The notes under the pieces were generated by a model. The model saw only the letters and a program-made list of their open reading frames with translations, searched no databases and had not been told where the DNA came from. This document shows, piece by piece, positions 1 through 64,000 of a stretch of DNA of 64,000 bases. Source of the stretch: Methylophilaceae bacterium LSUCC0665 (lineage in GTDB: Bacteria; Pseudomonadota; Gammaproteobacteria; Burkholderiales; Methylophilaceae). Where the stretch lies: the NCBI GenBank assembly GCA_024919215.1, contig CP103437.1, positions 434,001 through 498,000 on the forward strand, in the 5' to 3' direction. A program made the translations under genes and the position numbers. Numbering within the stretch: the stretch's first letter is position 1; each line of letters begins with the position of its first letter.

Positions 1-105
1 CTTATTTTTTTCGTATTCTTCCAGCTTTTGTTGATATTCTTCTTCAGATAGATTATGCCAGCCAATACATTCACCCGTTGGGCTTCTTCCGCAACCACAT
101 TCCAT
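1..105 (-). CDS. Small cysteine-containing protein, 3' part cut off by window edge
   Basis: The first 35 codons of a minus-strand gene are visible, and the frame stays open to base 1. The N-terminus begins MECGCGRSPTGECIGWH and continues into a Glu/Gln/Lys-rich helix. The ATG at 105 follows a GGAG ribosome site at normal spacing. Four cysteines lie in the first 13 residues (CxC, then two further Cys-containing positions), which suggests a small metal- or Fe-S-binding protein, but I cannot assign a family or function. The C-terminus is outside the window. Confidence 0.6.
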   Translation of the reverse strand, partial: MECGCGRSPTGECIGWHNLSEEEYQQKLEEYEKNK

Positions 106-188
106 ATTAATCTCCAAACATCATAGATGTTTTTAAGTATACATCTTCCTTTTTAATTTTTTAAATCTAATTGAAAAAAGTTTGGACC

Positions 189-1001
189 TTAGTCTTTTAC
201 AAAGCGAAGTGTCATACGATCTGACTCACCAATATTGACCATTTTATCTTTATCTTCATCGGCAATATTTCGAAGGTTAGGGAGGAGATTCCAAACGCCG
301 CCACTATAATCTTTCGTGTCTTTGGGGTTTGCATTAATTTCTGATTTGGCATCTAAACGAAAACCAACGCTTTCAGCCATTTGAATAACAAATTTTTCAG
401 TCATATAGCCGCTCTTAATTTGATTTTCAAGTGGAGTGCCTGGTTTGGCGCGGTGCTCAACCAAGCCAAGTACTCCGCCTGGTTTTAAAACCTCATAAAA
501 CCCCCTAAACATTGATTCTGTCGTTCCCGCTTGAGCCCAATTGTGAACGTTTCTGAAAGTTAACACAACATCAACAGGCCCATCTGGCGATAGCTGTGGA
601 TTTTTAGCTTCAAAGTGGACCCAATTTAATTTGTTATACACGCTCGAGTGCTGCTGCATTTTTTCTTTGAAAGCATTTTCTACTTTTATAAAAAAAGGAT
701 TTATTCCCTCATTTAATTTATATGAAGCGTAAATATAAATTCCATTTTCACGCAAGAGTGGAGCTAAAATTTCTGCATACCAACCGAATCCAGGTGTAAT
801 TTCGACAACAGATTTTTCTGGAGTAATGCCAAAAAAATTTAAAGTTTCTTTCGGGTGACGATATCTATCTCTCATAGTAAACTTTGGATCACGATGCTCA
901 CCCATAATTACCTGATCAATTAATTTTTCATTCGACAGTGCTGGCTGGGAAAAAATAAATCCTAGAAATAAATTTAAAAAAAGTATTGATGTTATTCTCA
1001 T
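189..1001 (-). CDS. Exported SAM-dependent methyltransferase-like protein (COG4798 type)
   Basis: This 270-residue protein has an N-terminal signal peptide (hydrophobic residues 3-22, likely cleavage after Ala-Leu-Ser). It continues with a Rossmann methyltransferase fold. Motif I, VVEITPGFGWYAEIL, is near residues 65-79, and a motif around residue 145 reads VDVVLTFRNVHNW. The RYRHP segment before motif I and the VEHRAKPGT segment after the fold are typical of the predicted methyltransferase family COG4798. That family is exported although SAM is cytoplasmic, so its substrate and even its activity are unclear. It is monocistronic with weak Shine-Dalgarno context. Confidence 0.75.
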   Translation of the reverse strand: MRITSILFLNLFLGFIFSQPALSNEKLIDQVIMGEHRDPKFTMRDRYRHPKETLNFFGITPEKSVVEITPGFGWYAEILAPLLRENGIYIYASYKLNEGINPFFIKVENAFKEKMQQHSSVYNKLNWVHFEAKNPQLSPDGPVDVVLTFRNVHNWAQAGTTESMFRGFYEVLKPGGVLGLVEHRAKPGTPLENQIKSGYMTEKFVIQMAESVGFRLDAKSEINANPKDTKDYSGGVWNLLPNLRNIADEDKDKMVNIGESDRMTLRFVKD

Positions 1002-1085
1002 AATTTTACTAAATCATTGCTTTCGGAGTTCGAATTTTAAGCCCTCATTATCAATGTCTAAAAAATGAGCTTTCCATTCATTTTA

Positions 1086-1352
1086 TTAATATCCTGCTTC
1101 TTTAGTATATCCGTATTTGTCTTTCAGTTCTCTATTGTATTTTTCCCACCAGTTATAGCATTGATAGTTAAATTTTAGGTATGGATAGTTATGCTCATCC
1201 AACACTCTTTGGTTGGCAATTTCTTTTAAAAGTTCACCAGCCATTTGACAATTTTCTATCGATGTAAATTTGTTATATTCGACTGTGGGTTCCCAAGTAC
1301 AGATATTTCCTATGCATACTCCAACTAAATACGTATAAAAAGCTAAATTCAT
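1086..1352 (-). CDS. Hypothetical small secreted or membrane-anchored protein
   Basis: This 88-residue product follows a good AGGAG site. The first 18 residues are hydrophobic and could be a short signal or anchor. The rest is polar, with five cysteines and aromatic clusters (YQCYNWWEKY near residues 63-72). The conserved-looking Cys pattern suggests disulfides in the periplasm. I do not recognise the family. It is divergent from the DUF3108 gene across a 330-bp gap. Confidence 0.6.
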   Translation of the reverse strand: MNLAFYTYLVGVCIGNICTWEPTVEYNKFTSIENCQMAGELLKEIANQRVLDEHNYPYLKFNYQCYNWWEKYNRELKDKYGYTKEAGY

Positions 1353-1682
1353 GATCTCTCCTTTTAAACTATTTAATTCAGGATAGGCTTGATTTTCACA
1401 TATGTCAAGACAGTATATATTAAAATATATTATGTCTTTTATTATGGGTAAAATATAAGAATAGAATTAGTTTAGTGGTTAGGCAAGATATGATTTCTAA
1501 AAGTTTATCCTATAAAAATTTTGACTAGATTGCATATTTGTGACAGATAATTTTTAAGGTTCTAAATTTAAAAAATCGTTTTGATTATTTAGTTTTAAAA
1601 ATATTAAAAAATTTGATATTTTTTTTATAAAAAAATTAAAATAAGTGATGATAATTTTTATACTTATAAGTTGTGAGAAGAA
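1353..1682. other. Intergenic region without a recognisable gene
   Basis: This 330-bp, very AT-rich gap lies between divergent genes. No open frame with a ribosome site is visible. One imperfect palindrome at 1409-1436 (GACAGTATATATT paired with AATATATTATGTC, 11 of 13 positions) may be an operator or hairpin. The gap must contain promoters for both flanking genes. Confidence 0.5.
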
Positions 1683-2804
1683 TTGTTAGCTAAAAGGATA
1701 GATAGTAAATTTTTTTTATTTTCTTTATTAATCTCAATTATTATTCATTTTTTTTTATTTTCAAATATATCCACATTGATCCATTCATCAAAAATTGATG
1801 TTTCAAAACATTTTTTAGATATTTATTTTTTTGAAAAAATAATTAATCTACCTAGTCAAGTTGACTCTATTTCCAAAGGCATTAAGAGTGATGACTTACA
1901 ATCAAGTAATCAAGAAATAGTCGAAAATAAATTATCCAATACTGCCTTAGAAATTGATGATAGCGATTTTGTGATGGCCAATCCTAACTTATGTGAAAAC
2001 TGTGTTGATGAAACTGCTGAAGAACAAGAAAATAAAAAAAATAATTTTGGAGATGAAACTGCTGAAGAACAAGAGAATAAAAAAAATAATTTTGGAGATG
2101 AGATAAATAAAATTCAAATGAAATTTAAGGTTTTTCATGATGTTGGGCCTAATAAAAAACAAAATATAAATCCCTTTGGTCAGAATTCTTTAAAGGAAGA
2201 TTTAAATTTATCAAAAAATCATATTGGTTATATAAATATTATATTTAATCGGACAGATGATCGTTACGTAATTGAATTTGATACTGAAATAAATGGTATT
2301 TCATCTCTGTATTTAAATAATCTTTATCAAAAAAGTGAAGGTGTTATAGATCATGAAGGTTTAGTACCTAATAAATATATTTATATTTATGGCGAAAGAA
2401 TAAAAAACTATGTTGACTTTGATTGGGTAAATAAAGAGTTAAGAATTAAAACAAAATCAAAAAATAAAAAATATCAATTACAAGATAATGCTCAAGATCA
2501 ATTAAGTGTTTTATTTAACTTCATGTTTTTGGATCCATTAAAAAAAATGAATATATACGTAACTAATGGAAAAAAAATCAAAAAATATGATTATTTGTAT
2601 ATCGAAGATGGAAAATACACTCTTGGTCAGACCAATTTTGATTACATTCAAATATCAAAAAGTACTGACAATGATGATAAGCTAGATTTATTTTTAGCGA
2701 AGGATTATGGATTTTTGCCATTAAAAATTATTCATACTAATAAAGATCTAAGTTATATTTCTCAAGAATTAATTAGTTTTCAAATTAATGGTATTGAAAA
2801 ATAA
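1683..2804 (+). CDS. DUF3108-domain envelope protein with internal tandem repeat
   Basis: This 373-residue protein starts at TTG. A transmembrane or uncleaved signal segment lies at about residues 11-30. An acidic low-complexity linker follows (about 60-140), then a C-terminal region of beta-strand character (about 165-370) that matches DUF3108, a periplasmic beta-rich domain of unknown function common in proteobacteria. The linker contains a perfect 15-residue tandem duplication (DETAEEQENKKNNFG twice), encoded by 45-bp repeats that differ at one silent base. The stop overlaps the region just before the sixA-like gene, so the two are probably co-transcribed. Confidence 0.75.
   Translation: MLAKRIDSKFFLFSLLISIIIHFFLFSNISTLIHSSKIDVSKHFLDIYFFEKIINLPSQVDSISKGIKSDDLQSSNQEIVENKLSNTALEIDDSDFVMANPNLCENCVDETAEEQENKKNNFGDETAEEQENKKNNFGDEINKIQMKFKVFHDVGPNKKQNINPFGQNSLKEDLNLSKNHIGYINIIFNRTDDRYVIEFDTEINGISSLYLNNLYQKSEGVIDHEGLVPNKYIYIYGERIKNYVDFDWVNKELRIKTKSKNKKYQLQDNAQDQLSVLFNFMFLDPLKKMNIYVTNGKKIKKYDYLYIEDGKYTLGQTNFDYIQISKSTDNDDKLDLFLAKDYGFLPLKIIHTNKDLSYISQELISFQINGIEK
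2007..2096 (+). repeat. Two-copy 45-bp in-frame tandem repeat
   Basis: Units 2007-2051 and 2052-2096 are identical except for one GAA/GAG third-position change. Each encodes DETAEEQENKKNNFG in the linker of the DUF3108 protein. Near identity at the DNA level suggests a recent slippage duplication. Confidence 0.9.
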
Positions 2805-2808
2805 AAAT

Positions 2809-3288
2809 ATGAATTTATATCTATTAAGGCACGCTAAATCCTCATGGGAGAATTTTGTGGATGATCACAGTAGAGTGCTTGAAAAAAAGGGTAAGGATGA
2901 TGCAATCACTTTGGCCGGCTTTATAAAAGATAAAAAAATTCAATTTGATATCACTTTATGCTCATCTGCTGCAAGAACGAAAGAGACGTTAGATTTAATT
3001 TATGAACAGGTACCAAGTGCCTTTAAAGAAATAAGTATTTTGGATAGTCTTTATCATGCATCAGGAGACCAGATATTAGACCACCTTCATGGGATAAAAA
3101 AATTAAATATTCTTATTGTCGGGCATAACCCTGGTTTGTCCGAAGCTATCAATTTTTTTCAAAAAAAATATGTTACAGATTATCCAACATGTGTATTTGC
3201 AGGAATAACATCGTCAAATATGAATGAGAAGTCGAAGGTTGATTTTGTTGTAAGGCCAAAAAAAGGAAAAATTATTAATTTGGTCTGA
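2809..3288 (+). CDS. sixA: SixA-type histidine phosphatase
   Basis: This 159-residue histidine phosphatase superfamily member starts at the second ATG, directly before LYLLRHAKSSW. An upstream in-frame ATG lies inside the preceding gene. The catalytic RHA motif is at residues 7-9, the CSSAARTKET segment supplies the second arginine, and VGHNPGLSE near residue 108 supplies the second histidine. The short length and RHAKSSW match SixA, which dephosphorylates phosphohistidine on phosphotransfer proteins in E. coli. The substrate here is unknown. The gene starts 4 bp after the DUF3108 gene ends. Confidence 0.85.
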   Translation: MNLYLLRHAKSSWENFVDDHSRVLEKKGKDDAITLAGFIKDKKIQFDITLCSSAARTKETLDLIYEQVPSAFKEISILDSLYHASGDQILDHLHGIKKLNILIVGHNPGLSEAINFFQKKYVTDYPTCVFAGITSSNMNEKSKVDFVVRPKKGKIINLV

Positions 3289-3351
3289 AGTTTGATTAGT
3301 TAGAATCCTTAAAATTAATAATCGGTACTGTTTGCTTTAAAATATAAAGAC

Positions 3352-3885
3352 ATGAATAAATTAATCGTTAATGGATTTATCTTTATTATTTGTTGGCCAA
3401 GCTTCTTATTCGCTGAACCTCATACTAATTTACAATCTCATTATTGTCATACCTATCAAGATGTCAGTGAGTGCAGTGAGCGTTGTATTAATTACTATGA
3501 TCGTGATATCAGCTCTGAAGAGGAGATGCTTAACCCTTATCAATTTTTTTATCGTTTTCGCTATGACGAAACTTCTAACATATTGATTGAGCAGAGAGCC
3601 AAAACTTTAAAAGACTCAACAGATAAACCAAGTGATCATGATTTTGAAGATTTTATTACAGTAGATTACTGTACGGAATTTAGTTTTACAGATATTAACA
3701 ATTGGACCTGCATAGAGGACCTTAACCCAGAAACTAATCTAACTTTTCGACTGGGTATGAGGCAGGGCAGATTTTATCTAATTAATGAAGAAGCCTTTGA
3801 AGATGAGCGGAATAAAAAAATAAGAGAGAATCAATATCAATCATTTTTAGAAAATGGCTCAACCTTCCTAGAGTGTATGAAATAG
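3352..3885 (+). CDS. Hypothetical secreted protein, Cys-containing
   Basis: This 177-residue protein has a clear signal peptide (hydrophobic 7-20, cleavage near FAEP). The mature part is acidic and holds several cysteines (for example YCHTYQDVSECSERC at about 31-45), which suggests disulfide bonds in the periplasm. I recognise no family. It ends one base before the convergent gene at 3887. Such small secreted proteins are numerous in this part of the window. Confidence 0.65.
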   Translation: MNKLIVNGFIFIICWPSFLFAEPHTNLQSHYCHTYQDVSECSERCINYYDRDISSEEEMLNPYQFFYRFRYDETSNILIEQRAKTLKDSTDKPSDHDFEDFITVDYCTEFSFTDINNWTCIEDLNPETNLTFRLGMRQGRFYLINEEAFEDERNKKIRENQYQSFLENGSTFLECMK

Positions 3886-3886
3886 A

Positions 3887-4345
3887 TTAGAGCGTTTTAC
3901 TTGCTTCATAAATTGAGCTACAGATCGGAAGATCATCCTGCATGAGTCCATCTGCAAAGCTGCCATCTGCATTTTTATTTTTTTCAATATCAGCCAAATA
4001 ATACGAATACAAATTATCAATATCTTTTTCGATTTGATTACTATCTTGATTGACCTCGTCGCTTTTCCCTAACTCCGTCGAGAGAAAAATAAAAAATTTT
4101 GCGACACCCTTTAACTTTTTTTCAAATTCAGCGGTATCAGGACGGACTTTTGCAGTCGATGAGGATGTTAAATACACGGCAGCACATCTTTTGAAAATCA
4201 CTAATTGAGCCTTCTTGTCTTGAACTTGTTCTATTAAAAGGTTTAATGACTGCATATCTGTATCCGTACGAGCAAAGCTGGAATAGGATAAAGATAAGAG
4301 AATAAAGCAACTAAAAATAAAACCTCTGTAAGTTAACACTTTCAT
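3887..4345 (-). CDS. Hypothetical secreted protein
   Basis: This 152-residue protein has a signal peptide in residues 1-25 (cleavage after SFA). The mature part is mostly helical, charged, and has two cysteines. It is tail-to-tail with the gene at 3352-3885 with a single base between the stop codons. No domain is recognised. The start has a weak ribosome site in a very AT-rich leader. Confidence 0.6.
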   Translation of the reverse strand: MKVLTYRGFIFSCFILLSLSYSSFARTDTDMQSLNLLIEQVQDKKAQLVIFKRCAAVYLTSSSTAKVRPDTAEFEKKLKGVAKFFIFLSTELGKSDEVNQDSNQIEKDIDNLYSYYLADIEKNKNADGSFADGLMQDDLPICSSIYEASKTL

Positions 4346-4408
4346 AATTTTGTAATATTAATTTTTTAAAATTTTATTAATGATATACGACATCCAAAAA
4401 TTTTTTTT

Positions 4409-4720
4409 ATGAAATATTTATTTTTTTTGATTTTTTTATCAAACATTATTTATGCTGAGGGCATTAAGCAAGTGGAATCAAAACTAATCCAATGCAATGA
4501 TACCTCAGTCAATTTTTCTATACCTGGTGACCAAAAAATGCCTGATGCTCAGGTGATAACAATTTGTGAGTGTTTATCCAATCATCTTAAGCCAGAATCG
4601 ATTGCAATGTTTGACCAAATTTCACAGAAAATAGAGATTCAATCTGAACTAGAATTAGTGAATTTTATAGAAGATAACAATCGTGTTCAAAAATTATGTG
4701 CAAAGAAAATATTTCAATAA
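4409..4720 (+). CDS. Hypothetical small secreted protein
   Basis: This 103-residue protein has a signal peptide (residues 1-16, cleavage after IYA). Four cysteines lie in the mature region, two of them in a CECLSNHL segment near residues 55-62. No known domain is seen. It is divergent from the gene at 3887-4345 across 63 bp and is followed by a good intrinsic terminator at 4794. Confidence 0.6.
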   Translation: MKYLFFLIFLSNIIYAEGIKQVESKLIQCNDTSVNFSIPGDQKMPDAQVITICECLSNHLKPESIAMFDQISQKIEIQSELELVNFIEDNNRVQKLCAKKIFQ

Positions 4721-4793
4721 TTTCATATTTCTGTAATATTTAAATTTTAGAGTGACTTTGAGCCTAGCTCAATAAAAAATCTCCTAGATTTTG

Positions 4794-4819
4794 CCCACTA
4801 AACTTAGTGGGTTTTTTTT
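4794..4819 (+). terminator. Intrinsic terminator
   Basis: CCCACTA and TAGTGGG form a 7-bp perfect stem with a 4-base loop, directly followed by eight T residues. It would end transcription of the small secreted gene at 4409-4720. The htpX ATG is 34 bp further on, so the htpX promoter either lies within or upstream of the hairpin, or depends on read-through. Confidence 0.8.
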
Positions 4820-4853
4820 GGTCAATCTGTTGTAACAAAATCAAGGTGAAGCA

Positions 4854-5741
4854 ATGAATAGAATAATTATTTTTATACTCACTAACCTCGCTATCGTGTT
4901 CGTGCTGTCGATCACCATGAGCCTGTTTGGTTTTAAGGGATATTTGGACGAAAATGGCATTAATTATCAAGGTCTATTAATTTTCACCGCGTGTTTTGGC
5001 TTTGGCGGGGCGTTTATTTCTCTCGCTATTTCTAAATGGACAGCAAAACGAATGTCAGGAGCACGGGTCATTGTCGAAGCGAAGGACGAAACTGAAAAGT
5101 GGTTGGTAGAAACCGTTGCGAGCCAAGCCCAGAGAGCAGGCATAGGAATGCCAGAGGTCGCAATTTTTCCCTCCTCGCAGTTAAATGCATTTGCTACAGG
5201 GATGAATAAAAATAATGCCCTGGTAGCGGTCTCGCAAGGATTGTTGGATAACATGTCCCAAGATGAGATTGAGGCGGTATTGGCTCACGAGGTGTCACAT
5301 GTTGCTAATGGCGATATGGTGACATTAGCTCTAATTCAAGGTGTTGTTAACACATTTGTGATGTTCTTATCTCGAGTGATTGGATATACCGTCGACAAAA
5401 TTATATTCAAAACTCGTAACGGCGTCGGCCCCGGTTTTTACATTACTATGATCGTTGCCGAAATTATTCTCGGTATTCTCGCTTCAATGATCGTGATGTG
5501 GTTTTCAAGGCAAAGAGAATTTAGGGCCGATTATGGAGGAGCCGCATTAACGGATAAACACAAGATGATTGCTGCCTTATCGCGTCTAAAAAATTATTAT
5601 CAGCCCTCCGACCTCCCTAATCAGATAAGTGCCCTTGGGGTTTCCGGAACAAAGCAAGCTGGTTTTATGAGGTTCTTTTCTAGCCATCCGCCACTCGAAG
5701 AGAGAATAGAGTACCTTCAAAATTTAAACGAATTGAATTGA
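4854..5741 (+). CDS. htpX: Membrane zinc metalloprotease HtpX
   Basis: HtpX is a 295-residue inner-membrane M48 peptidase that degrades misfolded membrane proteins, working alongside FtsH in model bacteria. Two N-terminal transmembrane segments (about 4-24 and 41-60) precede the zinc motif HEVSH at 145-149. Two further hydrophobic stretches (about 155-175 and 195-215) follow, and REFRADYGGA near 220 carries the third zinc ligand. The length fits the family. The ATG has an AAGGTG site. The stop overlaps the next ATG as TGATG, so the small downstream gene is probably translationally coupled. Confidence 0.95.
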   Translation: MNRIIIFILTNLAIVFVLSITMSLFGFKGYLDENGINYQGLLIFTACFGFGGAFISLAISKWTAKRMSGARVIVEAKDETEKWLVETVASQAQRAGIGMPEVAIFPSSQLNAFATGMNKNNALVAVSQGLLDNMSQDEIEAVLAHEVSHVANGDMVTLALIQGVVNTFVMFLSRVIGYTVDKIIFKTRNGVGPGFYITMIVAEIILGILASMIVMWFSRQREFRADYGGAALTDKHKMIAALSRLKNYYQPSDLPNQISALGVSGTKQAGFMRFFSSHPPLEERIEYLQNLNELN

Positions 5742-5965
5742 TGATGAGATTTTTAAAGTTTTTAATAGCTGCTGTAGGAGTATATTTTACCGTGTATTAT
5801 TTATTTTCACCTTACCAGCAATGTGTTAGAAACTTTAATGGCAGCTCAATTGCTATAAGTAATTTTGATGGAACCCCTGATCAGATTCAAACCCAGCGAA
5901 GGGAATTGCTGAATATCGCCAAAGACGGACATAAGCTCGATTGTGCTTATTCTCACCAATGGTAA
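5741..5965 (+). CDS. Hypothetical short membrane-anchored protein
   Basis: This protein of about 74 residues starts at the ATG that overlaps the htpX stop by one base. One N-terminal hydrophobic segment (residues 4-22) is followed by a small periplasmic-type domain with two cysteines. No family is recognised. The htpX overlap suggests a shared transcript, but there is no evidence of a functional link. It ends four bases before the convergent selO. Confidence 0.6.
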   Translation: MMRFLKFLIAAVGVYFTVYYLFSPYQQCVRNFNGSSIAISNFDGTPDQIQTQRRELLNIAKDGHKLDCAYSHQW

Positions 5966-5969
5966 AAAA

Positions 5970-7415
5970 TCACGTCCCACAAAAGGTTCGATAACTTTGC
6001 TCATACTCTAGCGAGGGCGGTTCTAAATATTTTTGATTTTCAGGCATGGAATAAGGATGTTGGATGACTTGGACGAGCTCATAAAAAGTTTCTAGATTCC
6101 CATTATTTGCATCGTCAAGACTTTGCTCAACCAGGTGATTTCTAGGAATCACACAAGGATTGATTGAATCCATTAACTTTTGACTATTATGAATATTCTC
6201 CTTGCCAATCAGGTTAATTCGTTTCTTATTCCATTGAACAAATACATCATCATCAGTTAGTGAGCGTTTAAGCTGATGTGGGTTGTTAAGATTCCTAAAT
6301 GAGTTAGTAAAGTCAGCCTCATGTTTTTCTAACAGCGTTAAGAATTCATTAATAAATGTTTCATCTACTCTCGATGAATTTTCAATACCTATTTTCTTAG
6401 CCATTAAATTCAACCAGTGATGCGAATACTTTTCTTTAAATAAAGATAATATACTCAAGGCCTTTTCTTTAGCGATATCAATATCCTCATCAAATAAAAT
6501 TAAAAGACTTTCAGCAAATCGGGTGAGGTTCCAATGAGCAATCATAGGTTGATTGCCGTATGCATAACGACCATTCCTGTCAATAGAGCTAAAAACAGTA
6601 TCTTGTTTATAGTGATTCATAAAGGCACAAGGACCATAATCAATTGTTTCACCGCAAATTGACATGTTATCCGTATTCATAACTCCATGGATAAATCCAA
6701 CAGACATCCATTGGGCAATTAATTGTGATTGCAAATCAATGATGCGTAATAACAGTGCTTCAAATTTTTTTTCCTGATTGTTAAGGTCAGCAAAATGACG
6801 TTGGATCGTATATTCTGCCAATTCTCGAACATGGTCTGTTCCGTTGATTGACGCATATTGGAATGTGCCTACCCTGATGTGACTTTCAGCAACCCGAGTT
6901 AACATCGCCCCTTTTAGAGTCGTTTCTCTAAATACTGGCTGACCTGTGGAGATTACAGATAAACTTCTAGTAGTTGGGATGCCCAAAGCGTGTATTGATT
7001 CACTGATTAAATACTCACGGAGCATTGGACCCAAAGCGGCAAAGCCGTCACCACCTCGAGAAAATTCTGTTGGTCCTGACCCTTTCAGTTGAATGTCATA
7101 TCTCTTTTGATCTGGGGTGACATGTTCTCCAAGCAGCAAGGCTCGACCATCACCCAGTTTTACAAAATGACCAAATTGATGACCACAATAGGCTTGAGCA
7201 ATAGCGCTTGCACCTTGAGGAAGATTACTCCCGTTAGCGAAAATATACTTACTTTCTCTTATGGCTTTTTCATCAAGCCCTAATTGGAGAGCCAGCGAAG
7301 AGTTAAAAATTTGATGTTGTGGATTTGTAAAGGGGTATAGGTCGGATTTTTTTACAAATTCTTTTGGCAGCTTGGAGTAGGTGTCGCTAAAATTAAAACC
7401 AAAAGTAGAAGTCAT
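5970..7415 (-). CDS. selO: Protein adenylyltransferase SelO (YdiU family)
   Basis: This 481-residue member of the SelO/YdiU (UPF0061) pseudokinase family matches the usual length of about 480. Characterised homologues transfer AMP from ATP to Ser/Thr/Tyr of target proteins and respond to oxidative stress. Family signatures are visible: QLKGSGPTEFSRGGDGFAAL near residue 110, the GIPTTRSL segment, and the metal-binding HGVMNTDNMS near residue 244 followed by DYGPCAFM. The C-terminus lacks selenocysteine, as in most bacteria, and ends in a Cys-Gly-Thr tail (YRTFCGT). Confidence 0.93.
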   Translation of the reverse strand: MTSTFGFNFSDTYSKLPKEFVKKSDLYPFTNPQHQIFNSSLALQLGLDEKAIRESKYIFANGSNLPQGASAIAQAYCGHQFGHFVKLGDGRALLLGEHVTPDQKRYDIQLKGSGPTEFSRGGDGFAALGPMLREYLISESIHALGIPTTRSLSVISTGQPVFRETTLKGAMLTRVAESHIRVGTFQYASINGTDHVRELAEYTIQRHFADLNNQEKKFEALLLRIIDLQSQLIAQWMSVGFIHGVMNTDNMSICGETIDYGPCAFMNHYKQDTVFSSIDRNGRYAYGNQPMIAHWNLTRFAESLLILFDEDIDIAKEKALSILSLFKEKYSHHWLNLMAKKIGIENSSRVDETFINEFLTLLEKHEADFTNSFRNLNNPHQLKRSLTDDDVFVQWNKKRINLIGKENIHNSQKLMDSINPCVIPRNHLVEQSLDDANNGNLETFYELVQVIQHPYSMPENQKYLEPPSLEYEQSYRTFCGT

Positions 7416-7418
7416 TTT

Positions 7419-7679
7419 TTATTTCTTAAATCGACTTAAAAATCTATTTAGCCTATATTTTAAGTTAGGCATTGAATAATTTATATAAAAGAGTGCTGCT
7501 AACACTAAAAAACCAATCAAGAGTCCATGGATAACAAAAAGCCCAATGATCATCATTGCAATTAAAATTGCAAAACTACCTGCACCACGAATTAATTGAA
7601 AAATAAATCGTATTAGTTCAATTAATGTACCTTCTATCGCATATAGTAAGTTCTCAAATGCCTTAATTAAATTTCTCAT
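7419..7679 (-). CDS. Hypothetical small membrane protein
   Basis: This 86-residue protein has an amphipathic N-terminal helix, then a strongly hydrophobic region (about 30-70) that would form one or two transmembrane helices, and a basic C-terminus (RLNRFLSRFKK). It ends three bases before the selO start on the same strand, so the two are probably one operon with this gene first. No known domain is seen. Confidence 0.6.
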   Translation of the reverse strand: MRNLIKAFENLLYAIEGTLIELIRFIFQLIRGAGSFAILIAMMIIGLFVIHGLLIGFLVLAALFYINYSMPNLKYRLNRFLSRFKK

Positions 7680-7717
7680 ATCTCTATATATATGATGCCT
7701 GCATTGTGATTTTCAAG

Positions 7718-7900
7718 TTATTTTTTCTTCATCGCCTTCCAGGTCCCGCCGTATTGGTAGGAGTCTTGATATTTATTTTTAATTTCTATTAAACAGTTTT
7801 CACACAAAAAATACCATGTATTGTCCCCGCCATATCGACAACGGTAAAGAGCGTCATAATTGGTAATACAAGCCTGACATTGCTTGTCACGATTTCTCAT
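7718..7900 (-). CDS. Small zinc-ribbon-like protein
   Basis: This 60-residue protein has CxxC at residues 8-11 and CxxC at 33-36, plus Cys21. The arrangement suggests a zinc ribbon. The C-terminal YGGTWKAMKKK is basic. The start is 18 bp from the divergent gene at 7919. No function is known to me, and nucleic-acid or protein binding are both possible. Confidence 0.6.
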   Translation of the reverse strand: MRNRDKQCQACITNYDALYRCRYGGDNTWYFLCENCLIEIKNKYQDSYQYGGTWKAMKKK

Positions 7901-7918
7901 TTTGTTTACACTTTACAT

Positions 7919-8110
7919 ATGAAGCGATTAAGCATTTTTTTTATCTTAACAGTTATTGCAACTCTTGCGATGCGCCAGTTACCTAACATAGATAGTATTT
8001 GGTACTTATATTTTCTTGTTTCCTCTCTAACTTACCTTCTAGGAATCATTTTATTGTTCAGAATTATTCATCTTATCTTTATCAAATTAGATTTGATCGG
8101 GTCCGACTGA
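7919..8110 (+). CDS. Hypothetical two-helix membrane protein
   Basis: This protein of about 63 residues starts at the ATG before KRLSIFFILTVIA. An earlier TTG lies within the divergent gene. Two hydrophobic segments (about 3-20 and 30-55) span most of the chain. No family is recognised. Spacing from the divergent zinc-ribbon gene is only 18 bp, so the promoter regions overlap. Confidence 0.5.
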   Translation: MKRLSIFFILTVIATLAMRQLPNIDSIWYLYFLVSSLTYLLGIILLFRIIHLIFIKLDLIGSD

Positions 8111-8188
8111 AATAATTTTTAAAAAAATATTGAACAAAACCTAGTGTCAATTAATCTTTAAATATAAAGAAAAAGGAATATCTTGAAT

Positions 8189-8344
8189 ATGGATTACACC
8201 AGGTATTTGATAGAATTAAATAACATTCAAAAGCCATCGGTTTGGTTTAGACTCAAAACGTCTGTAATGTTAAGGATCTTCGCCATAATAATTTTATTAC
8301 TGGCGGCGTGGTTTATTTATACTTTTAAAGATCTAATTTTTTAA
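8189..8344 (+). CDS. Short single-span membrane protein (51 aa)
   Basis: This short reading frame encodes 51 residues from the ATG at 8189, or 53 from the TTG at 8183, which lies five bases after an AAGGA site. The N-terminal half is polar (MDYTRYLIELNN...). Residues about 27-44 form one hydrophobic helix, followed by TFKDLIF at the end. The strong ribosome site and the helix are the only support. No homologue is known to me. Confidence 0.45.
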   Translation: MDYTRYLIELNNIQKPSVWFRLKTSVMLRIFAIIILLLAAWFIYTFKDLIF

Positions 8345-8345
8345 T

Positions 8346-8471
8346 TCATCTTAAGTGAGAATTGATCCAGCTGCGGATCTGATCGATTAGTCCAATTTTT
8401 TTTAGTAGAACGTACAATATCAAATAGACAAAGGCGATGATCAATAAAGTTAAAAAAATCTTATTCATCAT
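8346..8471 (-). CDS. Short membrane protein coupled to the ABC exporter (41 aa)
   Basis: This 41-residue product begins MMNKIFLTLLIIAFVYLILY, a transmembrane helix, then a basic/amphipathic tail ending SHLR. Its ATG overlaps the stop of the ABC exporter gene as ATGA, so translation is probably coupled. The position suggests an accessory subunit or simply a hitchhiking small protein. The next stop lies two bases from the convergent small gene at 8189-8344. Confidence 0.5.
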   Translation of the reverse strand: MMNKIFLTLLIIAFVYLILYVLLKKIGLIDQIRSWINSHLR

Positions 8472-10294
8472 AGATTACCAATAAATCCCTCGCTTTGTTT
8501 TTTCCACAATTTGGCATAAAGACCTTGTTTTCTTAACAGTTGAGCATGTGTTCCTTCTTCGATGATCTTGCCATTGTCTAGGACAATTAAACGGTCCATC
8601 ATCGAGATGGTCGATAGTCGATGAGCAATTGCAATGACAGTTTTGTTTACCATGAGACTTTGTAAACTCTGTTGAATAATCATCTCCACCTCAGAATCAA
8701 GTGCGCTAGTAGCCTCATCCAGGATAAGAATCGGAGCATTTTTTAATACTAAGCGAGCGATTGCAATTCTTTGTTTCTGACCTCCTGACAGCTTAACCCC
8801 TCTCTCACCAACATAAGTGTCATAGCCTGTTCTACCTTTTTGATCCTGGAGTTGCATAATGAAATCATGACACTCTGCCACTTTGGCAGCTTTTATAATA
8901 TCCTCCATCGAGCTGTCTGGCATCCCGTAAGAAATATTTTCCTTGATTGAGCGGTGGAGTAATGAATTATCCTGTGTGACAACTGAAATCTGACTTCTTA
9001 AGCTATTTTGTTTTAAAGTTTTAATATCTTGATTATTAATTCTGATAAAACCATCATCAAGCTCATAAAATCTTAATAACAGGTTAACTAAGGTTGATTT
9101 GCCTGCCCCTGATTTACCCACTAAACCAATTCGCTCATTCGGCTTAATCGTTAAATTGAAGTTATTAAATATTGGATCTTGATTGTATGAGAATTTAATA
9201 TTATTGAATTCAATCTGAGGAGTTTTTTTAATAATAAGTGTTTTAGCCTTGGTGCTATCATTAATAACAATTTTTTTTGACAGCATGTTGTAACCATCCT
9301 GAGTCACTCCAATGTTTTCAAAAAGACTGGCGATCTCCCACATGATCCAATGGGATATGCCGTTTAGGCGTAAGGACATTGCAGTGGCTGCTCCAACTAT
9401 ACCGATATCAATTGTGCTTGTTGTCCATAGATAAATAGACAAAGTTGTGGTTGAGATGATTAAAAAGACGCTCAGGGAATGATTCACTACCTCAATTAGG
9501 GTTACCTGTCTCATTTGCTTGTGAACTGTCACCATGAAATCTGACATGGATTTCTTTGCATAATCCGATTCACGCCCGGAGTGAGAGAATAATTTAACCA
9601 GGTTAATGTTGGTATAGGCATCAGTAATCCTTCCCGTCATCAGTGATCTGGCATCTGCCTGATTTTTTGAGAGCCGAATAAGTTTGGGAACGAAAAAAAT
9701 TAGGGAAAGGATATATAGACCGAGCCAGATTAAAAATGGAACAGAAAGCAAGAGAGAAAAGGAGCTTACAATACCAATCATGGTGAGGGTGTATATGACT
9801 GCGTAAATCAGGATATCAGTCATGGTAAAAACCAGATCACGAATTGAAACAGCTGTTTGCATTACTTTGGCTGAAATTCTTCCTGAAAATTCATTGCTAT
9901 AAAAATCGAAAGTTTGATTCAATAAATGCTTATGAAATTTCCATCGTAAGATCATCGGAATATTTCCTGCCAATGTTTGACGTTTAAGGAATGATTGGAA
10001 TAAAACTAAGACAATGGTAAAAATAAAAATAAAAGCGATGATAGATAGCTCACTACCAAAGTCAGAGATAAAATTTTCAGGTCCCGATGACACCATGTTG
10101 GTTATTATCAGACCAACGATTAAATAAAGCCCAGCCTCAATGCTGGCAACCAATGCGGTCAATAGGGACATTCCGAGGATATATCGTTTGATTCCATTTA
10201 AACAATTCCAAATAAAACCATTTAATGAAAGATTCCCAACATTAAGATTATCTTTAGGGAACGGATGGATCAGATTTTCAAACAACTTAAACAT
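8468..10294 (-). CDS. ABC-type exporter, fused membrane and ATPase domains (MsbA/MDR type)
   Basis: The protein has about 608 residues. Six transmembrane helices occupy roughly residues 30-310. The nucleotide-binding domain follows, with Walker A GLVGKSGAGKSTL, signature LSGGQKQRIAIAR, Walker B ILILDEATSALD and the switch His in AHRLSTI. It should work as a homodimer moving a lipid, peptide or drug outward. The substrate cannot be read from sequence. I chose the ATG that overlaps the upstream stop (TGATG). A TTG five codons earlier is possible. It is an operon with the flavin-binding gene upstream and the 41-residue protein downstream. Confidence 0.9.
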   Translation of the reverse strand: MFKLFENLIHPFPKDNLNVGNLSLNGFIWNCLNGIKRYILGMSLLTALVASIEAGLYLIVGLIITNMVSSGPENFISDFGSELSIIAFIFIFTIVLVLFQSFLKRQTLAGNIPMILRWKFHKHLLNQTFDFYSNEFSGRISAKVMQTAVSIRDLVFTMTDILIYAVIYTLTMIGIVSSFSLLLSVPFLIWLGLYILSLIFFVPKLIRLSKNQADARSLMTGRITDAYTNINLVKLFSHSGRESDYAKKSMSDFMVTVHKQMRQVTLIEVVNHSLSVFLIISTTTLSIYLWTTSTIDIGIVGAATAMSLRLNGISHWIMWEIASLFENIGVTQDGYNMLSKKIVINDSTKAKTLIIKKTPQIEFNNIKFSYNQDPIFNNFNLTIKPNERIGLVGKSGAGKSTLVNLLLRFYELDDGFIRINNQDIKTLKQNSLRSQISVVTQDNSLLHRSIKENISYGMPDSSMEDIIKAAKVAECHDFIMQLQDQKGRTGYDTYVGERGVKLSGGQKQRIAIARLVLKNAPILILDEATSALDSEVEMIIQQSLQSLMVNKTVIAIAHRLSTISMMDRLIVLDNGKIIEEGTHAQLLRKQGLYAKLWKKQSEGFIGNL

Positions 10295-10824
10295 CAGGGG
10301 CTTACCCAAGACTGGGTATTATTTTCAAAATCATGAACAGCTCGAACATGACCTTGATCAGACAGCTGTAATACATCCATCGATTTAAAAGTGATGTTTA
10401 CTACGGTAAAGCGATTTTGATCACTAAATTGATAATCATCATGAGCTTTAATTGCTGATTTTGGGGGAGGGGTAACGGAATAGTCCTTTTTTTGTTTATC
10501 GTTTATCTTCATCCAGTAGCGTGAATTGTCTATTTCTATTTGTGGTATTGAGTGGATACTAATTTGCAGTTTTTTTCTTGGATCCCAAAACAATAAATTA
10601 CACTCTGGATGATTTACAATTTGGGTAACTTTTTGACTTTTTGAGTCAGTAAAGATGACAATACTTTTTTTTTCAAAATTAAATTCTCTCATTACTACAA
10701 TTCGTTGAAAAATATGTTGTCCATCCGATGATGCTAAGAAGGGATGTCGAAAAAATGATTTATGGTCCACAACACCGCGCTGTATCTGCTTAATGGCACT
10801 TTCTATAAAGTTGGCTAAATTCAT
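10294..10824 (-). CDS. Pyridoxamine 5'-phosphate oxidase-family flavoprotein
   Basis: This 176-residue protein has the split-barrel FMN-binding fold. The segment RIVVMREFNFEKKSIVIFTD is the usual strand pair with the FMN-phosphate-binding Arg, and SKSQKVTQI and CNLLFWDP follow in the expected order. The C-terminal part carries a YSVTPPPKSAI segment like that of Alr4036-type oxidases in the PNPOx superfamily. True PdxH activity is uncertain, because the family also contains heme-handling and unknown flavoproteins. It is first gene of the operon with the ABC exporter. Confidence 0.75.
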   Translation of the reverse strand: MNLANFIESAIKQIQRGVVDHKSFFRHPFLASSDGQHIFQRIVVMREFNFEKKSIVIFTDSKSQKVTQIVNHPECNLLFWDPRKKLQISIHSIPQIEIDNSRYWMKINDKQKKDYSVTPPPKSAIKAHDDYQFSDQNRFTVVNITFKSMDVLQLSDQGHVRAVHDFENNTQSWVSP

Positions 10825-10928
10825 TTGTAAGTTTGGCTGTTAATTCTTGGTAATGTTCATTTATTTTAAAGATAAAAATAACTTTTTTTTGTTTTAAGAG
10901 TCCATGAATTTTTAGCATACTAAATATT

Positions 10929-11285
10929 ATGAAAATAATTGTTTTATTTGATGGGAAGTGTGGCATCTGCTCAAAAGAGATAGCCTTTTACAAAAAGATA
11001 GCTCCATCAGATCAATTTATTTGGGAAGATGTTAATGCCATTAATTCGAAAGAGAAATATAACATTGAGCTAATTACAGCATTAAAACATCTGCATGTGA
11101 TTGATAATGAAAAAGTTTTAATTGGCGTCGATGCTTTTGCAAGAATATGGAAAAATATTAAATATTTTAAATTTTTATCTTTTTTCATTCGGCTACCTTT
11201 AATTTATTCGTTAGCAAAATATGCTTATCATATCTTTGCCGAGTATAGATTTAAGCGACTCAGACATTGTCAAATTTTAGAATAG
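10929..11285 (+). CDS. DCC-family thiol-disulfide oxidoreductase (DUF393)
   Basis: This 118-residue protein has the defining DxxCxxC motif, FDGKCGICSKE, at residues 8-18. The fold is thioredoxin-like, with an FARIWKNI segment near residue 70 typical of the family. Members are presumed redox proteins, but their partners are mostly unknown. The mRNA leader is very short, with a TACTAAAT -10-like box just upstream of the ATG. It probably forms a unit with the lipoprotein and photolyase genes that follow. Confidence 0.8.
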   Translation: MKIIVLFDGKCGICSKEIAFYKKIAPSDQFIWEDVNAINSKEKYNIELITALKHLHVIDNEKVLIGVDAFARIWKNIKYFKFLSFFIRLPLIYSLAKYAYHIFAEYRFKRLRHCQILE

Positions 11286-11293
11286 GAAGAGTT

Positions 11294-11671
11294 ATGAAAT
11301 TTTTTTTCATGTTTGTCTTGTTTACGTTTCTAGTCAGTTGTTCAACAGCATATAAGGAACCTGTCATCCTCATGGATCAGGCTTACCTAAATTGCGAATC
11401 CATGCATAGTGAATTTAATGATGTTTTTGACTGCATTCAGGCTGATGAATTGACTAAGAATCTTAAGACAGATGAAGTGGATCTGTTGCTTCTTAAAGGA
11501 GAGCAACTCAAAGAAAAAATTGATCAAGGGAAGTTATCCTCTGCTGATGCAAAGTTTGAATGGAAAAAGTTAATTTATGATATTAAACAGCAGCTCTCTG
11601 AAACAAGATATAAAAGAATGTATGAGTCTGTATGCCGTGTAAATTACCGTGGACATTGTGTCCGCTGGTAA
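11294..11671 (+). CDS. Hypothetical lipoprotein
   Basis: This protein of 125 residues starts at the ATG after AGGAAG. A lipoprotein signal peptide ends in LVSC, with the lipidated Cys near residue 16. The mature region is helical and charged, with four more cysteines, including a pair in the C-terminal CRVNYRGHCVRW. No family is recognised. It is eight bases after the DCC gene and four bases before the photolyase gene, so likely co-transcribed. Confidence 0.7.
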   Translation: MKFFFMFVLFTFLVSCSTAYKEPVILMDQAYLNCESMHSEFNDVFDCIQADELTKNLKTDEVDLLLLKGEQLKEKIDQGKLSSADAKFEWKKLIYDIKQQLSETRYKRMYESVCRVNYRGHCVRW

Positions 11672-11674
11672 ATA

Positions 11675-13108
11675 ATGCGATCTAAAATAAACATTGTCTG
11701 GTTAAAACGTGACCTAAGGTTACAAGATCATGAGCCACTCTATAAAGCACAACAAGAAAATATTCCTTTTATCCTTCTTTATATATATGAGCCATCATTA
11801 ATTACAGATCCTCACTATGACCAACGACACTGGCGATTTATACAAGAATCTTTAGAGGATATTCAAGCAGAGTTACAAAAAAATAAAAATAATCTCTCAA
11901 TCGCTTATGGCGAATCCGTCGATGTTTTTGCTAAATTATCTAAACTTTTTGATATTCAATATGTGTTTAGCCATGAGGAAACAGGACTGGACGTTACTTT
12001 CAAAAGAGATAAAAATGTAGCTATTTATTTTAAGAGTCAAAATATCATCTGGATAGAGTGTCAATCTAATGCCGTTATAAGAGGTCTTCAGGATAGGAAG
12101 ACCTGGGATAGGGCCTGGGCAAGATTTATGCGCGATCAGATTATTAAAATCAACATGGATCATTTAAATATAATTAGTGTCGACTTAGGTGGGGTCAATA
12201 TCCCATTGTTTGAGAGGGATGATAATTTTCAAAAAGGCGGGATGACTGAGGTACAAGCCACTCTTGATGATTTTTTTTCAATCCGCGGTCAGGACTATTA
12301 TAAGTTTATTTCAAAGCCACATAGAAGCAGAAGTAGTTGCTCCAGAATGTCTGCATATATTGCGTACGGAAACATCAGTATTCGTCAAATATATCAAAAA
12401 ATCTTAGAGAATTGGAATCGAGCGGGATGGAGAAGATCGATGGCTGCATTGTCTTCAAGAATTCATTGGCATTGTCATTTTATACAAAAGTTTGAGAGCG
12501 AGTGCCGTATTGAAAATGAAACAATTAATGCAGGTTATCAAAACTTCCCATACCTTATAGAAGACGAGGAGCATGCGGACTTTAACTCTTGGGTTAATGG
12601 AAATACTGGTTTCCCCCTCATTGATGCGTCAATGAGAGCTTTAAAACATTCTGGCTACATCAACTTTAGAAGTCGAGCGATGGTAGTGAGTTTTGCATGT
12701 CATTATTTAAGAATTCATTGGAAATTGGTGGCCAAAGCTCTAGCGCGTCTCTTCCTTGATTTTGAACCAGGCATTCACTACTCACAAATTCAAATGCAGG
12801 CAGGCGTAACTGGGATTAATACGATACGTATATACAATCCAAAAAAACAGGCCATTGATCACGATCCAGAAGCGATATTTATTAAAACATGGATCCCTGA
12901 ACTCTCTTCGCATCAGCCTGAATATGTTATCAATTTACCTCTACAATCAAATGATTTATTTGCAACTCAATCTAATTACCCTCAAGCTAAATATAATTTT
13001 CAAGAACGTATTAGAGAATCCAAAGATTTGCTGTGGCAGTGGAAAAAAAGTATTCATGTTAAACAAAATAATGCAAAAATTTTAGCAAAACATGTCAGAC
13101 CACAATAA
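11675..13108 (+). CDS. Cryptochrome/DNA photolyase family protein
   Basis: This 477-residue flavoprotein has an N-terminal antenna Rossmann domain (INIVWLKRDLRLQDHEPL) and a C-terminal helical FAD domain. Sequences such as IHWHCHFIQKFE, GFPLIDASMRAL and QAGVTGINTIRIYNP give the FAD-binding core. The MQAGVTGINTIRIYNPKKQ form differs from E. coli PhrB and resembles the proteobacterial cryptochrome-like branch. The likely role is light-driven repair of UV dimers, useful in sunlit water, but a photoreceptor role is possible. An intrinsic terminator follows the stop. Confidence 0.9.
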   Translation: MRSKINIVWLKRDLRLQDHEPLYKAQQENIPFILLYIYEPSLITDPHYDQRHWRFIQESLEDIQAELQKNKNNLSIAYGESVDVFAKLSKLFDIQYVFSHEETGLDVTFKRDKNVAIYFKSQNIIWIECQSNAVIRGLQDRKTWDRAWARFMRDQIIKINMDHLNIISVDLGGVNIPLFERDDNFQKGGMTEVQATLDDFFSIRGQDYYKFISKPHRSRSSCSRMSAYIAYGNISIRQIYQKILENWNRAGWRRSMAALSSRIHWHCHFIQKFESECRIENETINAGYQNFPYLIEDEEHADFNSWVNGNTGFPLIDASMRALKHSGYINFRSRAMVVSFACHYLRIHWKLVAKALARLFLDFEPGIHYSQIQMQAGVTGINTIRIYNPKKQAIDHDPEAIFIKTWIPELSSHQPEYVINLPLQSNDLFATQSNYPQAKYNFQERIRESKDLLWQWKKSIHVKQNNAKILAKHVRPQ

Positions 13109-13134
13109 AAAAAGGACCAGCAGGTCCTTTTTTT
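13107..13134. terminator. Bidirectional intrinsic terminator
   Basis: AAAAGGACC pairs with GGTCCTTTT around a 4-base AGCA loop, with an A-run before and a T-run after. It sits between the photolyase gene (plus) and the secreted charged protein gene (minus) and can serve both. Confidence 0.85.
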
Positions 13135-13152
13135 ATAGATCAATAAATCAAA

Positions 13153-13455
13153 TTATTTTTTTGGATAGTATTTAGTTGGATCTTCGTACTCAATTTTTTT
13201 TGGCTCTTCAGCAGGCTTTTCTTTTTCTGCTTTTGCTTCACCTTCTTTTGCATCGCCGTGGTCATGATCACCATGGTTATCTGCAACTAAAAAGCCTCTT
13301 TCAGCTTTATCTTTATCGCCTTCTTTTTCGTCACCAGCTACAAAAAAGCCTCTTTCAGCTTTATCTTTGTCATCTTTAGTATCAGTTTCAACCGCTGCAA
13401 AAGCGGATAAGGATAATGCTGATGCAACTAGGGCTGCAAGTAGTTTTGAATACAT
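13153..13455 (-). CDS. Small secreted charged repeat protein, His/Asp-rich
   Basis: This 100-residue protein has a clear signal peptide (cleavage after AFA, about residue 20). The mature chain is extremely charged: two copies of DKDKAERGF(F/L)VA about 18 residues apart, a HGDHDHGD segment, then a Lys/Glu/Pro tail ending YYPKK. The His/Asp cluster could bind metal, but this is inference. No family is recognised. The start lies in a 220-bp gap shared with a divergent small gene. Confidence 0.65.
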   Translation of the reverse strand: MYSKLLAALVASALSLSAFAAVETDTKDDKDKAERGFFVAGDEKEGDKDKAERGFLVADNHGDHDHGDAKEGEAKAEKEKPAEEPKKIEYEDPTKYYPKK

Positions 13456-13675
13456 ATCTAACCTTTCATCATTTAAAAGTTTTAAAGATTAACAGATTGA
13501 TACAACAATGCAATGTTCAATTTTTTTTAGATTCTGAATCTTTTTGTAAATTTATATGCCACAAAACTGTGCAATGAATCAAATTAGTTAAATAGAATTT
13601 TTAATAAAATCAATAACTTAAAAATATTTAGTGCTGGTACAAAAATTGCATTAGTTAGATTAAAGGAGAAATAAA

Positions 13676-13810
13676 ATGTTTAATTTTTTCAGTTTAACTT
13701 ATTGGCTTAATTTTTCGGAATTATCCCAAACGCAATTTATTGTCTTGTTGTTTATTTTGTTTATTATTTATGACATGAGCTTTCCAAAAAAATCAAAAGT
13801 AAATAAATAA
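13676..13810 (+). CDS. Short single-span membrane protein (44 aa)
   Basis: This 44-residue frame follows a strong AAAGGAGA site 7 bases before the ATG. The N-terminus is aromatic and weakly polar. A hydrophobic helix covers about residues 20-32, and the tail is basic (PKKSKVNK). The good ribosome site, helix and positive-inside tail support a real gene. No homologue is known to me. Confidence 0.6.
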   Translation: MFNFFSLTYWLNFSELSQTQFIVLLFILFIIYDMSFPKKSKVNK

Positions 13811-13882
13811 TCGGCTAATAAATACATAGAAATACATAGATTTTTTGTTATGATCTCATCTGAGTTCAACGGACATCTTTAG

Positions 13883-14467
13883 ATGAGTATTTTTAAAAAA
13901 ACGTATACCAAAACAATTGAATTATCAGCTAAACCAGCTGCTTCTTTTTATCTGTTTCTTTTAAGCTTTACCGAGGCTTCATTCTTTATTGTTCCCCCGG
14001 ATGTAATGCTGGCTCCAATGTGCTTAGCCCAACCCAAAAAAATATGGAGACTCACTTTAATCGCCATTGTTGGATCTGTTTTAGGTGGAGCGCTTGGATA
14101 TTTTATTGGTATGTTTGGATTTAATTTTGTACAACCCTATATTGAACAGTATGGTTATCAAAGCCATTATGATCTTGCCATGCAATGGTTTGACGATTGG
14201 GGATTTTGGGCAATCTTTATTGCTGCAGTGACCCCTATACCTTATAAAATTTTTACTATTGCCGCCGGTGTATTAATGATGAATTTTCCACTTTTTTTAA
14301 TCGCGTCTTTTCTAGGAAGAGGGTTAAGACTATTCGCTGTGGCTTGCTTTGTAAAATTTTTCGGGGCTCGGGTTGATCTCTTAATTCAGAGATATATAAA
14401 TCAGCTTGGATGGTCCTTAACGTTAATTATTGGCATAGTGATTATTTTAAAATTCTTAGTTAATTAA
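13883..14467 (+). CDS. YqaA-family membrane protein (VTT/DedA superfamily)
   Basis: This 194-residue inner-membrane protein starts at ATG, and hydrophobic helices cover most of its length. VTT/SNARE-associated features are visible: the early FTEASFFIVPPDVMLAP loop, a glycine-rich GSVLGGALGYFIG segment near residue 65, and FIAAVTPIPYKIFTIAAGV near residue 115, where the conserved Pro/Lys re-entrant loop lies. Relatives in the DedA superfamily move lipids such as undecaprenyl phosphate or phosphatidylethanolamine. YqaA itself has no firm function. Confidence 0.85.
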   Translation: MSIFKKTYTKTIELSAKPAASFYLFLLSFTEASFFIVPPDVMLAPMCLAQPKKIWRLTLIAIVGSVLGGALGYFIGMFGFNFVQPYIEQYGYQSHYDLAMQWFDDWGFWAIFIAAVTPIPYKIFTIAAGVLMMNFPLFLIASFLGRGLRLFAVACFVKFFGARVDLLIQRYINQLGWSLTLIIGIVIILKFLVN

Positions 14468-14474
14468 ATATCCC

Positions 14475-14502
14475 TTGCTTAATATTTATTCCTGTCTATA
14501 AT
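14475..14502 (+). promoter_or_regulatory. Sigma-70-like promoter for the DEAD-box helicase gene
   Basis: TTGCTT (14475-14480) and TATAAT (14497-14502) are separated by 16 bases. The predicted start near 14509 would give a leader of about 64 bases before the helicase ATG. The TATAATGGCGC context recurs at the typA gene (37354). Confidence 0.6.
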
Positions 14503-14572
14503 GGCGCAACTAATTGATTGTCTTAATGTTTTATGAGAGCCAGTCTATTCATAAATAATTAAAAGGATTGTC

Positions 14573-15910
14573 ATGTCGTTTTCTAATTTTGGTTTTATTC
14601 CACCTATAGGTAAAGCCATTAGCCGTATCAATTATTCCAACCCAACTCCAATTCAAGAGCAATGTATCCCTGCTGTGTTATCAGGAAGAGATGTCCTTGC
14701 CTCAGCACAAACTGGAACAGGTAAGACAGCTGCATTTTGTTTACCCTTGTTGGATTTAGTGGCTAATAAACCAAAACATAAGCATAAACGAAATATCAGC
14801 CCGGATGTTCTCATTTTATCTCCAACGCGAGAACTTGCATCCCAGATAGAACAAGAGTTAAAGCGATTTAGCCACTTCATGGACACAAACATTGTTGCTG
14901 TTGTTGGAGGCGTATCTTATAAACTACAAAATAAATTATTAAAATCTAATGTAAATTTTTTAGTGGCCACACCAGGTCGTTTAATGGATTTGGTAAGACA
15001 AAAAAAAATTAATTTAAAACATATTGATGCACTTGTGATTGATGAAGCTGATCGTATGTTGGACATGGGTTTTATTCCTGACATTAAAAAGATTTTTGAA
15101 TGTACATCAAAAGACCAGCAAGTGCTTATGTTCACTGCGACATTGAATAAACAAATTGAAAAAATCGCTCAACAGTTTTTAAAAGACCCACAACGCATTG
15201 CAATTGAGCAGGAAAATAAAGCTAATAAAAATATTCAACAGATTGCTTATCCTGTGGCAGACTACAACCAAAAAAAATTAGTCTTAGTGGATGTGTTAAA
15301 TGAGAGTGATTTAAATCAAGCCATTATTTTTACTGCGACAAAAAGGGAAGCTGATCGTCTTTCAGATGAATTATATTTGCTCAATCATCGATCAAAAACC
15401 TTACACGGCGATATGAGCCAGAGGGAGCGAACACGCACCATAAGTCGTTTTAAAAACAATGAAATTCAAATTCTGGTGGCAACCGACGTTGCCGCGAGAG
15501 GAATTGATGTTGATGACATTACTCACGTGATTAACTTTGACTTACCTAGGCAGGTGGAGGATTATATTCATCGAATTGGCCGCACTGGTAGGGCAGAGAG
15601 AAAAGGAAAAGCTATTAGTCTGGTGGTCGATAAAGAAAAATTTATGCTACAGAAGATTGAGAAGTATGCGAATATCAAAATTGAAATTATTAAATCTAAC
15701 CATAGCACCGCAGACCTTTCGTTAACTTACAAGAAAAAAGAGAGTGGCTTTAAAAAGAAAAGAAGATCATCGGCAAGTAATAAAAAAAACAATGACAAAT
15801 TTACATCATCAAGTAAAAGAAAAAAACCAGGATTTAAGGCTGATGTAAAAGCAAAACCAAGAAGAAGGCCGGTTAAAAAAAATACTAAATCACAAGCTAC
15901 AGTTTCGTAA
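14573..15910 (+). CDS. rhlE: DEAD-box RNA helicase, RhlE type
   Basis: This 445-residue ATP-dependent RNA helicase carries the Q motif (PTPIQEQCIP), motif I AQTGTGKT, Ia PTRELASQ, II DEAD near residue 157, III TAT, and VI HRIGRTGR. The C-terminal 70 residues are a lysine/arginine-rich disordered tail that should bind RNA. Such helicases act in ribosome assembly and RNA turnover, especially in the cold. RhlE is the closest fit, but related paralogues cannot be excluded. The ATG has an AAAAGGA site. The last 14 bases overlap the convergent kinase-like gene. Confidence 0.9.
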   Translation: MSFSNFGFIPPIGKAISRINYSNPTPIQEQCIPAVLSGRDVLASAQTGTGKTAAFCLPLLDLVANKPKHKHKRNISPDVLILSPTRELASQIEQELKRFSHFMDTNIVAVVGGVSYKLQNKLLKSNVNFLVATPGRLMDLVRQKKINLKHIDALVIDEADRMLDMGFIPDIKKIFECTSKDQQVLMFTATLNKQIEKIAQQFLKDPQRIAIEQENKANKNIQQIAYPVADYNQKKLVLVDVLNESDLNQAIIFTATKREADRLSDELYLLNHRSKTLHGDMSQRERTRTISRFKNNEIQILVATDVAARGIDVDDITHVINFDLPRQVEDYIHRIGRTGRAERKGKAISLVVDKEKFMLQKIEKYANIKIEIIKSNHSTADLSLTYKKKESGFKKKRRSSASNKKNNDKFTSSSKRKKPGFKADVKAKPRRRPVKKNTKSQATVS

Positions 15911-16619
15911 TTTTTCTATTTATTCTATGCAAAATAAACTTTTGTAGTAGGTTTGATTTTTTGTTTTTGAAATATTTTCTAAAAAAATACCTGATGTCTT
16001 GCTCACCCATAGACTCTCTAGAATATTTTAAGAATGCATAGAGATCTCTTATTGATGCTTGAAAAGAGAAAAACCGTTTCTTCATTTTTTCAAGATCAAT
16101 TAAGACTATGTCTTTATTTATCTTATTAAGGTAGATATGTTTTGGAACGGGGTACGTGTGTTGAATGTTATGTTGATGCATGGTGCGAAATGTCTTGGCA
16201 ATTTTTTTTAAATCAGTTTTTGAAAATTGTTTCTTTTTATCTATTATTTTTTGCAATGATTGATTATCTTTATTTAGATCTCGAGTCACTAAAATGCACT
16301 GATTGCCTCGTATTCCAAAAAAAATAACTTCCAATGTAGGGATATTGTGATTAATTAAATATTGGATATTTTGAAATTCTCTTAAAAATGTGGGCTGTCC
16401 CGAAAAGGGGTGCATTATGCTTTTAAAATTATGATTTTCTTGTTTTTTTACAAAAAATAAATCTTTTCCAATCTTTTTTGTAATAACCCCGCTCCATCCA
16501 TTGCGCCTCGTATTTAATGGTTCGAACCATTCATTAGGCAGATTCCAAAAACTTTCAAAATCAAGTAACCGATTTTTTTTAAGTATCTTTGTCCATTTTG
16601 GGTTTACAAACTCAAACAT
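15897..16619 (-). CDS. Lipopolysaccharide kinase-like protein (WaaP/InaA/Kdo kinase family)
   Basis: This 240-residue protein has a protein-kinase-like fold of the Kdo/WaaP family (PF06293 type). It has a lysine-containing FFVKKQENHN region, then FLREFQNIQYL (the alpha-C glutamate helix), a catalytic-loop segment near HQHNIQHTYPVPKHI, and a metal-binding VLIDLEKMKKR segment. Family members phosphorylate sugars of the LPS core. The catalytic loop is less canonical than in WaaP, so substrate and activity are uncertain. It lies three bases downstream of ylqF, likely in one operon, and overlaps rhlE tail-to-tail. Confidence 0.7.
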   Translation of the reverse strand: MFEFVNPKWTKILKKNRLLDFESFWNLPNEWFEPLNTRRNGWSGVITKKIGKDLFFVKKQENHNFKSIMHPFSGQPTFLREFQNIQYLINHNIPTLEVIFFGIRGNQCILVTRDLNKDNQSLQKIIDKKKQFSKTDLKKIAKTFRTMHQHNIQHTYPVPKHIYLNKINKDIVLIDLEKMKKRFFSFQASIRDLYAFLKYSRESMGEQDIRYFFRKYFKNKKSNLLQKFILHRINRKITKL

Positions 16620-16622
16620 AGA

Positions 16623-17465
16623 TTATTTTTCAGGAAACTCCAAAGAGATTCTCCCAATTTTCTGGGATCGATAGTCTTGTAAAATAATAACTGCTGATTT
16701 TTTTAAATCAGGGCTGTTACCCTTTAAAAGCATATGTTTTTTGATGGCAATGGTTTCAATAATATCTTCGGATGGTTGTTTAATAATTGTTTCATCAAGC
16801 TCGTATCGATCTATTAATTTTTTTGAGTAGTTCTTTTTCAGGCAATCGAGTAAATATAATGCAGCTTCAGTTTCATCATAAGCATTGATACCGATAATAT
16901 TTGATGCTGCTAAATAATTACCTTGGACTTCGCTTTCAATTTTATGCCACATTAAACCAGGCGTATCCGTTAAAACAAAATCATTATCGACAATAATTCT
17001 CTGTTGCATTTGCGTGACCGCAGGCACGTCACCTGTTTTTGCAATCTTTTTTTGTGTCAATAGATTAATGAGTGAGGATTTTCCAACGTTTGGGATACCA
17101 ATAATTATAGCTCGAACAGGTTTAATGCTTGTTCCACGATGAGGAACAAGCTTCATACACGCACTTTTTATATCAATCTTATTTTTTTTATTTTTAGCTG
17201 ATACGGCAAGTGCGGTTATATTTGTTTCTTTTTGAAAAAAATTAATCCATTGTTGAGTGACCTTTTCATCTGCTATATCAGATTTATTTAGTAATTTAAG
17301 GTGTGGTTTTGCCCGATTTTTAATAATTTGATTCAACATCGGATTTTCAGACGAAAGAGGAAGTCTTGCGTCTACCACTTCAATGACAAGATCATTGTAT
17401 TTTAGATTTTTTTCAAAATCTTTTTTTGCTTTGGTCATGTGACCAGGAAACCATTGAACCGCCAT
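16623..17465 (-). CDS. ylqF: Ribosome biogenesis GTPase YlqF/RbgA
   Basis: This 280-residue GTPase has circularly permuted motifs. NKSD (G4, near residue 60) and SAK (G5, near residue 89) precede the P-loop GIPNVGKSS (near 122) and DTPG (G3, near 167). The N-terminal MAVQWFPGHMTKAKK is the family hallmark. Homologues help assemble the large ribosomal subunit. The C-terminal helical domain is present. It is first in an operon with the LPS-kinase-like gene and divergent from the methyltransferase at 17511. Confidence 0.92.
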   Translation of the reverse strand: MAVQWFPGHMTKAKKDFEKNLKYNDLVIEVVDARLPLSSENPMLNQIIKNRAKPHLKLLNKSDIADEKVTQQWINFFQKETNITALAVSAKNKKNKIDIKSACMKLVPHRGTSIKPVRAIIIGIPNVGKSSLINLLTQKKIAKTGDVPAVTQMQQRIIVDNDFVLTDTPGLMWHKIESEVQGNYLAASNIIGINAYDETEAALYLLDCLKKNYSKKLIDRYELDETIIKQPSEDIIETIAIKKHMLLKGNSPDLKKSAVIILQDYRSQKIGRISLEFPEK

Positions 17466-17510
17466 ATTACCCCTCTTTAGTTAAGCCTATTATAATGTAA
17501 ACTTAAACGC

Positions 17511-18314
17511 ATGGAAAAAACCTACGAGATTAGATCTGATCAATCAATTGAGCTATTAAAAGAGCTTCATATTTTGACTCGTGATCAGAAGCTCAATCAA
17601 GATTCCAGAAGAAAATTAAAGCAAATTTATCATCTCACAAATTTCATCGAACCCATTATTCAAACATATGAAAATAAATCATTTACCTTAATTGATCATG
17701 GAGCGGGAAAATCTTATCTTGGATTTATTTTATATGATTTAATTATCAAAAATACATTAGGCAAAATCATTGGAGTAGAAATCAATGATGAGTTAGTGAA
17801 CAAATCAAGCCAACTGATGCAGAAATTTAAATTCTCAAACATTTCGTTTATGTCACAAGATATTGCATCTAGTAATGAAACAATTAAAAATGCAGAAATT
17901 GTAACTGCTCTGCATGCATGCGATACCGCTACAGATGACGCTATTGATTTTGCCTTACAAAAAAATGCAGACTGGCTTGTGGTTATTCCCTGTTGTCAGG
18001 CTGAAGTGTATCGACACTTGAAAAAAAATAAATCTAAGAATCTCAATCATCATTTAGTTGAATTATATCGTCACGGGATACACTCAAGAGAATTTGGCAG
18101 CATGTTAACAAATGTTTTAAGGTGTTTAAAGCTGGAATATTATGGTTTTAAAGTTACGGTAACAGAGTTGGTTGGCTGGGAACATTCTATGAAAAATGAA
18201 ATCATAATAGCTGAGAATTTAAGACAAAAGAAGTCATCTGCAGGTGATCGGATTGAAAAATTATTGGCTGATTTTGACTTATCAGAGTTACAATCTCGAT
18301 TCTTAAATATTTAA
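17511..18314 (+). CDS. SAM-dependent methyltransferase (Methyltransf_32 type)
   Basis: This 267-residue protein has a class I methyltransferase fold. Motif I reads LIDHGAGKSYLGF near residue 62. A later ALHACDTATDDAI and VVIPCCQAEVYRHL are signatures of the Methyltransf_32 family, which includes tRNA- and glutathione-related members. The substrate is unknown. There is no clear ribosome site. A TATAAT at 17491-17496 would place the transcript start about 8 bases before the ATG, so the message may be nearly leaderless. Confidence 0.8.
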   Translation: MEKTYEIRSDQSIELLKELHILTRDQKLNQDSRRKLKQIYHLTNFIEPIIQTYENKSFTLIDHGAGKSYLGFILYDLIIKNTLGKIIGVEINDELVNKSSQLMQKFKFSNISFMSQDIASSNETIKNAEIVTALHACDTATDDAIDFALQKNADWLVVIPCCQAEVYRHLKKNKSKNLNHHLVELYRHGIHSREFGSMLTNVLRCLKLEYYGFKVTVTELVGWEHSMKNEIIIAENLRQKKSSAGDRIEKLLADFDLSELQSRFLNI

Positions 18315-18334
18315 ATAACATACGGGAGATTACC

Positions 18335-18739
18335 TTGAAAAAATATTTTTTCCTTTTCTGTTTATTAACAAGCTCAGTATTCGCTAATGACTTTACAGGC
18401 ACTTACCAATGTGAAGGAAATGACGGTAGCGAAGGCGCCTACCAAGGTGAAGTTGTTATGAAAAAAATCCCTGAATTTAGTAAAGATAATTATGCAAGTT
18501 ATGACTTCGTATTAAAAGTGCCAGGCTTTGGTGATTATCATGGATTTGCGTCAGCGAATGGCCTTGATGTGGCCATTTATTTTGCATTAGATGATCGAAA
18601 AAATGAAGATTACGGCGTAGGAATTGCTAAATTTAAACAGTCAGAAAATCAATCATGGAGCTTTCATAAGTTCTATTTTGAGCCAGGCTACAAAGGTGGC
18701 AATACCGGCTTTGAAGATTGTATTCAAGTTAAAAAATAA
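18335..18739 (+). CDS. Hypothetical secreted protein
   Basis: This 134-residue product starts at TTG after a GGGAG site. The signal peptide covers residues 1-18 (cleavage after VFA). The mature domain is beta-rich with one cysteine near each end (TYQCEG near residue 25, FEDCIQ near 128) that may form a disulfide. No family is recognised. It is close to both the methyltransferase upstream and hrpA downstream, so co-transcription is likely. Confidence 0.65.
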   Translation: MKKYFFLFCLLTSSVFANDFTGTYQCEGNDGSEGAYQGEVVMKKIPEFSKDNYASYDFVLKVPGFGDYHGFASANGLDVAIYFALDDRKNEDYGVGIAKFKQSENQSWSFHKFYFEPGYKGGNTGFEDCIQVKK

Positions 18740-18750
18740 GGCATTAATTT

Positions 18751-21700
18751 ATTAATATTTTATATCCAGATTCCTTACCGGTAAGTCAAAATGTTGATGA
18801 AATCAAGAGGCTGATCGATAACAATCAAGTCATTATTTTTTGTGGTGAAACAGGTTCAGGAAAAACAACACAATTACCTAAAATCTGTCTCGATTTAGGC
18901 CGAGGACATAAAAAAATAATTGGGCATACCCAACCGAGGCGAATCGCAGCCCGCTCGGTGGCATCTAGGATAGCTGAAGAGCTTGAAGTGGACTTGGGTC
19001 AGGAGGTCGGCTTTAAAGTCCGCTTTACTGACAAAACGTCTAATAAAACCAAAATTAAAGTCATGACTGATGGGGTTCTGTTGGCTGAAACGCAAACAGA
19101 TCCTTTGCTACAAAAATATGACACTTTGATCATTGACGAGGCTCATGAGCGAAATCTTAACATCGATTTTTTGATAGGCTTTATTAAACAACTTCTTCCA
19201 AAAAGACCTGATTTAAAAATTATCATCACTAGTGCCACCATTGATATCGATAAGTTTTCAAAACACTTTGATAATGCACCTACGCTAGAGATATCAGGCA
19301 GAACATTTCCTGTCGAAACAGTTTACCGCCCAATGAAAAATAATGAACAGGAGGACATGTTATCCATTGAAGAGTCGGTGTATCAAGTGGTACAAGAAAT
19401 AGGCCGCCAATCAGGAGATATTCTGGTCTTTCTTCCTGGTGAAAAAGATATTCATGACATCCGCCGCTATTTGAATGAGGTGTTAAATCATGATTATGAG
19501 GTCCTTCCTCTTTTTTCTAGATTGCCTGTCCCCGATCAACAGAAAATATTCACGACCAGCACAAAAAAAAGAATTATTCTGACCACCAACATTGCTGAAA
19601 CATCGTTAACAGTCCCTAACATTAAATTTGTGATTGATTCAGGATTGGCGCGAGTGGTGCGATACAACCCAAGATTGCGTATCGAACAACTGCTCATTGA
19701 AAAAATTTCTCAGGCAGCTGCCAATCAGAGAACTGGGCGATGTGGACGAATAGCCCCGGGCCTGTGTTATCGATTGTATGACGAGGATGATTTCCATAGT
19801 CGCCCAGAGTATACCGATCCAGAAATAATGCGTAGTTCATTGGCTTCGGTAATCTTGAGGATGGCTAGTTTGAATTTGGGAGATGTAGAAGCCTTTCCAT
19901 TTATAGATCCTCCTTTTAAAAAATTTATTCAGGATGGTTACGACTTGTTATTTGAGCTGCATGCGGTTGAGAAAAGTCGAGCCATCACAGAGCTGGGTCG
20001 AACGATGGCTCAAATTCCAATCGACCCTGTTTTTTCCAGAATTATTATTGAGGCGTCCAAACAGCATTGCTTATCTGAGATTATTCCTATTATCGCTGCA
20101 ATTTCTGTGGCTGATCCAATTGAAAGGCCTTTTGACAAGCTGGAAGAGGCTGATAAGGCTCAAATGAATTTTCATGACCCCAGGTCAGGGTTTATAAGTT
20201 TTTACAGACTCTGGTTGCTTCTATTGGATGAGGTTAAGAGTAAGAAAATTAAAGACTTCGCAGTCTTTTGTAAAAAGTATTTTTTATCATTTACTCGGAT
20301 GCGTGAGTGGCAAGAGATGCATAAACAGCTTATGCAAATCGTCGAGGAATTGGGTTATCGGTTAAATAAAAAAGAATCAACTTATGATCAGATACATCAA
20401 TCTTTATTATCTGGTCTTTTAAGGAATATTGGTTTTAAAGAAGTTGAATCTAATTATTATTTAGGATGTAAAAGTTTAAGGTTTCTTATTGGGCCCAAGC
20501 TGTTTAGAAATAAAAAATTTAAATGGATTATGGCTGCGGAAATTATTGATACCGGTAAATTCTATGCACAGTGCATCGCTGAAATTAATGACCAGTGGAT
20601 TGAAAAATATGCAGAACATCTTCTTGAGGCTGAATATTCAAATCCTAGATTTAATAAAAAATTAATTCGTGTAGATGCCACACAGAAACTATCATTATTT
20701 GGCCTAGTGATCGTTCCTGACAGGACCATTCATTACGGGCCAATTAATCCAGAATTAGCTAAATCTATATTTATCCGTCAAGGAATAGTTGAAAACCAAT
20801 ATATTAGTCCAGGACTTTTTTGGAAAGAAAATCAAAAACTGATTAAAGAAATTGAGAGCTTAGAACATAAATCAAGAAGAAGAGACATACTGATTAACGA
20901 CGATGTGCTATTTGATTTTTACGATGAAAAAATTAATGAAAATATCATTAATGCTGCTGGATTTGAACATTGGCGAAAGGGGGTTGAAAAACACCAACCG
21001 CAATTTCTATTCTTAACAAAAGAATATTTGATGCAGCATAGTGCCAAAGATATTACAGAAACTGTGTACCCTAATTCCCTCACCATTAACCAGCAAAAGT
21101 ATCAATTGAAATATCATTTTGAACCCAATCATCCTCGTGACGGATTAACAATTGCAATCCCTTTAACTAACTTAAATTTAATTGATAGTTCAGCATTAGA
21201 CTGGTTGGTACCTGGGCTGTTAAAAGAAAAGATTACATGGTCATTTAAAAATTTACCCAAAGATATTCGTAGAAAATGTATTCCGGTGAAAGATTGGCTA
21301 GATAAATTCCTAGATTTTCCAAGGCAGGGAAGTTTTAAGGAAACATTTAATCGTTTTATTTGGAAATATGTTGACCCTCATTTTTTGATGACAGATGATT
21401 ATTTTGATTCGATCCCGAGTCATTTAAAAATTAAATATGAAGTCATCAACGATCAAGGAAAGATGATTGATCTTAATGAAGATCTTGATTTATTAAAAAA
21501 AGAAAATAAAAAAAATGTTGAGGCGGTGGTTGAACGAATTCAATTTAATATAGAACAGGCAGGAATTATGATTTGGCCGATAGACGAATTACCTATAAAG
21601 GTTGAGCAAACCATTAATGGGAAAAAATTTGAGGCCTATCCAGCATTTGTTGATTATCATAATTCGATATCCATCGAAGTGTTTGATAACCCTAAACGTG

Positions 21701-22422
21701 CAGAGCAATATCATTTTCAAGGGCTCAAAAGGTTAATTTATTTTCATTTTAAGGAGCGCTTTAAGCGAATCCAAAAAATACCACCTGATCTGTCTGAAGC
21801 AGCAATCGCCTTGTCGACTCAAATTCCTCCCAAAGATTTAATGGAAAACTTTTGTGATGTAATTGTTGATGAAATCATTGGTCAGAAGATTAATATAAGA
21901 AAACAAATTGATTATGAACAATTGATCAATGAAGGCAGAAATAACTTACCGAAAATGATTGATCATATGACATTGCATCTCATTAAAATTGCTTCTATCT
22001 ATAAAGAGATTCAAAAGTTACGACTATCGCAAAGTTATATTGAGGAAATTGAGGATGATATCGTGGAGCAGTTAGAAGCCCTATTGCCCCCTTATGAAAA
22101 ACCACTTTTTCAATATGACAAACTCCAATTTATTCCAAAATACCTAGAAGCTCTGAAATTACGTATTGAAAAATATCCACAACGAATAGATCATGATCAA
22201 GAGTGCATCTCACAATACAACCGAATTAAAAATAAATGGGTAGAAAAGGTATTGGGTTTTGTTGAAAATGATTTAGAAATACCAGAAGCATTCATTAACT
22301 TTCAATGGAAACTTCAAGAGTTGAGAGTGTCTTTTTTTGCTCAGGAGCTTAAAACCAACTATCCGATCTCGGTTAAGCGGATGGATAAAGAATGGGCGCA
22401 AATGATCAGGGATTATCAATAA
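18751..22422 (+). CDS. hrpA: ATP-dependent RNA helicase HrpA, apparent ATT start
   Basis: This DEAH-box helicase has about 1223 residues. Homology begins well before any ATG/GTG. Translation from the ATT at 18751 gives a segment ending LPVSQNVDEIKRLI, then Walker A CGETGSGKTTQLPK near residue 31, which aligns with HrpA. A GTG at 18958 would cut off the P-loop and cannot be the start. An AAGG site lies 9 bases before the ATT; the in-frame ATT at 18757 and CTG at 18811 are alternatives. DEAH (near 130), SATID and the helicase C-terminal QRTGRCGR follow, then the long HrpA-specific C-terminal region. HrpA resolves stalled ribosomes in E. coli. Confidence 0.9.
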   Translation: MNILYPDSLPVSQNVDEIKRLIDNNQVIIFCGETGSGKTTQLPKICLDLGRGHKKIIGHTQPRRIAARSVASRIAEELEVDLGQEVGFKVRFTDKTSNKTKIKVMTDGVLLAETQTDPLLQKYDTLIIDEAHERNLNIDFLIGFIKQLLPKRPDLKIIITSATIDIDKFSKHFDNAPTLEISGRTFPVETVYRPMKNNEQEDMLSIEESVYQVVQEIGRQSGDILVFLPGEKDIHDIRRYLNEVLNHDYEVLPLFSRLPVPDQQKIFTTSTKKRIILTTNIAETSLTVPNIKFVIDSGLARVVRYNPRLRIEQLLIEKISQAAANQRTGRCGRIAPGLCYRLYDEDDFHSRPEYTDPEIMRSSLASVILRMASLNLGDVEAFPFIDPPFKKFIQDGYDLLFELHAVEKSRAITELGRTMAQIPIDPVFSRIIIEASKQHCLSEIIPIIAAISVADPIERPFDKLEEADKAQMNFHDPRSGFISFYRLWLLLLDEVKSKKIKDFAVFCKKYFLSFTRMREWQEMHKQLMQIVEELGYRLNKKESTYDQIHQSLLSGLLRNIGFKEVESNYYLGCKSLRFLIGPKLFRNKKFKWIMAAEIIDTGKFYAQCIAEINDQWIEKYAEHLLEAEYSNPRFNKKLIRVDATQKLSLFGLVIVPDRTIHYGPINPELAKSIFIRQGIVENQYISPGLFWKENQKLIKEIESLEHKSRRRDILINDDVLFDFYDEKINENIINAAGFEHWRKGVEKHQPQFLFLTKEYLMQHSAKDITETVYPNSLTINQQKYQLKYHFEPNHPRDGLTIAIPLTNLNLIDSSALDWLVPGLLKEKITWSFKNLPKDIRRKCIPVKDWLDKFLDFPRQGSFKETFNRFIWKYVDPHFLMTDDYFDSIPSHLKIKYEVINDQGKMIDLNEDLDLLKKENKKNVEAVVERIQFNIEQAGIMIWPIDELPIKVEQTINGKKFEAYPAFVDYHNSISIEVFDNPKRAEQYHFQGLKRLIYFHFKERFKRIQKIPPDLSEAAIALSTQIPPKDLMENFCDVIVDEIIGQKINIRKQIDYEQLINEGRNNLPKMIDHMTLHLIKIASIYKEIQKLRLSQSYIEEIEDDIVEQLEALLPPYEKPLFQYDKLQFIPKYLEALKLRIEKYPQRIDHDQECISQYNRIKNKWVEKVLGFVENDLEIPEAFINFQWKLQELRVSFFAQELKTNYPISVKRMDKEWAQMIRDYQ

Positions 22423-23181
22423 TTGAAAGTGAATCTAAAAAAATTACCTGTTGAAATTAGTCAGACGGATCGATTTCGTTCTCTTCATCTTGAGACTGAC
22501 TCCATTCAAAGTTCAATGGATATTTCGGACCCGGTTCATCTAACTTTAAAATATACACAAGTGACAGCACTGCTTCTTTTGTTTAAAAGACATCCAAAAA
22601 ATATCACCATCCTTGGTTTAGGTGCGGGATCATTAACAAAATTTTTTTTCTATTTATGTGCCAAAACCAAAATACAAACAATTGAAATTAACAGGCAGGT
22701 AATCAATGTGGCTAGAATGATGTTTGAAGTCCCCAAAGATACCTCAAGACATAAAGTCATTGAGCAGGATGCAATGGAATTTCTAATAAACAAGAATAAG
22801 CTTGTGGTATTAATCTCAGACTTATTTGACGGCTATGGTATTCCTAAACAATTCACGCAAAAAAAATATTTTCAAATTTGTCATGACAGAATTATAAAAC
22901 AAGGAATTTTTATAATTAATTTATGGGGTTCTGATAAAAATACACCCAAGTATATTCGTGAACTCAAGCATATTTTCTCCAAAGTAATAGTTGTTGAATC
23001 AGATGATCCAGGAAATATTATGGTGTTTTGTTTTAAGGAGGGTTTTAAATTTTTGTCAAATAAACAAATGCAATATCGATTAAAGCTTTTACAAACAAAA
23101 ATAAATTTTGATTTAAACTTTTTTTATAAGAGAATGCTGAAAAGAAATAAACAATTATTTGAGAATATACATTGTCACTAG
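22423..23181 (+). CDS. Spermidine-synthase-like methyltransferase-fold protein
   Basis: This 252-residue protein starts at TTG immediately after the hrpA stop. It has the spermidine/spermine synthase Rossmann core: ILGLGAGSLTKFF (about 60-72), IETIEIN-like acidic strand end TIEIN near 87, then the QDAMEFL and LISDLFDGYG segments that match the catalytic region. The N-terminal beta hairpin domain is reduced. No SAM decarboxylase is nearby, and the family contains many members that are not polyamine synthases. Function is therefore open. It overlaps the following rlmL-type gene by 10 bases. Confidence 0.7.
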   Translation: MKVNLKKLPVEISQTDRFRSLHLETDSIQSSMDISDPVHLTLKYTQVTALLLLFKRHPKNITILGLGAGSLTKFFFYLCAKTKIQTIEINRQVINVARMMFEVPKDTSRHKVIEQDAMEFLINKNKLVVLISDLFDGYGIPKQFTQKKYFQICHDRIIKQGIFIINLWGSDKNTPKYIRELKHIFSKVIVVESDDPGNIMVFCFKEGFKFLSNKQMQYRLKLLQTKINFDLNFFYKRMLKRNKQLFENIHCH

Positions 23182-24335
23182 AAAAAATTTCCCTGTTTGC
23201 TACATGCCCTAGAGGATTAGAAAAATTCCTTTTTAACGAAATCAGAACACTGGATGGCCAAAAAATAAAAGTTCATGATGGTGGGGTGTCGTTTAATGGG
23301 ACTCAAAATATCATGTACTCATTGAATTTGACCTCAAGGTATGCCACTAGAATTCTCAAACGATTATCGTATGGTCAGTTCAAATCTGAAAATGACCTGT
23401 ATCAACTGGCAATGAAAGTGAAATGGGACGATATTTTTTCGGTGAATAAAACCATAAAAGTCTCAACAACCTCAATCAAAACATCCCTAAAGAGTATCGA
23501 TTTTGTCACCCTAAAAATTAAAGATGCCATTTGCGATGTCTTTAATCAAAAATATAAACAGCGTCCTAATGTGGATGTGAGAGACCCTGATATTAAGGTC
23601 CATCTTTTTTTGGAAAAGAATAATTTTATTATTTATATTGATTCATCTGGCAAACCATTGTATCAAAGAGGATACCGTCAAAAAACAATCGAGGCTCCTT
23701 TAAAAGAAAATCTTGCAGCAGGGATTATTACTTTATCTGGTTGGGATTTTAAGGAGCCACTCTTAGACCCGATGTGTGGCAGTGGCACCCTCCCGATTGA
23801 GGCTGCCATGATGGCATTAAATATTTACCCTGGAATGAACCGCACTTTTGGATTTAACCATTGGCATGACTTTGATAAAGAGGTATTTCACAAAATTAAA
23901 GTTGAGTTAAAAGAAAAGCAAATAGAAAAAGAATTAAATATTTATGCATCTGATATTGATCGCCAAGCGTTTAATGCGGCATCAACTAATATCGACCAGA
24001 TGGGATTAAAGCCCTATATACGAATTAATAACCGTCGTTTTGAAACATCGAATGCACCTAATGATCATGGAGTTATTGTCTGTAACCCACCTTACGGGGT
24101 GAGGTTGGAGGAGTCTGAAAAGCTCCGTGAAAATTATCAACAATGGGGATCTGTTTTAAAAAAAGAATTTTCAAGTTGGAGAGCTTATTTTATAAGCAAT
24201 GATATGGCCTTTCCAAAAGGCTTAAGATTGTCACCGAGTAAAAAGACCCCGCTTTTTAACGGGGCCTTAGATTGTCGATTGTTTGAGTTTGTGATGGTTT
24301 CAGGGAGTAATCGTAAGCTTAAGCAAGAGCATTAA
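23172..24335 (+). CDS. rlmL: 23S rRNA guanine-N2 methyltransferase, RlmL N-terminal type
   Basis: This 387-residue protein starts at TTG. It has the THUMP RNA-binding domain (about 50-160) followed by the COG0116 methyltransferase core with LLDPMCGSGTLPIEAAM near 196 and the catalytic NPPYG near 303. It lacks the C-terminal RlmK half of the E. coli fused enzyme, which is usual outside gammaproteobacteria. It should methylate G2445 of 23S rRNA. The last 17 bases overlap the convergent tpx, and the tpx terminator hairpin lies inside this coding region. Confidence 0.88.
   Translation: MSLEKISLFATCPRGLEKFLFNEIRTLDGQKIKVHDGGVSFNGTQNIMYSLNLTSRYATRILKRLSYGQFKSENDLYQLAMKVKWDDIFSVNKTIKVSTTSIKTSLKSIDFVTLKIKDAICDVFNQKYKQRPNVDVRDPDIKVHLFLEKNNFIIYIDSSGKPLYQRGYRQKTIEAPLKENLAAGIITLSGWDFKEPLLDPMCGSGTLPIEAAMMALNIYPGMNRTFGFNHWHDFDKEVFHKIKVELKEKQIEKELNIYASDIDRQAFNAASTNIDQMGLKPYIRINNRRFETSNAPNDHGVIVCNPPYGVRLEESEKLRENYQQWGSVLKKEFSSWRAYFISNDMAFPKGLRLSPSKKTPLFNGALDCRLFEFVMVSGSNRKLKQEH
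24241..24266 (-). terminator. Probable terminator of tpx, embedded in the rlmL coding region
   Basis: Read on the minus strand, CCCCG...CGGGG form a stem (extendable by one wobble and one T-A pair to a 4-base A loop), followed by TCTTTTTAC. It lies about 55 bases past the tpx stop in the tpx direction and within the 3' end of rlmL. Confidence 0.55.
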
Positions 24336-24822
24336 GCGCACTATCATAATCTGGTTCTTCGGTGATTTCTGAGACCAGCTCACTATGCAACACGATATTA
24401 TTTTCATCGACCACAATAACTGCCCTTGAAGTCAGCCCTTGTAGACTTGAATTGTTGATTGCAACACCAAATGTATTAGCAAAACCAGTAATATCTCTAA
24501 AAGCAGATAATGTTTCAATATTTTCTACTCCTTCGGCGCCGCAAAATCTTTTCTGCGCAAATGGCAAGTCTGCCGAAATACATAAGACAACAGTGTTATT
24601 CAATTTTGCTGCCTCATCATTAAATCGTTTGACCGAGAGTGCACAGGTTGGCGTATCAATACTAGGAAAAATATTAAGTATTTTTCTTTTGCCAGCATAA
24701 CTTTCTAGTGACATATTTTCTCTTTTTTGATTAGCAAGATTAAAATCTGCAATTGAGGTCCCTTTTTCAGGAAACTGACCCCCAATTTCAACTGGATCTC
24801 CTTTGAGTGTAACTGATGACAT
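24319..24822 (-). CDS. tpx: Thiol peroxidase Tpx
   Basis: This 167-residue peroxiredoxin of the Tpx subfamily starts at the ATG before SSVTLKGDPVEIGG. A GGAGAG site precedes it, so the ATG four codons earlier is unlikely. The peroxidatic cysteine is in SIDTPTCALSVK (near residue 58), and the resolving cysteine is in KRFCGAEG (near residue 92), as in the atypical two-Cys Tpx. It reduces lipid and hydrogen peroxides using thioredoxin. Length fits. It overlaps rlmL tail-to-tail by 17 bases. Confidence 0.95.
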   Translation of the reverse strand: MSSVTLKGDPVEIGGQFPEKGTSIADFNLANQKRENMSLESYAGKRKILNIFPSIDTPTCALSVKRFNDEAAKLNNTVVLCISADLPFAQKRFCGAEGVENIETLSAFRDITGFANTFGVAINNSSLQGLTSRAVIVVDENNIVLHSELVSEITEEPDYDSALNALA

Positions 24823-24885
24823 TTTTCTCTCCATAAAGTCTTAAAGATATCGCGAATAAATAAAGATATCAGGTAAAATTAAAAC

Positions 24886-27800
24886 ATGCAAAGTAATTCA
24901 GAATCCAAGTTTATTCACCTTAGATGTCACAGCGAATATTCAATAACAGACGGTATTGTTAGGCTTAGCGATTATGTTTCTTTAGCAAATGAATTAGAAT
25001 TAGAATCACTTGCAATAAGTGACCTAAGTAATATTTTTGCTGCGGTTAAATTTTTTAAATTGGCGACCAGCAACGGCATCAAGCCAATCATAGGAGCAGA
25101 TGTTTATATTGAGAATGAAGACAATCGTGATCAACCGAGTCGTCTGTTATTGATCTGCCAAAATAAACAAGGTTATCTTAACTTATCAAAATTACTTTCA
25201 AAAGCTTATACAGAAAACCAATATAGAGATCGACCAGAAATTAAGTATGAGTGGTTATGTTCAGATTTAAACCATGGGTTAATTTGTCTTTCAGGTTTTA
25301 ATTTTGGGGCGATTGGTCAAAATCTCCTTTCTCAAAAAAAAGAAAAGTCGGTCAGCTTGGCTAGACAATTAAAAGAAGCTTTTGATGATCGATTTTATCT
25401 TGAGGTACAGCGTTATGAGGTAGCAAAAAAGGCTGAAGAACAGGAAAATTTAGTGTTATCTACAGCGCAACTTGCATATGAACTAGATATTCCATTAGTC
25501 GCTACCCAGCCGATACAGTTCATTAAGAAAGAAGACTTTCAGGCACACGAGGCTAAAACTTGTATCGCAGATGGCTACGTACTGGGTGATCAGCGAAGAC
25601 CTAAAAATTTTACTGCTGAACAATACTTCAAAACTCCTGATGAAATGGTGACTTTATTTGAGGATATTCCATCAGCAATTTCCAATACCCTAGAAATTGC
25701 AAAAAGATGTAATTTTGAGTTTGAGTTAGGGAATGTTTTCCTGCCTGACTTTCCAATTCCTGAAGGATTAACCATTAATGAGTATTTGGAGAAAACTGCC
25801 ATTAGTGGTTTAGCAAAAAAACTTAAAACTTTATATCCAGAAGTTGAGAATTTTCAAACCCAAGAAAAAAAGTACCTGGAACGATTACATTTTGAGATTA
25901 ATGTTATCAATCAAATGGGATATGCTGGTTATTTCTTAATCGTTGCAGATTTTATTAATTGGGCAAAAGAAAATAATGTACCCGTAGGGCCGGGCAGGGG
26001 TTCTGGCGCTGGTTCTGTAGTGGCTTTTGCCTTAGGCATCACTGACCTTGACCCACTCTCCTACAACTTACTGTTCGAGCGATTTTTGAATCCTGAGCGG
26101 GTTTCCATGCCAGATTTTGATATTGATTTTTGCCAAGAGGGTCGAGACCGAGTCATTGAGTATGTGAAGCAGCGGTATGGATATGATGCTGTTAGTCAGA
26201 TCGTTACCTTTGGTACCATGGCAGCCAGGGCAGTGATCAGAGATGTTGGTCGAGTTCTAGATTTACCTTTTCCTTTTGTTGACAGTATTGCCAAGCTCAT
26301 TCCCATGGAATTGGGCATCACTCTCAAAGACGCCATTGAAAAAGAAGAACAAATTCAACAAAGAATAAAAAAAGAAGAAGAGGTAAAAGAGCTTTTTGAT
26401 CTTGCCCTTAAGCTAGAGGGATTGGTCAGAAATGTGGGGATGCATGCAGGAGGTGTTCTTATTGCTCCAGGAAAAATTTCAGACTACTCTCCTCTCTATT
26501 GCCAAGAAGGTGGGGAGGGGATGGTGAGCCAATTTGACAAAGATGACGTGGAGTCAATCGGACTCATTAAATTTGATTTTCTTGGTTTAAGAACATTGAC
26601 AATTCTTTCTATCGCTCTCAATAACGCTAATAAAATGAGAGCTTCAGAAGGAAAATCACCCATTCATTTAGATGATATTCCGCTTGACGATGAAGCGACT
26701 TTTGAGTGGCTGAGTAATGCGAACACGACCGCAGTGTTCCAATTAGAATCAAGAGGCATGAAGGATATGCTGAAACAGGCGAAACCGGATTGCTTTGAGG
26801 ATATTATCGCCTTGGTCGCATTATATCGTCCTGGCCCCATGGATTTGATTCCAGATTTCTGTAAAAGAAAACACGGACAACAATTGGTGTCCTATCCCCA
26901 TCCGTCAACAGAAGGTATCTTAAAAGAAACCTATGGGATTGCGGTTTATCAAGAACAGGTGATGCAAATTGCACAGACGGTTGCCGGATATACTTTGGGT
27001 GGTGCTGATCTCTTAAGACGGGCCATGGGTAAGAAAAAAGTGGAAGAAATGGATGCCCAGCGTGAGGTGTTTATTCAAGGAGCCACTCAAAATGGCTTAG
27101 AAAAACAACAAGCCTCAAATCTATTTGACTTGTTGGAAAAGTTTGCCGGTTATGGTTTTAATAAATCTCATGCGGCTGCATACGCAAAAATAGCATACCA
27201 GACAGCTTATCTTAAAAGGCATTACACCTCATCATTTATCGCAGCCTCAATGTCTGCAGATATGAATAATACCGACAATATTGCGCTCTTATTCGATGAC
27301 TGTGTACTGAATAAAATTAAACTACTGCCACCATCAATCAATAACAGTGTATTTAGATTTCAACCACTAAACGATCAAGAGATCCTTTATGGATTAGGAG
27401 CTATCAAAGGAACAGGGTTGGCTGCGATTGAAGTTATTTTGGAGGATAGAAATACCAATGGACCATACCAATCTCTATTTGAGTTTTGTGCACGACTTGA
27501 TCTTCGAAAGGTAAACCGAAAAGTAATAGAGTCATTGATTCGTGCCGGTGCATTTGATGAATTAGAGAAAAATAGAGCTTCCCTATTAGCCTCGATTAAT
27601 CAGGCCATCTCTCTTGCGGAACAATCAAAATCACATTTGGGGCAAGACTCTTTATTTGGTGAAGAAGCCAACAAAGAAGTCACTAATTATGTTGTAACAG
27701 ATGAGTGGGATAGTAAAAGACAAATATATGAGGAGAAAGTGGCTTTAGGTTTTTATTACAGTGGTCACCCTTTTTCCTATTACAAAGAAATGGTTCGGGC

Positions 27801-28356
27801 AATGTTCCCTCAGTCGTTGCGTGATGCGAGACCATCCAATAATAATCAATGGTTGTCTGGCGTAGTGATGGCGGTCAGAAATAGAATGACTCAGCGTGGC
27901 AAAATTGCCATCGTGACCCTTGATGACGGTGAAGGTAGGTTGGATATGATTGTTGGCAGTAAATTATTATCGACGGTTTACCCACTGATCAAAGATGATC
28001 AATTATTGATTGTGGAGGGCAAAGTCAGTCCAGATGAATTTACTGGAGGCAATCGTGTATCCGCGGTGAATATTTTTGATCTACTGACCGTGCAAAGTCG
28101 AAAAACCAAACAAATTAAAATTAATGTGGGTGAGAATCTCAATCCTGAGCAGCTCAAGTTATTACTCAAACCATACAGCAATGGTGCCTATCCGAGAGAG
28201 ATTGGCAGATGTCCGGTGGTGATTGAATATCAAAATCAAGACGGATCTGCAGAAATTAAATTGGGTGATAATTGGGCTGTTGCCCCGCATGAAAATCTCA
28301 TCTTTGATTTGAAGAAATCATTTCAAGATGAGAATGTTAAAATCATTTATAATTAG
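24886..28356 (+). CDS. dnaE: DNA polymerase III alpha subunit
   Basis: This 1156-residue replicative polymerase subunit begins with the PHP domain ([15 protein letters not shown]). It continues with the polymerase core: [16 protein letters not shown] near 365, the catalytic aspartates in [13 protein letters not shown] near 405, and [13 protein letters not shown] near 762. The helix-hairpin-helix region and the C-terminal OB fold ([11 protein letters not shown] onward) follow. Length fits the proteobacterial dnaE1. The ATG has only a weak AGG upstream. It is followed 29 bases later by accA, the usual betaproteobacterial order. Confidence 0.97.
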
Positions 28357-28385
28357 CATCGTATAAGAGAATAGATAATCTGATT

Positions 28386-29345
28386 ATGACACTACATTAC
28401 TTAGAGTTTGAAAAACCCTTACAACAGTTAGCTTCAAAAGTAGAAGAGCTAGAGCAAGCTCATAAAGATAATCCAAAATTAAACATCTCAAAAGAAGTCA
28501 AACAACTGCAAAATAAAACAGATGATTTGTTGCATGAGATTTATGATCAACTAACCCCATGGCAAATTTCCCAAATTTCTCGTCACCCACAACGACCATA
28601 TACCAGCGATTATATTGAACATATCTTCACTAACTTTCAAGAGTTGCATGGCGATCGAGCTTTTGCCGATGATCCTGCAATTATTGGTGGCTTAGCTGAT
28701 TTTGAGGGCGAGCCTGTGATGGTGGTAGGGCAACAAAAGGGACGTGACACCAAGGAAAGACAGTACCGTAACTTTGGTATGCCGAGACCTGAAGGTTATC
28801 GTAAAGCGCTCAGATTATTTCGATTGGCAGAAAAATTTAATCTCCCACTTATTACCCTGATTGACACCCCAGGTGCATATCCTGGAATTGGTGCTGAAGA
28901 GAGAGGTCAGTCAGAAGCCATTGCAAAAAATTTATACGCTATGACTGAGCTCAAAACGCCGTCCATAGGGGTTGTCATCGGCGAGGGAGGCTCTGGCGGT
29001 GCATTGGCACTCGGAGTCGTCGATCATTTAATCATGCTGCAGTACTCCACTTATTCAGTGATATCACCTGAAGGTTGTGCATCAATCCTTTACAAGGACG
29101 CAAAAAAAGCTGACATTGCAGCAGAAAGTCTTGGAATTACGGCTGATCATCTTAAAAAAGTGGGTCTAGCTGATGAAGTTGTTCCAGAACCACTTGGTGG
29201 GGCACATCGCAATAAAGAAGCGATGATGGAATCTGTAAGACAGTCACTCATCAAACAATTGAGTCGCTTAAAAAAACAACCCATAGATATATTATTAAGC
29301 ACAAGGTATCAAAGGTTGATGAGTTATGGTGAATTTCAATCCTGA
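28386..29345 (+). CDS. accA: Acetyl-CoA carboxylase carboxyltransferase subunit alpha
   Basis: This 319-residue protein carries out the carboxyl transfer from biotin to acetyl-CoA together with AccD, the first step in fatty acid synthesis. The crotonase-type core is clear: [15 protein letters not shown] near 132, [17 protein letters not shown] near 159, and the oxyanion-hole [12 protein letters not shown] near 199. Length matches E. coli AccA (319). It lies between dnaE and tilS. The tilS ATG follows 3 bases after the stop, so one operon is likely. Confidence 0.97.
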
Positions 29346-29348
29346 TCT

Positions 29349-30674
29349 ATGAATGAGCTCGTTAACTTTCTTGAGCAATCATTTTTAAAACAGAAACTTA
29401 AAAAAAATTGTCACCTTCTCGTCGGAGTAAGTGGTGGTATCGATTCTGTTGTGCTGGGCCATTCCCTCAGTCAATTAAGATCACAATATCCATTTGATTT
29501 AACTTTTATTTATGTTGATCACCAATTGCATCCAGAGTCAAAAAAGTGGGCTGAAAGCGTAAAACGGCTCGCAAAAAAATTATCAACTGAGTACATCTAT
29601 GAGAAAGTCTACATTGATCAGGATCTTAAATTAGGTATCGAGGGCGCTGCCAGAAAACATAGGTATCAAGCATTCCAAAAACATCAACAAGATATTTTAG
29701 TGCTCGCCCAGCATGAAGATGATCAATTGGAAACTTTGCTTCTTCAACTTGCCAGAGGGGCTGGATTAAAGGGTCTAAGCTGTATGCCTGAGTACCATGA
29801 TGATCTAAAAATTTGGAGACCATTATTAGGAGTGAGTAAGGAGCTGATTTACGACTATCAACAACAACATAAATTAAAGTTTATTGAAGATCCATCAAAT
29901 CAAGACAATAAATACGATCGAAATTATTTGAGGAACAAGGTGATTCCTTTAATCAAAAAAAGATTTCTGCAGTTTGCTAGCACCTCAGGCCGATCAGTAA
30001 GGCATATGGCCGATGCATATAACTATCAGAATTCAATGAGTGCGGAACTCTATAAGAATGTTCTTGAGAGCACGCATCAAATAAATGGCCTCAAATTAAA
30101 AAAATTATCTGAATATGATATTGGTAATGTCATACGCTATTGGTTAAATGAACATCAGGTATTAATGCCAAGCATGAAAGTGCTTAACCAGATCGTAAAC
30201 CAGGTAAAAAAAATTGACTTGGAAAGTCGAATTAACATCAAAGTGGATGGGATGTCTATTCGATCTTACAATAACTCATTGTTTTTAATTAATAATTCAG
30301 AAAATTCATTTAAACCAGTACTTTGGAAAAATCATAATAAAGTTATACTTTCAAATAATAGGGAGGTGTTATCGAGCAAGATAGTTGGTCAGGGGCTTTT
30401 GCTTGATGCATCTAAAAAAATTCTTATTGATAAGCCATTAAATATGAATCTTAAAATTAAGATAAAAGCTAATCAGCCTGCAAGATCATTGAAATATATT
30501 TTTCAGGAAAATAAAATTCCTCCATGGGAAAGAGAAAACTATCCCTGCCTGTATGTTGAAGATAAATTAATTGCGGTGATTGGTCTGGCTGACTCTGTTG
30601 AATATGCTGCAAATAAAAAAGAAGTGGGGGTTGTTTTTATGTATAAAAAAAATCCCAGCATGGCTGGGATTTAA
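29349..30674 (+). CDS. tilS: tRNA(Ile)-lysidine synthetase
   Basis: This 441-residue N-type ATP pyrophosphatase attaches lysine to C34 of the AUA-reading isoleucine tRNA. The ATP-binding SGGIDSVVL motif lies near residues 29-37. HHQLHP-like VDHQLHPES near 60, GIEGAARKHRYQ near 97 and AQHEDDQLETLLLQLARG near 120 follow in order. The C-terminal substrate-binding domain is present. The last codons (KNPSMAGI) coincide with a perfect 10-bp hairpin that acts as a terminator for the convergent gene. Confidence 0.95.
   Translation: MNELVNFLEQSFLKQKLKKNCHLLVGVSGGIDSVVLGHSLSQLRSQYPFDLTFIYVDHQLHPESKKWAESVKRLAKKLSTEYIYEKVYIDQDLKLGIEGAARKHRYQAFQKHQQDILVLAQHEDDQLETLLLQLARGAGLKGLSCMPEYHDDLKIWRPLLGVSKELIYDYQQQHKLKFIEDPSNQDNKYDRNYLRNKVIPLIKKRFLQFASTSGRSVRHMADAYNYQNSMSAELYKNVLESTHQINGLKLKKLSEYDIGNVIRYWLNEHQVLMPSMKVLNQIVNQVKKIDLESRINIKVDGMSIRSYNNSLFLINNSENSFKPVLWKNHNKVILSNNREVLSSKIVGQGLLLDASKKILIDKPLNMNLKIKIKANQPARSLKYIFQENKIPPWERENYPCLYVEDKLIAVIGLADSVEYAANKKEVGVVFMYKKNPSMAGI
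30643..30672. terminator. Terminator hairpin overlapping the tilS 3' end
   Basis: AAATCCCAGC (30650-30659) and GCTGGGATTT (30663-30672) form a perfect 10-bp stem with a 3-base ATG loop. On the minus strand the stem is followed by an unbroken run of eight T, a strong terminator for the PepSY gene. On the plus strand the tail is weaker. The hairpin is also the last codons of tilS. Confidence 0.8.
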
Positions 30675-30687
30675 TTTGTTTTAAGAT

Positions 30688-31215
30688 TTACGAATCTTCA
30701 CCGATATCATAGATTTCGATTTCTCTTTCCATAATCTCACCAGTTACACCATTGATTTCAATCTCAACTTCATGACCAATTTTTTCTGAGTAGATATCAA
30801 ATTCATACACTGGAAGATCGCCTTCAAAAGCATACTCTCTCTCAGTCACTTTGCCTGGGGTATTTTCTAAAGCAATTTTTTCAGCCTCTTCAGCTGAAAT
30901 TTTCACTGCTGAGGTAAATTTCTTATCATCCTTAGCTACTTCCACTTCTTCATCAGCTAGCTCGCCAGTAGCAACATTGCATTCAATTTCGAGTTCTTTA
31001 CCATCTTTTGTTTTGATATCAAATTCATAAATTGCCTGTCCATCTTCCACTTCACGTTCTAGGGAAACGATATGACCTTCATACTTTTTGTGAGCTGCGA
31101 TAAAACATTTATCTAAATCTGAGGTAAGTACTTTTTTAATATCATCTTCTGTGTGTGCGGCAAAAGTGTTCATAGAAAAACCTGCAACAGAAAGGGCTAA
31201 AATAATTTTTTTCAT
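30688..31215 (-). CDS. Secreted acidic protein with two PepSY domains (lanpepsy-like candidate)
   Basis: This 175-residue protein has a signal peptide (residues 1-19, cleavage after TFA). Two PepSY repeats follow. The first is around YEGHIVSLEREVEDGQAIYE to the ATGELADEE segment. The second is around NTPGKVTEREYAFEGDLPVYE to GVTGEIMEREIEI. The mature chain is strongly acidic, with Glu/Asp clusters at the repeat ends that could bind metal. Size and two-domain build resemble lanpepsy, a periplasmic lanthanide-binding protein I recall from Methylobacillus flagellatus. It is divergent from a TonB-dependent receptor. The lanthanide link is inference; generic PepSY function is the safe call. Confidence 0.8.
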   Translation of the reverse strand: MKKIILALSVAGFSMNTFAAHTEDDIKKVLTSDLDKCFIAAHKKYEGHIVSLEREVEDGQAIYEFDIKTKDGKELEIECNVATGELADEEVEVAKDDKKFTSAVKISAEEAEKIALENTPGKVTEREYAFEGDLPVYEFDIYSEKIGHEVEIEINGVTGEIMEREIEIYDIGEDS

Positions 31216-31287
31216 TAGTATTCCAAAATATTTATTAATAACCCTTTAATGAGCAGTTTGGGTGAGATAAGTTCTAAAAGATCTTAC

Positions 31288-31407
31288 TTAAAAGAAGATT
31301 TTGTATATAGAGGTGCTAAAAGCCAGATAAATTGTAAGAAACAAAAATAATCCGATCAGTGTTGTGAGAACAAATAATACATCTTCTTTTAATTTGCCTT
31401 TATTCAT
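31288..31407 (-). CDS. Possible short membrane protein (39 aa)
   Basis: This 39-residue minus-strand frame upstream of the PepSY gene begins MNKGKLKEDVLFVLTTLIG. It has one long hydrophobic helix (about 11-30) and ends SIYKIFF. The charged N-terminus plus a single helix looks real, but there is no good ribosome site, so support is limited. It would precede the PepSY gene on the same strand and could be part of the same transcript. Confidence 0.4.
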   Translation of the reverse strand: MNKGKLKEDVLFVLTTLIGLFLFLTIYLAFSTSIYKIFF

Positions 31408-31437
31408 ATTGAATATATTTATTTTTGATTGACTGAA

Positions 31438-31528
31438 TATCAATAGGAAAATTTCCTGAATACCTAATTAATAGTAATTTCAGGAAAAATTCCCAAAATT
31501 CTAAAAAAAGGAAGAATTCCTATTGATA
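31438..31528. promoter_or_regulatory. Cluster of three dyad elements upstream of the TonB receptor
   Basis: Three near-identical 11-bp dyads occur at 31446-31456 (GGAAAATTTCC), 31483-31493 (GGAAAAATTCC) and 31510-31520 (GGAAGAATTCC), consensus GGAARAWTTCC. The outer two sit in a 20-bp inverted repeat matching at 17 positions (31438-31457 with 31509-31528). A 9-bp inverted pair (31452-31460 with 31479-31487) links the first two. They lie 62-136 bp before the receptor ATG in the divergent intergenic region, a natural place for operators. Confidence 0.65.
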
Positions 31529-31581
31529 ACAAAATTGCATCAATTAAAATCATGGTTCAATTAATTTTTTAAGTATTAGAT

Positions 31582-34152
31582 ATGAAGTTAAGATTGTCAC
31601 TATTTGGATTAATGTCTGTTGCGCTAACAGTCAATGCAGAGGATCTGCAGACAGGTAAAATTAATGTGTTTAGCCCAGGACCATTGCCATCTATTGGTAT
31701 TAGTCAGGATATCGTTCCAGGATCAATCCAGGTTATCAAGCCTCAGGATGTGCAAGACCAGTCTGGTGTTTCACTCGCAGACTATCTTAACAATAATACA
31801 CAAGGCATCTCTTTTAATGAGGTTGGTGGAAACCCATGGCAGCCTGAAATATTTTTTAGAGGATATTCTGCTGGCTCCATTACCGGGAATCCACAAGGTT
31901 TGTCTATTTTTGTAGATGGTGTGCGAGAAAATCAACCTTTCAGTGATGTGGTTTTATGGGATACGATCCCGACCTGGGCATTAGCTGGCACTCAAGTTGT
32001 TGCTGGCTCGAATCCAATCTATGGACTTAATACCCTGGGTGGTGCGATTGCCATGCAGACAAAAAATGGTAAGTTATTTAATCAGGGCCGAATAGAAGGC
32101 ACAGTTGGCTCATGGGACCGTACCGCCGGTTTAATTGAATACGGTGGAATTATTGAGGGTACCAATGTAGATTACTATTTTGGCTACAAACATAGCTCAG
32201 AACATGGTTGGCGTGATCATACCCCATCTCATTTAAATCAAGCATTTGGTAAGATTGGGAATGACTTTGAAAATGGTCGTATTGAACTGAGTTACACCGG
32301 AGCCTCAAATAACTTAATCGGTAACGGCTTAGCACCTAGATATTTACTTGGCGCAGATAACGAAGGTGTGAATACGGTACCAGATCTAACAGAGAACAGA
32401 TACCATAAATTAAACTTAACTCTCACTCAATTTATTTCAGATACCGCAATGTTGTCTGCTAATGCATATTACCGCTCATCAAATCGATACACTTTAAATG
32501 GTGATGCGGAGATTGAATGGAATGCAGGTAATATCTCTAATTTAGGTCAGGTTGTCACTGGAACAGATAGATATATTCATACCTATAGCCCATATGCTAT
32601 TGATAGTGTTGAAGGGGAGACAAGAACAACCAAAACTAAGCAAGATGCGTATGGTATTTCAGCACAGTTATCATTATCTGATGATTTGATGGGTTATCAG
32701 AATCATTTTGTAACTGGCGTAAACATTGAAACATCACTAGTGAGTTTTGTACAAAATGAGTATGAGGGATCTACGATTTTATCTGGTCGTGTGATCGATA
32801 CTAATACTGGTGAATATGAAAATAATACAGACCTCCAGGGAAGAACAGATACTTTTGGGCTTTATGCCGTTGATACATTATCTTTAAATGAAAGATGGCA
32901 CGTTACAGGTGGTTTAAGATACAACTACACAAAAGTTGATAACAAGGATCGAAGAGCTGATCAAAGTGCTGGATCTTTAACTGAAGAACAAAGTTGGGGC
33001 CGAATTAACCCAACTATTGGGGTTACTTTCAAACCAAGTGATAGATATTCAACTTATTGGTCATACAGTGAATCGAATAGAGCTCCTACATCGATTGAAC
33101 TTGGCTGCTCCAACCCCGCACTTGCATGTTCCTTACCAACTCAAATGGCAGACGATCCACCATTAGATGATGTGGTTTCTAAAACTTATGAAGTAGGGGC
33201 TCGTGGTAATTTTTCAAAAGAATTCAATTGGAACGCAGCTATTTATCATGCGATGAACCACGATGACCTAATGTTCGTAAGTAATAATGCTCAAAATGGT
33301 TTAGGTTATTTCGATAATGTTGGCAGAACACGTCGTGATGGACTTGATCTCGGTTTTGGTGGAGAAACACTTTTCGGCCTAAGTAATACAGAAAAATTTT
33401 CATGGAATGCATCCTATGGGTATGTAAATGCAACCTATGATTCAGATCTTGAACTTACATCTGATGCAAACTCAAGCAGAACTCGCTCATCAACATCGTT
33501 CAATACTTATGATGATGATCAGTTAATAGATAGTGATGACTCTGAAGCAACTGAGTTGCTAGAAGGATTGTGGGATACATATAAAAATACATGGGCAACA
33601 GATGAAAGCCTTGCTTTACTTGGTGTAGGCAATGAAATTGATGCTGAAGACTCTTCCACAAATATCTTAACTACAACGAATGAAACTGTTGCAGATTTTT
33701 CAGAGTGGGTAGAGGATAATATTGGCATTGCTACAGATAAAATAAATGTTAGAAAGGGTGATCAGCTTGCAAACCTTCCTCAACATCGTCTCAAATTTAG
33801 ACTAAATTACGACTACAGTTCTGACTTTAGGTTAGGTTTAACAGCTCTTGGTTATGGTAAAGCCTACCTAATGGGTAATGAAAATCAAAAACATAATGGT
33901 GATGGTGAAACATCCGGATATATGATTTTTAATGCGGATGCGCATTGGTCACCAGCTAAAAATTGGTTAGTGAGCCTGAAAGCCATTAACTTATTTGATA
34001 AAGATTATTATTCAGGTGGACGCCTATTAATGAATGGATTTACTGGAGTTGATACAGGCACTCGCTCAGGAGCTGATGCATTCCGAGGCCCTGGATTTGT
34101 TCCAGGATCACCTCAGGCTGCTTGGATTACGCTTTCATATCAGTTTAAATAA
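31582..34152 (+). CDS. TonB-dependent outer-membrane receptor
   Basis: This 856-residue receptor has a signal peptide (residues 1-19), a plug domain and a 22-strand barrel. The plug includes IQVIKPQDVQDQSGVSLADYL and the FRGYSAGSITGNPQGLSIFVDG segment (about 90-112). TonB-boxes such as INVFSPG lie near residue 28. The barrel ends in the aromatic WITLSYQFK, the usual BamA signal. Substrate cannot be read directly. With PepSY and two-component neighbours, a lanthanide or other metal-chelate receptor (LanA/LutH-like) is my favoured inference. A long Asp/Ser-rich extracellular loop (about 640-730) is notable. A terminator follows. Confidence 0.9.
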   Translation: MKLRLSLFGLMSVALTVNAEDLQTGKINVFSPGPLPSIGISQDIVPGSIQVIKPQDVQDQSGVSLADYLNNNTQGISFNEVGGNPWQPEIFFRGYSAGSITGNPQGLSIFVDGVRENQPFSDVVLWDTIPTWALAGTQVVAGSNPIYGLNTLGGAIAMQTKNGKLFNQGRIEGTVGSWDRTAGLIEYGGIIEGTNVDYYFGYKHSSEHGWRDHTPSHLNQAFGKIGNDFENGRIELSYTGASNNLIGNGLAPRYLLGADNEGVNTVPDLTENRYHKLNLTLTQFISDTAMLSANAYYRSSNRYTLNGDAEIEWNAGNISNLGQVVTGTDRYIHTYSPYAIDSVEGETRTTKTKQDAYGISAQLSLSDDLMGYQNHFVTGVNIETSLVSFVQNEYEGSTILSGRVIDTNTGEYENNTDLQGRTDTFGLYAVDTLSLNERWHVTGGLRYNYTKVDNKDRRADQSAGSLTEEQSWGRINPTIGVTFKPSDRYSTYWSYSESNRAPTSIELGCSNPALACSLPTQMADDPPLDDVVSKTYEVGARGNFSKEFNWNAAIYHAMNHDDLMFVSNNAQNGLGYFDNVGRTRRDGLDLGFGGETLFGLSNTEKFSWNASYGYVNATYDSDLELTSDANSSRTRSSTSFNTYDDDQLIDSDDSEATELLEGLWDTYKNTWATDESLALLGVGNEIDAEDSSTNILTTTNETVADFSEWVEDNIGIATDKINVRKGDQLANLPQHRLKFRLNYDYSSDFRLGLTALGYGKAYLMGNENQKHNGDGETSGYMIFNADAHWSPAKNWLVSLKAINLFDKDYYSGGRLLMNGFTGVDTGTRSGADAFRGPGFVPGSPQAAWITLSYQFK

Positions 34153-34177
34153 AAAAAGGGCATTAGCCCTTTTTTTT
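34151..34177 (+). terminator. Intrinsic terminator after the TonB receptor gene
   Basis: AAAAAAGGGC and GCCCTTTTTT pair around an ATTA loop, followed by more T. It begins at the receptor stop codon and separates the receptor from the sensor kinase gene, whose ATG is 22 bases past it. The kinase therefore either needs its own promoter or depends on read-through. Confidence 0.8.
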
Positions 34178-34198
34178 CGCCTAGAGTAAAATCAATTT

Positions 34199-35500
34199 AT
34201 GAGTTTAAAGCTAAGATTAATTTTAATTGTTAACTTTCTTTTATTTGTTGCCATCTTTATTGGTTTCTTCTCTGTTGTCTTTACCTCAAAAAATGCAGTT
34301 AGGTCTGAAATTGAGTCTTCACTCAAGCTTGCAGAATTCTCTATTAAAACAGGCATTCAAAAAAATCCTGATCTATATCTTTTTCAAGATAATCTATTAG
34401 GTCTCAAAGATTTAGATCTGATTCGTCACCTATCAATTCAGTTATTAGATAGCGATGGAAATATCATTGATCAAAATAAAAAATCAAATACAGAAGTTCA
34501 TATTCCTGTGTGGTTTCAAAATGCATTAGATATTTATTCTAAAGATCTTGAAATTTTAGACTTTCCTTTAATGCAGTATGGGGATCAGATTGGAGCGGTA
34601 AAAGTGATTCCCAATCCAATCTATGAGTATGACGAGATATGGCAGCAATTTAAAAATGGATTAATTATTGCTATGCTATTTTTTGTGTTTGTAAATTTTT
34701 CTATTTTCTTTTTATTTGGAAAAATTATTTCACCCATTAATCTTCTCATCCAAGGATTTAGAAATTTAGAACAAGGAAAATATAAAAATAATAAAGAAAA
34801 CTTTGGTATATCTGAACTAGATATATTGAGAGTGAAATTGAATCAATTGACTATTAAATTAAAAAATAATGATGAAAGAATACATGAGCTCAATCAGAAG
34901 TTAATCTCTATCCAAGAGCAAGAAAAAAAGGAAATCTCTCGAGACTTGCATGATGAAATTGGTCAGTCATTAGCAGCGATTCAGGTTCAGGCTGCGGCAA
35001 TTAAAACTTCAAGAAAAGCTAATGCACAGGCAGATCTGATTATTAGAACTACGAAAGACTTAATGCATCAAACACGCAATCTTATAAAGCGTTTAAGTTT
35101 GAGCATTATCGATGATCTTGGCATTGAGGATGCATTAATTGACCTCATAAAAAATTGGTCACGAAGAACTCCTTGTAAGAATATTAATGCGAATGTCGAC
35201 TTACCTGACTCAAAGATATTTAAATTTCAATTGAATGAAACAGTTTATAGATTGACTCAAGAGGCATTAACAAATATGTCAAAACACTCTCGACCAAAAG
35301 AAGTATTAATTTCAGTCCAGAGAAATGGCAATGTAATTCATTTAAGTTTTATGAATAACGGTCTATTAAAGAGAACAAAAAAAACTAGCGGTATTGGAAT
35401 TTTGGGGATGCAAGAAAGGGTGAAGAATTTATCAGGATCTTTTAAACAAAGCACTTATAAAGGGTTTTATAAAATTGAAATAGGTTTACCCATAAAATGA
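34199..35500 (+). CDS. Two-component sensor histidine kinase (HisKA_3 / NarX-type)
   Basis: This 433-residue kinase has transmembrane helices at about 7-28 and 153-173 flanking a periplasmic sensor of about 120 residues. HAMP-like sequence (KIISPINLLIQGF) and a coiled coil follow. The dimerisation helix carries the phospho-accepting His in KEISRDLHDEIGQSLAAIQ (near 250), and the HATPase domain has NxxKHS (NMSKHSRPKE) and GIGILGMQERV. This build pairs with LuxR-type regulators. The stop overlaps the regulator ATG by 4 bases. Proximity to the receptor and PepSY genes suggests it senses the same substrate, but that is unproven. Confidence 0.92.
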   Translation: MSLKLRLILIVNFLLFVAIFIGFFSVVFTSKNAVRSEIESSLKLAEFSIKTGIQKNPDLYLFQDNLLGLKDLDLIRHLSIQLLDSDGNIIDQNKKSNTEVHIPVWFQNALDIYSKDLEILDFPLMQYGDQIGAVKVIPNPIYEYDEIWQQFKNGLIIAMLFFVFVNFSIFFLFGKIISPINLLIQGFRNLEQGKYKNNKENFGISELDILRVKLNQLTIKLKNNDERIHELNQKLISIQEQEKKEISRDLHDEIGQSLAAIQVQAAAIKTSRKANAQADLIIRTTKDLMHQTRNLIKRLSLSIIDDLGIEDALIDLIKNWSRRTPCKNINANVDLPDSKIFKFQLNETVYRLTQEALTNMSKHSRPKEVLISVQRNGNVIHLSFMNNGLLKRTKKTSGIGILGMQERVKNLSGSFKQSTYKGFYKIEIGLPIK

Positions 35501-36096
35501 AGAGCTTACTCTTAGTGGATGATCATAAAATTGTTCGTTCAGGTCTCAAAACTTTATTGTCTAATTTGAATTTTGATCGGATTGATGAAGCTGACTCGGG
35601 AAAAATGGCTTATGCTTTAGCCCAGGAAAACTCCTATAGCTTGATTATCATGGATATCTCCATGGGGGGGATGAGTGGTTTAGATGCTCTATCTAAAATT
35701 ATTAATAGACTTCCCAAGCAAAAAATCTTAATTTTGAGTATGCATGACAGTGATCTTGTGATTGAAAAATCTAAAAAATTAGGTGCGATGGGCTTTGTGA
35801 CTAAGTCTGATATATCTGATAATTTATTTCAAGCTGTGGAACAGGTGCTTGCTGGCCAATATTTCTTTCCAGAAATAAAAATTTTAGATAATCGATTAAA
35901 TGAGCTTAATGAAAGAGAGTTTGAAATTTTTAAAATGATCGCTTCTGGAATGACAATAAAAAATATTGCTGCAGATATGAACATCAGTCAGAAAACTGCG
36001 GCTAATTATCAGACCAGTATCAAGCAAAAGTTAGAAATTGATAATCCAATTGAGTTTTACAAGTTAGCCGTTGAGTTAAATTTAATTAAATCCTAA
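35497..36096 (+). CDS. LuxR/NarL-type response regulator
   Basis: This 199-residue protein has an N-terminal receiver with acidic pair Asp8-Asp9, phosphorylation site Asp53 in IIMDISM and Lys103 in FVTKSD. A LuxR-type helix-turn-helix (about 135-195) follows, with LNEREFEIFKMIASGMTIKNIA as first helices and ISQKTAANYQTSIKQKL as recognition helix. It overlaps the kinase gene by 4 bases (ATGA) and must be its partner. The three dyads upstream of the TonB receptor are candidate targets, since NarL-type proteins bind short inverted repeats. Confidence 0.93.
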   Translation: MKSLLLVDDHKIVRSGLKTLLSNLNFDRIDEADSGKMAYALAQENSYSLIIMDISMGGMSGLDALSKIINRLPKQKILILSMHDSDLVIEKSKKLGAMGFVTKSDISDNLFQAVEQVLAGQYFFPEIKILDNRLNELNEREFEIFKMIASGMTIKNIAADMNISQKTAANYQTSIKQKLEIDNPIEFYKLAVELNLIKS

Positions 36097-36141
36097 TGAC
36101 CTCATTGTATAATTACAATTAAGTACACAGAAGGTATTTTT

Positions 36142-37338
36142 ATGCAGTTCTCATCACCACTTAAAACAAATTCAACTAAGGTTATGTTGTTAGGCAGCGG
36201 TGAGCTTGGTAAAGAGGTTATTATTTCACTTCAACGTCTTGGCATAGAAGTCATTGCTGTGGATCGTTATGAGAATGCACCAGGTCATCAAGTGGCGCAT
36301 CGTGCCTATACAATTGATATGACTAATGCTGATGCACTCGAACAACTCATTCAAAAAGAAAAACCTACTCTAGTGGTTCCTGAGATAGAAGCGATTAACA
36401 CCACGCTACTTGAAAAACTTGAAGCTGATAAAGTAACCAAAGTCATCCCAAATGTGCGAGCAGTTCAACTCACCATGAATCGTGAGGGGATTAGAAAGTT
36501 GGCTGCAGAAGAGCTTAAGATTCCAACATCACCATATGCCTTTGCCAGAAGTAGCGATGAGCTCAAGAAAGCAGTAAATAAGGTAGGTCTGCCTTGTTTT
36601 ATTAAGCCAACCATGTCTTCATCAGGGAAAGGTCAATCTCGTATTGATTCGATTGATGATGTTGAGAGGGCATGGGATTATGCTGCCACTTCAGGGCGGG
36701 TGAATGAAGGTGTGGTGATCGCAGAAGGCCAAATTGATTTTGATTATGAAATCACGCTATTAACAGTTCGATCTTTAAGCTCTAATGGAAACATTATTAC
36801 TTCATTCTGTGAGCCAATCGGCCATCGACAAGAAGATGGTGACTATGTTGAGAGTTGGCAGCCACAACCCATGAACGAGCAGGCCTTAACTAGATCCAAA
36901 GAGATCGCTGAAAAAGTGACGTCCGCATTGGGTGGCTTAGGACTTTTTGGTGTAGAGCTATTTATCAAAGATGATCAGGTCTGGTTTTCTGAAGTAAGCC
37001 CTCGTCCACATGACACAGGAATGGTGACCATGATTACTCAAAAGCAGTCAGAATTCGAATTGCATGCAAAGGCCATCTTAGGATTGCCGGTGGATACTTC
37101 ATTGTCTAATCCAGGTGCGTCTGCGGTCATTTATGGAGGGCATGATTGTGAAGCCATCCAGTTTCAAAATATTCCACAAGCATTGGCAGAACAGGGCGTA
37201 GATATCCGATTATTTGGTAAACCCCAGTCGTTCAAAAAAAGAAGAATGGGTGTCATTTTGGCGCATGCAGAGGATATTCAACACGCTAAAAATAAAGCAC
37301 AACAAGCAAAATCTATAATCAAAACTGAATCTGTTTAA
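36142..37338 (+). CDS. purT: Formate-dependent phosphoribosylglycinamide formyltransferase PurT
   Basis: This 398-residue ATP-grasp enzyme formylates GAR using formate and ATP in purine synthesis. The N-terminal [22 protein letters not shown] binds the glycinamide substrate. The ATP-grasp domain contains [15 protein letters not shown] near 153 and the metal-binding [27 protein letters not shown] near 266. Using free formate fits a methylotrophic lifestyle. TATAAT at 36108-36113 and an AGAAGG site precede the ATG. Confidence 0.96.
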
Positions 37339-37353
37339 TTTGTATAACGGTGC

Positions 37354-37359
37354 TATAAT
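37354..37359 (+). promoter_or_regulatory. Promoter -10 box for typA
   Basis: A perfect TATAAT followed by GGCGCG sits 28 bases before the typA ATG, the same TATAATGGCGC context as upstream of rhlE. A convincing -35 box is not visible. Confidence 0.5.
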
Positions 37360-37387
37360 GGCGCGTCAATTTTTATGAAGAACCATC

Positions 37388-39199
37388 ATGTCTAGAAACC
37401 TCAGAAACATCGCCATTATTGCCCACGTTGATCATGGCAAAACCACCTTGGTCGACAAACTACTCCAGCAGTCTGGCACCTTTGCGTCCCATAAAGAAGT
37501 CTCAGAGAGAGTGATGGATTCAAATGATTTAGAGAAGGAGCGTGGGATCACGATTCTTGCTAAGAATACTGCTCTGACATTTAATGATACCTTGATCAAT
37601 ATTGTGGATACTCCAGGTCACGCGGATTTTGGCGGAGAGGTAGAGCGTGTCTTGGGTATGGTAGATGGTTGCCTATTATTGGTGGATGCCGTGGATGGAC
37701 CTATGCCGCAAACTCGATTTGTCACAAAAAAAGCATTAAGTCTAGGTTTAAGACCGATTGTTGTGTTGAATAAAATTGACAGACCAGGCGCCCGGTGTGA
37801 TTGGGTCATTAATCAAACATTTGACCTCTTTGCTAATCTTGGAGCAAATGATGAACAGTTAGATTTTCCAGTGGTATATGCATCCGCATTAAATGGCTAT
37901 GCAAAATTGAAGGAAGAAGACAGCAATGACGACATGAAACCATTGTTTGAGACTGTATTAAGTCATGTTCAAGCTCCTGATGGTGACCCTTCTGCTCCGC
38001 TACAGATGCAAATATCGGCTCTTGATTACTCAAGCTATACCGGAAGATTGGCTGTCGGCCGTGTGCAAAACGGCACAATTAAACAAGGCATGAGTGTGTC
38101 TGTGATGGCTGGGGACAAAAAAATATCACAAGGGCGCATTAACGAGGTGCTTGGATTTAAGGGATTAGAAAGGGTAGCCATCGCTGAGGCATCTGCTGGC
38201 GACATTATTATTATCTCTGGGATTGAGGAGATTGGTATTGGATATACCATCTGTTCTAATGACAAGCCAGAAGGCCTTCCTCTGATGAAGGTGGATGAGC
38301 CAACTCTCACAATGGACTTTGTGGTTAATTCGTCACCGCTGGCTGGGCGAGAAGGGAAGTTCGTCACAAGCCGACAAATCAAGGATCGACTAGATCGTGA
38401 GTTACTAACCAATGTCGCTCTGAGGGTAGAAGAAACATCAGATGCGGATGTATTTAGAGTTTCAGGTCGAGGCGAGCTCCATCTGACAATTTTACTAGAA
38501 AATATGCGCCGCGAAGGTTATGAAATCGCTGTCGGCAAACCAAGAGTGGTATTTAAAGAAATAGATGGCGTTAAATCTGAGCCCTATGAGTTTCTGACGG
38601 TAGATATCGATAATGAATCTCAGGGTGCGGTCATGGAAGAATTAGGCTATCGACGTGGTGAGTTAGCGAACATGGAAAATGACGGTGTTGGTCGAACACG
38701 ATTGGAATATAGAATTCCTGCCCGCGGGTTGATTGGTTTTCAAAGTGAATTTTTAACGTTAACTCGTGGTACAGGCATCATGGCCCATATTTTTGATAAT
38801 TACGGTCCCATTAAGGATGATATTCCTGGAAGAAGAAACGGTGTCTTAATTTCTGCCGAACATGGTGATGCGGTGGCTTATGCATTATGGAAGCTTCAAG
38901 ATCGTGGAAGAATGTTTGTTCATCCAGGAGATAAATTATATGAAGGAATGGTGATCGGTATTCATTCCAGAGATAATGATCTAGTCGTGAATCCAATTAA
39001 GGGAAAACAGCTCACCAATGTCAGAGCGTCTGGTAAAGATGAAGCGGTAAACCTCACTCCGCCGATACCGTTGTCACTCGAATATGCCGTTGAATTTATT
39101 GACGATGACGAATTAGTTGAGATAACCCCACAATCCATTCGTATTCGAAAGAGATTTTTACTTGAGCATGAGCGCAAGAGAGCTTCTCGAGAAGCATAA
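37388..39199 (+). CDS. typA: Translational GTPase TypA/BipA
   Basis: This 603-residue GTPase has G1 AHVDHGKTT near residue 12, the switch region RGITI, G3 [12 protein letters not shown] near 73, and NKID near 127. Elongation-factor domains II, III and V and the BipA-specific C-terminal domain follow. It acts on 70S ribosomes and in large-subunit assembly, especially at low temperature or stress. Length is typical. Its stop codon directly abuts the stop codon of the convergent nitroreductase gene, with no base between. Confidence 0.96.
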
Positions 39200-39796
39200 C
39201 TATCTGAAGTTAACCACTTGACTTAAGTTTAATTGGCCACCACGAGGCCATGCATCTTGAAGTTTTTTACCAATTGCCACAAACATCACCGGTATCTGGT
39301 TTTTAGGGAATTGAAGCAGTTTTGATAACTCTGGAAAATCAAATCCATCCATTGGACAACTATCGTACCCCATATTTTTAGCACAAAGCATCATAGTCAT
39401 CGCTGCCATACTACAAGACCTCATGACTTCATCACGCTGCATTTCTTTTTTATTACTATAAAAATCAGTAATCATGGACTCCATAATATTTTGTACATTT
39501 TCATCAGCATTTTTCCAATATTTTCTTGGGTTTTTTTTCCACGCATCTAAGTCACCTGATATCACCACTAATAATGATGCATCTGTCACTTGTGCTTGAT
39601 TAAAACTAATTTTTTTAATTTGTTCACGCAGCTCTTTATCTTCAATCACATCAAAGCGCCAATGCTGAATATTAAATGCGGTAGGTGATAACAAAGTCAT
39701 CTTAAAAAGCTCATTGATCTCATCCTTGTTCATTGTGTGATTAGCGTCAAAATATTTAATTGATCTTCTTTCTTGTACTATTTTTTTAAAATCCAT
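39200..39796 (-). CDS. Nitroreductase-family flavoprotein
   Basis: This 198-residue FMN enzyme begins FKKIVQERRSIKYFD, the typical FMN-phosphate-binding start. LSPTAFNIQHWRF near residue 36 and the GYDSCPMDGFD segment near 143 follow. Members reduce nitro compounds, quinones or flavins with NAD(P)H, and the physiological substrate cannot be told. It is nine bases downstream of the GreB-like gene on the same strand, and abuts typA tail-to-tail. Confidence 0.88.
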   Translation of the reverse strand: MDFKKIVQERRSIKYFDANHTMNKDEINELFKMTLLSPTAFNIQHWRFDVIEDKELREQIKKISFNQAQVTDASLLVVISGDLDAWKKNPRKYWKNADENVQNIMESMITDFYSNKKEMQRDEVMRSCSMAAMTMMLCAKNMGYDSCPMDGFDFPELSKLLQFPKNQIPVMFVAIGKKLQDAWPRGGQLNLSQVVNFR

Positions 39797-39804
39797 ACCA
39801 CCCT

Positions 39805-40299
39805 CTAATAATTTATAGAATCAATAAAGACAATTTTATTGCCGTCAGCTCTTTTCCAAATAACTTCATCCCCAATAGATGAACCAATTAATTCTTTTGC
39901 TAATGGGGAGACGTAACTCAATTTATTTTGCTTTATATCAGCCTCATCCTCACCAACAATTTGAAATATATAACTCTCCTCGTTTTCATCAACCAAGGTA
40001 ACATGAGCGCCAAATAATACTTTGTTATTGTCTTCATGCTTCTCAATGAGAATAGCTGTTTCTAAGCGTTTAAAATAATAACGTAAATCACGTTCCAATT
40101 TCATCTTATTTTGTTTAGTTTCCGGAGAGTCTTCTAATTCTTTAATTGATCTAATTTCTGTTTCAATTAAATGCATCGTTTCTTTTAATTGTTTAAGTCC
40201 ATTTGGTGTCACATAATTTGGTGACTGACTAACCGGTCTTTCTGGAATATCAATACCAGCATGTTCTAAATCATTTTCTTTTACAAAGGCTCTACTCAT
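39805..40299 (-). CDS. greB: Transcript cleavage factor, GreA/GreB family
   Basis: This 164-residue factor has an N-terminal coiled coil (about 32-85) and a C-terminal FKBP-like domain (about 95-164). YVTPNGLKQLKET is the start of the Gre coiled coil. The C-terminal LSYVSPLAKELIGSSIGDEVIW is diagnostic. Gre factors restart backtracked RNA polymerase. The N-terminal extension (SRAFVKEN) matches GreB better than GreA. The basic N-terminal tip residues are fewer than usual. It is divergent from the small secreted protein at 40329. Confidence 0.82.
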   Translation of the reverse strand: MSRAFVKENDLEHAGIDIPERPVSQSPNYVTPNGLKQLKETMHLIETEIRSIKELEDSPETKQNKMKLERDLRYYFKRLETAILIEKHEDNNKVLFGAHVTLVDENEESYIFQIVGEDEADIKQNKLSYVSPLAKELIGSSIGDEVIWKRADGNKIVFIDSINY

Positions 40300-40328
40300 A
40301 TTGATAAATTTTAATTAATAAGTATATT

Positions 40329-40562
40329 ATGGGGATGAAAATTATTATTAGTATATTTATTTTAATTTTACAACCAATTGCCTTTGCTCAGGATAAATCT
40401 GAACTTCATTGGACACAAAAAATATTTATTAAAGAAAAAAAATCATTAGTTTTTGAAAAAAATGAAACTATCAAATGTCAAAACTTGGTTAAAGATAATA
40501 ATTCTAGTGAAATTAATCAAAAAAAATTATCAAAAGATGAATGTAATGAAAAAAAAATCTAA
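40329..40562 (+). CDS. Hypothetical small secreted protein
   Basis: This 77-residue protein has a signal peptide (residues 1-20, cleavage after AFA). The mature part is Lys/Glu/Asn-rich with two cysteines (KCQN and DECN). It overlaps the methyltransferase gene by 17 bases in another frame. No family is seen. Low complexity makes it less certain than its neighbours. Confidence 0.5.
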   Translation: MGMKIIISIFILILQPIAFAQDKSELHWTQKIFIKEKKSLVFEKNETIKCQNLVKDNNSSEINQKKLSKDECNEKKI

Positions 40563-41496
40563 AAAAGTCAATTGCCCATTATGTCAAAATTTAGCATTTC
40601 ATGAAATGTCTTCTAATGACCTAATGTTTAAAAAAAATAAAATTTATGATTATTACTTTTGTAGATCATGTGATTTAACATTTATTAACCCACTTCCTAG
40701 CCTTATTGAAATAAAAGACTTTTATCCTGATACGTATATGGTTTTTGAACCTGCTCGGTTAAAAAAAATAAGTACTATTGAAAAAATTAGACTACAGGCT
40801 AAACATGGGTATAAGAATTTAATAAATAAAGGTTATTATCTATTTAATTTACTTGGATTCTGCTTATTAAAATCAAGAGAACATATTGATTATGTTGAAA
40901 ATGGAAAATTTTTAGATATAGGCTGTGGAAATGGTTCTAGATTGATAAAAATGAGAAACTTAGGTTGGGAAGTTACAGGGGTTGAATTAAACAAAAAAGC
41001 CTTTAATGAATGTATTAATCATAACCTTAATGTTTTTAATTGCACATTAGAGACTACTAAATTTGAAGATAATTTTTTTGATGTTGTTTACATGAGTCAT
41101 TTAGTTGAGCATTTAGCAAATCCATATGAGATTTTTGAAATAGTTAATCGTATTCTTAAGCCCAATGGTTTGTTGTATATAAAAACACCGAATAGAAATT
41201 CACTTGGTAGAAAAATTTTTGGTAAGTATTGGTATGCTAATGATATACCTCGTCATCTATTTCTCTTTAGTAAAAAGAGCCTTGTAAATGTTTTTAAAAA
41301 ATTAAATATGAATCTTGAATATTACGGCCAAGATACCACCCCAAAAATATTTTTAAATTCTGTAGATTATTTATTTAAATTAACTAAACCAAGCAAAAAA
41401 AATAAAATTTTTAGAATTTTTAGTAAATTATATGTACTGCCAGCAAAAGTTCTTCAGTTAGGAGATGAAAACTTTTTTATTTTTAAAAAAAATTAA
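40546..41496 (+). CDS. SAM-dependent methyltransferase with N-terminal zinc ribbon
   Basis: This protein of 316 residues starts at the ATG before KKKSKKVNCPLCQ. Upstream in-frame codons overlap the preceding gene. The N-terminal CPLC...CRSC pair forms a zinc ribbon, as in many polysaccharide-cluster methyltransferases. Motif I, FLDIGCGNGSRLI, lies near 122, and SHLVEHLANPYEIF follows. The C-terminal extension includes TPNRNSLGRKIFG and RHLFLFSKKSL, typical of sugar or lipid methyltransferases. The substrate is unknown. The last 14 bases overlap the convergent membrane-protein gene. Confidence 0.85.
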   Translation: MKKKSKKVNCPLCQNLAFHEMSSNDLMFKKNKIYDYYFCRSCDLTFINPLPSLIEIKDFYPDTYMVFEPARLKKISTIEKIRLQAKHGYKNLINKGYYLFNLLGFCLLKSREHIDYVENGKFLDIGCGNGSRLIKMRNLGWEVTGVELNKKAFNECINHNLNVFNCTLETTKFEDNFFDVVYMSHLVEHLANPYEIFEIVNRILKPNGLLYIKTPNRNSLGRKIFGKYWYANDIPRHLFLFSKKSLVNVFKKLNMNLEYYGQDTTPKIFLNSVDYLFKLTKPSKKNKIFRIFSKLYVLPAKVLQLGDENFFIFKKN

Positions 41497-42481
41497 AAAT
41501 CATTAGGAAAAATTGCTTAAAATCTCTTTCTTGTAATGATCTGTTAGATACAAATTTAACATGCTCCTCGGCATTTGGAGTTAAACGAATTCCCCATAAA
41601 CCACCAACTTCATTGGGCAGATTTGAATAACGTATGTCAAGCAACTCAAATTGATCCTGTGGATTAGTAGCTACAAAGCCCTGGCTAAACCATAAAAAAC
41701 GATCGATATCTTTTTTTTGTATATTACTTAGATCATGATAGTAAGAGAGATCAAACTTATTAAATTTTTTAATTTTTTGACCTGTAAATACTTCTTTTCT
41801 TAGACCAATATTGACTGCATCAATATAGAAATAATCGTCATGTTGATAAATTATTTTCCATAAAATTAAATTACTAAAACTTGGTTTTACGCTCATAATT
41901 TCTGAGTGATGATTTCTTTGCATAACTATCTCTTTGGCCGCTTCTTCCGCCCGGTGATTTTGTACAAATCCAATAAATAAATAAATTATGGCCCAGCCTA
42001 ATGCAATTTTTGCCCAGAATGACTTTCTTTTTATGAGTGATAAGATTAATAAAATTAAAATAGGAATCGTAAACATAGGATCAATGATTGAAATATTGTT
42101 CCAGCTAATACGGTCGTTTGAAAAGGGCCACAGTAGCTGAGTCCCATAACTGGTGCAGGCGTCAAGTAATCCATGTGTGCCATACCCCATGGTTGCAAAT
42201 AACCAAGTTTTTAAAAAACCAAAAGGGAGTATTCTAAAAAATATACCATAAAAGATTAATGTGAAAATCAATCCACCCACTGGAATAAAAATTAATGAGT
42301 GTGTGAATTGTCGGTGAAATTCGAGAAATAAAAGAGGATCATGATTAGATCGAAAAAAAATATCGACATCTGGAAACATGCCTGCAAGAAACCCAATTAT
42401 GAATACAATAACAATATTTTTTTGTTTGGAGAAGCTTTGTGGAAATGCTGCACCCATAATTCCTTGACTAAGTGGGTCCAA
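41483..42481 (-). CDS. YdjM/LexA-regulated-type membrane-bound metal-dependent hydrolase
   Basis: This 332-residue inner-membrane protein starts at TTG after a strong GGAGG. Histidines typical of the YdjM family (PF04307) are visible in DPLSQGIMGAAF, the LEFHRQFTHSL segment near 52, and GTHGLLDACTSYG near 105, where metal is thought to bind. Four or five helices cover the first 175 residues and a soluble domain follows. The reaction is unknown for the family; membrane or envelope lipid hydrolysis is the usual guess. It overlaps the methyltransferase gene tail-to-tail. Confidence 0.8.
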   Translation of the reverse strand: MDPLSQGIMGAAFPQSFSKQKNIVIVFIIGFLAGMFPDVDIFFRSNHDPLLFLEFHRQFTHSLIFIPVGGLIFTLIFYGIFFRILPFGFLKTWLFATMGYGTHGLLDACTSYGTQLLWPFSNDRISWNNISIIDPMFTIPILILLILSLIKRKSFWAKIALGWAIIYLFIGFVQNHRAEEAAKEIVMQRNHHSEIMSVKPSFSNLILWKIIYQHDDYFYIDAVNIGLRKEVFTGQKIKKFNKFDLSYYHDLSNIQKKDIDRFLWFSQGFVATNPQDQFELLDIRYSNLPNEVGGLWGIRLTPNAEEHVKFVSNRSLQERDFKQFFLMIFNFF

Positions 42482-42582
42482 TTTTTCCTCCTACACAGTG
42501 GTAACGAATTTAATTTCTCACTTTATATTTTATATCAATCATTTAATTCTTTTCCATAATTAATATATTAGAAATGCGTAAC

Positions 42583-42609
42583 ACAAAAAAACTTTGTACG
42601 TTTTTTTGT
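42583..42609. terminator. A/T-rich terminator-like hairpin
   Basis: ACAAAAAAAC and GTTTTTTTGT form a perfect 10-bp stem around a 7-base loop. It lies between the acyltransferase gene and the YdjM-like gene (both minus) and may end the acyltransferase transcript. The stem is nearly all A-T, so its strength is doubtful. Confidence 0.4.
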
Positions 42610-42731
42610 TTGCTATTAGCATAGTTATGCAACACTTAACATCTTAAATTGTTCATTTGATTTCGGTTTGGTTTTTTAACAAATTTTTTCAGTATATTAA
42701 AGAAACTATTACTTACTTTTTTATTTAACCA

Positions 42732-44519
42732 TTACTCATCTAAAGCAAATTTGCGCAAAGCTTTACCAAGCTGAGACTGTAAAATTATTTCTCTACCAAT
42801 ATAAATTGCTCCATATCTTGTTAAGTGAGCTCTATCAGGGCTTATGAGACGACCAAGCTCATCTGTAACAATCACTCCATTATTATTGGTGAGTGGCTGC
42901 ATCAACGAGATATAGTTTGTTGAAGAAATCACTTCAGATGCATTTTTATCTTCATCAGTTATATCTTGAAGTGCAGGGTTGCGGAGTAGTTTTCTTTCAT
43001 TTAATTCTGTTCTAGCAATCCAATTATTATTGAAACCAAACTGTTTGGTACCTACAAAAAATAGACTTGCACCAACCTCGCTTGCAAATCTGAGGGCATT
43101 ATCAATGCAAAGTGTATTAGTAGCTGTATCATAATTTGAAGCATAAACTATAATATCAGATTCTGTATATAGAACCTGACCACTATCAGTTTCAAACAAA
43201 CTACAGATATCATAATCGTCCCTATAAACTAACTCGAGTTTTGAAACATCATAAGTTTCTCTGATAATATTTACAAAATCGCGCCCAAACGAATTACCAA
43301 TTATAAGTATCTTTGGCCTAAAATTAGACCTAAAGCTATCTTTCTTGTAAATAAAGTTTCTCCGGTTGTAACTAATATCTATATCCTCAGAAGAAACAGA
43401 TTCATCAAATACTCTCTCAACAAACCCATGACTTTTGTGCGCACTGAAACCAAATCCAAGTAATCCAAATGAAGATATAGTTATGATAACTAGGAATACT
43501 TTTACGTTTATTAATGACTTATTTCTGAAGGGTTTTTCAATATATTTCCAACTTACAAACGACAGTAGAAATGTCGCAACAATAACCATCCCATTAATGA
43601 TATGTGTAGGTTCCGTTTGCTGATATATCTTTAAAAATGCAAACAAGGGTTGATGCCAAAGGTAAGCTGAATAACTAACCAGTCCAATTCCAACAAAGCC
43701 TTTAGCGCTTAGGAATTTGCCAGCAAGTGTTTTATTATTTGCGTACAAAACTAAAAGTACTGCACCAAGCACTGGAACAAGAGCATATACACCAGGAAAT
43801 GGAGTTGTCTCATCGAAGAAAAATATTGAAAATATAATCGAAGTCAAGCCAAGAAGTGATAGTGAATTATTATTCTGCACTCCTTGTCTTTGTACAATAA
43901 ATGCAGATATTGAGCCAGCAAATAACTCCCAAGCTCTTGTATGAATAAGGAAAAATGCAGCCTCAGGATTTTTAGATGATAGCCATCCGCTTAATGCTAA
44001 ACTTAAAAAAGTTATAACAACAATTGACAAAATGACAACGCTTTTCCCGAATCGCCAAGTTAGCAGAAGTAGTAACGGAAAAAGTAAGTAATACTGTTCT
44101 TCTACTCCTAAACTCCATGTATGTAAGAGTGGCTTAAATTCCGAAGCCAAATCCCAATATCCAGATGTCAAATAAAGCAATACGTTATTAGCTGACAGAG
44201 TAGCTGCAACTAATGATTGTCCAAAATTTTCCAACGGATCTGGCAACATCCACATCCAAGCAAACGGAATACATACAAGCATTACAAAGAAAAGTGCTGG
44301 AAGTATTCGCCTGGCCCGTCGTTCATAGAAATTAACAATATTGAACCGCTTGTTCTCTATGTCTTCAATAAGAATTGTTGTAATCAAGTATCCACTGATT
44401 ACAAAGAATATATCAACGCCAACAAAACCTCCACTCACTAATTCAAATCCAGCGTGGAATAAAATTATGGGTACAACAGCGAGTGCTCTCAAGCCATCAA
44501 TTTCAGGGCGATATTCCAA
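42732..44519 (-). CDS. OafA-type O-acetyltransferase with SGNH domain
   Basis: This 595-residue protein starts at TTG. The N-terminal acyltransferase-3 domain (about 1-350) begins YRPEIDGLRALAVVPIILFH and has about ten helices. The HTWSLGVEEQYYLLFPLLL motif near residue 130 is diagnostic. The C-terminal periplasmic SGNH domain has ILIIGNSFGRDF near 406 as the Ser block and PDRAHLTRYGA near 565 with the catalytic Asp/His. It should O-acetylate a surface polysaccharide or LPS. It sits apart from the glycan cluster, between YdjM and guaA. Confidence 0.9.
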   Translation of the reverse strand: MEYRPEIDGLRALAVVPIILFHAGFELVSGGFVGVDIFFVISGYLITTILIEDIENKRFNIVNFYERRARRILPALFFVMLVCIPFAWMWMLPDPLENFGQSLVAATLSANNVLLYLTSGYWDLASEFKPLLHTWSLGVEEQYYLLFPLLLLLTWRFGKSVVILSIVVITFLSLALSGWLSSKNPEAAFFLIHTRAWELFAGSISAFIVQRQGVQNNNSLSLLGLTSIIFSIFFFDETTPFPGVYALVPVLGAVLLVLYANNKTLAGKFLSAKGFVGIGLVSYSAYLWHQPLFAFLKIYQQTEPTHIINGMVIVATFLLSFVSWKYIEKPFRNKSLINVKVFLVIITISSFGLLGFGFSAHKSHGFVERVFDESVSSEDIDISYNRRNFIYKKDSFRSNFRPKILIIGNSFGRDFVNIIRETYDVSKLELVYRDDYDICSLFETDSGQVLYTESDIIVYASNYDTATNTLCIDNALRFASEVGASLFFVGTKQFGFNNNWIARTELNERKLLRNPALQDITDEDKNASEVISSTNYISLMQPLTNNNGVIVTDELGRLISPDRAHLTRYGAIYIGREIILQSQLGKALRKFALDE

Positions 44520-44662
44520 GTCAACAATCCTTATTTTTATTTAATTAATTACTGTTGAATTGTCCTTATTTCAGTTCTTACCTGCAATAAGATATCAACT
44601 CACACATTTATTTTGTTGTAAAGTAACTAGATTAATAAGATCAATTATTTATACTAAAATTA

Positions 44663-46222
44663 TTATTCCCACTCAATAGTGGCGGGTGGTTTGCCAGAAA
44701 CATCATAGACCACCCTGTTAATTCCTTTGACTTCATTAATGATGCGATTAGAAATTTTAGCTAGTAAAGAATATGGCAGTTCAGACCATTTGGCAGTCAT
44801 GAAATCAGTTGTTTCAACCGATCTTAATGCAACAACATACTCGTAGGTTCTTCCATCACCCATCACACCAACAGATTTTACGGGTAAGAAAACACAAAAT
44901 GCCTGGGAGGTTTTGTCATACCAACCTGATTGTTCTAATTCCTGAATAAAGATATCGTCTGCCTCTCTCAATAAATTGGCATATTCTAATTTGACTTCTC
45001 CTAGAATTCTGACTCCCAGACCTGGGCCGGGGAAGGGGTGACGATACACCATATGATTTGGAAGACCGAGCGCAACCCCAAGTTTTCTGACTTCATCTTT
45101 AAAGAGCTCACGCAAAGGCTCTAACAATTTAAGGTGAAGAGTTTCGGGCAAACCCCCTACATTATGATGGCTCTTGATGTTATGACCTTTTTTAGTTTTA
45201 CCACCTGCTGATTCAATAACATCTGGATAAATTGTCCCTTGAGCTAACCATTTCGCATTTTTAATTTTTTTTGATTCATCCTGAAAAACTTCAACAAAGT
45301 TTCTACCAATTATCTTTCTTTTCTCTTCTGGGTCATTAATCTCTATTAAATCATCCATAAACTTTTTGGTTGCATCCACATGAATGACTTTCACTCCAAG
45401 GTTTTCTTTAAATAAAGAAAGCACCTTTGTTGCTTCATCTTTTCTCAATAAGCCGTGATCAACAAAAATACATGTGAGTTGGTCACCAACTGCCCTATGC
45501 AGTAATGCAGCAGCAACGGATGAGTCAACGCCGCCAGATAAGCCTAAAATAACATGTTCATCATGAACTTGATTTTTTATATCCTTAATGGCGGTTTCAA
45601 TATAATCCGGCATATTCCATTCTGGTTTGCAATCAGCGATATCTAATACAAATCTAGCTAAGATATTTTCACCTTGGCTAGTATGAGTGACCTCTGGATG
45701 AAACTGGACACCATAAATTTTCTTTTCATCATTAGCAATGGCAGCAATGGGGGTTGAGTCGTTGCTCGCAATAATTTTGAAGTGGTTTGGAATACTTTCC
45801 ACCTTGTCTCCATGACTCATCCAAACATCGAGCAATCCATGTCCATCGGGATTTGTATGATCTTGGATATCTTTTAAAAGAAGTGAGTGGCCATGAGCTC
45901 GTATTTGAGCATGACCAAACTCACGCTTGGTACTGTTAGTCACCTTGCCACCAAGTTGTTCACATAAAGTTTGCATTCCATAACAGATTCCAAGGATTGG
46001 AATATTCATCTTAAATATTTCTTGTGGAGCCTTTGGTGTTTCATCTTCATACACTGAGTTTGGGCCCCCAGACAAAATAATTGCTTTTGGAGAAAAATCA
46101 TTTATCTTTTCTGAGCTGACATCGTAGGGGTGGATTTCACAAAATACATTCATTTCACGAATACGTCTCGCAATTAACTGTGTATATTGCGAACCAAAAT
46201 CTAAGATGAGTATTTTATCCAA
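44663..46222 (-). CDS. guaA: GMP synthase (glutamine-hydrolysing)
   Basis: This 519-residue enzyme converts XMP to GMP. It starts at the TTG one base after the guaB stop (TAAgTTG), giving a start of [20 protein letters not shown]. The extended frame inside guaB is not real. The glutaminase domain has the nucleophile Cys in ILGICYGMQ near 84 and the catalytic GVQFHPE motif near 172. The ATP pyrophosphatase motif [10 protein letters not shown] lies near residue 225. The dimerisation domain ends in PPATIEWE. It forms an operon with guaB. Confidence 0.96.
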
Positions 46223-46223
46223 C

Positions 46224-48053
<1,830 letters not shown>

Positions 48054-48064
<11 letters not shown>

Positions 48065-48491
48065 TATTGCTTTTATTTGCCTCTTTTATAAATTCATCAA
48101 TAAATGTATTTGCAATCATGTTAAATACTGGTGAAATTAATTTTTCAAGGATAATATTACTAAACTGATATTCTAACTTTAATTCAATTTGGCAGCTATC
48201 ATTGTCTAAATTTTTAAAAATCCATTGACCAGAAAGAGACTTAAAGGGACCATCAATTAGCTTGATCATCATTTCTTTATTTTGCTTTTTGGTATTTTCA
48301 GTGGTGAAAGTTTGTCTAATTCCTTTATAGTTAATTTCAATGGAAGCAATGGTTTTGCTGTTATCTCGTTCAAGGATTTGAGTCGATCCACACCAAGGTA
48401 AAAAACGAGGATAGTTTTCAACTGAGTCAACAAGTTGAAACATCTTTTTTGATGAATGAAGAACAATGGCTGATTTATGGATATTATGCAT
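48054..48491 (-). CDS. ratA: RatA-type START-domain protein (SRPBCC)
   Basis: This 145-residue protein has a SRPBCC/polyketide-cyclase fold. The VENYPRFLPWCGS segment near residue 24 is the hallmark of the RatA/Coq10 family. E. coli RatA inhibits 70S association, while Coq10 relatives bind ubiquinone. Which role applies here is unclear. It is divergent from smpB by 61 bases and overlaps rnfH by 11 bases, so the two are probably coupled. Confidence 0.9.
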
Positions 48492-48552
48492 TTCTTTTAT
48501 GGATAATGAACTATCAAGTACAATGCTATTTTAAATTACTTTCAACCTGATT

Positions 48553-49008
48553 TTGACTATTATTACCAATAAAAAAGCTTTCCATGACTACTTCATTGAA
48601 GAGAAGTATGAGGCGGGTATTGTCTTAGAAGGCTGGGAGGTCAAGGCTGTTCGAGACAATCGAATAAATATCAAAGAGTCCTATGTCATTATTCAAAGAG
48701 GTGAAATTTATTTATTAGGTTGTCATATTACCCCTCTTGGAGCAGCTTCAACGCACATTAGGCCAGATGCCATTCGCACTCGAAAGCTTCTTTTAAAAGG
48801 GCAAGAGATCGTCAAACTCATAGGTAAAGTGGAACGATCAGGTTTTACTCTAGTCCCACTAGACTTTCATTTTTCCCGCGGAAAAATAAAAGTACAGATT
48901 GGTTTAGCAAAAGGTAAAAAGCAATACGATAAACGTCAAACAGAAAAAGAAAAAGATTGGCAACGCGAAAAAGAACGTATTTTACGGTCTTCTAACAAGC
49001 AAGCATAG
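48553..49008 (+). CDS. smpB: SsrA-binding protein SmpB
   Basis: This 151-residue protein starts at TTG. It has the SmpB OB-fold with [20 protein letters not shown] at the start, [19 protein letters not shown], and the C-terminal [20 protein letters not shown] helix that enters the ribosomal decoding centre. It carries tmRNA to stalled ribosomes. The tmRNA gene begins 20 bases past its stop, so protein and RNA partners are adjacent. The ribosome site upstream of the TTG is weak. Confidence 0.96.
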
Positions 49009-49014
49009 TATAAT
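49009..49014 (+). promoter_or_regulatory. Promoter -10 box for ssrA
   Basis: TATAAT begins one base after the smpB stop codon and 19 bases before the mature tmRNA 5' end. A good -35 box at standard spacing is not visible. A short 5' leader would be trimmed by RNase P. Confidence 0.5.
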
Positions 49015-49027
49015 TAGATTTGATTTT

Positions 49028-49378
49028 GGGGCTGACCCGGTTTCGACGTGGGTTACAAAACAGAATAGGGCATACCGAGGCCTAGTGTCCTCGTAAAAAA
49101 AGCTAGAAAATTAGTAATCGCAAACGACGATAACTACGCTTTAGCTGCTTAATCCAGCTAAACGCTGTCCTGATATGCCACTCGCTCAGGTTACAGCGTC
49201 ATATAGAGAGGCTCGGAAATTATTGGGTTACTTAGTAGTTTCTTAAATTTAAGGTGACTCGTTAATATATTCGGTTGCTTGTTACTGAAGTGTTAATTAA
49301 ATTAAATAATAAGCTAAGTATGTAGAACTATCTGCGGAGGATTCGCGGACGGGGGTTCGATTCCCCCCAGCTCCACCA
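49028..49378 (+). ncRNA. ssrA: tmRNA (one-piece)
   Basis: The RNA begins GGGGCTGACCCGG and ends with a T-arm (GGGGGTTCGATTCCCCCC) and CAGCTCCACCA. GGGGCTG pairs with CAGCTCC as the acceptor stem. The tag reading frame starts at the GCA at 49120 and encodes ANDDNYALAA with the TAA stop at 49150-49152. The -ALAA end is the usual protease signal. The one-piece form excludes most alphaproteobacteria. The 3' end doubles as an integration site (see the 15-bp repeat). Confidence 0.96.
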
Positions 49379-49379
49379 T
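49365..49379 (+). repeat. Attachment-site repeat, copy at tmRNA 3' end
   Basis: CCCCAGCTCCACCAT is shared with 50290-50304, 925 bases downstream. It covers the 3' end of the tmRNA gene, a classic target of tyrosine-recombinase islands. Confidence 0.8.
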
Positions 49380-49421
49380 TTTTATATATAAATGGTTATT
49401 TTAAAATATATCATTTGGACT

Positions 49422-50066
49422 TTACTCTGTTATAAATGATTTTGATTCAAACCAGTCTTTTGCTTTAAATAAAGGAAATCCCTGAGTTTTTCTCCACCCA
49501 ATTGATGTTAGAAGCTGAACGTTTATGTTGGGATATTTAATTGCAATATTATCAATTTGAGCTTTCCACCAAAAAGGACTTCTGACAGTAATATGTGCAT
49601 TTTCACCATTAGGTAATTTTGCAGCTGCTGGGTAACAAGCTACATTTATTATTACCAGTTTTTTTGCATATTTAAATATATCTTCAATAATCAATGGAAC
49701 ATCTGCAACAAAAATATGCTCAAGAACATCAAAATTTATGACGCAGTCTACTAAGGCTCTTTCGTCTATTGCACGAGCAGGCTCAAATCTTAAACATTTT
49801 TTTAAATTATAAAAATCTTTTGCTGATAAACCTGATTCGTCAAAATTTTCTAATGACCAGTCAGAGCCGCCGCAACCATAATCTAATACTGACTCAACTT
49901 CAAATTTTGAGAGAAGTTCTTTAATTTGTTTTCTATAAAATCGTGATTCAAAATCTGAAAAAGCAGTCTCTACATGTGTTTCATCATTACGTTCATACCC
50001 ATCCTTAGCCATTTTTTCATATAGCTCAATAAGTTTTTTCCCTTTATTACTTAAATTGTTAATCAT
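49422..50066 (-). CDS. SAM-dependent methyltransferase
   Basis: This 214-residue class I methyltransferase has motif I SVLDYGCGGSDWSL near residue 59 and an acidic VINFDVLEHIFVADVP near 109. The C-terminal half is unusual and rich in aromatic residues. The substrate is unknown; LPS or glycan is a guess from context. It is the only gene between the two tmRNA 3'-end repeats and thus the sole cargo of a minimal element. No integrase is present. Confidence 0.75.
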   Translation of the reverse strand: MINNLSNKGKKLIELYEKMAKDGYERNDETHVETAFSDFESRFYRKQIKELLSKFEVESVLDYGCGGSDWSLENFDESGLSAKDFYNLKKCLRFEPARAIDERALVDCVINFDVLEHIFVADVPLIIEDIFKYAKKLVIINVACYPAAAKLPNGENAHITVRSPFWWKAQIDNIAIKYPNINVQLLTSIGWRKTQGFPLFKAKDWFESKSFITE

Positions 50067-50119
50067 TTTGTTGCGCTATAGTTTCTTAATATAATTTTAG
50101 GTTTTCTCAAAATGATAAT

Positions 50120-50169
50120 TGTATACCACTTCTGTATTCCTCTTCATTTGTATACCAATTTGTATACCA
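50120..50169 (+). repeat. Three TGTATACCA direct repeats
   Basis: TGTATACCA occurs at 50120-50128, 50149-50157 and 50161-50169, followed about 120 bases later by the tmRNA 3'-end repeat. Spacing is 29 and 12. Such short direct repeats beside an attachment site look like integrase arm sites. Confidence 0.65.
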
Positions 50170-50289
50170 CTTTTAAAAAGAATGCATAAGAACACTATAG
50201 AAAATTATAGACATAGATAGGCGATTAAAGATTATTTAGTATCTATAATATAGTAGATTGTAGAACATTATAGAAAAGGGTCTGATGTT

Positions 50290-50304
50290 CCCCAGCTCCA
50301 CCAT
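50290..50304 (+). repeat. Attachment-site repeat, downstream copy
   Basis: This is an exact 15-bp copy of the tmRNA 3' end (CCCCAGCTCCACCAT). The flanking sequences differ on both sides from the first copy, consistent with a site left by an integrated element. Confidence 0.75.
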
Positions 50305-50319
50305 ATAAAAATAGTCTGA

Positions 50320-50529
50320 TTATGAAGTTAGTTTGTGTGTAAATCTTTGCAATGTAGGTGCTATTAAGATAATGCAAATAAACACCACAGGCCAAGATAT
50401 TTTCATAGCATATATGTATGTATCAAAAATTAATTCGTAGCTAATGTCTTTGAAGAAAATATGCGCAATGGTGACTAGTGATGCTGTTGCAAAAGACATC
50501 AAAAAAGCAAATATAACTTTTGCTACCAT
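50320..50529 (-). CDS. Small two-helix membrane protein (DUF2798-like)
   Basis: This 69-residue protein has two hydrophobic helices (about 3-25 and 42-62) separated by a short polar loop. The pattern resembles DUF2798, an uncharacterised membrane family. It overlaps the 3' end of the alcohol dehydrogenase gene by 7 bases, so it is translationally coupled. It lies just beyond the downstream tmRNA 3'-end repeat. Confidence 0.7.
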   Translation of the reverse strand: MVAKVIFAFLMSFATASLVTIAHIFFKDISYELIFDTYIYAMKISWPVVFICIILIAPTLQRFTHKLTS

Positions 50530-51527
50530 TTAACTACAGCTCTAAATCTAATCTCATTTTTTCTCAATTTTGAAATTGCTTCATTTATCGAATCAAAACG
50601 GAAAATTTCAACATCTGGATAAGTTTGATGTTTTTTTACAAATTCCAGCATTTTGACAATATTCTTTGGACTCCCTACAGGTGATCCTGAAATTGATTTA
50701 CGCCCTTTCATGAGATTGAAAACACTTACATCTAAAGCATCCAATGTTGCTCCAACCATGTGGAGTCTACCCCTAGGCTTTAGGCACTCAAGATATCGAT
50801 TCCAATTAAGTTTGTGATTTACTGTAGATATAATGAAATCAAACTTATCATTATATTTTTTTAAAGTTTCATCATCATTAGATTGAATAACTTCATTTGC
50901 CCCCATTAAAAGTATTCCATTTTTCTTTTCAGGAGACGAAGAAAAGGCTGTTACATCGCAACCAATTGCTTTGAGGAATTTAATTGCTAAATGTCCCAAG
51001 CCTCCAATTCCAATTACTCCAACCTTGTGATCTTTTTTTATATTAAATTCCATGATTGGAGTAAAAACTGTTATCCCTCCACATAATAATGGCCCAATTT
51101 TATCTAAATCCATTCCTTTTGGTATAGGGATAACAGCTGTTGAATCAGCATTTACAAATTCGGCAAATCCACCAGTTTGACTATAAATAGTTTTTTTTGT
51201 TTTTACACAGAAATTGAAATCATCATTTTTACAATATTCACAATTATGACAATATCCAGAGTGCCAACCCAGCCCAACTATGTCTCCAACATTATGGTTT
51301 TTTACATTTTTACCTATACTAATGACTTCACCAATTATTTCATGACCAGCAACAAGAGGAAATTTAGAAAGATTCCAAGCATTATCTATTGCGCTTATGT
51401 CACTATGACATATTCCACAGTTGATGACTTTAATTGAAACTTCATTGTCATGTATATCGGGAAGTTCTGTAATAAGCAATTCTAAATCATCTTTATTTTC
51501 AATTTTTGCGTAAGTTTTATTTTTCAT
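50523..51527 (-). CDS. Zinc-dependent alcohol dehydrogenase (CAD/YahK-type)
   Basis: This 334-residue medium-chain dehydrogenase starts at the ATG before KNKTYAKIEN. The catalytic zinc ligands are in GICHSDISAIDN (Cys, near 38) and VAGHEIIGEV (His-Glu, near 60). The structural zinc has four cysteines in CHNCEYCKNDDFNFC (near 91-105). The NAD(P) loop GIGGLGHLA lies near 170. The architecture matches NADP-dependent cinnamyl-alcohol/aldehyde reductases. Substrate is unknown; aldehyde detoxification is plausible. Confidence 0.88.
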   Translation of the reverse strand: MKNKTYAKIENKDDLELLITELPDIHDNEVSIKVINCGICHSDISAIDNAWNLSKFPLVAGHEIIGEVISIGKNVKNHNVGDIVGLGWHSGYCHNCEYCKNDDFNFCVKTKKTIYSQTGGFAEFVNADSTAVIPIPKGMDLDKIGPLLCGGITVFTPIMEFNIKKDHKVGVIGIGGLGHLAIKFLKAIGCDVTAFSSSPEKKNGILLMGANEVIQSNDDETLKKYNDKFDFIISTVNHKLNWNRYLECLKPRGRLHMVGATLDALDVSVFNLMKGRKSISGSPVGSPKNIVKMLEFVKKHQTYPDVEIFRFDSINEAISKLRKNEIRFRAVVKW

Positions 51528-51599
51528 ATAATTAACTTTAGCATTAGTTGTAAACATTATGTTTGGATTACAGTATAAATTCTAATGTATTACTCAATC

Positions 51600-51681
51600 C
51601 ATATGTCATTTCAAATTCATATGTCAATTCATATGTCAATTTGCAGCGGCTTGAAATAGAGGTTGATAGAGAATGGTGGAG
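51600..51681. repeat. Three CATATGTCA repeats and an inverted tmRNA 3'-end fragment
   Basis: CATATGTCA occurs at 51600-51608, 51618-51626 and 51630-51638 (spacing 18 and 12). At 51672-51681, AATGGTGGAG is the reverse complement of CTCCACCATT, the tmRNA 3' tail. The layout echoes the TGTATACCA array and repeat at 50120-50304. The 10-bp match could be chance. Confidence 0.5.
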
Positions 51682-51812
51682 TTAAAATGACATATTTCTA
51701 GTAATTTGAGTATTATTATAGATATAGAGGGATGAATAGATATTATTTCTTCTGACATTTATGTAAATTAAGATAAGATTTATCTGATAACTTAAATAAT
51801 AATTAAATATTT

Positions 51813-52418
51813 TTGAAGAATTTTTTATACAAAATAATCGATTTGCCATTTATATATAACTTTATTCAAAAAATTTTTTATCATAAATTATCAGTAACTG
51901 AGTGGAACAAAATTATTGGAAGTACTTCCAAAAAAAAAATTTTAGATATAGGTTGTGGCCCTGGTGATGAATCTGTTAATTATCATAATGCTTTTTATTA
52001 TGGATTAGATATATCACCAAGCTATATACGAAATGCCAAGAAGAAATATAAAGATAATGGTGAATTTTTTTGCTGTTCAGTCGATGCTATAAATAAATTG
52101 AATATTAATGACATTGATATTGTTCTTATGAAGGGTGTGATGCATCACCTTTCTGACAAGCAATTGAATAATTTATTTAGTAATTTAAAAAAAATGACTA
52201 ATAAAAATATGAGAATAGTCACTTTAGATTGCCTATTTTTTAGTGGTCAAAATTTTGTTTCTTGGTTTTTGACTTTTCTTGATAGGGGAGAGTATGTGAG
52301 AACAGAAAAGGCATATCGAGAGATTGTGGAAACACATTTCAAGATTAAGTATTCATCAATAATTGAACAAAAACTGCCCCCAATCCACAGATTATTTTAT
52401 AAAATAACAAATAAATAA
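51813..52418 (+). CDS. SAM-dependent methyltransferase
   Basis: This 201-residue class I methyltransferase starts at TTG. Motif I, ILDIGCGPGDESVNY, lies near residue 44; YGLDISPSYIRNAKK near 63 and VLMKGVMHHLSD near 107 complete the fold. No clear ribosome site is seen, so the start could be elsewhere. It is first of a run of plus-strand genes (to 55885) that appears to be one transcript, probably for a surface glycan or lipid head group. Substrate is unknown. Confidence 0.8.
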   Translation: MKNFLYKIIDLPFIYNFIQKIFYHKLSVTEWNKIIGSTSKKKILDIGCGPGDESVNYHNAFYYGLDISPSYIRNAKKKYKDNGEFFCCSVDAINKLNINDIDIVLMKGVMHHLSDKQLNNLFSNLKKMTNKNMRIVTLDCLFFSGQNFVSWFLTFLDRGEYVRTEKAYREIVETHFKIKYSSIIEQKLPPIHRLFYKITNK

Positions 52419-52463
52419 TTTTTTTAGTAATAAAAATTTAGTCCATTATTAATAGTAATTTAT

Positions 52464-53435
52464 ATGAAAAAAAATCATTATAGATTTGAAGGAAGATTAA
52501 AAAAAGAATTTCCCTCACAAATTCTTGTTGATATTACCGAGGTATGCAACCTTGCATGCATTCATTGTCCTCACCCTGATTTTAAAGTGTCACAACATTA
52601 TAGCGCTCAATATATTGATAAAGACCTTAATGAAAAACTTGTAGATGAAGTTAGGCAGCATGGTAAAGGTTTAACGCAATATATAAGATATGCAAGCAAT
52701 GGCGAGCCCTTAGTACATCCTCATGCTTTTGATATGCTTGATTATGCTGTTCAAAACTCAGGGACTTTAGTTACATTAACAACTAATGGAACCATCCTTA
52801 ATGAAAAGAGAATAAGAAAATTAATAAAATCTGGCTTACATATGATTGATGTAAGTATTGATGCATATGAAGAAGAAACATATAAAGTAATTAGAAAAGG
52901 TGGAGATTTAAAAGTTACTAGAAAAAATGTACTTAGACTACTCGAAATTATTCAAGAAGAGAAAAGTAAAACTAAGGTTATTGTCAGCTTTGTAAAACAA
53001 GATGAAAATCAAGATGAGGTAGATATCTTTTATAACTATTGGAAAAAAAAGGGGGTTAGTGATGTTCTAATAAGAGAACAACATTCCTGCTCAGGAGCTA
53101 AAGAAGAAATAAAGTTTTATAAAAATAGTAAAAATATTGATAGGCGTCCTTGTGTATATCCTTGGGAAAGAATTGTTTTAAATGCACGAGGTGATTTATC
53201 CTTTTGTCCATCAGACTGGGTGCATGGATCATATATTACAAAATATAAAGACCATACAATAAAAGAAGTTTGGAATGGGGATTTTTATAAAAAACTTAGG
53301 GAGGCCCATTTAAAAAATGATTTTGAAAATTTTAATTTTTGTGGCCAGTGCCCAGACTGGCAAACAACTTATTGGCCAAGTCAAGAAAATAAAGCATATG
53401 CTGATTTGATAGCAAGAAATTTTATGGATGAGTAG
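52464..53435 (+). CDS. Radical SAM/SPASM-domain protein
   Basis: This 323-residue enzyme has the radical SAM cluster motif CNLACIHC near residue 28 (CxxxCxxC). GEP-like NGEPLVHPHAF near 75 binds SAM. The C-terminal region has cysteines in RPCVYPWERIVLNARG, LSFCPSDW and NFCGQCPDW, a SPASM domain for an auxiliary Fe-S cluster. Radical chemistry on a peptide or sugar nucleotide substrate is possible. It overlaps the WbqC-like gene by 8 bases. A partner peptide gene is not visible, so a glycan role is favoured. Confidence 0.88.
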   Translation: MKKNHYRFEGRLKKEFPSQILVDITEVCNLACIHCPHPDFKVSQHYSAQYIDKDLNEKLVDEVRQHGKGLTQYIRYASNGEPLVHPHAFDMLDYAVQNSGTLVTLTTNGTILNEKRIRKLIKSGLHMIDVSIDAYEEETYKVIRKGGDLKVTRKNVLRLLEIIQEEKSKTKVIVSFVKQDENQDEVDIFYNYWKKKGVSDVLIREQHSCSGAKEEIKFYKNSKNIDRRPCVYPWERIVLNARGDLSFCPSDWVHGSYITKYKDHTIKEVWNGDFYKKLREAHLKNDFENFNFCGQCPDWQTTYWPSQENKAYADLIARNFMDE

Positions 53436-54129
53436 TGTAGCAATATTACAATCTAATTATATTCCTTGGGTTGGATATTTTGAATTAATGCAAAGTGTTG
53501 ATTTTTTTATTATTTATGATGAAGTGCAATATACCAAAAATGACTGGAGAAATAGAAATTTAATTAAAACAGACAAAGGCAAACTTTGGCTTACTATTCC
53601 TTGTAAAGTTAAAGGTGAGAATTTTCAATCTATTTCAGATGTAATTGTTTCTAATAATCACTGGAGAAAAAAACATTGGCTCTCATTGTCAAATTATTAT
53701 AGGAAATCAGAATTCTTTGCCTCCTACAAAGATATTTTTCAAAAAATATATAACCAAAACAACATTGAATCACTTTCAGAAATAAACATATCATTTATAA
53801 AAGAAATAAAAAATATCCTTGGAATTGATACTAAGATAATTAATTCATCAGAAATACCAAGAAAAAAAGAATCATATAAAAATCCAACAACAAGACTTGT
53901 TGAGATATGTGATGCATTAAATGCAAGTTCATATAAGTCCGGACCTGCAGCAAAAAAATATTTTGATGTAGAATTAGCAAAGAGTAATAAAATTGATATT
54001 GTTTGGTTTGAATACAAAGAATATAAAGAATATAAACAGCTTTACCCACCATTTATAAAAAATTTAAGTGTTCTTGATTTAATATTTAATATTGGTAATG
54101 ATGTAAAAAAATATATTGATACTGTTTAA
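53428..54129 (+). CDS. WbqC-family protein
   Basis: This 233-residue protein begins SSVAILQSNYIPWVGYFELM and continues with IYDEVQYTKNDWRNRNLIKT, hallmarks of the WbqC family (PF08889). Members are found in O-antigen and capsule clusters and are thought to act in sugar modification, but the reaction is not firmly known to me. It overlaps the radical SAM gene by 8 bases and precedes the glycosyltransferase by 3. The tight spacing suggests the three act in one pathway. Confidence 0.85.
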   Translation: MSSVAILQSNYIPWVGYFELMQSVDFFIIYDEVQYTKNDWRNRNLIKTDKGKLWLTIPCKVKGENFQSISDVIVSNNHWRKKHWLSLSNYYRKSEFFASYKDIFQKIYNQNNIESLSEINISFIKEIKNILGIDTKIINSSEIPRKKESYKNPTTRLVEICDALNASSYKSGPAAKKYFDVELAKSNKIDIVWFEYKEYKEYKQLYPPFIKNLSVLDLIFNIGNDVKKYIDTV

Positions 54130-54132
54130 AAA

Positions 54133-55074
54133 ATGAAAAAAAACTTACATATTGTTATCCCAATATATAACAATTATCCGTCAATTAGCGAGCTTGTTCA
54201 GAGATGTTTAAAACTTCAAAATAATATTAAAGATTATATTATAAGACTTATTCTTATTGACGATGGATCATCAGATAATTCATGGTCTGAATTAGTAAGA
54301 ATTAATAAAAAATATAAAAGCAAACTTAAATTAATAAAGTTATTAAAAAACTTTGGCCAAATGAATGCAATCCTTGCTGGATTGGAAAGTGTAAATAATA
54401 ATTCTACCTTCGTTATTTTATCTGCAGATCTTCAAGATCCGCCTGAAATAATCCTCAAACTTATCGAAGAGGAAAGGAAGGGGTTTGAAATAATTTTTGC
54501 GGTAAGAAGTAATAGAAATGATGGTTTTATAAACAATACATTATCTAATTTAGCATGGTTAATACTAAATAAGTTATCAAATAAAATGCTCCCCAGGCAA
54601 GGTTCTGATTTTATACTTTTTACATCTAAAGTAAAAAATGAGTTAATTCAAAACTATGACAAAGAAATATTTATTCAAAGCAGGTTAATAAATACTGGGT
54701 TTTCATTTTCAATGGTAAAGTATGAGCGTTTACAACGAAAATATGGCAAATCTAGTTCTTCATTTTTAAAAAAATTGAGTTATTTTATTAATGGTTTATT
54801 TGATGAAACAGGAAAATGGATTAGATATTTTTCATTCTTTTCATTTTTAACATTTGTCTTTACTTTTGTGTTGAGTATGACTTACGTAGCGATATACTTC
54901 ATAATGGAACCAAAAGTACCTGGATATACTTCCTTGATTGTCTTCATGCTTGGTTTATTTTCTATTAATTTCTTATTTATTAGTATGTTAGGTGAATATT
55001 TATGGAAAATTTATCAAAATACTAATAATAAAAAAAAATATATTATTGAAAAAGAGATAAAGTTTAATGAATAG
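54133..55074 (+). CDS. Family 2 glycosyltransferase, DPM1/ArnC-like
   Basis: This 313-residue protein has a GT2 domain with LHIVIPIYNNYPS at the start, the UDP-binding LIDDGSSDNSW near 40 and the DxD-like SADLQDPPE near 97. Two C-terminal transmembrane helices (about 230-255 and 263-290) anchor it, as in ArnC and other polyprenyl-phosphate sugar transferases. It likely makes a lipid-linked sugar for the island's glycan, perhaps a donor for the GT39-like protein at 57392. It overlaps the following methyltransferase by 8 bases. Confidence 0.88.
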   Translation: MKKNLHIVIPIYNNYPSISELVQRCLKLQNNIKDYIIRLILIDDGSSDNSWSELVRINKKYKSKLKLIKLLKNFGQMNAILAGLESVNNNSTFVILSADLQDPPEIILKLIEEERKGFEIIFAVRSNRNDGFINNTLSNLAWLILNKLSNKMLPRQGSDFILFTSKVKNELIQNYDKEIFIQSRLINTGFSFSMVKYERLQRKYGKSSSSFLKKLSYFINGLFDETGKWIRYFSFFSFLTFVFTFVLSMTYVAIYFIMEPKVPGYTSLIVFMLGLFSINFLFISMLGEYLWKIYQNTNNKKKYIIEKEIKFNE

Positions 55075-55885
55075 TTTTTATAAAAAAAACTTTACCAAGG
55101 ACAAAAATAATATCTTTATCCCTGTATTACAAAAAAAGAATAGAGAAAAGTTTCTTGATAAGATTGAAGAAGAGTGGAATGAGCTTGAAAAGCAATCTTT
55201 TTGGTATTATTTTAGAAAAAAAATTATATTTACACTTATAAAGAAAAATTTCAAAAAAAAAGAAATAGTTGATATAGGTTCAGGTAGCGGAATCAATACA
55301 TCATATTTTAATCAAAAGGGATATAAAACATTATCTATTGAGCCCACATATAATTTAGCTTTAAACCAAATAAAAAATAAAATTGAAAATGTTTATTGTT
55401 TTGATATTCAAGAAGATATACCAAAACAAACTTCTAAAATTTTCCCCAATGTTGCCCTTTTGGATGTTTTAGAGCATATAGAAAAAGATGAGGATTTTTT
55501 AAAAAAATTACTTATTCTTTTAGAAAATAATGGATATCTTCTTATAACTGTACCAGCATTTAATTTCTTATGGTCTTCAGAAGACAATATAGCTGGGCAT
55601 TATCGAAGATATACAATACCAAAAATTAAAGAGCTTCTTAACAAAAATGGCTTTAAAGTAATATATAGTTCATATTTCTTTTCATTTTTAGTTTTACCTA
55701 TCTTATTGTTTAGAAAAACGAAAAAAATCGATGAGAGAGATATGTCGCTATCAAAAGCTCATCATTCCTTTTTATTTAAATTTTTATTTTATCCACTTTA
55801 TATAATTGAGTTTGCATTTATAAAATTAAAAATTAAAATCCCTTTTGGAAGCTCTTTAATTGTAGTTTGTAAAAAACAAATTTAA
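55067..55885 (+). CDS. SAM-dependent methyltransferase with membrane-associated C-terminus
   Basis: This 272-residue class I methyltransferase has motif I IVDIGSGSGINTSYF near residue 66, then VALLDVLEHIEKDEDFL near 126 and LLITVPAFNFLWSSED near 163. The C-terminal region is hydrophobic (SSYFFSFLVLPILLF near 205-220 and around 235-255), which suggests membrane association. Members of this type act on lipid-linked sugars or quinones. Here the glycan context favours the former. It ends the plus-strand run before a 364-bp gap. Confidence 0.8.
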   Translation: MNSFYKKNFTKDKNNIFIPVLQKKNREKFLDKIEEEWNELEKQSFWYYFRKKIIFTLIKKNFKKKEIVDIGSGSGINTSYFNQKGYKTLSIEPTYNLALNQIKNKIENVYCFDIQEDIPKQTSKIFPNVALLDVLEHIEKDEDFLKKLLILLENNGYLLITVPAFNFLWSSEDNIAGHYRRYTIPKIKELLNKNGFKVIYSSYFFSFLVLPILLFRKTKKIDERDMSLSKAHHSFLFKFLFYPLYIIEFAFIKLKIKIPFGSSLIVVCKKQI

Positions 55886-56249
55886 TCCTAAAAAAAATTT
55901 TACTATATTTATTGGGTGGCTATCGAACACTATATTATCTATAGCACTTTATAATAAATTCGTGTTTTTTTTAAAGCTGATATTGTTTTTAGTATTTCCT
56001 AGATAATTGGAATCTTTTTTATTTTTTAATAAAAAAATTGTATTTCAAAAAATTTTAAAGTGTTACTTATTTGGCGGTTTACGTTATAGTATATTTTGTT
56101 ATATACATTCTTTCTTTAGATATATTTAATTTAATAATTTCTTCCAATTAGTTATTATATTAAGTAAAACTTTTTTTAATTTTTTAAAATAAAGTGAATA
56201 ATATTCAATTAGTAATTTAGTTTTTTATTTACCAAACTATGAGGTAAAA
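55886..56249. other. AT-rich intergenic gap without a gene
   Basis: This 364-bp region has many short stops in all frames and no convincing coding segment. Low-complexity A/T runs dominate. It must contain the promoter for the wecE-type gene. A GAGGT ribosome site lies just before the ATG at 56250. Confidence 0.5.
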
Positions 56250-57383
56250 ATGATTCCATTTAATAGAGTTGCTTCAACAGGTAATGAACATAAATATATC
56301 CTAGAGTCTATTAATGGTGAGAAAATTTCAGGTGATGGACCATTCACGGAAAAATGTCATAAATGGTTTGAAAAAACACTTCGTTGTCCAAAAGCACTTT
56401 TAACCCCATCTTGCACACATGCATTAGAGATGAGTGCAATACTGCTTGATATAAAACCTGGCGATGAAGTGATTATGCCATCTTATACTTTTGTATCTAC
56501 TGCAAATGCATTTGTCTTACGAGGAGCAAAAATTGTTTTTGTAGATATTCGTCCTGACACAATGAATATTGATGAAAGTAAAATTGAACAAGCCATAACG
56601 GACAAAACAAAAGTTATTGTACCTGTCCATTATGCGGGGATAGCATGTGAAATGGATAAGATAATGTCACTAGCCAATAAATATGATCTTTATGTAATTG
56701 AAGATGCTGCCCAAGCAATGATGAGTAGTTTCAATGGAAAAATGCTTGGTACGATTGGTCATTTAGGTGCGTTTAGTTTTCACGACACAAAAAATTTCAC
56801 CAGTGCAGGCGAAGGTGGGCTTTTGATTATCAATGATAATAAATTTATTAATCGTGCAGAAATTATTAGAGAAAAAGGTACTAATAGAAGTCAGTTTTTT
56901 AGAGGAATGTCAGATAAATATTCATGGCTTGATATAGGAAGTAGCTATTTAATGAATGATGTTAGTGCGGCACATTTGTGGAGTCAGTTAGAAAAGGCAG
57001 ATGAAATAAATAGCAATAGAACTAAGAGCTGGGAATTTTACTATAAAAGTTTAGAAAAATTAAAAGAAAAAGGCTTTATTATGCTTCCAACAAAGCCAAA
57101 AGGATGTGAACATAATGGACACATGCTCTATATAAAAGTAAAGGATTTGAATGAAAGAACAAAATTACTTAAATATTTAAATCAAAATGGAATTAACGCT
57201 CTTTTTCATTATGTACCTCTCCACTCATCCAGTGCTGGATTAAGATTTGGGAGATTTAACGGTGTCGATGAATATACCACTATTTGTTCAGAGCAATTAA
57301 TTCGATTACCGCTTTGGTTTGGTATTTCAATTGAAGAAAAAAAATTTGTAATTGATAATATTAATAAATTTTTCTCAGTATAA
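56250..57383 (+). CDS. wecE: dTDP-4-amino-4,6-dideoxygalactose transaminase, WecE/RffA type
   Basis: This 377-residue PLP aminotransferase of the DegT/DnrJ/EryC1 family is close in length and sequence to E. coli WecE. Shared segments include LTPSCTHALEMSAILLDIKP, DEVIMPSYTFVSTANAFVLR and EIIREKGTNRSQFFRG. The PLP lysine is Lys181 in FHDTKNFTS. It would make dTDP-Fuc4N from the 4-keto sugar. WecD, which acetylates Fuc4N, and rmlA/rmlB are not in the window. A GAGGT site precedes the ATG. Confidence 0.93.
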   Translation: MIPFNRVASTGNEHKYILESINGEKISGDGPFTEKCHKWFEKTLRCPKALLTPSCTHALEMSAILLDIKPGDEVIMPSYTFVSTANAFVLRGAKIVFVDIRPDTMNIDESKIEQAITDKTKVIVPVHYAGIACEMDKIMSLANKYDLYVIEDAAQAMMSSFNGKMLGTIGHLGAFSFHDTKNFTSAGEGGLLIINDNKFINRAEIIREKGTNRSQFFRGMSDKYSWLDIGSSYLMNDVSAAHLWSQLEKADEINSNRTKSWEFYYKSLEKLKEKGFIMLPTKPKGCEHNGHMLYIKVKDLNERTKLLKYLNQNGINALFHYVPLHSSSAGLRFGRFNGVDEYTTICSEQLIRLPLWFGISIEEKKFVIDNINKFFSV

Positions 57384-57391
57384 AATCAATA

Positions 57392-59203
57392 ATGATTAAA
57401 CAAATATTAAGCAAAAATTCTAAGCTTATATATAAAATATTAAACATAAGTTTTATGTTAGCGCTGTTTGGATTTTTTTTATTTTTTGTACTTAACGCTA
57501 ACAGAGGTTTTGATATAACTGATGAATCTTATTCTATTTTATGGGCAAAGCAACCCGAAAATGTTTCTTCGTGGATTAATCCATTTGGTTTTATAACCAA
57601 GTATATTTGGCTCTTTTCTGGTGAAAATATAGGATTCTTTAGGATTTTTTCTGTTGTAATCTTGTTTTTAACTGGACTGGTCTTTGCAATATCCCTAGAT
57701 TATTTTTGGTCCAAAAAACATCATCAAGCAAGTAATAATTCACTGAAAATTATCCCTATTGCAGCGTTAACTGTAACGAGTTTAATATACTTCCACAGAT
57801 GGCAATTATTTATTTCATATAACTTACTTACTCTTGTAAGCTGTCTATTGGTCATTTCTGGCTTATTTTTAGGGTATGGACAAAATAAAAATCGAATTTT
57901 TATAATGATTACGGGGGGTGTAATTGTTGGATTTGGTGTATTTATTGCTTTCCTATCTAAGCCTACAACCAGTATTTTATTGGCTATTATAGTTTTAGCA
58001 TGGATCACTTTTTATCATCAAAATAGTAAAAAAAATTATTTTATAGGCGCTGCAGGCATGACTGCACTTATTCCATTTCTTATGTTTATTTATTTAAAAT
58101 TAGGGGGGATTGGTGAGTTTTACACAAATTTTTCTAACGGCATTCATTTAATTGAATTGGCACAAACTGGTCACGACTTGAGATCTTTGATCTTAAAAAT
58201 TTATATTTCATATAGACCCTTAATATTAACTCCAGCTTATTATTTTTTTCATGCTCCAGTTTTCATTTTATTATTGGCTCTGTTATTTTCACAAAGCTCT
58301 AAGGAATATTACAAAAAAAATAGAGAAAAGATTGTTATATTTTTGACTTTTTTCTTTTTGCTATCAATAGTTTTTTCAATGAAAGAATCTCATTTAAACA
58401 ATAATAAAGAATTACTTACATTTTTTACCTTCTCAACTATCTCACTTTTTCTGAGTGTTCTCACTTTTAGTAGACTAGACAAAGTAAACAAAGATCAAAT
58501 AGTGAATATCGATGCGTACAAAATAGTTGTATTATCACTTTTTGCATTACTTTTTGCATATGCTTTTGGAACAAGAACCTTGATGTCAATACGTCAATTT
58601 GGAGCATTGATATTTATATTTGCAATATGGATATATTCATTCAAGATATTGCTTATGCGGTATGAGCAAAAGAAATACATAATTGTAATGCTTAGTTTGC
58701 TAATGTTCATAATGACAGCAAAACTAATCGAAACTGCCTACATTAAGCCAAATAGATTAATCTCTAATATTGCTTTACAAGATATTGATGTTGAGTTTCA
58801 TGGAGTTAATGGTGTTTTAAAGGTAGATAAAACAACTGCAAAATATGTCAATGACCTAAAGGACATAGCCTTTAGGTTTGGATGGAAAGAGCAAAACCTA
58901 TTGATTGACTTAACAGGAGCTACTCCTGGCGCTCTAGTAATTCTGAATGCGAAAATAGTTGGAAGTCCGTGGTTGGTTGGCGGCTACCCTGGCTCTGCTA
59001 ACTACATCAAAGCTTATATTAAACAATCAGGAGAAAATCCATTTGACAGTTGGATTTTAACAGCACCTTATGGGAAGAGAAGTGTCCCTGTTTCAGTTCT
59101 TTCAGATGATGATTATAATTTTGAAGAAAAATATCAACTGGTTGGGAGTTTTAGAACAGGACATAGAAATGAATTGCAATTTTTGTGGAAACCAAAGAAC
59201 TAG
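57392..59203 (+). CDS. Multi-span membrane protein, GT39-like glycosyltransferase candidate
   Basis: This 603-residue protein has about ten or eleven hydrophobic helices (from residue 17 to about 450), then a soluble periplasmic domain of about 130 residues. The first loop carries FDITDESYSIL, the acidic pattern seen in GT39/GT83-type lipid-linked sugar transferases, where an Asp is catalytic. Other conserved features are weak. It may transfer a polyprenyl-phosphate sugar such as that made by the GT2 protein. It lies 8 bases after wecE, likely in one transcript. Confidence 0.7.
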   Translation: MIKQILSKNSKLIYKILNISFMLALFGFFLFFVLNANRGFDITDESYSILWAKQPENVSSWINPFGFITKYIWLFSGENIGFFRIFSVVILFLTGLVFAISLDYFWSKKHHQASNNSLKIIPIAALTVTSLIYFHRWQLFISYNLLTLVSCLLVISGLFLGYGQNKNRIFIMITGGVIVGFGVFIAFLSKPTTSILLAIIVLAWITFYHQNSKKNYFIGAAGMTALIPFLMFIYLKLGGIGEFYTNFSNGIHLIELAQTGHDLRSLILKIYISYRPLILTPAYYFFHAPVFILLLALLFSQSSKEYYKKNREKIVIFLTFFFLLSIVFSMKESHLNNNKELLTFFTFSTISLFLSVLTFSRLDKVNKDQIVNIDAYKIVVLSLFALLFAYAFGTRTLMSIRQFGALIFIFAIWIYSFKILLMRYEQKKYIIVMLSLLMFIMTAKLIETAYIKPNRLISNIALQDIDVEFHGVNGVLKVDKTTAKYVNDLKDIAFRFGWKEQNLLIDLTGATPGALVILNAKIVGSPWLVGGYPGSANYIKAYIKQSGENPFDSWILTAPYGKRSVPVSVLSDDDYNFEEKYQLVGSFRTGHRNELQFLWKPKN

Positions 59204-59313
59204 CCATGAAATATATATTATTTTGACTTTTATAAACTTTAGAAATGTTGCCGAATTATTTACTTTGAAACTAATTTTTAAAAAAAACCTTTCATAACAA
59301 AATTACCCAAAAA

Positions 59314-61191
59314 ATGACGATATCAGATAATTATCTTAAGTATTTAAATCATTTTCATAAAACTGATACATTATTTAACTTCCACAAAAAAAATTCAAAT
59401 GTTGTCGCTTTACGACACGACGTAGATCACTCAATTGATGCTGCTTTAGAAATGGCTTTTTTTGAAAATTATCATGGATACAAATCTACTTATTTTTTAT
59501 TACCATTTGCGTCATATTGGAATAGCAAAGATTTTTTCAAAAAAGTCCTTCAAATTCAGAAATTTGGACATGAGATTGGAATTCACTTTAATGGAATATC
59601 AGATTGGATTGAATTAAGAACTGACGATATCTTTCTTGATTTTGAAAATCAAATTAAAGAATTTAAAAACCATAATATTGATGTAAATGGTATTTCATCG
59701 CATGGCGATGGATTATGTTATAAGTTTAATTTTATCAATTATTGGTCTTTTTCAAATCTAAAACCTGATAATCCTAAATTATCCGAGAATGGTAGAACTG
59801 CTGAGGGAGTATTTGATTTATCAGCTACGAGATCAATTAATTATCCTAATAATGAGTTTTTAACACGAAAGGATGGAAAGGTTTTTCATTTTTGGTCTAT
59901 TGATTATAAAAAATTAAATATTGATTATCATGCATGGCATCTTAATTTTGATAAATATTATTCTGATTCAGGTGGGTCATGGAAAAGAACTGGTGATCCA
60001 ATTAATTCTGATTTAAAAAATACTAAAACTCAAGTTTTAATCCATCCAGAATACTGGCTTGAAAAAACTAAATTATATTTTTTTCTTGGCACTGCTAGGT
60101 CAGGTTCGACCTGGCTTACAAAGATTCTTAATGAATCAACAAATATTACTGCGAGACATGAGTATTTACTCAATCAAGACTTTTTCAATAAAAAATCTAA
60201 TTTTAAAAATACTCATAAAGTAGTGATGCTAGAAAACAATAAATCAATAGTTAAACAAAAATTTATTAAATTCTGGGAGGAGGTAAATTCTAGTAAATAT
60301 GATATCGCAGAGGTTAATATTTATTTAGAAAACTTTTTGCCTCAATTAAAAAAAATATTTCCTGATGCAACATATATTTTTATAAAACGAGATATAAAAG
60401 AAATAGCATCATCTCTAATGAACAGGGGTTGGTATGAAAAGTACCCTGATCCAGCGCGACCAAGAATAAAAAAACCTATTAATAATTTGTTAAATTTCAA
60501 TGGTCTAAATTTGGCTAATAAACAGTTTTTTAGAATATTAAATTACATAATTCAGGTTAGGGGTAATTTGAATAACAAATGTAATGATTTAATTGATATG
60601 AATAAAGCTTTCCAGGATAAAGATTACTTAAAGGAAAAACTTTATAACCATGGTATATATTTATATCCACAGCTTATCAAAAACTATAATAAAAAAATAA
60701 ATTTAAATAAGAATAATAATTATCCGCAGTACCATAAATGGCCAAATGAACACAGGTTAATATACAAAAAAGCTTTATCAGGTTTGGACAAATTTAATCT
60801 TAATAAAAAAAATAACAATTACTCTCAAATAATGATTAAAGATGTAAATTTTAATAATATATATAGAAGTTATATTTCCAATTTTAATGCGCTACCATTA
60901 AATATTCTTTTAAAAAAATTGTTGAGTAATAATATTGCAATTAAAATTAAAGTTAATATTATTGTAAATGTAAAAAGTTTAGGCGATAGAAAAATTCCCA
61001 TTTTTCTTAATGAATATTCTTTAAAATCAAAAGTTTTTAAAAGAAATACTTTATTTATCTCAAATAATGAAAAAAAATATCATTATGAGGCATTTCTTCA
61101 CCCCAGAACTAAATTTTTAAATTTTTCCATACCACGAAATAATTTAATAAAACTAAATTTCACTAAGTTTACTTATAAAGTTTTTATATAA
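59314..61191 (+). CDS. Deacetylase-like and sulfotransferase fusion protein
   Basis: This 625-residue protein has two regions. The N-terminal part (about 1-250) resembles NodB-type polysaccharide deacetylases in order: LRHDVDHS at 33-40 in place of the usual DD metal pair, FGHEIGIHF near 90 and SSHGDGLCY near 129. From about 255, FFLGTARSGSTWLTKIL is the 5'-phosphosulfate (PAPS) loop, and YIFIKRDIKEIASSL near 352 is the 3'-phosphate loop, of a sulfotransferase. The combination suggests deacetylation followed by N- or O-sulfation of the same glycan, as in heparan NDST, but by inference only. The C-terminal 100 residues are unassigned. Confidence 0.75.
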   Translation: MTISDNYLKYLNHFHKTDTLFNFHKKNSNVVALRHDVDHSIDAALEMAFFENYHGYKSTYFLLPFASYWNSKDFFKKVLQIQKFGHEIGIHFNGISDWIELRTDDIFLDFENQIKEFKNHNIDVNGISSHGDGLCYKFNFINYWSFSNLKPDNPKLSENGRTAEGVFDLSATRSINYPNNEFLTRKDGKVFHFWSIDYKKLNIDYHAWHLNFDKYYSDSGGSWKRTGDPINSDLKNTKTQVLIHPEYWLEKTKLYFFLGTARSGSTWLTKILNESTNITARHEYLLNQDFFNKKSNFKNTHKVVMLENNKSIVKQKFIKFWEEVNSSKYDIAEVNIYLENFLPQLKKIFPDATYIFIKRDIKEIASSLMNRGWYEKYPDPARPRIKKPINNLLNFNGLNLANKQFFRILNYIIQVRGNLNNKCNDLIDMNKAFQDKDYLKEKLYNHGIYLYPQLIKNYNKKINLNKNNNYPQYHKWPNEHRLIYKKALSGLDKFNLNKKNNNYSQIMIKDVNFNNIYRSYISNFNALPLNILLKKLLSNNIAIKIKVNIIVNVKSLGDRKIPIFLNEYSLKSKVFKRNTLFISNNEKKYHYEAFLHPRTKFLNFSIPRNNLIKLNFTKFTYKVFI

Positions 61192-61328
61192 TCCTTGTTG
61201 AGGTTTTTTTTCTTATTCATTAGTTTAATGAAATTAGTATTAAACTTGCAGAGTTAAATTATAAGTTAATCTCTATATCAATTTTAATTATGGTTTGTAG
61301 TGAGATTTGTTTATGATATTCTTCTAGC

Positions 61329-62021
61329 ATGTTTGCTAAATATAAAAATTCTAAAATCGCTTTAAAAGAAACTGATGATTTTTATTTAAATTCTGGTTTT
61401 CAATATAGTTTAAATTATGTAACTAAATGGCTTAAAGATAATATCAAAGTTCCAAAATCAGGAGCTATTCTTGATTTATGTTGTGGTGATGGTATTTGGT
61501 CTCACGGTTTCGAAATTTTAAATCCAAAATTAAATGTTTATGGTTGTGATATTTCATCAGGCGGTATTGAAAAAGCAAAGTCAATTCTAAATAAAAAAAA
61601 TGCTCAAAACTTCACTATTCAAGATACTGAGAAACCCTTAAATTATGATAAAGGTTTTTTTGATTTAATTTTCGCGAGAGGTCCTGGATTATATAATCAA
61701 CATAATTTTTCATCTAAAGAGGCAATTAATATTATTGAAAGTTGGCACTTGCTACTAAAAGATGATGGTCGCTTTTATTCAATATTTGCATCCAAACCCT
61801 CAATGTTTGGTAAATATACAAATATGAATGAATCTGTTTTGCCTTATAATAGATCACCGCGAAAAACAAAAGCAGTAAATTTTTTGGGTGGTAAATTTCA
61901 TCATTCCATTGTAAGTTTTTTAAAGCCCTTTGAAAAATGCAAGTCGGTTGAGATTGATCAATATTGGTTTAAAAATAACCTTCATTTTCTTGTTACAAAA
62001 AAAGCTATATCTCATAATTAA
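61329..62021 (+). CDS. SAM-dependent methyltransferase
   Basis: This 230-residue class I methyltransferase has motif I, AILDLCCGDGIWSHGFE, near residue 46. YGCDISSGGIEKAKS near 74 binds the ribose, and DLIFARGPGLYNQHNF near 113 follows. The DLIFARGPG form is uncommon where most show an FxxVLEH-type motif. The substrate is unknown. Its last 17 bases overlap the convergent sulfotransferase gene. Confidence 0.78.
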   Translation: MFAKYKNSKIALKETDDFYLNSGFQYSLNYVTKWLKDNIKVPKSGAILDLCCGDGIWSHGFEILNPKLNVYGCDISSGGIEKAKSILNKKNAQNFTIQDTEKPLNYDKGFFDLIFARGPGLYNQHNFSSKEAINIIESWHLLLKDDGRFYSIFASKPSMFGKYTNMNESVLPYNRSPRKTKAVNFLGGKFHHSIVSFLKPFEKCKSVEIDQYWFKNNLHFLVTKKAISHN

Positions 62022-62919
62022 ATTTCTCAAGATAGCCTTTTGCAATATCATTAAATTTTTTTATATCCTTAGAATTCATATTTTTTTTCCATTGTCCAAC
62101 ACTATCATTATTTATTGGTTTGATTAAACTAGACATTGATAAATGATGTGATTTGTATATTGTCAAATCTTGCTGATCATGATTCATCATTTTTTTGTCA
62201 TACACTATGTTTAACTTGTTGCAAATTTTTTTTATTTCTTCTTCTGGTGAGTTAACAAATTGTTCATAGATCACTAAATGAGAATTCTCATAATTTTCAT
62301 TTAATTCAATAAGTTTATTTACATAAGTGACCCAGTTATTAGCAATTTTCTCAATACTTTGATCGTTTTTTTTTAAATTTTTTAATTGACTGAAGAAAAC
62401 GTCTCTTCCATCCCTAATAATTCCAAAAAAAAAAGGATTTTTATAATTTTCTATATACCCATTAAAAAATTGCGAGCACTTGGCCCCCCAAATCGACTTT
62501 TTCTCCATTAGCATTTTAGTTTTTGATAGCTCCTCTACAAACGTATAAGCAATTTTTTCAATAGTGCTATTCTTTTTAAGTAATATTCTTAATATTTCAA
62601 TAAATTGATCTTTGTTAATCCCACTTCTTTCAGCTCTTAAAAGAAATGTGTTCAATAATTGGAGTTCTTTTATATTTGATATTTTTTTATTTAATTGAAG
62701 ATTTTTTAATCCATAGAGAATGTTATCAATCCCCAATCTTTCCAACATATTTGGATATAGTTCATACGACATTGATATTTCTTTATGAGAATCGAGAACG
62801 GTTGTTAACATTGTTCCGCCTGACCTGCTTAATCCTCTAACAAAAATACAACCAAATTTTTTATTATTAATAGCAGTATATTTATTCAATTGAATCAATT
62901 CCTTGCTCTTGATTACCAA
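62005..62919 (-). CDS. Sulfotransferase
   Basis: This 304-residue protein has a PAPS-binding loop CIFVRGLSRSGGTMLTT (near 24-40) and the 3'-phosphate segment FFGIIRDGRDVFFSQL (near 170). HKEISMSYELYP near 45 is typical of the sulfotransferase family in surface-glycan clusters. The annotated ATG overlaps the upstream ABC-like gene by 38 bases. A TTG at about 62889 would shorten it by 10 residues. It is in the minus-strand unit with the membrane gene at 62882 and the partial gene at 63940, and overlaps the methyltransferase tail-to-tail. Confidence 0.85.
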   Translation of the reverse strand: MVIKSKELIQLNKYTAINNKKFGCIFVRGLSRSGGTMLTTVLDSHKEISMSYELYPNMLERLGIDNILYGLKNLQLNKKISNIKELQLLNTFLLRAERSGINKDQFIEILRILLKKNSTIEKIAYTFVEELSKTKMLMEKKSIWGAKCSQFFNGYIENYKNPFFFGIIRDGRDVFFSQLKNLKKNDQSIEKIANNWVTYVNKLIELNENYENSHLVIYEQFVNSPEEEIKKICNKLNIVYDKKMMNHDQQDLTIYKSHHLSMSSLIKPINNDSVGQWKKNMNSKDIKKFNDIAKGYLEKFNYEI

Positions 62920-63943
62920 ATATTTTAAACGACTTAGTTGATAAAATTGTTTTATTTAGGATTTTATCGTCATTATTTAGATATGAAATTAAAAGTGTAA
63001 CCTTTCTAAGATTTAAATAGAATAAATTTAAAGATGTAAAATAACTAAAAATATTTTTACACGATGAGACATATATTCTAATTCCTAATAATAAAAATAA
63101 AGAATAAGAAGTAATTTCATCCCCAGAAAGATTTATATTTTTCATGTAAATGACAACCCCAATAATTATAAATACCAAGAAGAAATTTGAATAATTTTTA
63201 CTTTTTTGAATTATTAAAAATCTATTTATAAAGCTGATAATAAATTTATCTACTTTCTTATTTTGGTTTTTATTATTTCTAAAGCTTAGTTGTAAATTTT
63301 TTAATGAATTTTTGTAATTTTCTTGATATCTAAAGGCCGATTTACTCGTTTTAATTTGTAAAAATAAAAGAATAGTAAACAATGTGCTTAATATTAAAAA
63401 CAATATCAAATTAAAATAAAAGATAGCAATAGTTAATGTAGTTACTACTAATAAATCAAATATATTTATAAGTGAAATTCTTACTAATCTTGTGAAAATA
63501 CCAATGTCACTTATAAAATCTATCATATTTTCATCTACATTCATTTTTTCTGAGAAAAATTTTTTAATCTCCTTAATATTAACAACATACTGTTTTATTA
63601 ATTTATTAATTATGCTTGCAGCATGGTTAATTATTCTTTTATTAACCAAATAGAACATTAAAAAAGATAAAATTATCGAAATCATAAGAAGAAAAATAAA
63701 ATACCAAAAACTTAACTCGAATGAATGTGTGAGTAATTTAATTTGTAATTCGCTTGCGTCATTAGTAAATAAATATTTAAATAGCTTTGTTGTGTAAGAT
63801 AGGGAAATAGCTAATAGAATAGCACTAGATACATACATTGAAGCTATTTTTATTATTTCATTTATTTCACTAAATATTGTCTTTTTATAAAAATATATTA
63901 ATAAGTTAAAATAGTAACTATTTCTTTTAAATATATTAATCAC
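62882..63943 (-). CDS. ABC-exporter-type membrane domain without ATPase domain
   Basis: This 353-residue protein starts at GTG. It has about six hydrophobic helices (about 34-52, 75-99, 163-195 in two, 245-265 and 277-295) separated by long charged helices, the build of an ABC type I exporter transmembrane domain. It ends without Walker A, signature or Walker B motifs, so no ATPase domain is in this chain. The GTG overlaps the upstream stop as GTGA. It could pair with a separate ATPase or be a degenerate exporter. The downstream sulfotransferase overlaps it by 38 bases. Confidence 0.6.
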   Translation of the reverse strand: MINIFKRNSYYFNLLIYFYKKTIFSEINEIIKIASMYVSSAILLAISLSYTTKLFKYLFTNDASELQIKLLTHSFELSFWYFIFLLMISIILSFLMFYLVNKRIINHAASIINKLIKQYVVNIKEIKKFFSEKMNVDENMIDFISDIGIFTRLVRISLINIFDLLVVTTLTIAIFYFNLILFLILSTLFTILLFLQIKTSKSAFRYQENYKNSLKNLQLSFRNNKNQNKKVDKFIISFINRFLIIQKSKNYSNFFLVFIIIGVVIYMKNINLSGDEITSYSLFLLLGIRIYVSSCKNIFSYFTSLNLFYLNLRKVTLLISYLNNDDKILNKTILSTKSFKIFGNQEQGIDSIE

Positions 63944-64000
63944 AATAAATTTTTTATAAAGATTGGACTGTTAATTATATTACCAGATAAACCATATCGC
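63940..64000 (-). CDS. C-terminal end of a gene cut off by the window edge
   Basis: A frame open from the right edge encodes RYGLSGNIINSPIFIKNLL and stops at 63940. The TGA overlaps the GTG of the following gene (GTGA), which supports real translation. Too little is visible to assign a family. It lies upstream of the ABC-like membrane gene in the same minus-strand unit. Confidence 0.55.
   Translation of the reverse strand, partial: RYGLSGNIINSPIFIKNLL

Follow-up and report, generated by a model that had tools for sequence, protein, structure and literature searches.

A candidate lanthanide uptake and sensing locus with an MxaY-type kinase in a minimal methylotroph genome

Several components of lanthanide biology have been described in methylotrophic bacteria. 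The sensor kinase MxaY of Methylotuvimicrobium buryatense is needed for the lanthanide switch and is active without La, and the regulator encoded beside it gave no phenotype (PMC5018670). In M. extorquens, the receptor gene lutH is clustered with lanmodulin and is repressed four-fold by La (PMC7391723). Lanpepsy (LanP) of Methylobacillus flagellatus was reported to have no direct tie to uptake, xoxF induction or growth under the test conditions used (review PMC11845868). Pelagic Methylophilaceae have been reported with XoxF4-1 only (PMC6794327). Among coastal methanol oxidisers, OM43-type bacteria are abundant, and they have a lanthanide (Ln)-type enzyme as their sole methanol dehydrogenase. 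Here, we describe a minimal genome in which about 5.4 kb encode an MxaY-type kinase with a matching regulator, a receptor and a candidate metal-binding protein, and also contain candidate operators.

Gene content and host genome

The window, i.e., the whole 64 kb stretch of DNA that was analysed, belongs to a single-contig genome of 1,311,651 bases (1.31 Mb) whose nearest named relatives are the OM43-type strains KB13, LSUCC0401 and LSUCC0717. An earlier note on this DNA had described a secreted PepSY protein divergent from a TonB-dependent receptor, followed by a sensor kinase and a LuxR-type regulator. Coordinates and Pfam domains bore out this gene content, to which we add a 39-amino-acid ORF and three operator-like palindromes that were absent from that description. 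The locus comprises the following features:

30688..31215, minus strand: secreted acidic two-PepSY protein, lanpepsy-type (Pfam PepSY, family profile)
31288..31407, minus strand: conserved 39-aa ORF, predicted to span the membrane once (conservation, codon-position differences)
31445..31457, no strand: palindrome AGGAAAATTTCCT, candidate regulator site 1 (motif conservation)
31482..31494, no strand: palindrome AGGAAAAATTCCC, candidate regulator site 2 (motif conservation)
31509..31521, no strand: palindrome AGGAAGAATTCCT, candidate regulator site 3 (motif conservation; ends 1 bp before the -35)
31523..31550, plus strand: promoter-like TTGATA-16-TAAAAT for the receptor operon (consensus match only)
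31582..34152, plus strand: TonB-dependent outer-membrane receptor, 856 aa (Pfam Plug and barrel, tree, neighbourhoods)
34199..35500, plus strand: MxaY-type sensor kinase, 433 aa (LapD_MoxY_N and HisKA_3, reciprocal best hit)
35497..36096, plus strand: LuxR-type response regulator, 199 aa (Response_reg and GerE)

The PepSY and receptor genes are divergent. The kinase and regulator genes follow the receptor gene in the same direction, with a 46 bp gap between receptor and kinase and a 4 bp overlap between kinase and regulator; purT comes next. Gene order is identical in KB13, LSUCC0401 and LSUCC0717. Across the 120 Methylophilaceae genomes, receptor relatives (E <= 1e-30) occur in 105 and PepSY relatives (E <= 0.001) in 85, and in the 40 Methylophilaceae loci examined the receptor is flanked by tilS and purT, with extra genes intervening in larger genomes. 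Those larger genomes that were read in detail carry an NtrC-type regulator next to the receptor in place of the LuxR-type one, so that the regulator appears to have been exchanged at a single syntenic receptor site (L054, L057, L059, L071).

The earlier note had proposed looking for xoxF in the same genome, and it is present there: an Ln-type XoxF with a WDYDG motif is the sole methanol dehydrogenase, and neither MxaF nor any second methanol dehydrogenase was found in the host genome. A supply of lanthanide is thus likely to be of central importance to the cell. XoxF is accompanied by xoxJ and two xoxG-like genes, and the genome encodes one further PQQ-repeat protein of 410 codons as well as pqqC, from which we conclude that the host probably makes PQQ itself. 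The two tandem xoxG-like cytochromes (L004:12330-12821, 12905-13474) are near-identical over most of their length; the N-terminus of the second differs and resembles a lipoprotein signal. A tonB gene lies about 7 kb downstream of xoxF.

Relationships of the PepSY protein, kinase and receptor

The PepSY protein has 175 residues and two PepSY stretches (Pfam, E 9e-23), and its mature form, with a cut at residue 19 assumed, has a pI of 4.3 and a mass of 17.6 kDa. These features agree with the acidic secreted two-PepSY protein of the earlier note and with the two PepSY domains of the approximately 19 kDa exported lanpepsy. Homologues occur throughout the Methylophilaceae and share an invariant set of acidic residues. 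The family profile matched the chain of PDB 9vy3-9vya (E 1.4e-59), to which the window protein is 37% identical. These eight solved entries of one protein carry the generic name 'Propeptide, PepSY amd peptidase M4', and we suspect that they are a lanpepsy structure series. A fold search with the AlphaFold model (pLDDT 88) returned general PepSY-like folds only, the best being 4exr (Z 8.4, 65 residues), and 9vy3 was not among them. M. flagellatus strain L1B, a strain other than the published KT, has a single two-PepSY match, which is 40-42% identical to the window protein. By sequence, the window protein appears to belong to the lanpepsy-type family, and lanthanide binding is its candidate function.

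In the named genomes surveyed, 17 PepSY loci contain an Ln-type PQQ dehydrogenase gene; the distance to this Ln-type xoxF is about 2 kb in 16 of them (Methylophilus and Methylotenera-type) and about 8 kb in one (L186). Other PepSY loci adjoin MxaY-type kinase-regulator pairs, in several lineages, or receptors. A Methylovulum MAG has the order receptor, PepSY, kinase, small exported-type ORF, regulator, mxaF and downstream genes including an mxaI-like one; the WDYAG motif and the mxaI-like gene identify this dehydrogenase gene as mxaF rather than xoxF. No PepSY gene was found on plasmids.

The kinase combines a periplasmic LapD_MoxY_N domain with HisKA_3, both above the Pfam cut-off, which is the MxaY/MoxY layout. 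A search of the M. buryatense genome with it placed the MxaY candidate first (162 bits vs 69 for the next protein); we took the identity of this candidate from the neighbouring response regulator and Glu147, both as given in PMC5018670 (METBUDRAFT_1818). The reverse search with this candidate returned the window kinase first (163 vs 101 bits). Although the two proteins are only 27-28% identical, E146 of the window kinase aligns with MxaY E147, the residue whose change to Gly locks MxaY on. The reciprocal best hit and the retained glutamate thus mark the kinase as MxaY-type at the level of homology. A second, longer MxaY-like kinase of 580 codons is encoded elsewhere in the host genome (G000:C1:796689-798380).

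The receptor has Pfam Plug and barrel domains and gave no match to PDB sequences at E <= 0.001. The LanA-type assignment offered by the earlier note did not hold, since no relative was found in the M. buryatense 5G genome at E <= 1e-8. That note had also named a grouping with siderophore, cobalamin or copper receptors as evidence against its reading; in our tree, the receptor instead falls in a clade apart from the host's four other receptors (support 85/91, modest), which look ZnuD-like, siderophore-type, siderophore/B12-type and weakly copper/heme-like. The neighbourhoods of other members of the receptor clade were also read. In Methylocaldum, mxaF is divergent from a kinase-regulator-receptor series, and on Burkholderia and Variovorax plasmids clade members lie beside Ln-type PQQ dehydrogenases and pqq genes. 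A distant member on plasmid pMNOD02 of Methylobacterium nodulans (L245:9755-13514) adjoins a response regulator and an EF-hand protein bearing four loops that resemble those of lanmodulin; the window receptor groups loosely with it, on a long branch and at 26% identity. The receptor was re-found in 38 Burkholderiales loci outside the Methylophilaceae; a HisKA_3 kinase is encoded close by in 22 of these, and genes for PQQ synthesis or a PQQ dehydrogenase in about 10. In six genomes of 2.4 to 5.6 Mb, only 3-8 kinase matches occur per genome, so that a chance kinase neighbour within 20 kb should be rare. The clade also occurs without nearby Ln-type genes, e.g., on a Caballeronia plasmid. On an Ideonella dechloratans plasmid (L242), a receptor relative with a divergent kinase-regulator pair lies a few kb from genes for methanobactin export and the copper-binding protein MbnP.

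Palindromes, regulator and small ORF

Three exact AGGAA-N3-TTCCY palindromes lie within 77 bp between the divergent PepSY and receptor genes. The expectation for this motif is 0.19 matches per 64 kb window; in 100 shuffles, the observed count was never attained. All three are conserved across OM43, in four relatives. Allowing one mismatch or less, palindromes precede the receptor in 16/17 loci of the two streamlined genera with the linked LuxR-type regulator (11/12 and 5/5 when split by genus) and in 2/19 other loci, a difference with a Fisher p of 6e-7 that is to be read in the light of the genomes' relatedness. The sole exception among the 17, G015, has lost the receptor palindromes, and its recognition helix has changed from ANYQTSIKQK to ANKLALIKEK. 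Two Methylopumilus-type loci have kinase, regulator and a similar recognition helix, yet no close palindrome. The palindromes appear to be largely in step with the recognition helix, and the regulator probably binds all three. The earlier note's proposal that the two-component pair controls the receptor gains sequence support from these conserved sites, with binding and the direction of control remaining inferred.

Nine distinct exact sites occur genome-wide, and five of the six outside the locus lie inside genes. The sixth precedes what is probably the start of a second receptor gene, whose product has weak copper/heme-like hits (L313:1503, genome 1028202). This palindrome also precedes the orthologue in G046 and G015 (L317:1481, L326:1540), i.e., in three OM43 genomes, and G015 keeps it despite the loss at its main receptor. 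In LSUCC0401 and G086 (L318:1513, L324:1530), the gene preceding tonB contains a palindrome 70 bp upstream of tonB. A shared operator at xoxF was not found, and both xoxF and tonB of the host are without a close palindrome.

The promoter-like TTGATA-16-TAAAAT matches 10 of 12 consensus positions, and the last palindrome ends 1 bp before its -35. A site abutting the -35 is an arrangement typical of activators, so activation of the receptor operon by the regulator, and perhaps also of the small ORF and the PepSY gene, is the most likely outcome when lanthanide is scarce.

The 39-aa ORF lies between the palindromes and the PepSY gene, on the PepSY strand, and is conserved in 5/5 OM43 loci with this arrangement. 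Its differences at codon positions 1:2:3 number 116:34:168, as expected of coding sequence, and by inspection the product resembles one membrane span. MgrB, which acts on PhoQ, is an example of a small membrane protein that adjusts a sensor kinase; by analogy, our guess is that the 39-aa protein might feed back on the kinase.

A proposed lanthanide-scavenging module and its alternatives

We think it probable that the locus is a self-controlled lanthanide-scavenging module with its own sensor. The sole xoxF, the separate receptor clade and the MxaY reciprocal best hit support the candidate lanthanide uptake-and-sensing module of the earlier note, and from them we infer that the metal is a lanthanide. 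The receptor would supply XoxF by carrying a lanthanide complex through the outer membrane, and the acidic PepSY protein would bind the metal in the periplasm as a buffer or carrier. The MxaY-type kinase would read periplasmic lanthanide status, either directly or via the PepSY protein. As M. buryatense MxaY is active in the absence of La (PMC5018670), we propose that low periplasmic lanthanide would activate the kinase and lead to phosphorylation of the LuxR-type regulator, which would then bind the three palindromes and raise the receptor. More receptor would in turn load the periplasm, the PepSY protein and XoxF with lanthanide. The four-fold repression of lutH by La (PMC7391723) fits this direction of control. 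Several observations speak against the module: the negative report on lanpepsy in M. flagellatus (PMC11845868), the low identity of the kinase to MxaY, the host's xoxF and tonB with no close palindrome, the two Methylopumilus-type loci with a similar helix but no close site, and the receptor clade members that lie away from Ln-type genes.

Other readings of the same genes were weighed against this one. The receptor might import PQQ, like E. coli PqqU, with the kinase sensing PQQ or methanol-oxidation status rather than a lanthanide. Receptor relatives do adjoin PQQ synthesis genes in several Burkholderiales, and the receptor has some similarity to the NCBIfam PqqU model, but its 52 bits fall far under the cut-off of 1200. 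Together with the host's own pqqC, the divergent pairing of the receptor with a lanpepsy-type metal-binding candidate and the lanmodulin-like gene beside a distant clade member, this makes PQQ import unlikely in our judgement. We likewise give little credence to a module for another metal such as iron or copper, in which an ordinary metallophore receptor would have its own two-component system and the PepSY protein would bind Ca or another cation. Such a module could account for the match to a general siderophore-receptor model (144 bits, below the cut-off of 223.5), the methanobactin and copper-binding genes near the Ideonella relative and the same palindrome before a second receptor with weak copper/heme-like hits. 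Against it stand the MxaY-type kinase with its signalling glutamate, the many genomes in which the PepSY family adjoins Ln-type xoxF and the receptor clade members beside Ln-type PQQ dehydrogenases.

It seems very improbable that the genes are neighbours by history only, with the pair controlling other genes and the palindromes binding an unrelated regulator. The receptor does stay between tilS and purT as the regulator next to it changes from lineage to lineage, and G015 retains the second-receptor palindrome with a changed regulator. However, the palindromes track the linked LuxR-type regulator and were lost at the receptor where the recognition helix changed, and kinase adjacency to the receptor clade recurs across Burkholderiales.

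Within the lanthanide-scavenging reading, a more speculative extension, which we regard as possible rather than probable, is that the MxaY-type pair of marine methylotrophs with XoxF alone no longer serves the choice between two methanol dehydrogenases and has instead taken over a dedicated lanthanide-starvation regulon. This regulon would contain the receptor, the PepSY protein, the 39-aa membrane protein as kinase feedback and, in some relatives, tonB and the second receptor. The individual parts of the locus are of known kinds. The literature searched, whose coverage was partial, yielded no description of their compact combination, of candidate operators with matching helix changes, of the small ORF or of an MxaY-type kinase in a cell lacking MxaF. 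Since its DNA target, kinase-regulator pair and candidate ligand are all defined, the locus would make bacterial rare-earth metal sensing directly testable.

Compared with described systems, the window receptor shares with LanA of M. buryatense the character of a TonB-dependent receptor in a methylotroph, but no M. buryatense receptor matches it at the threshold used. With PqqU (YncD), it shares a weak profile similarity and the proximity of some relatives to pqq genes, yet it scores far below the curated cut-off. The likeness to LutH-like receptors is one of gene neighbourhood: the distant M. nodulans clade member adjoins a lanmodulin-like gene, as LutH does lanmodulin; unlike for LutH, the neighbourhood read contains no ABC transporter cluster. 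The lanpepsy family, which is spread across Methylophilaceae and also occurs in Methylococcales, matches the PepSY protein in being small, secreted and acidic, with two PepSY domains and conserved acidic positions. The window protein, whose binding is putative, is nevertheless about 40% identical to L1B's only two-PepSY match, and its gene sits beside a receptor and a sensor, both of which are missing within 10 kb of the L1B gene. MxaY differs from the window kinase in its genetic setting: the latter is linked to a receptor, is 28% identical and resides in a host without MxaF, hence with no pair of methanol dehydrogenases to switch between. The two kinases nevertheless share a reciprocal best hit, the same domain layout, the conserved glutamate and an adjacent regulator gene.
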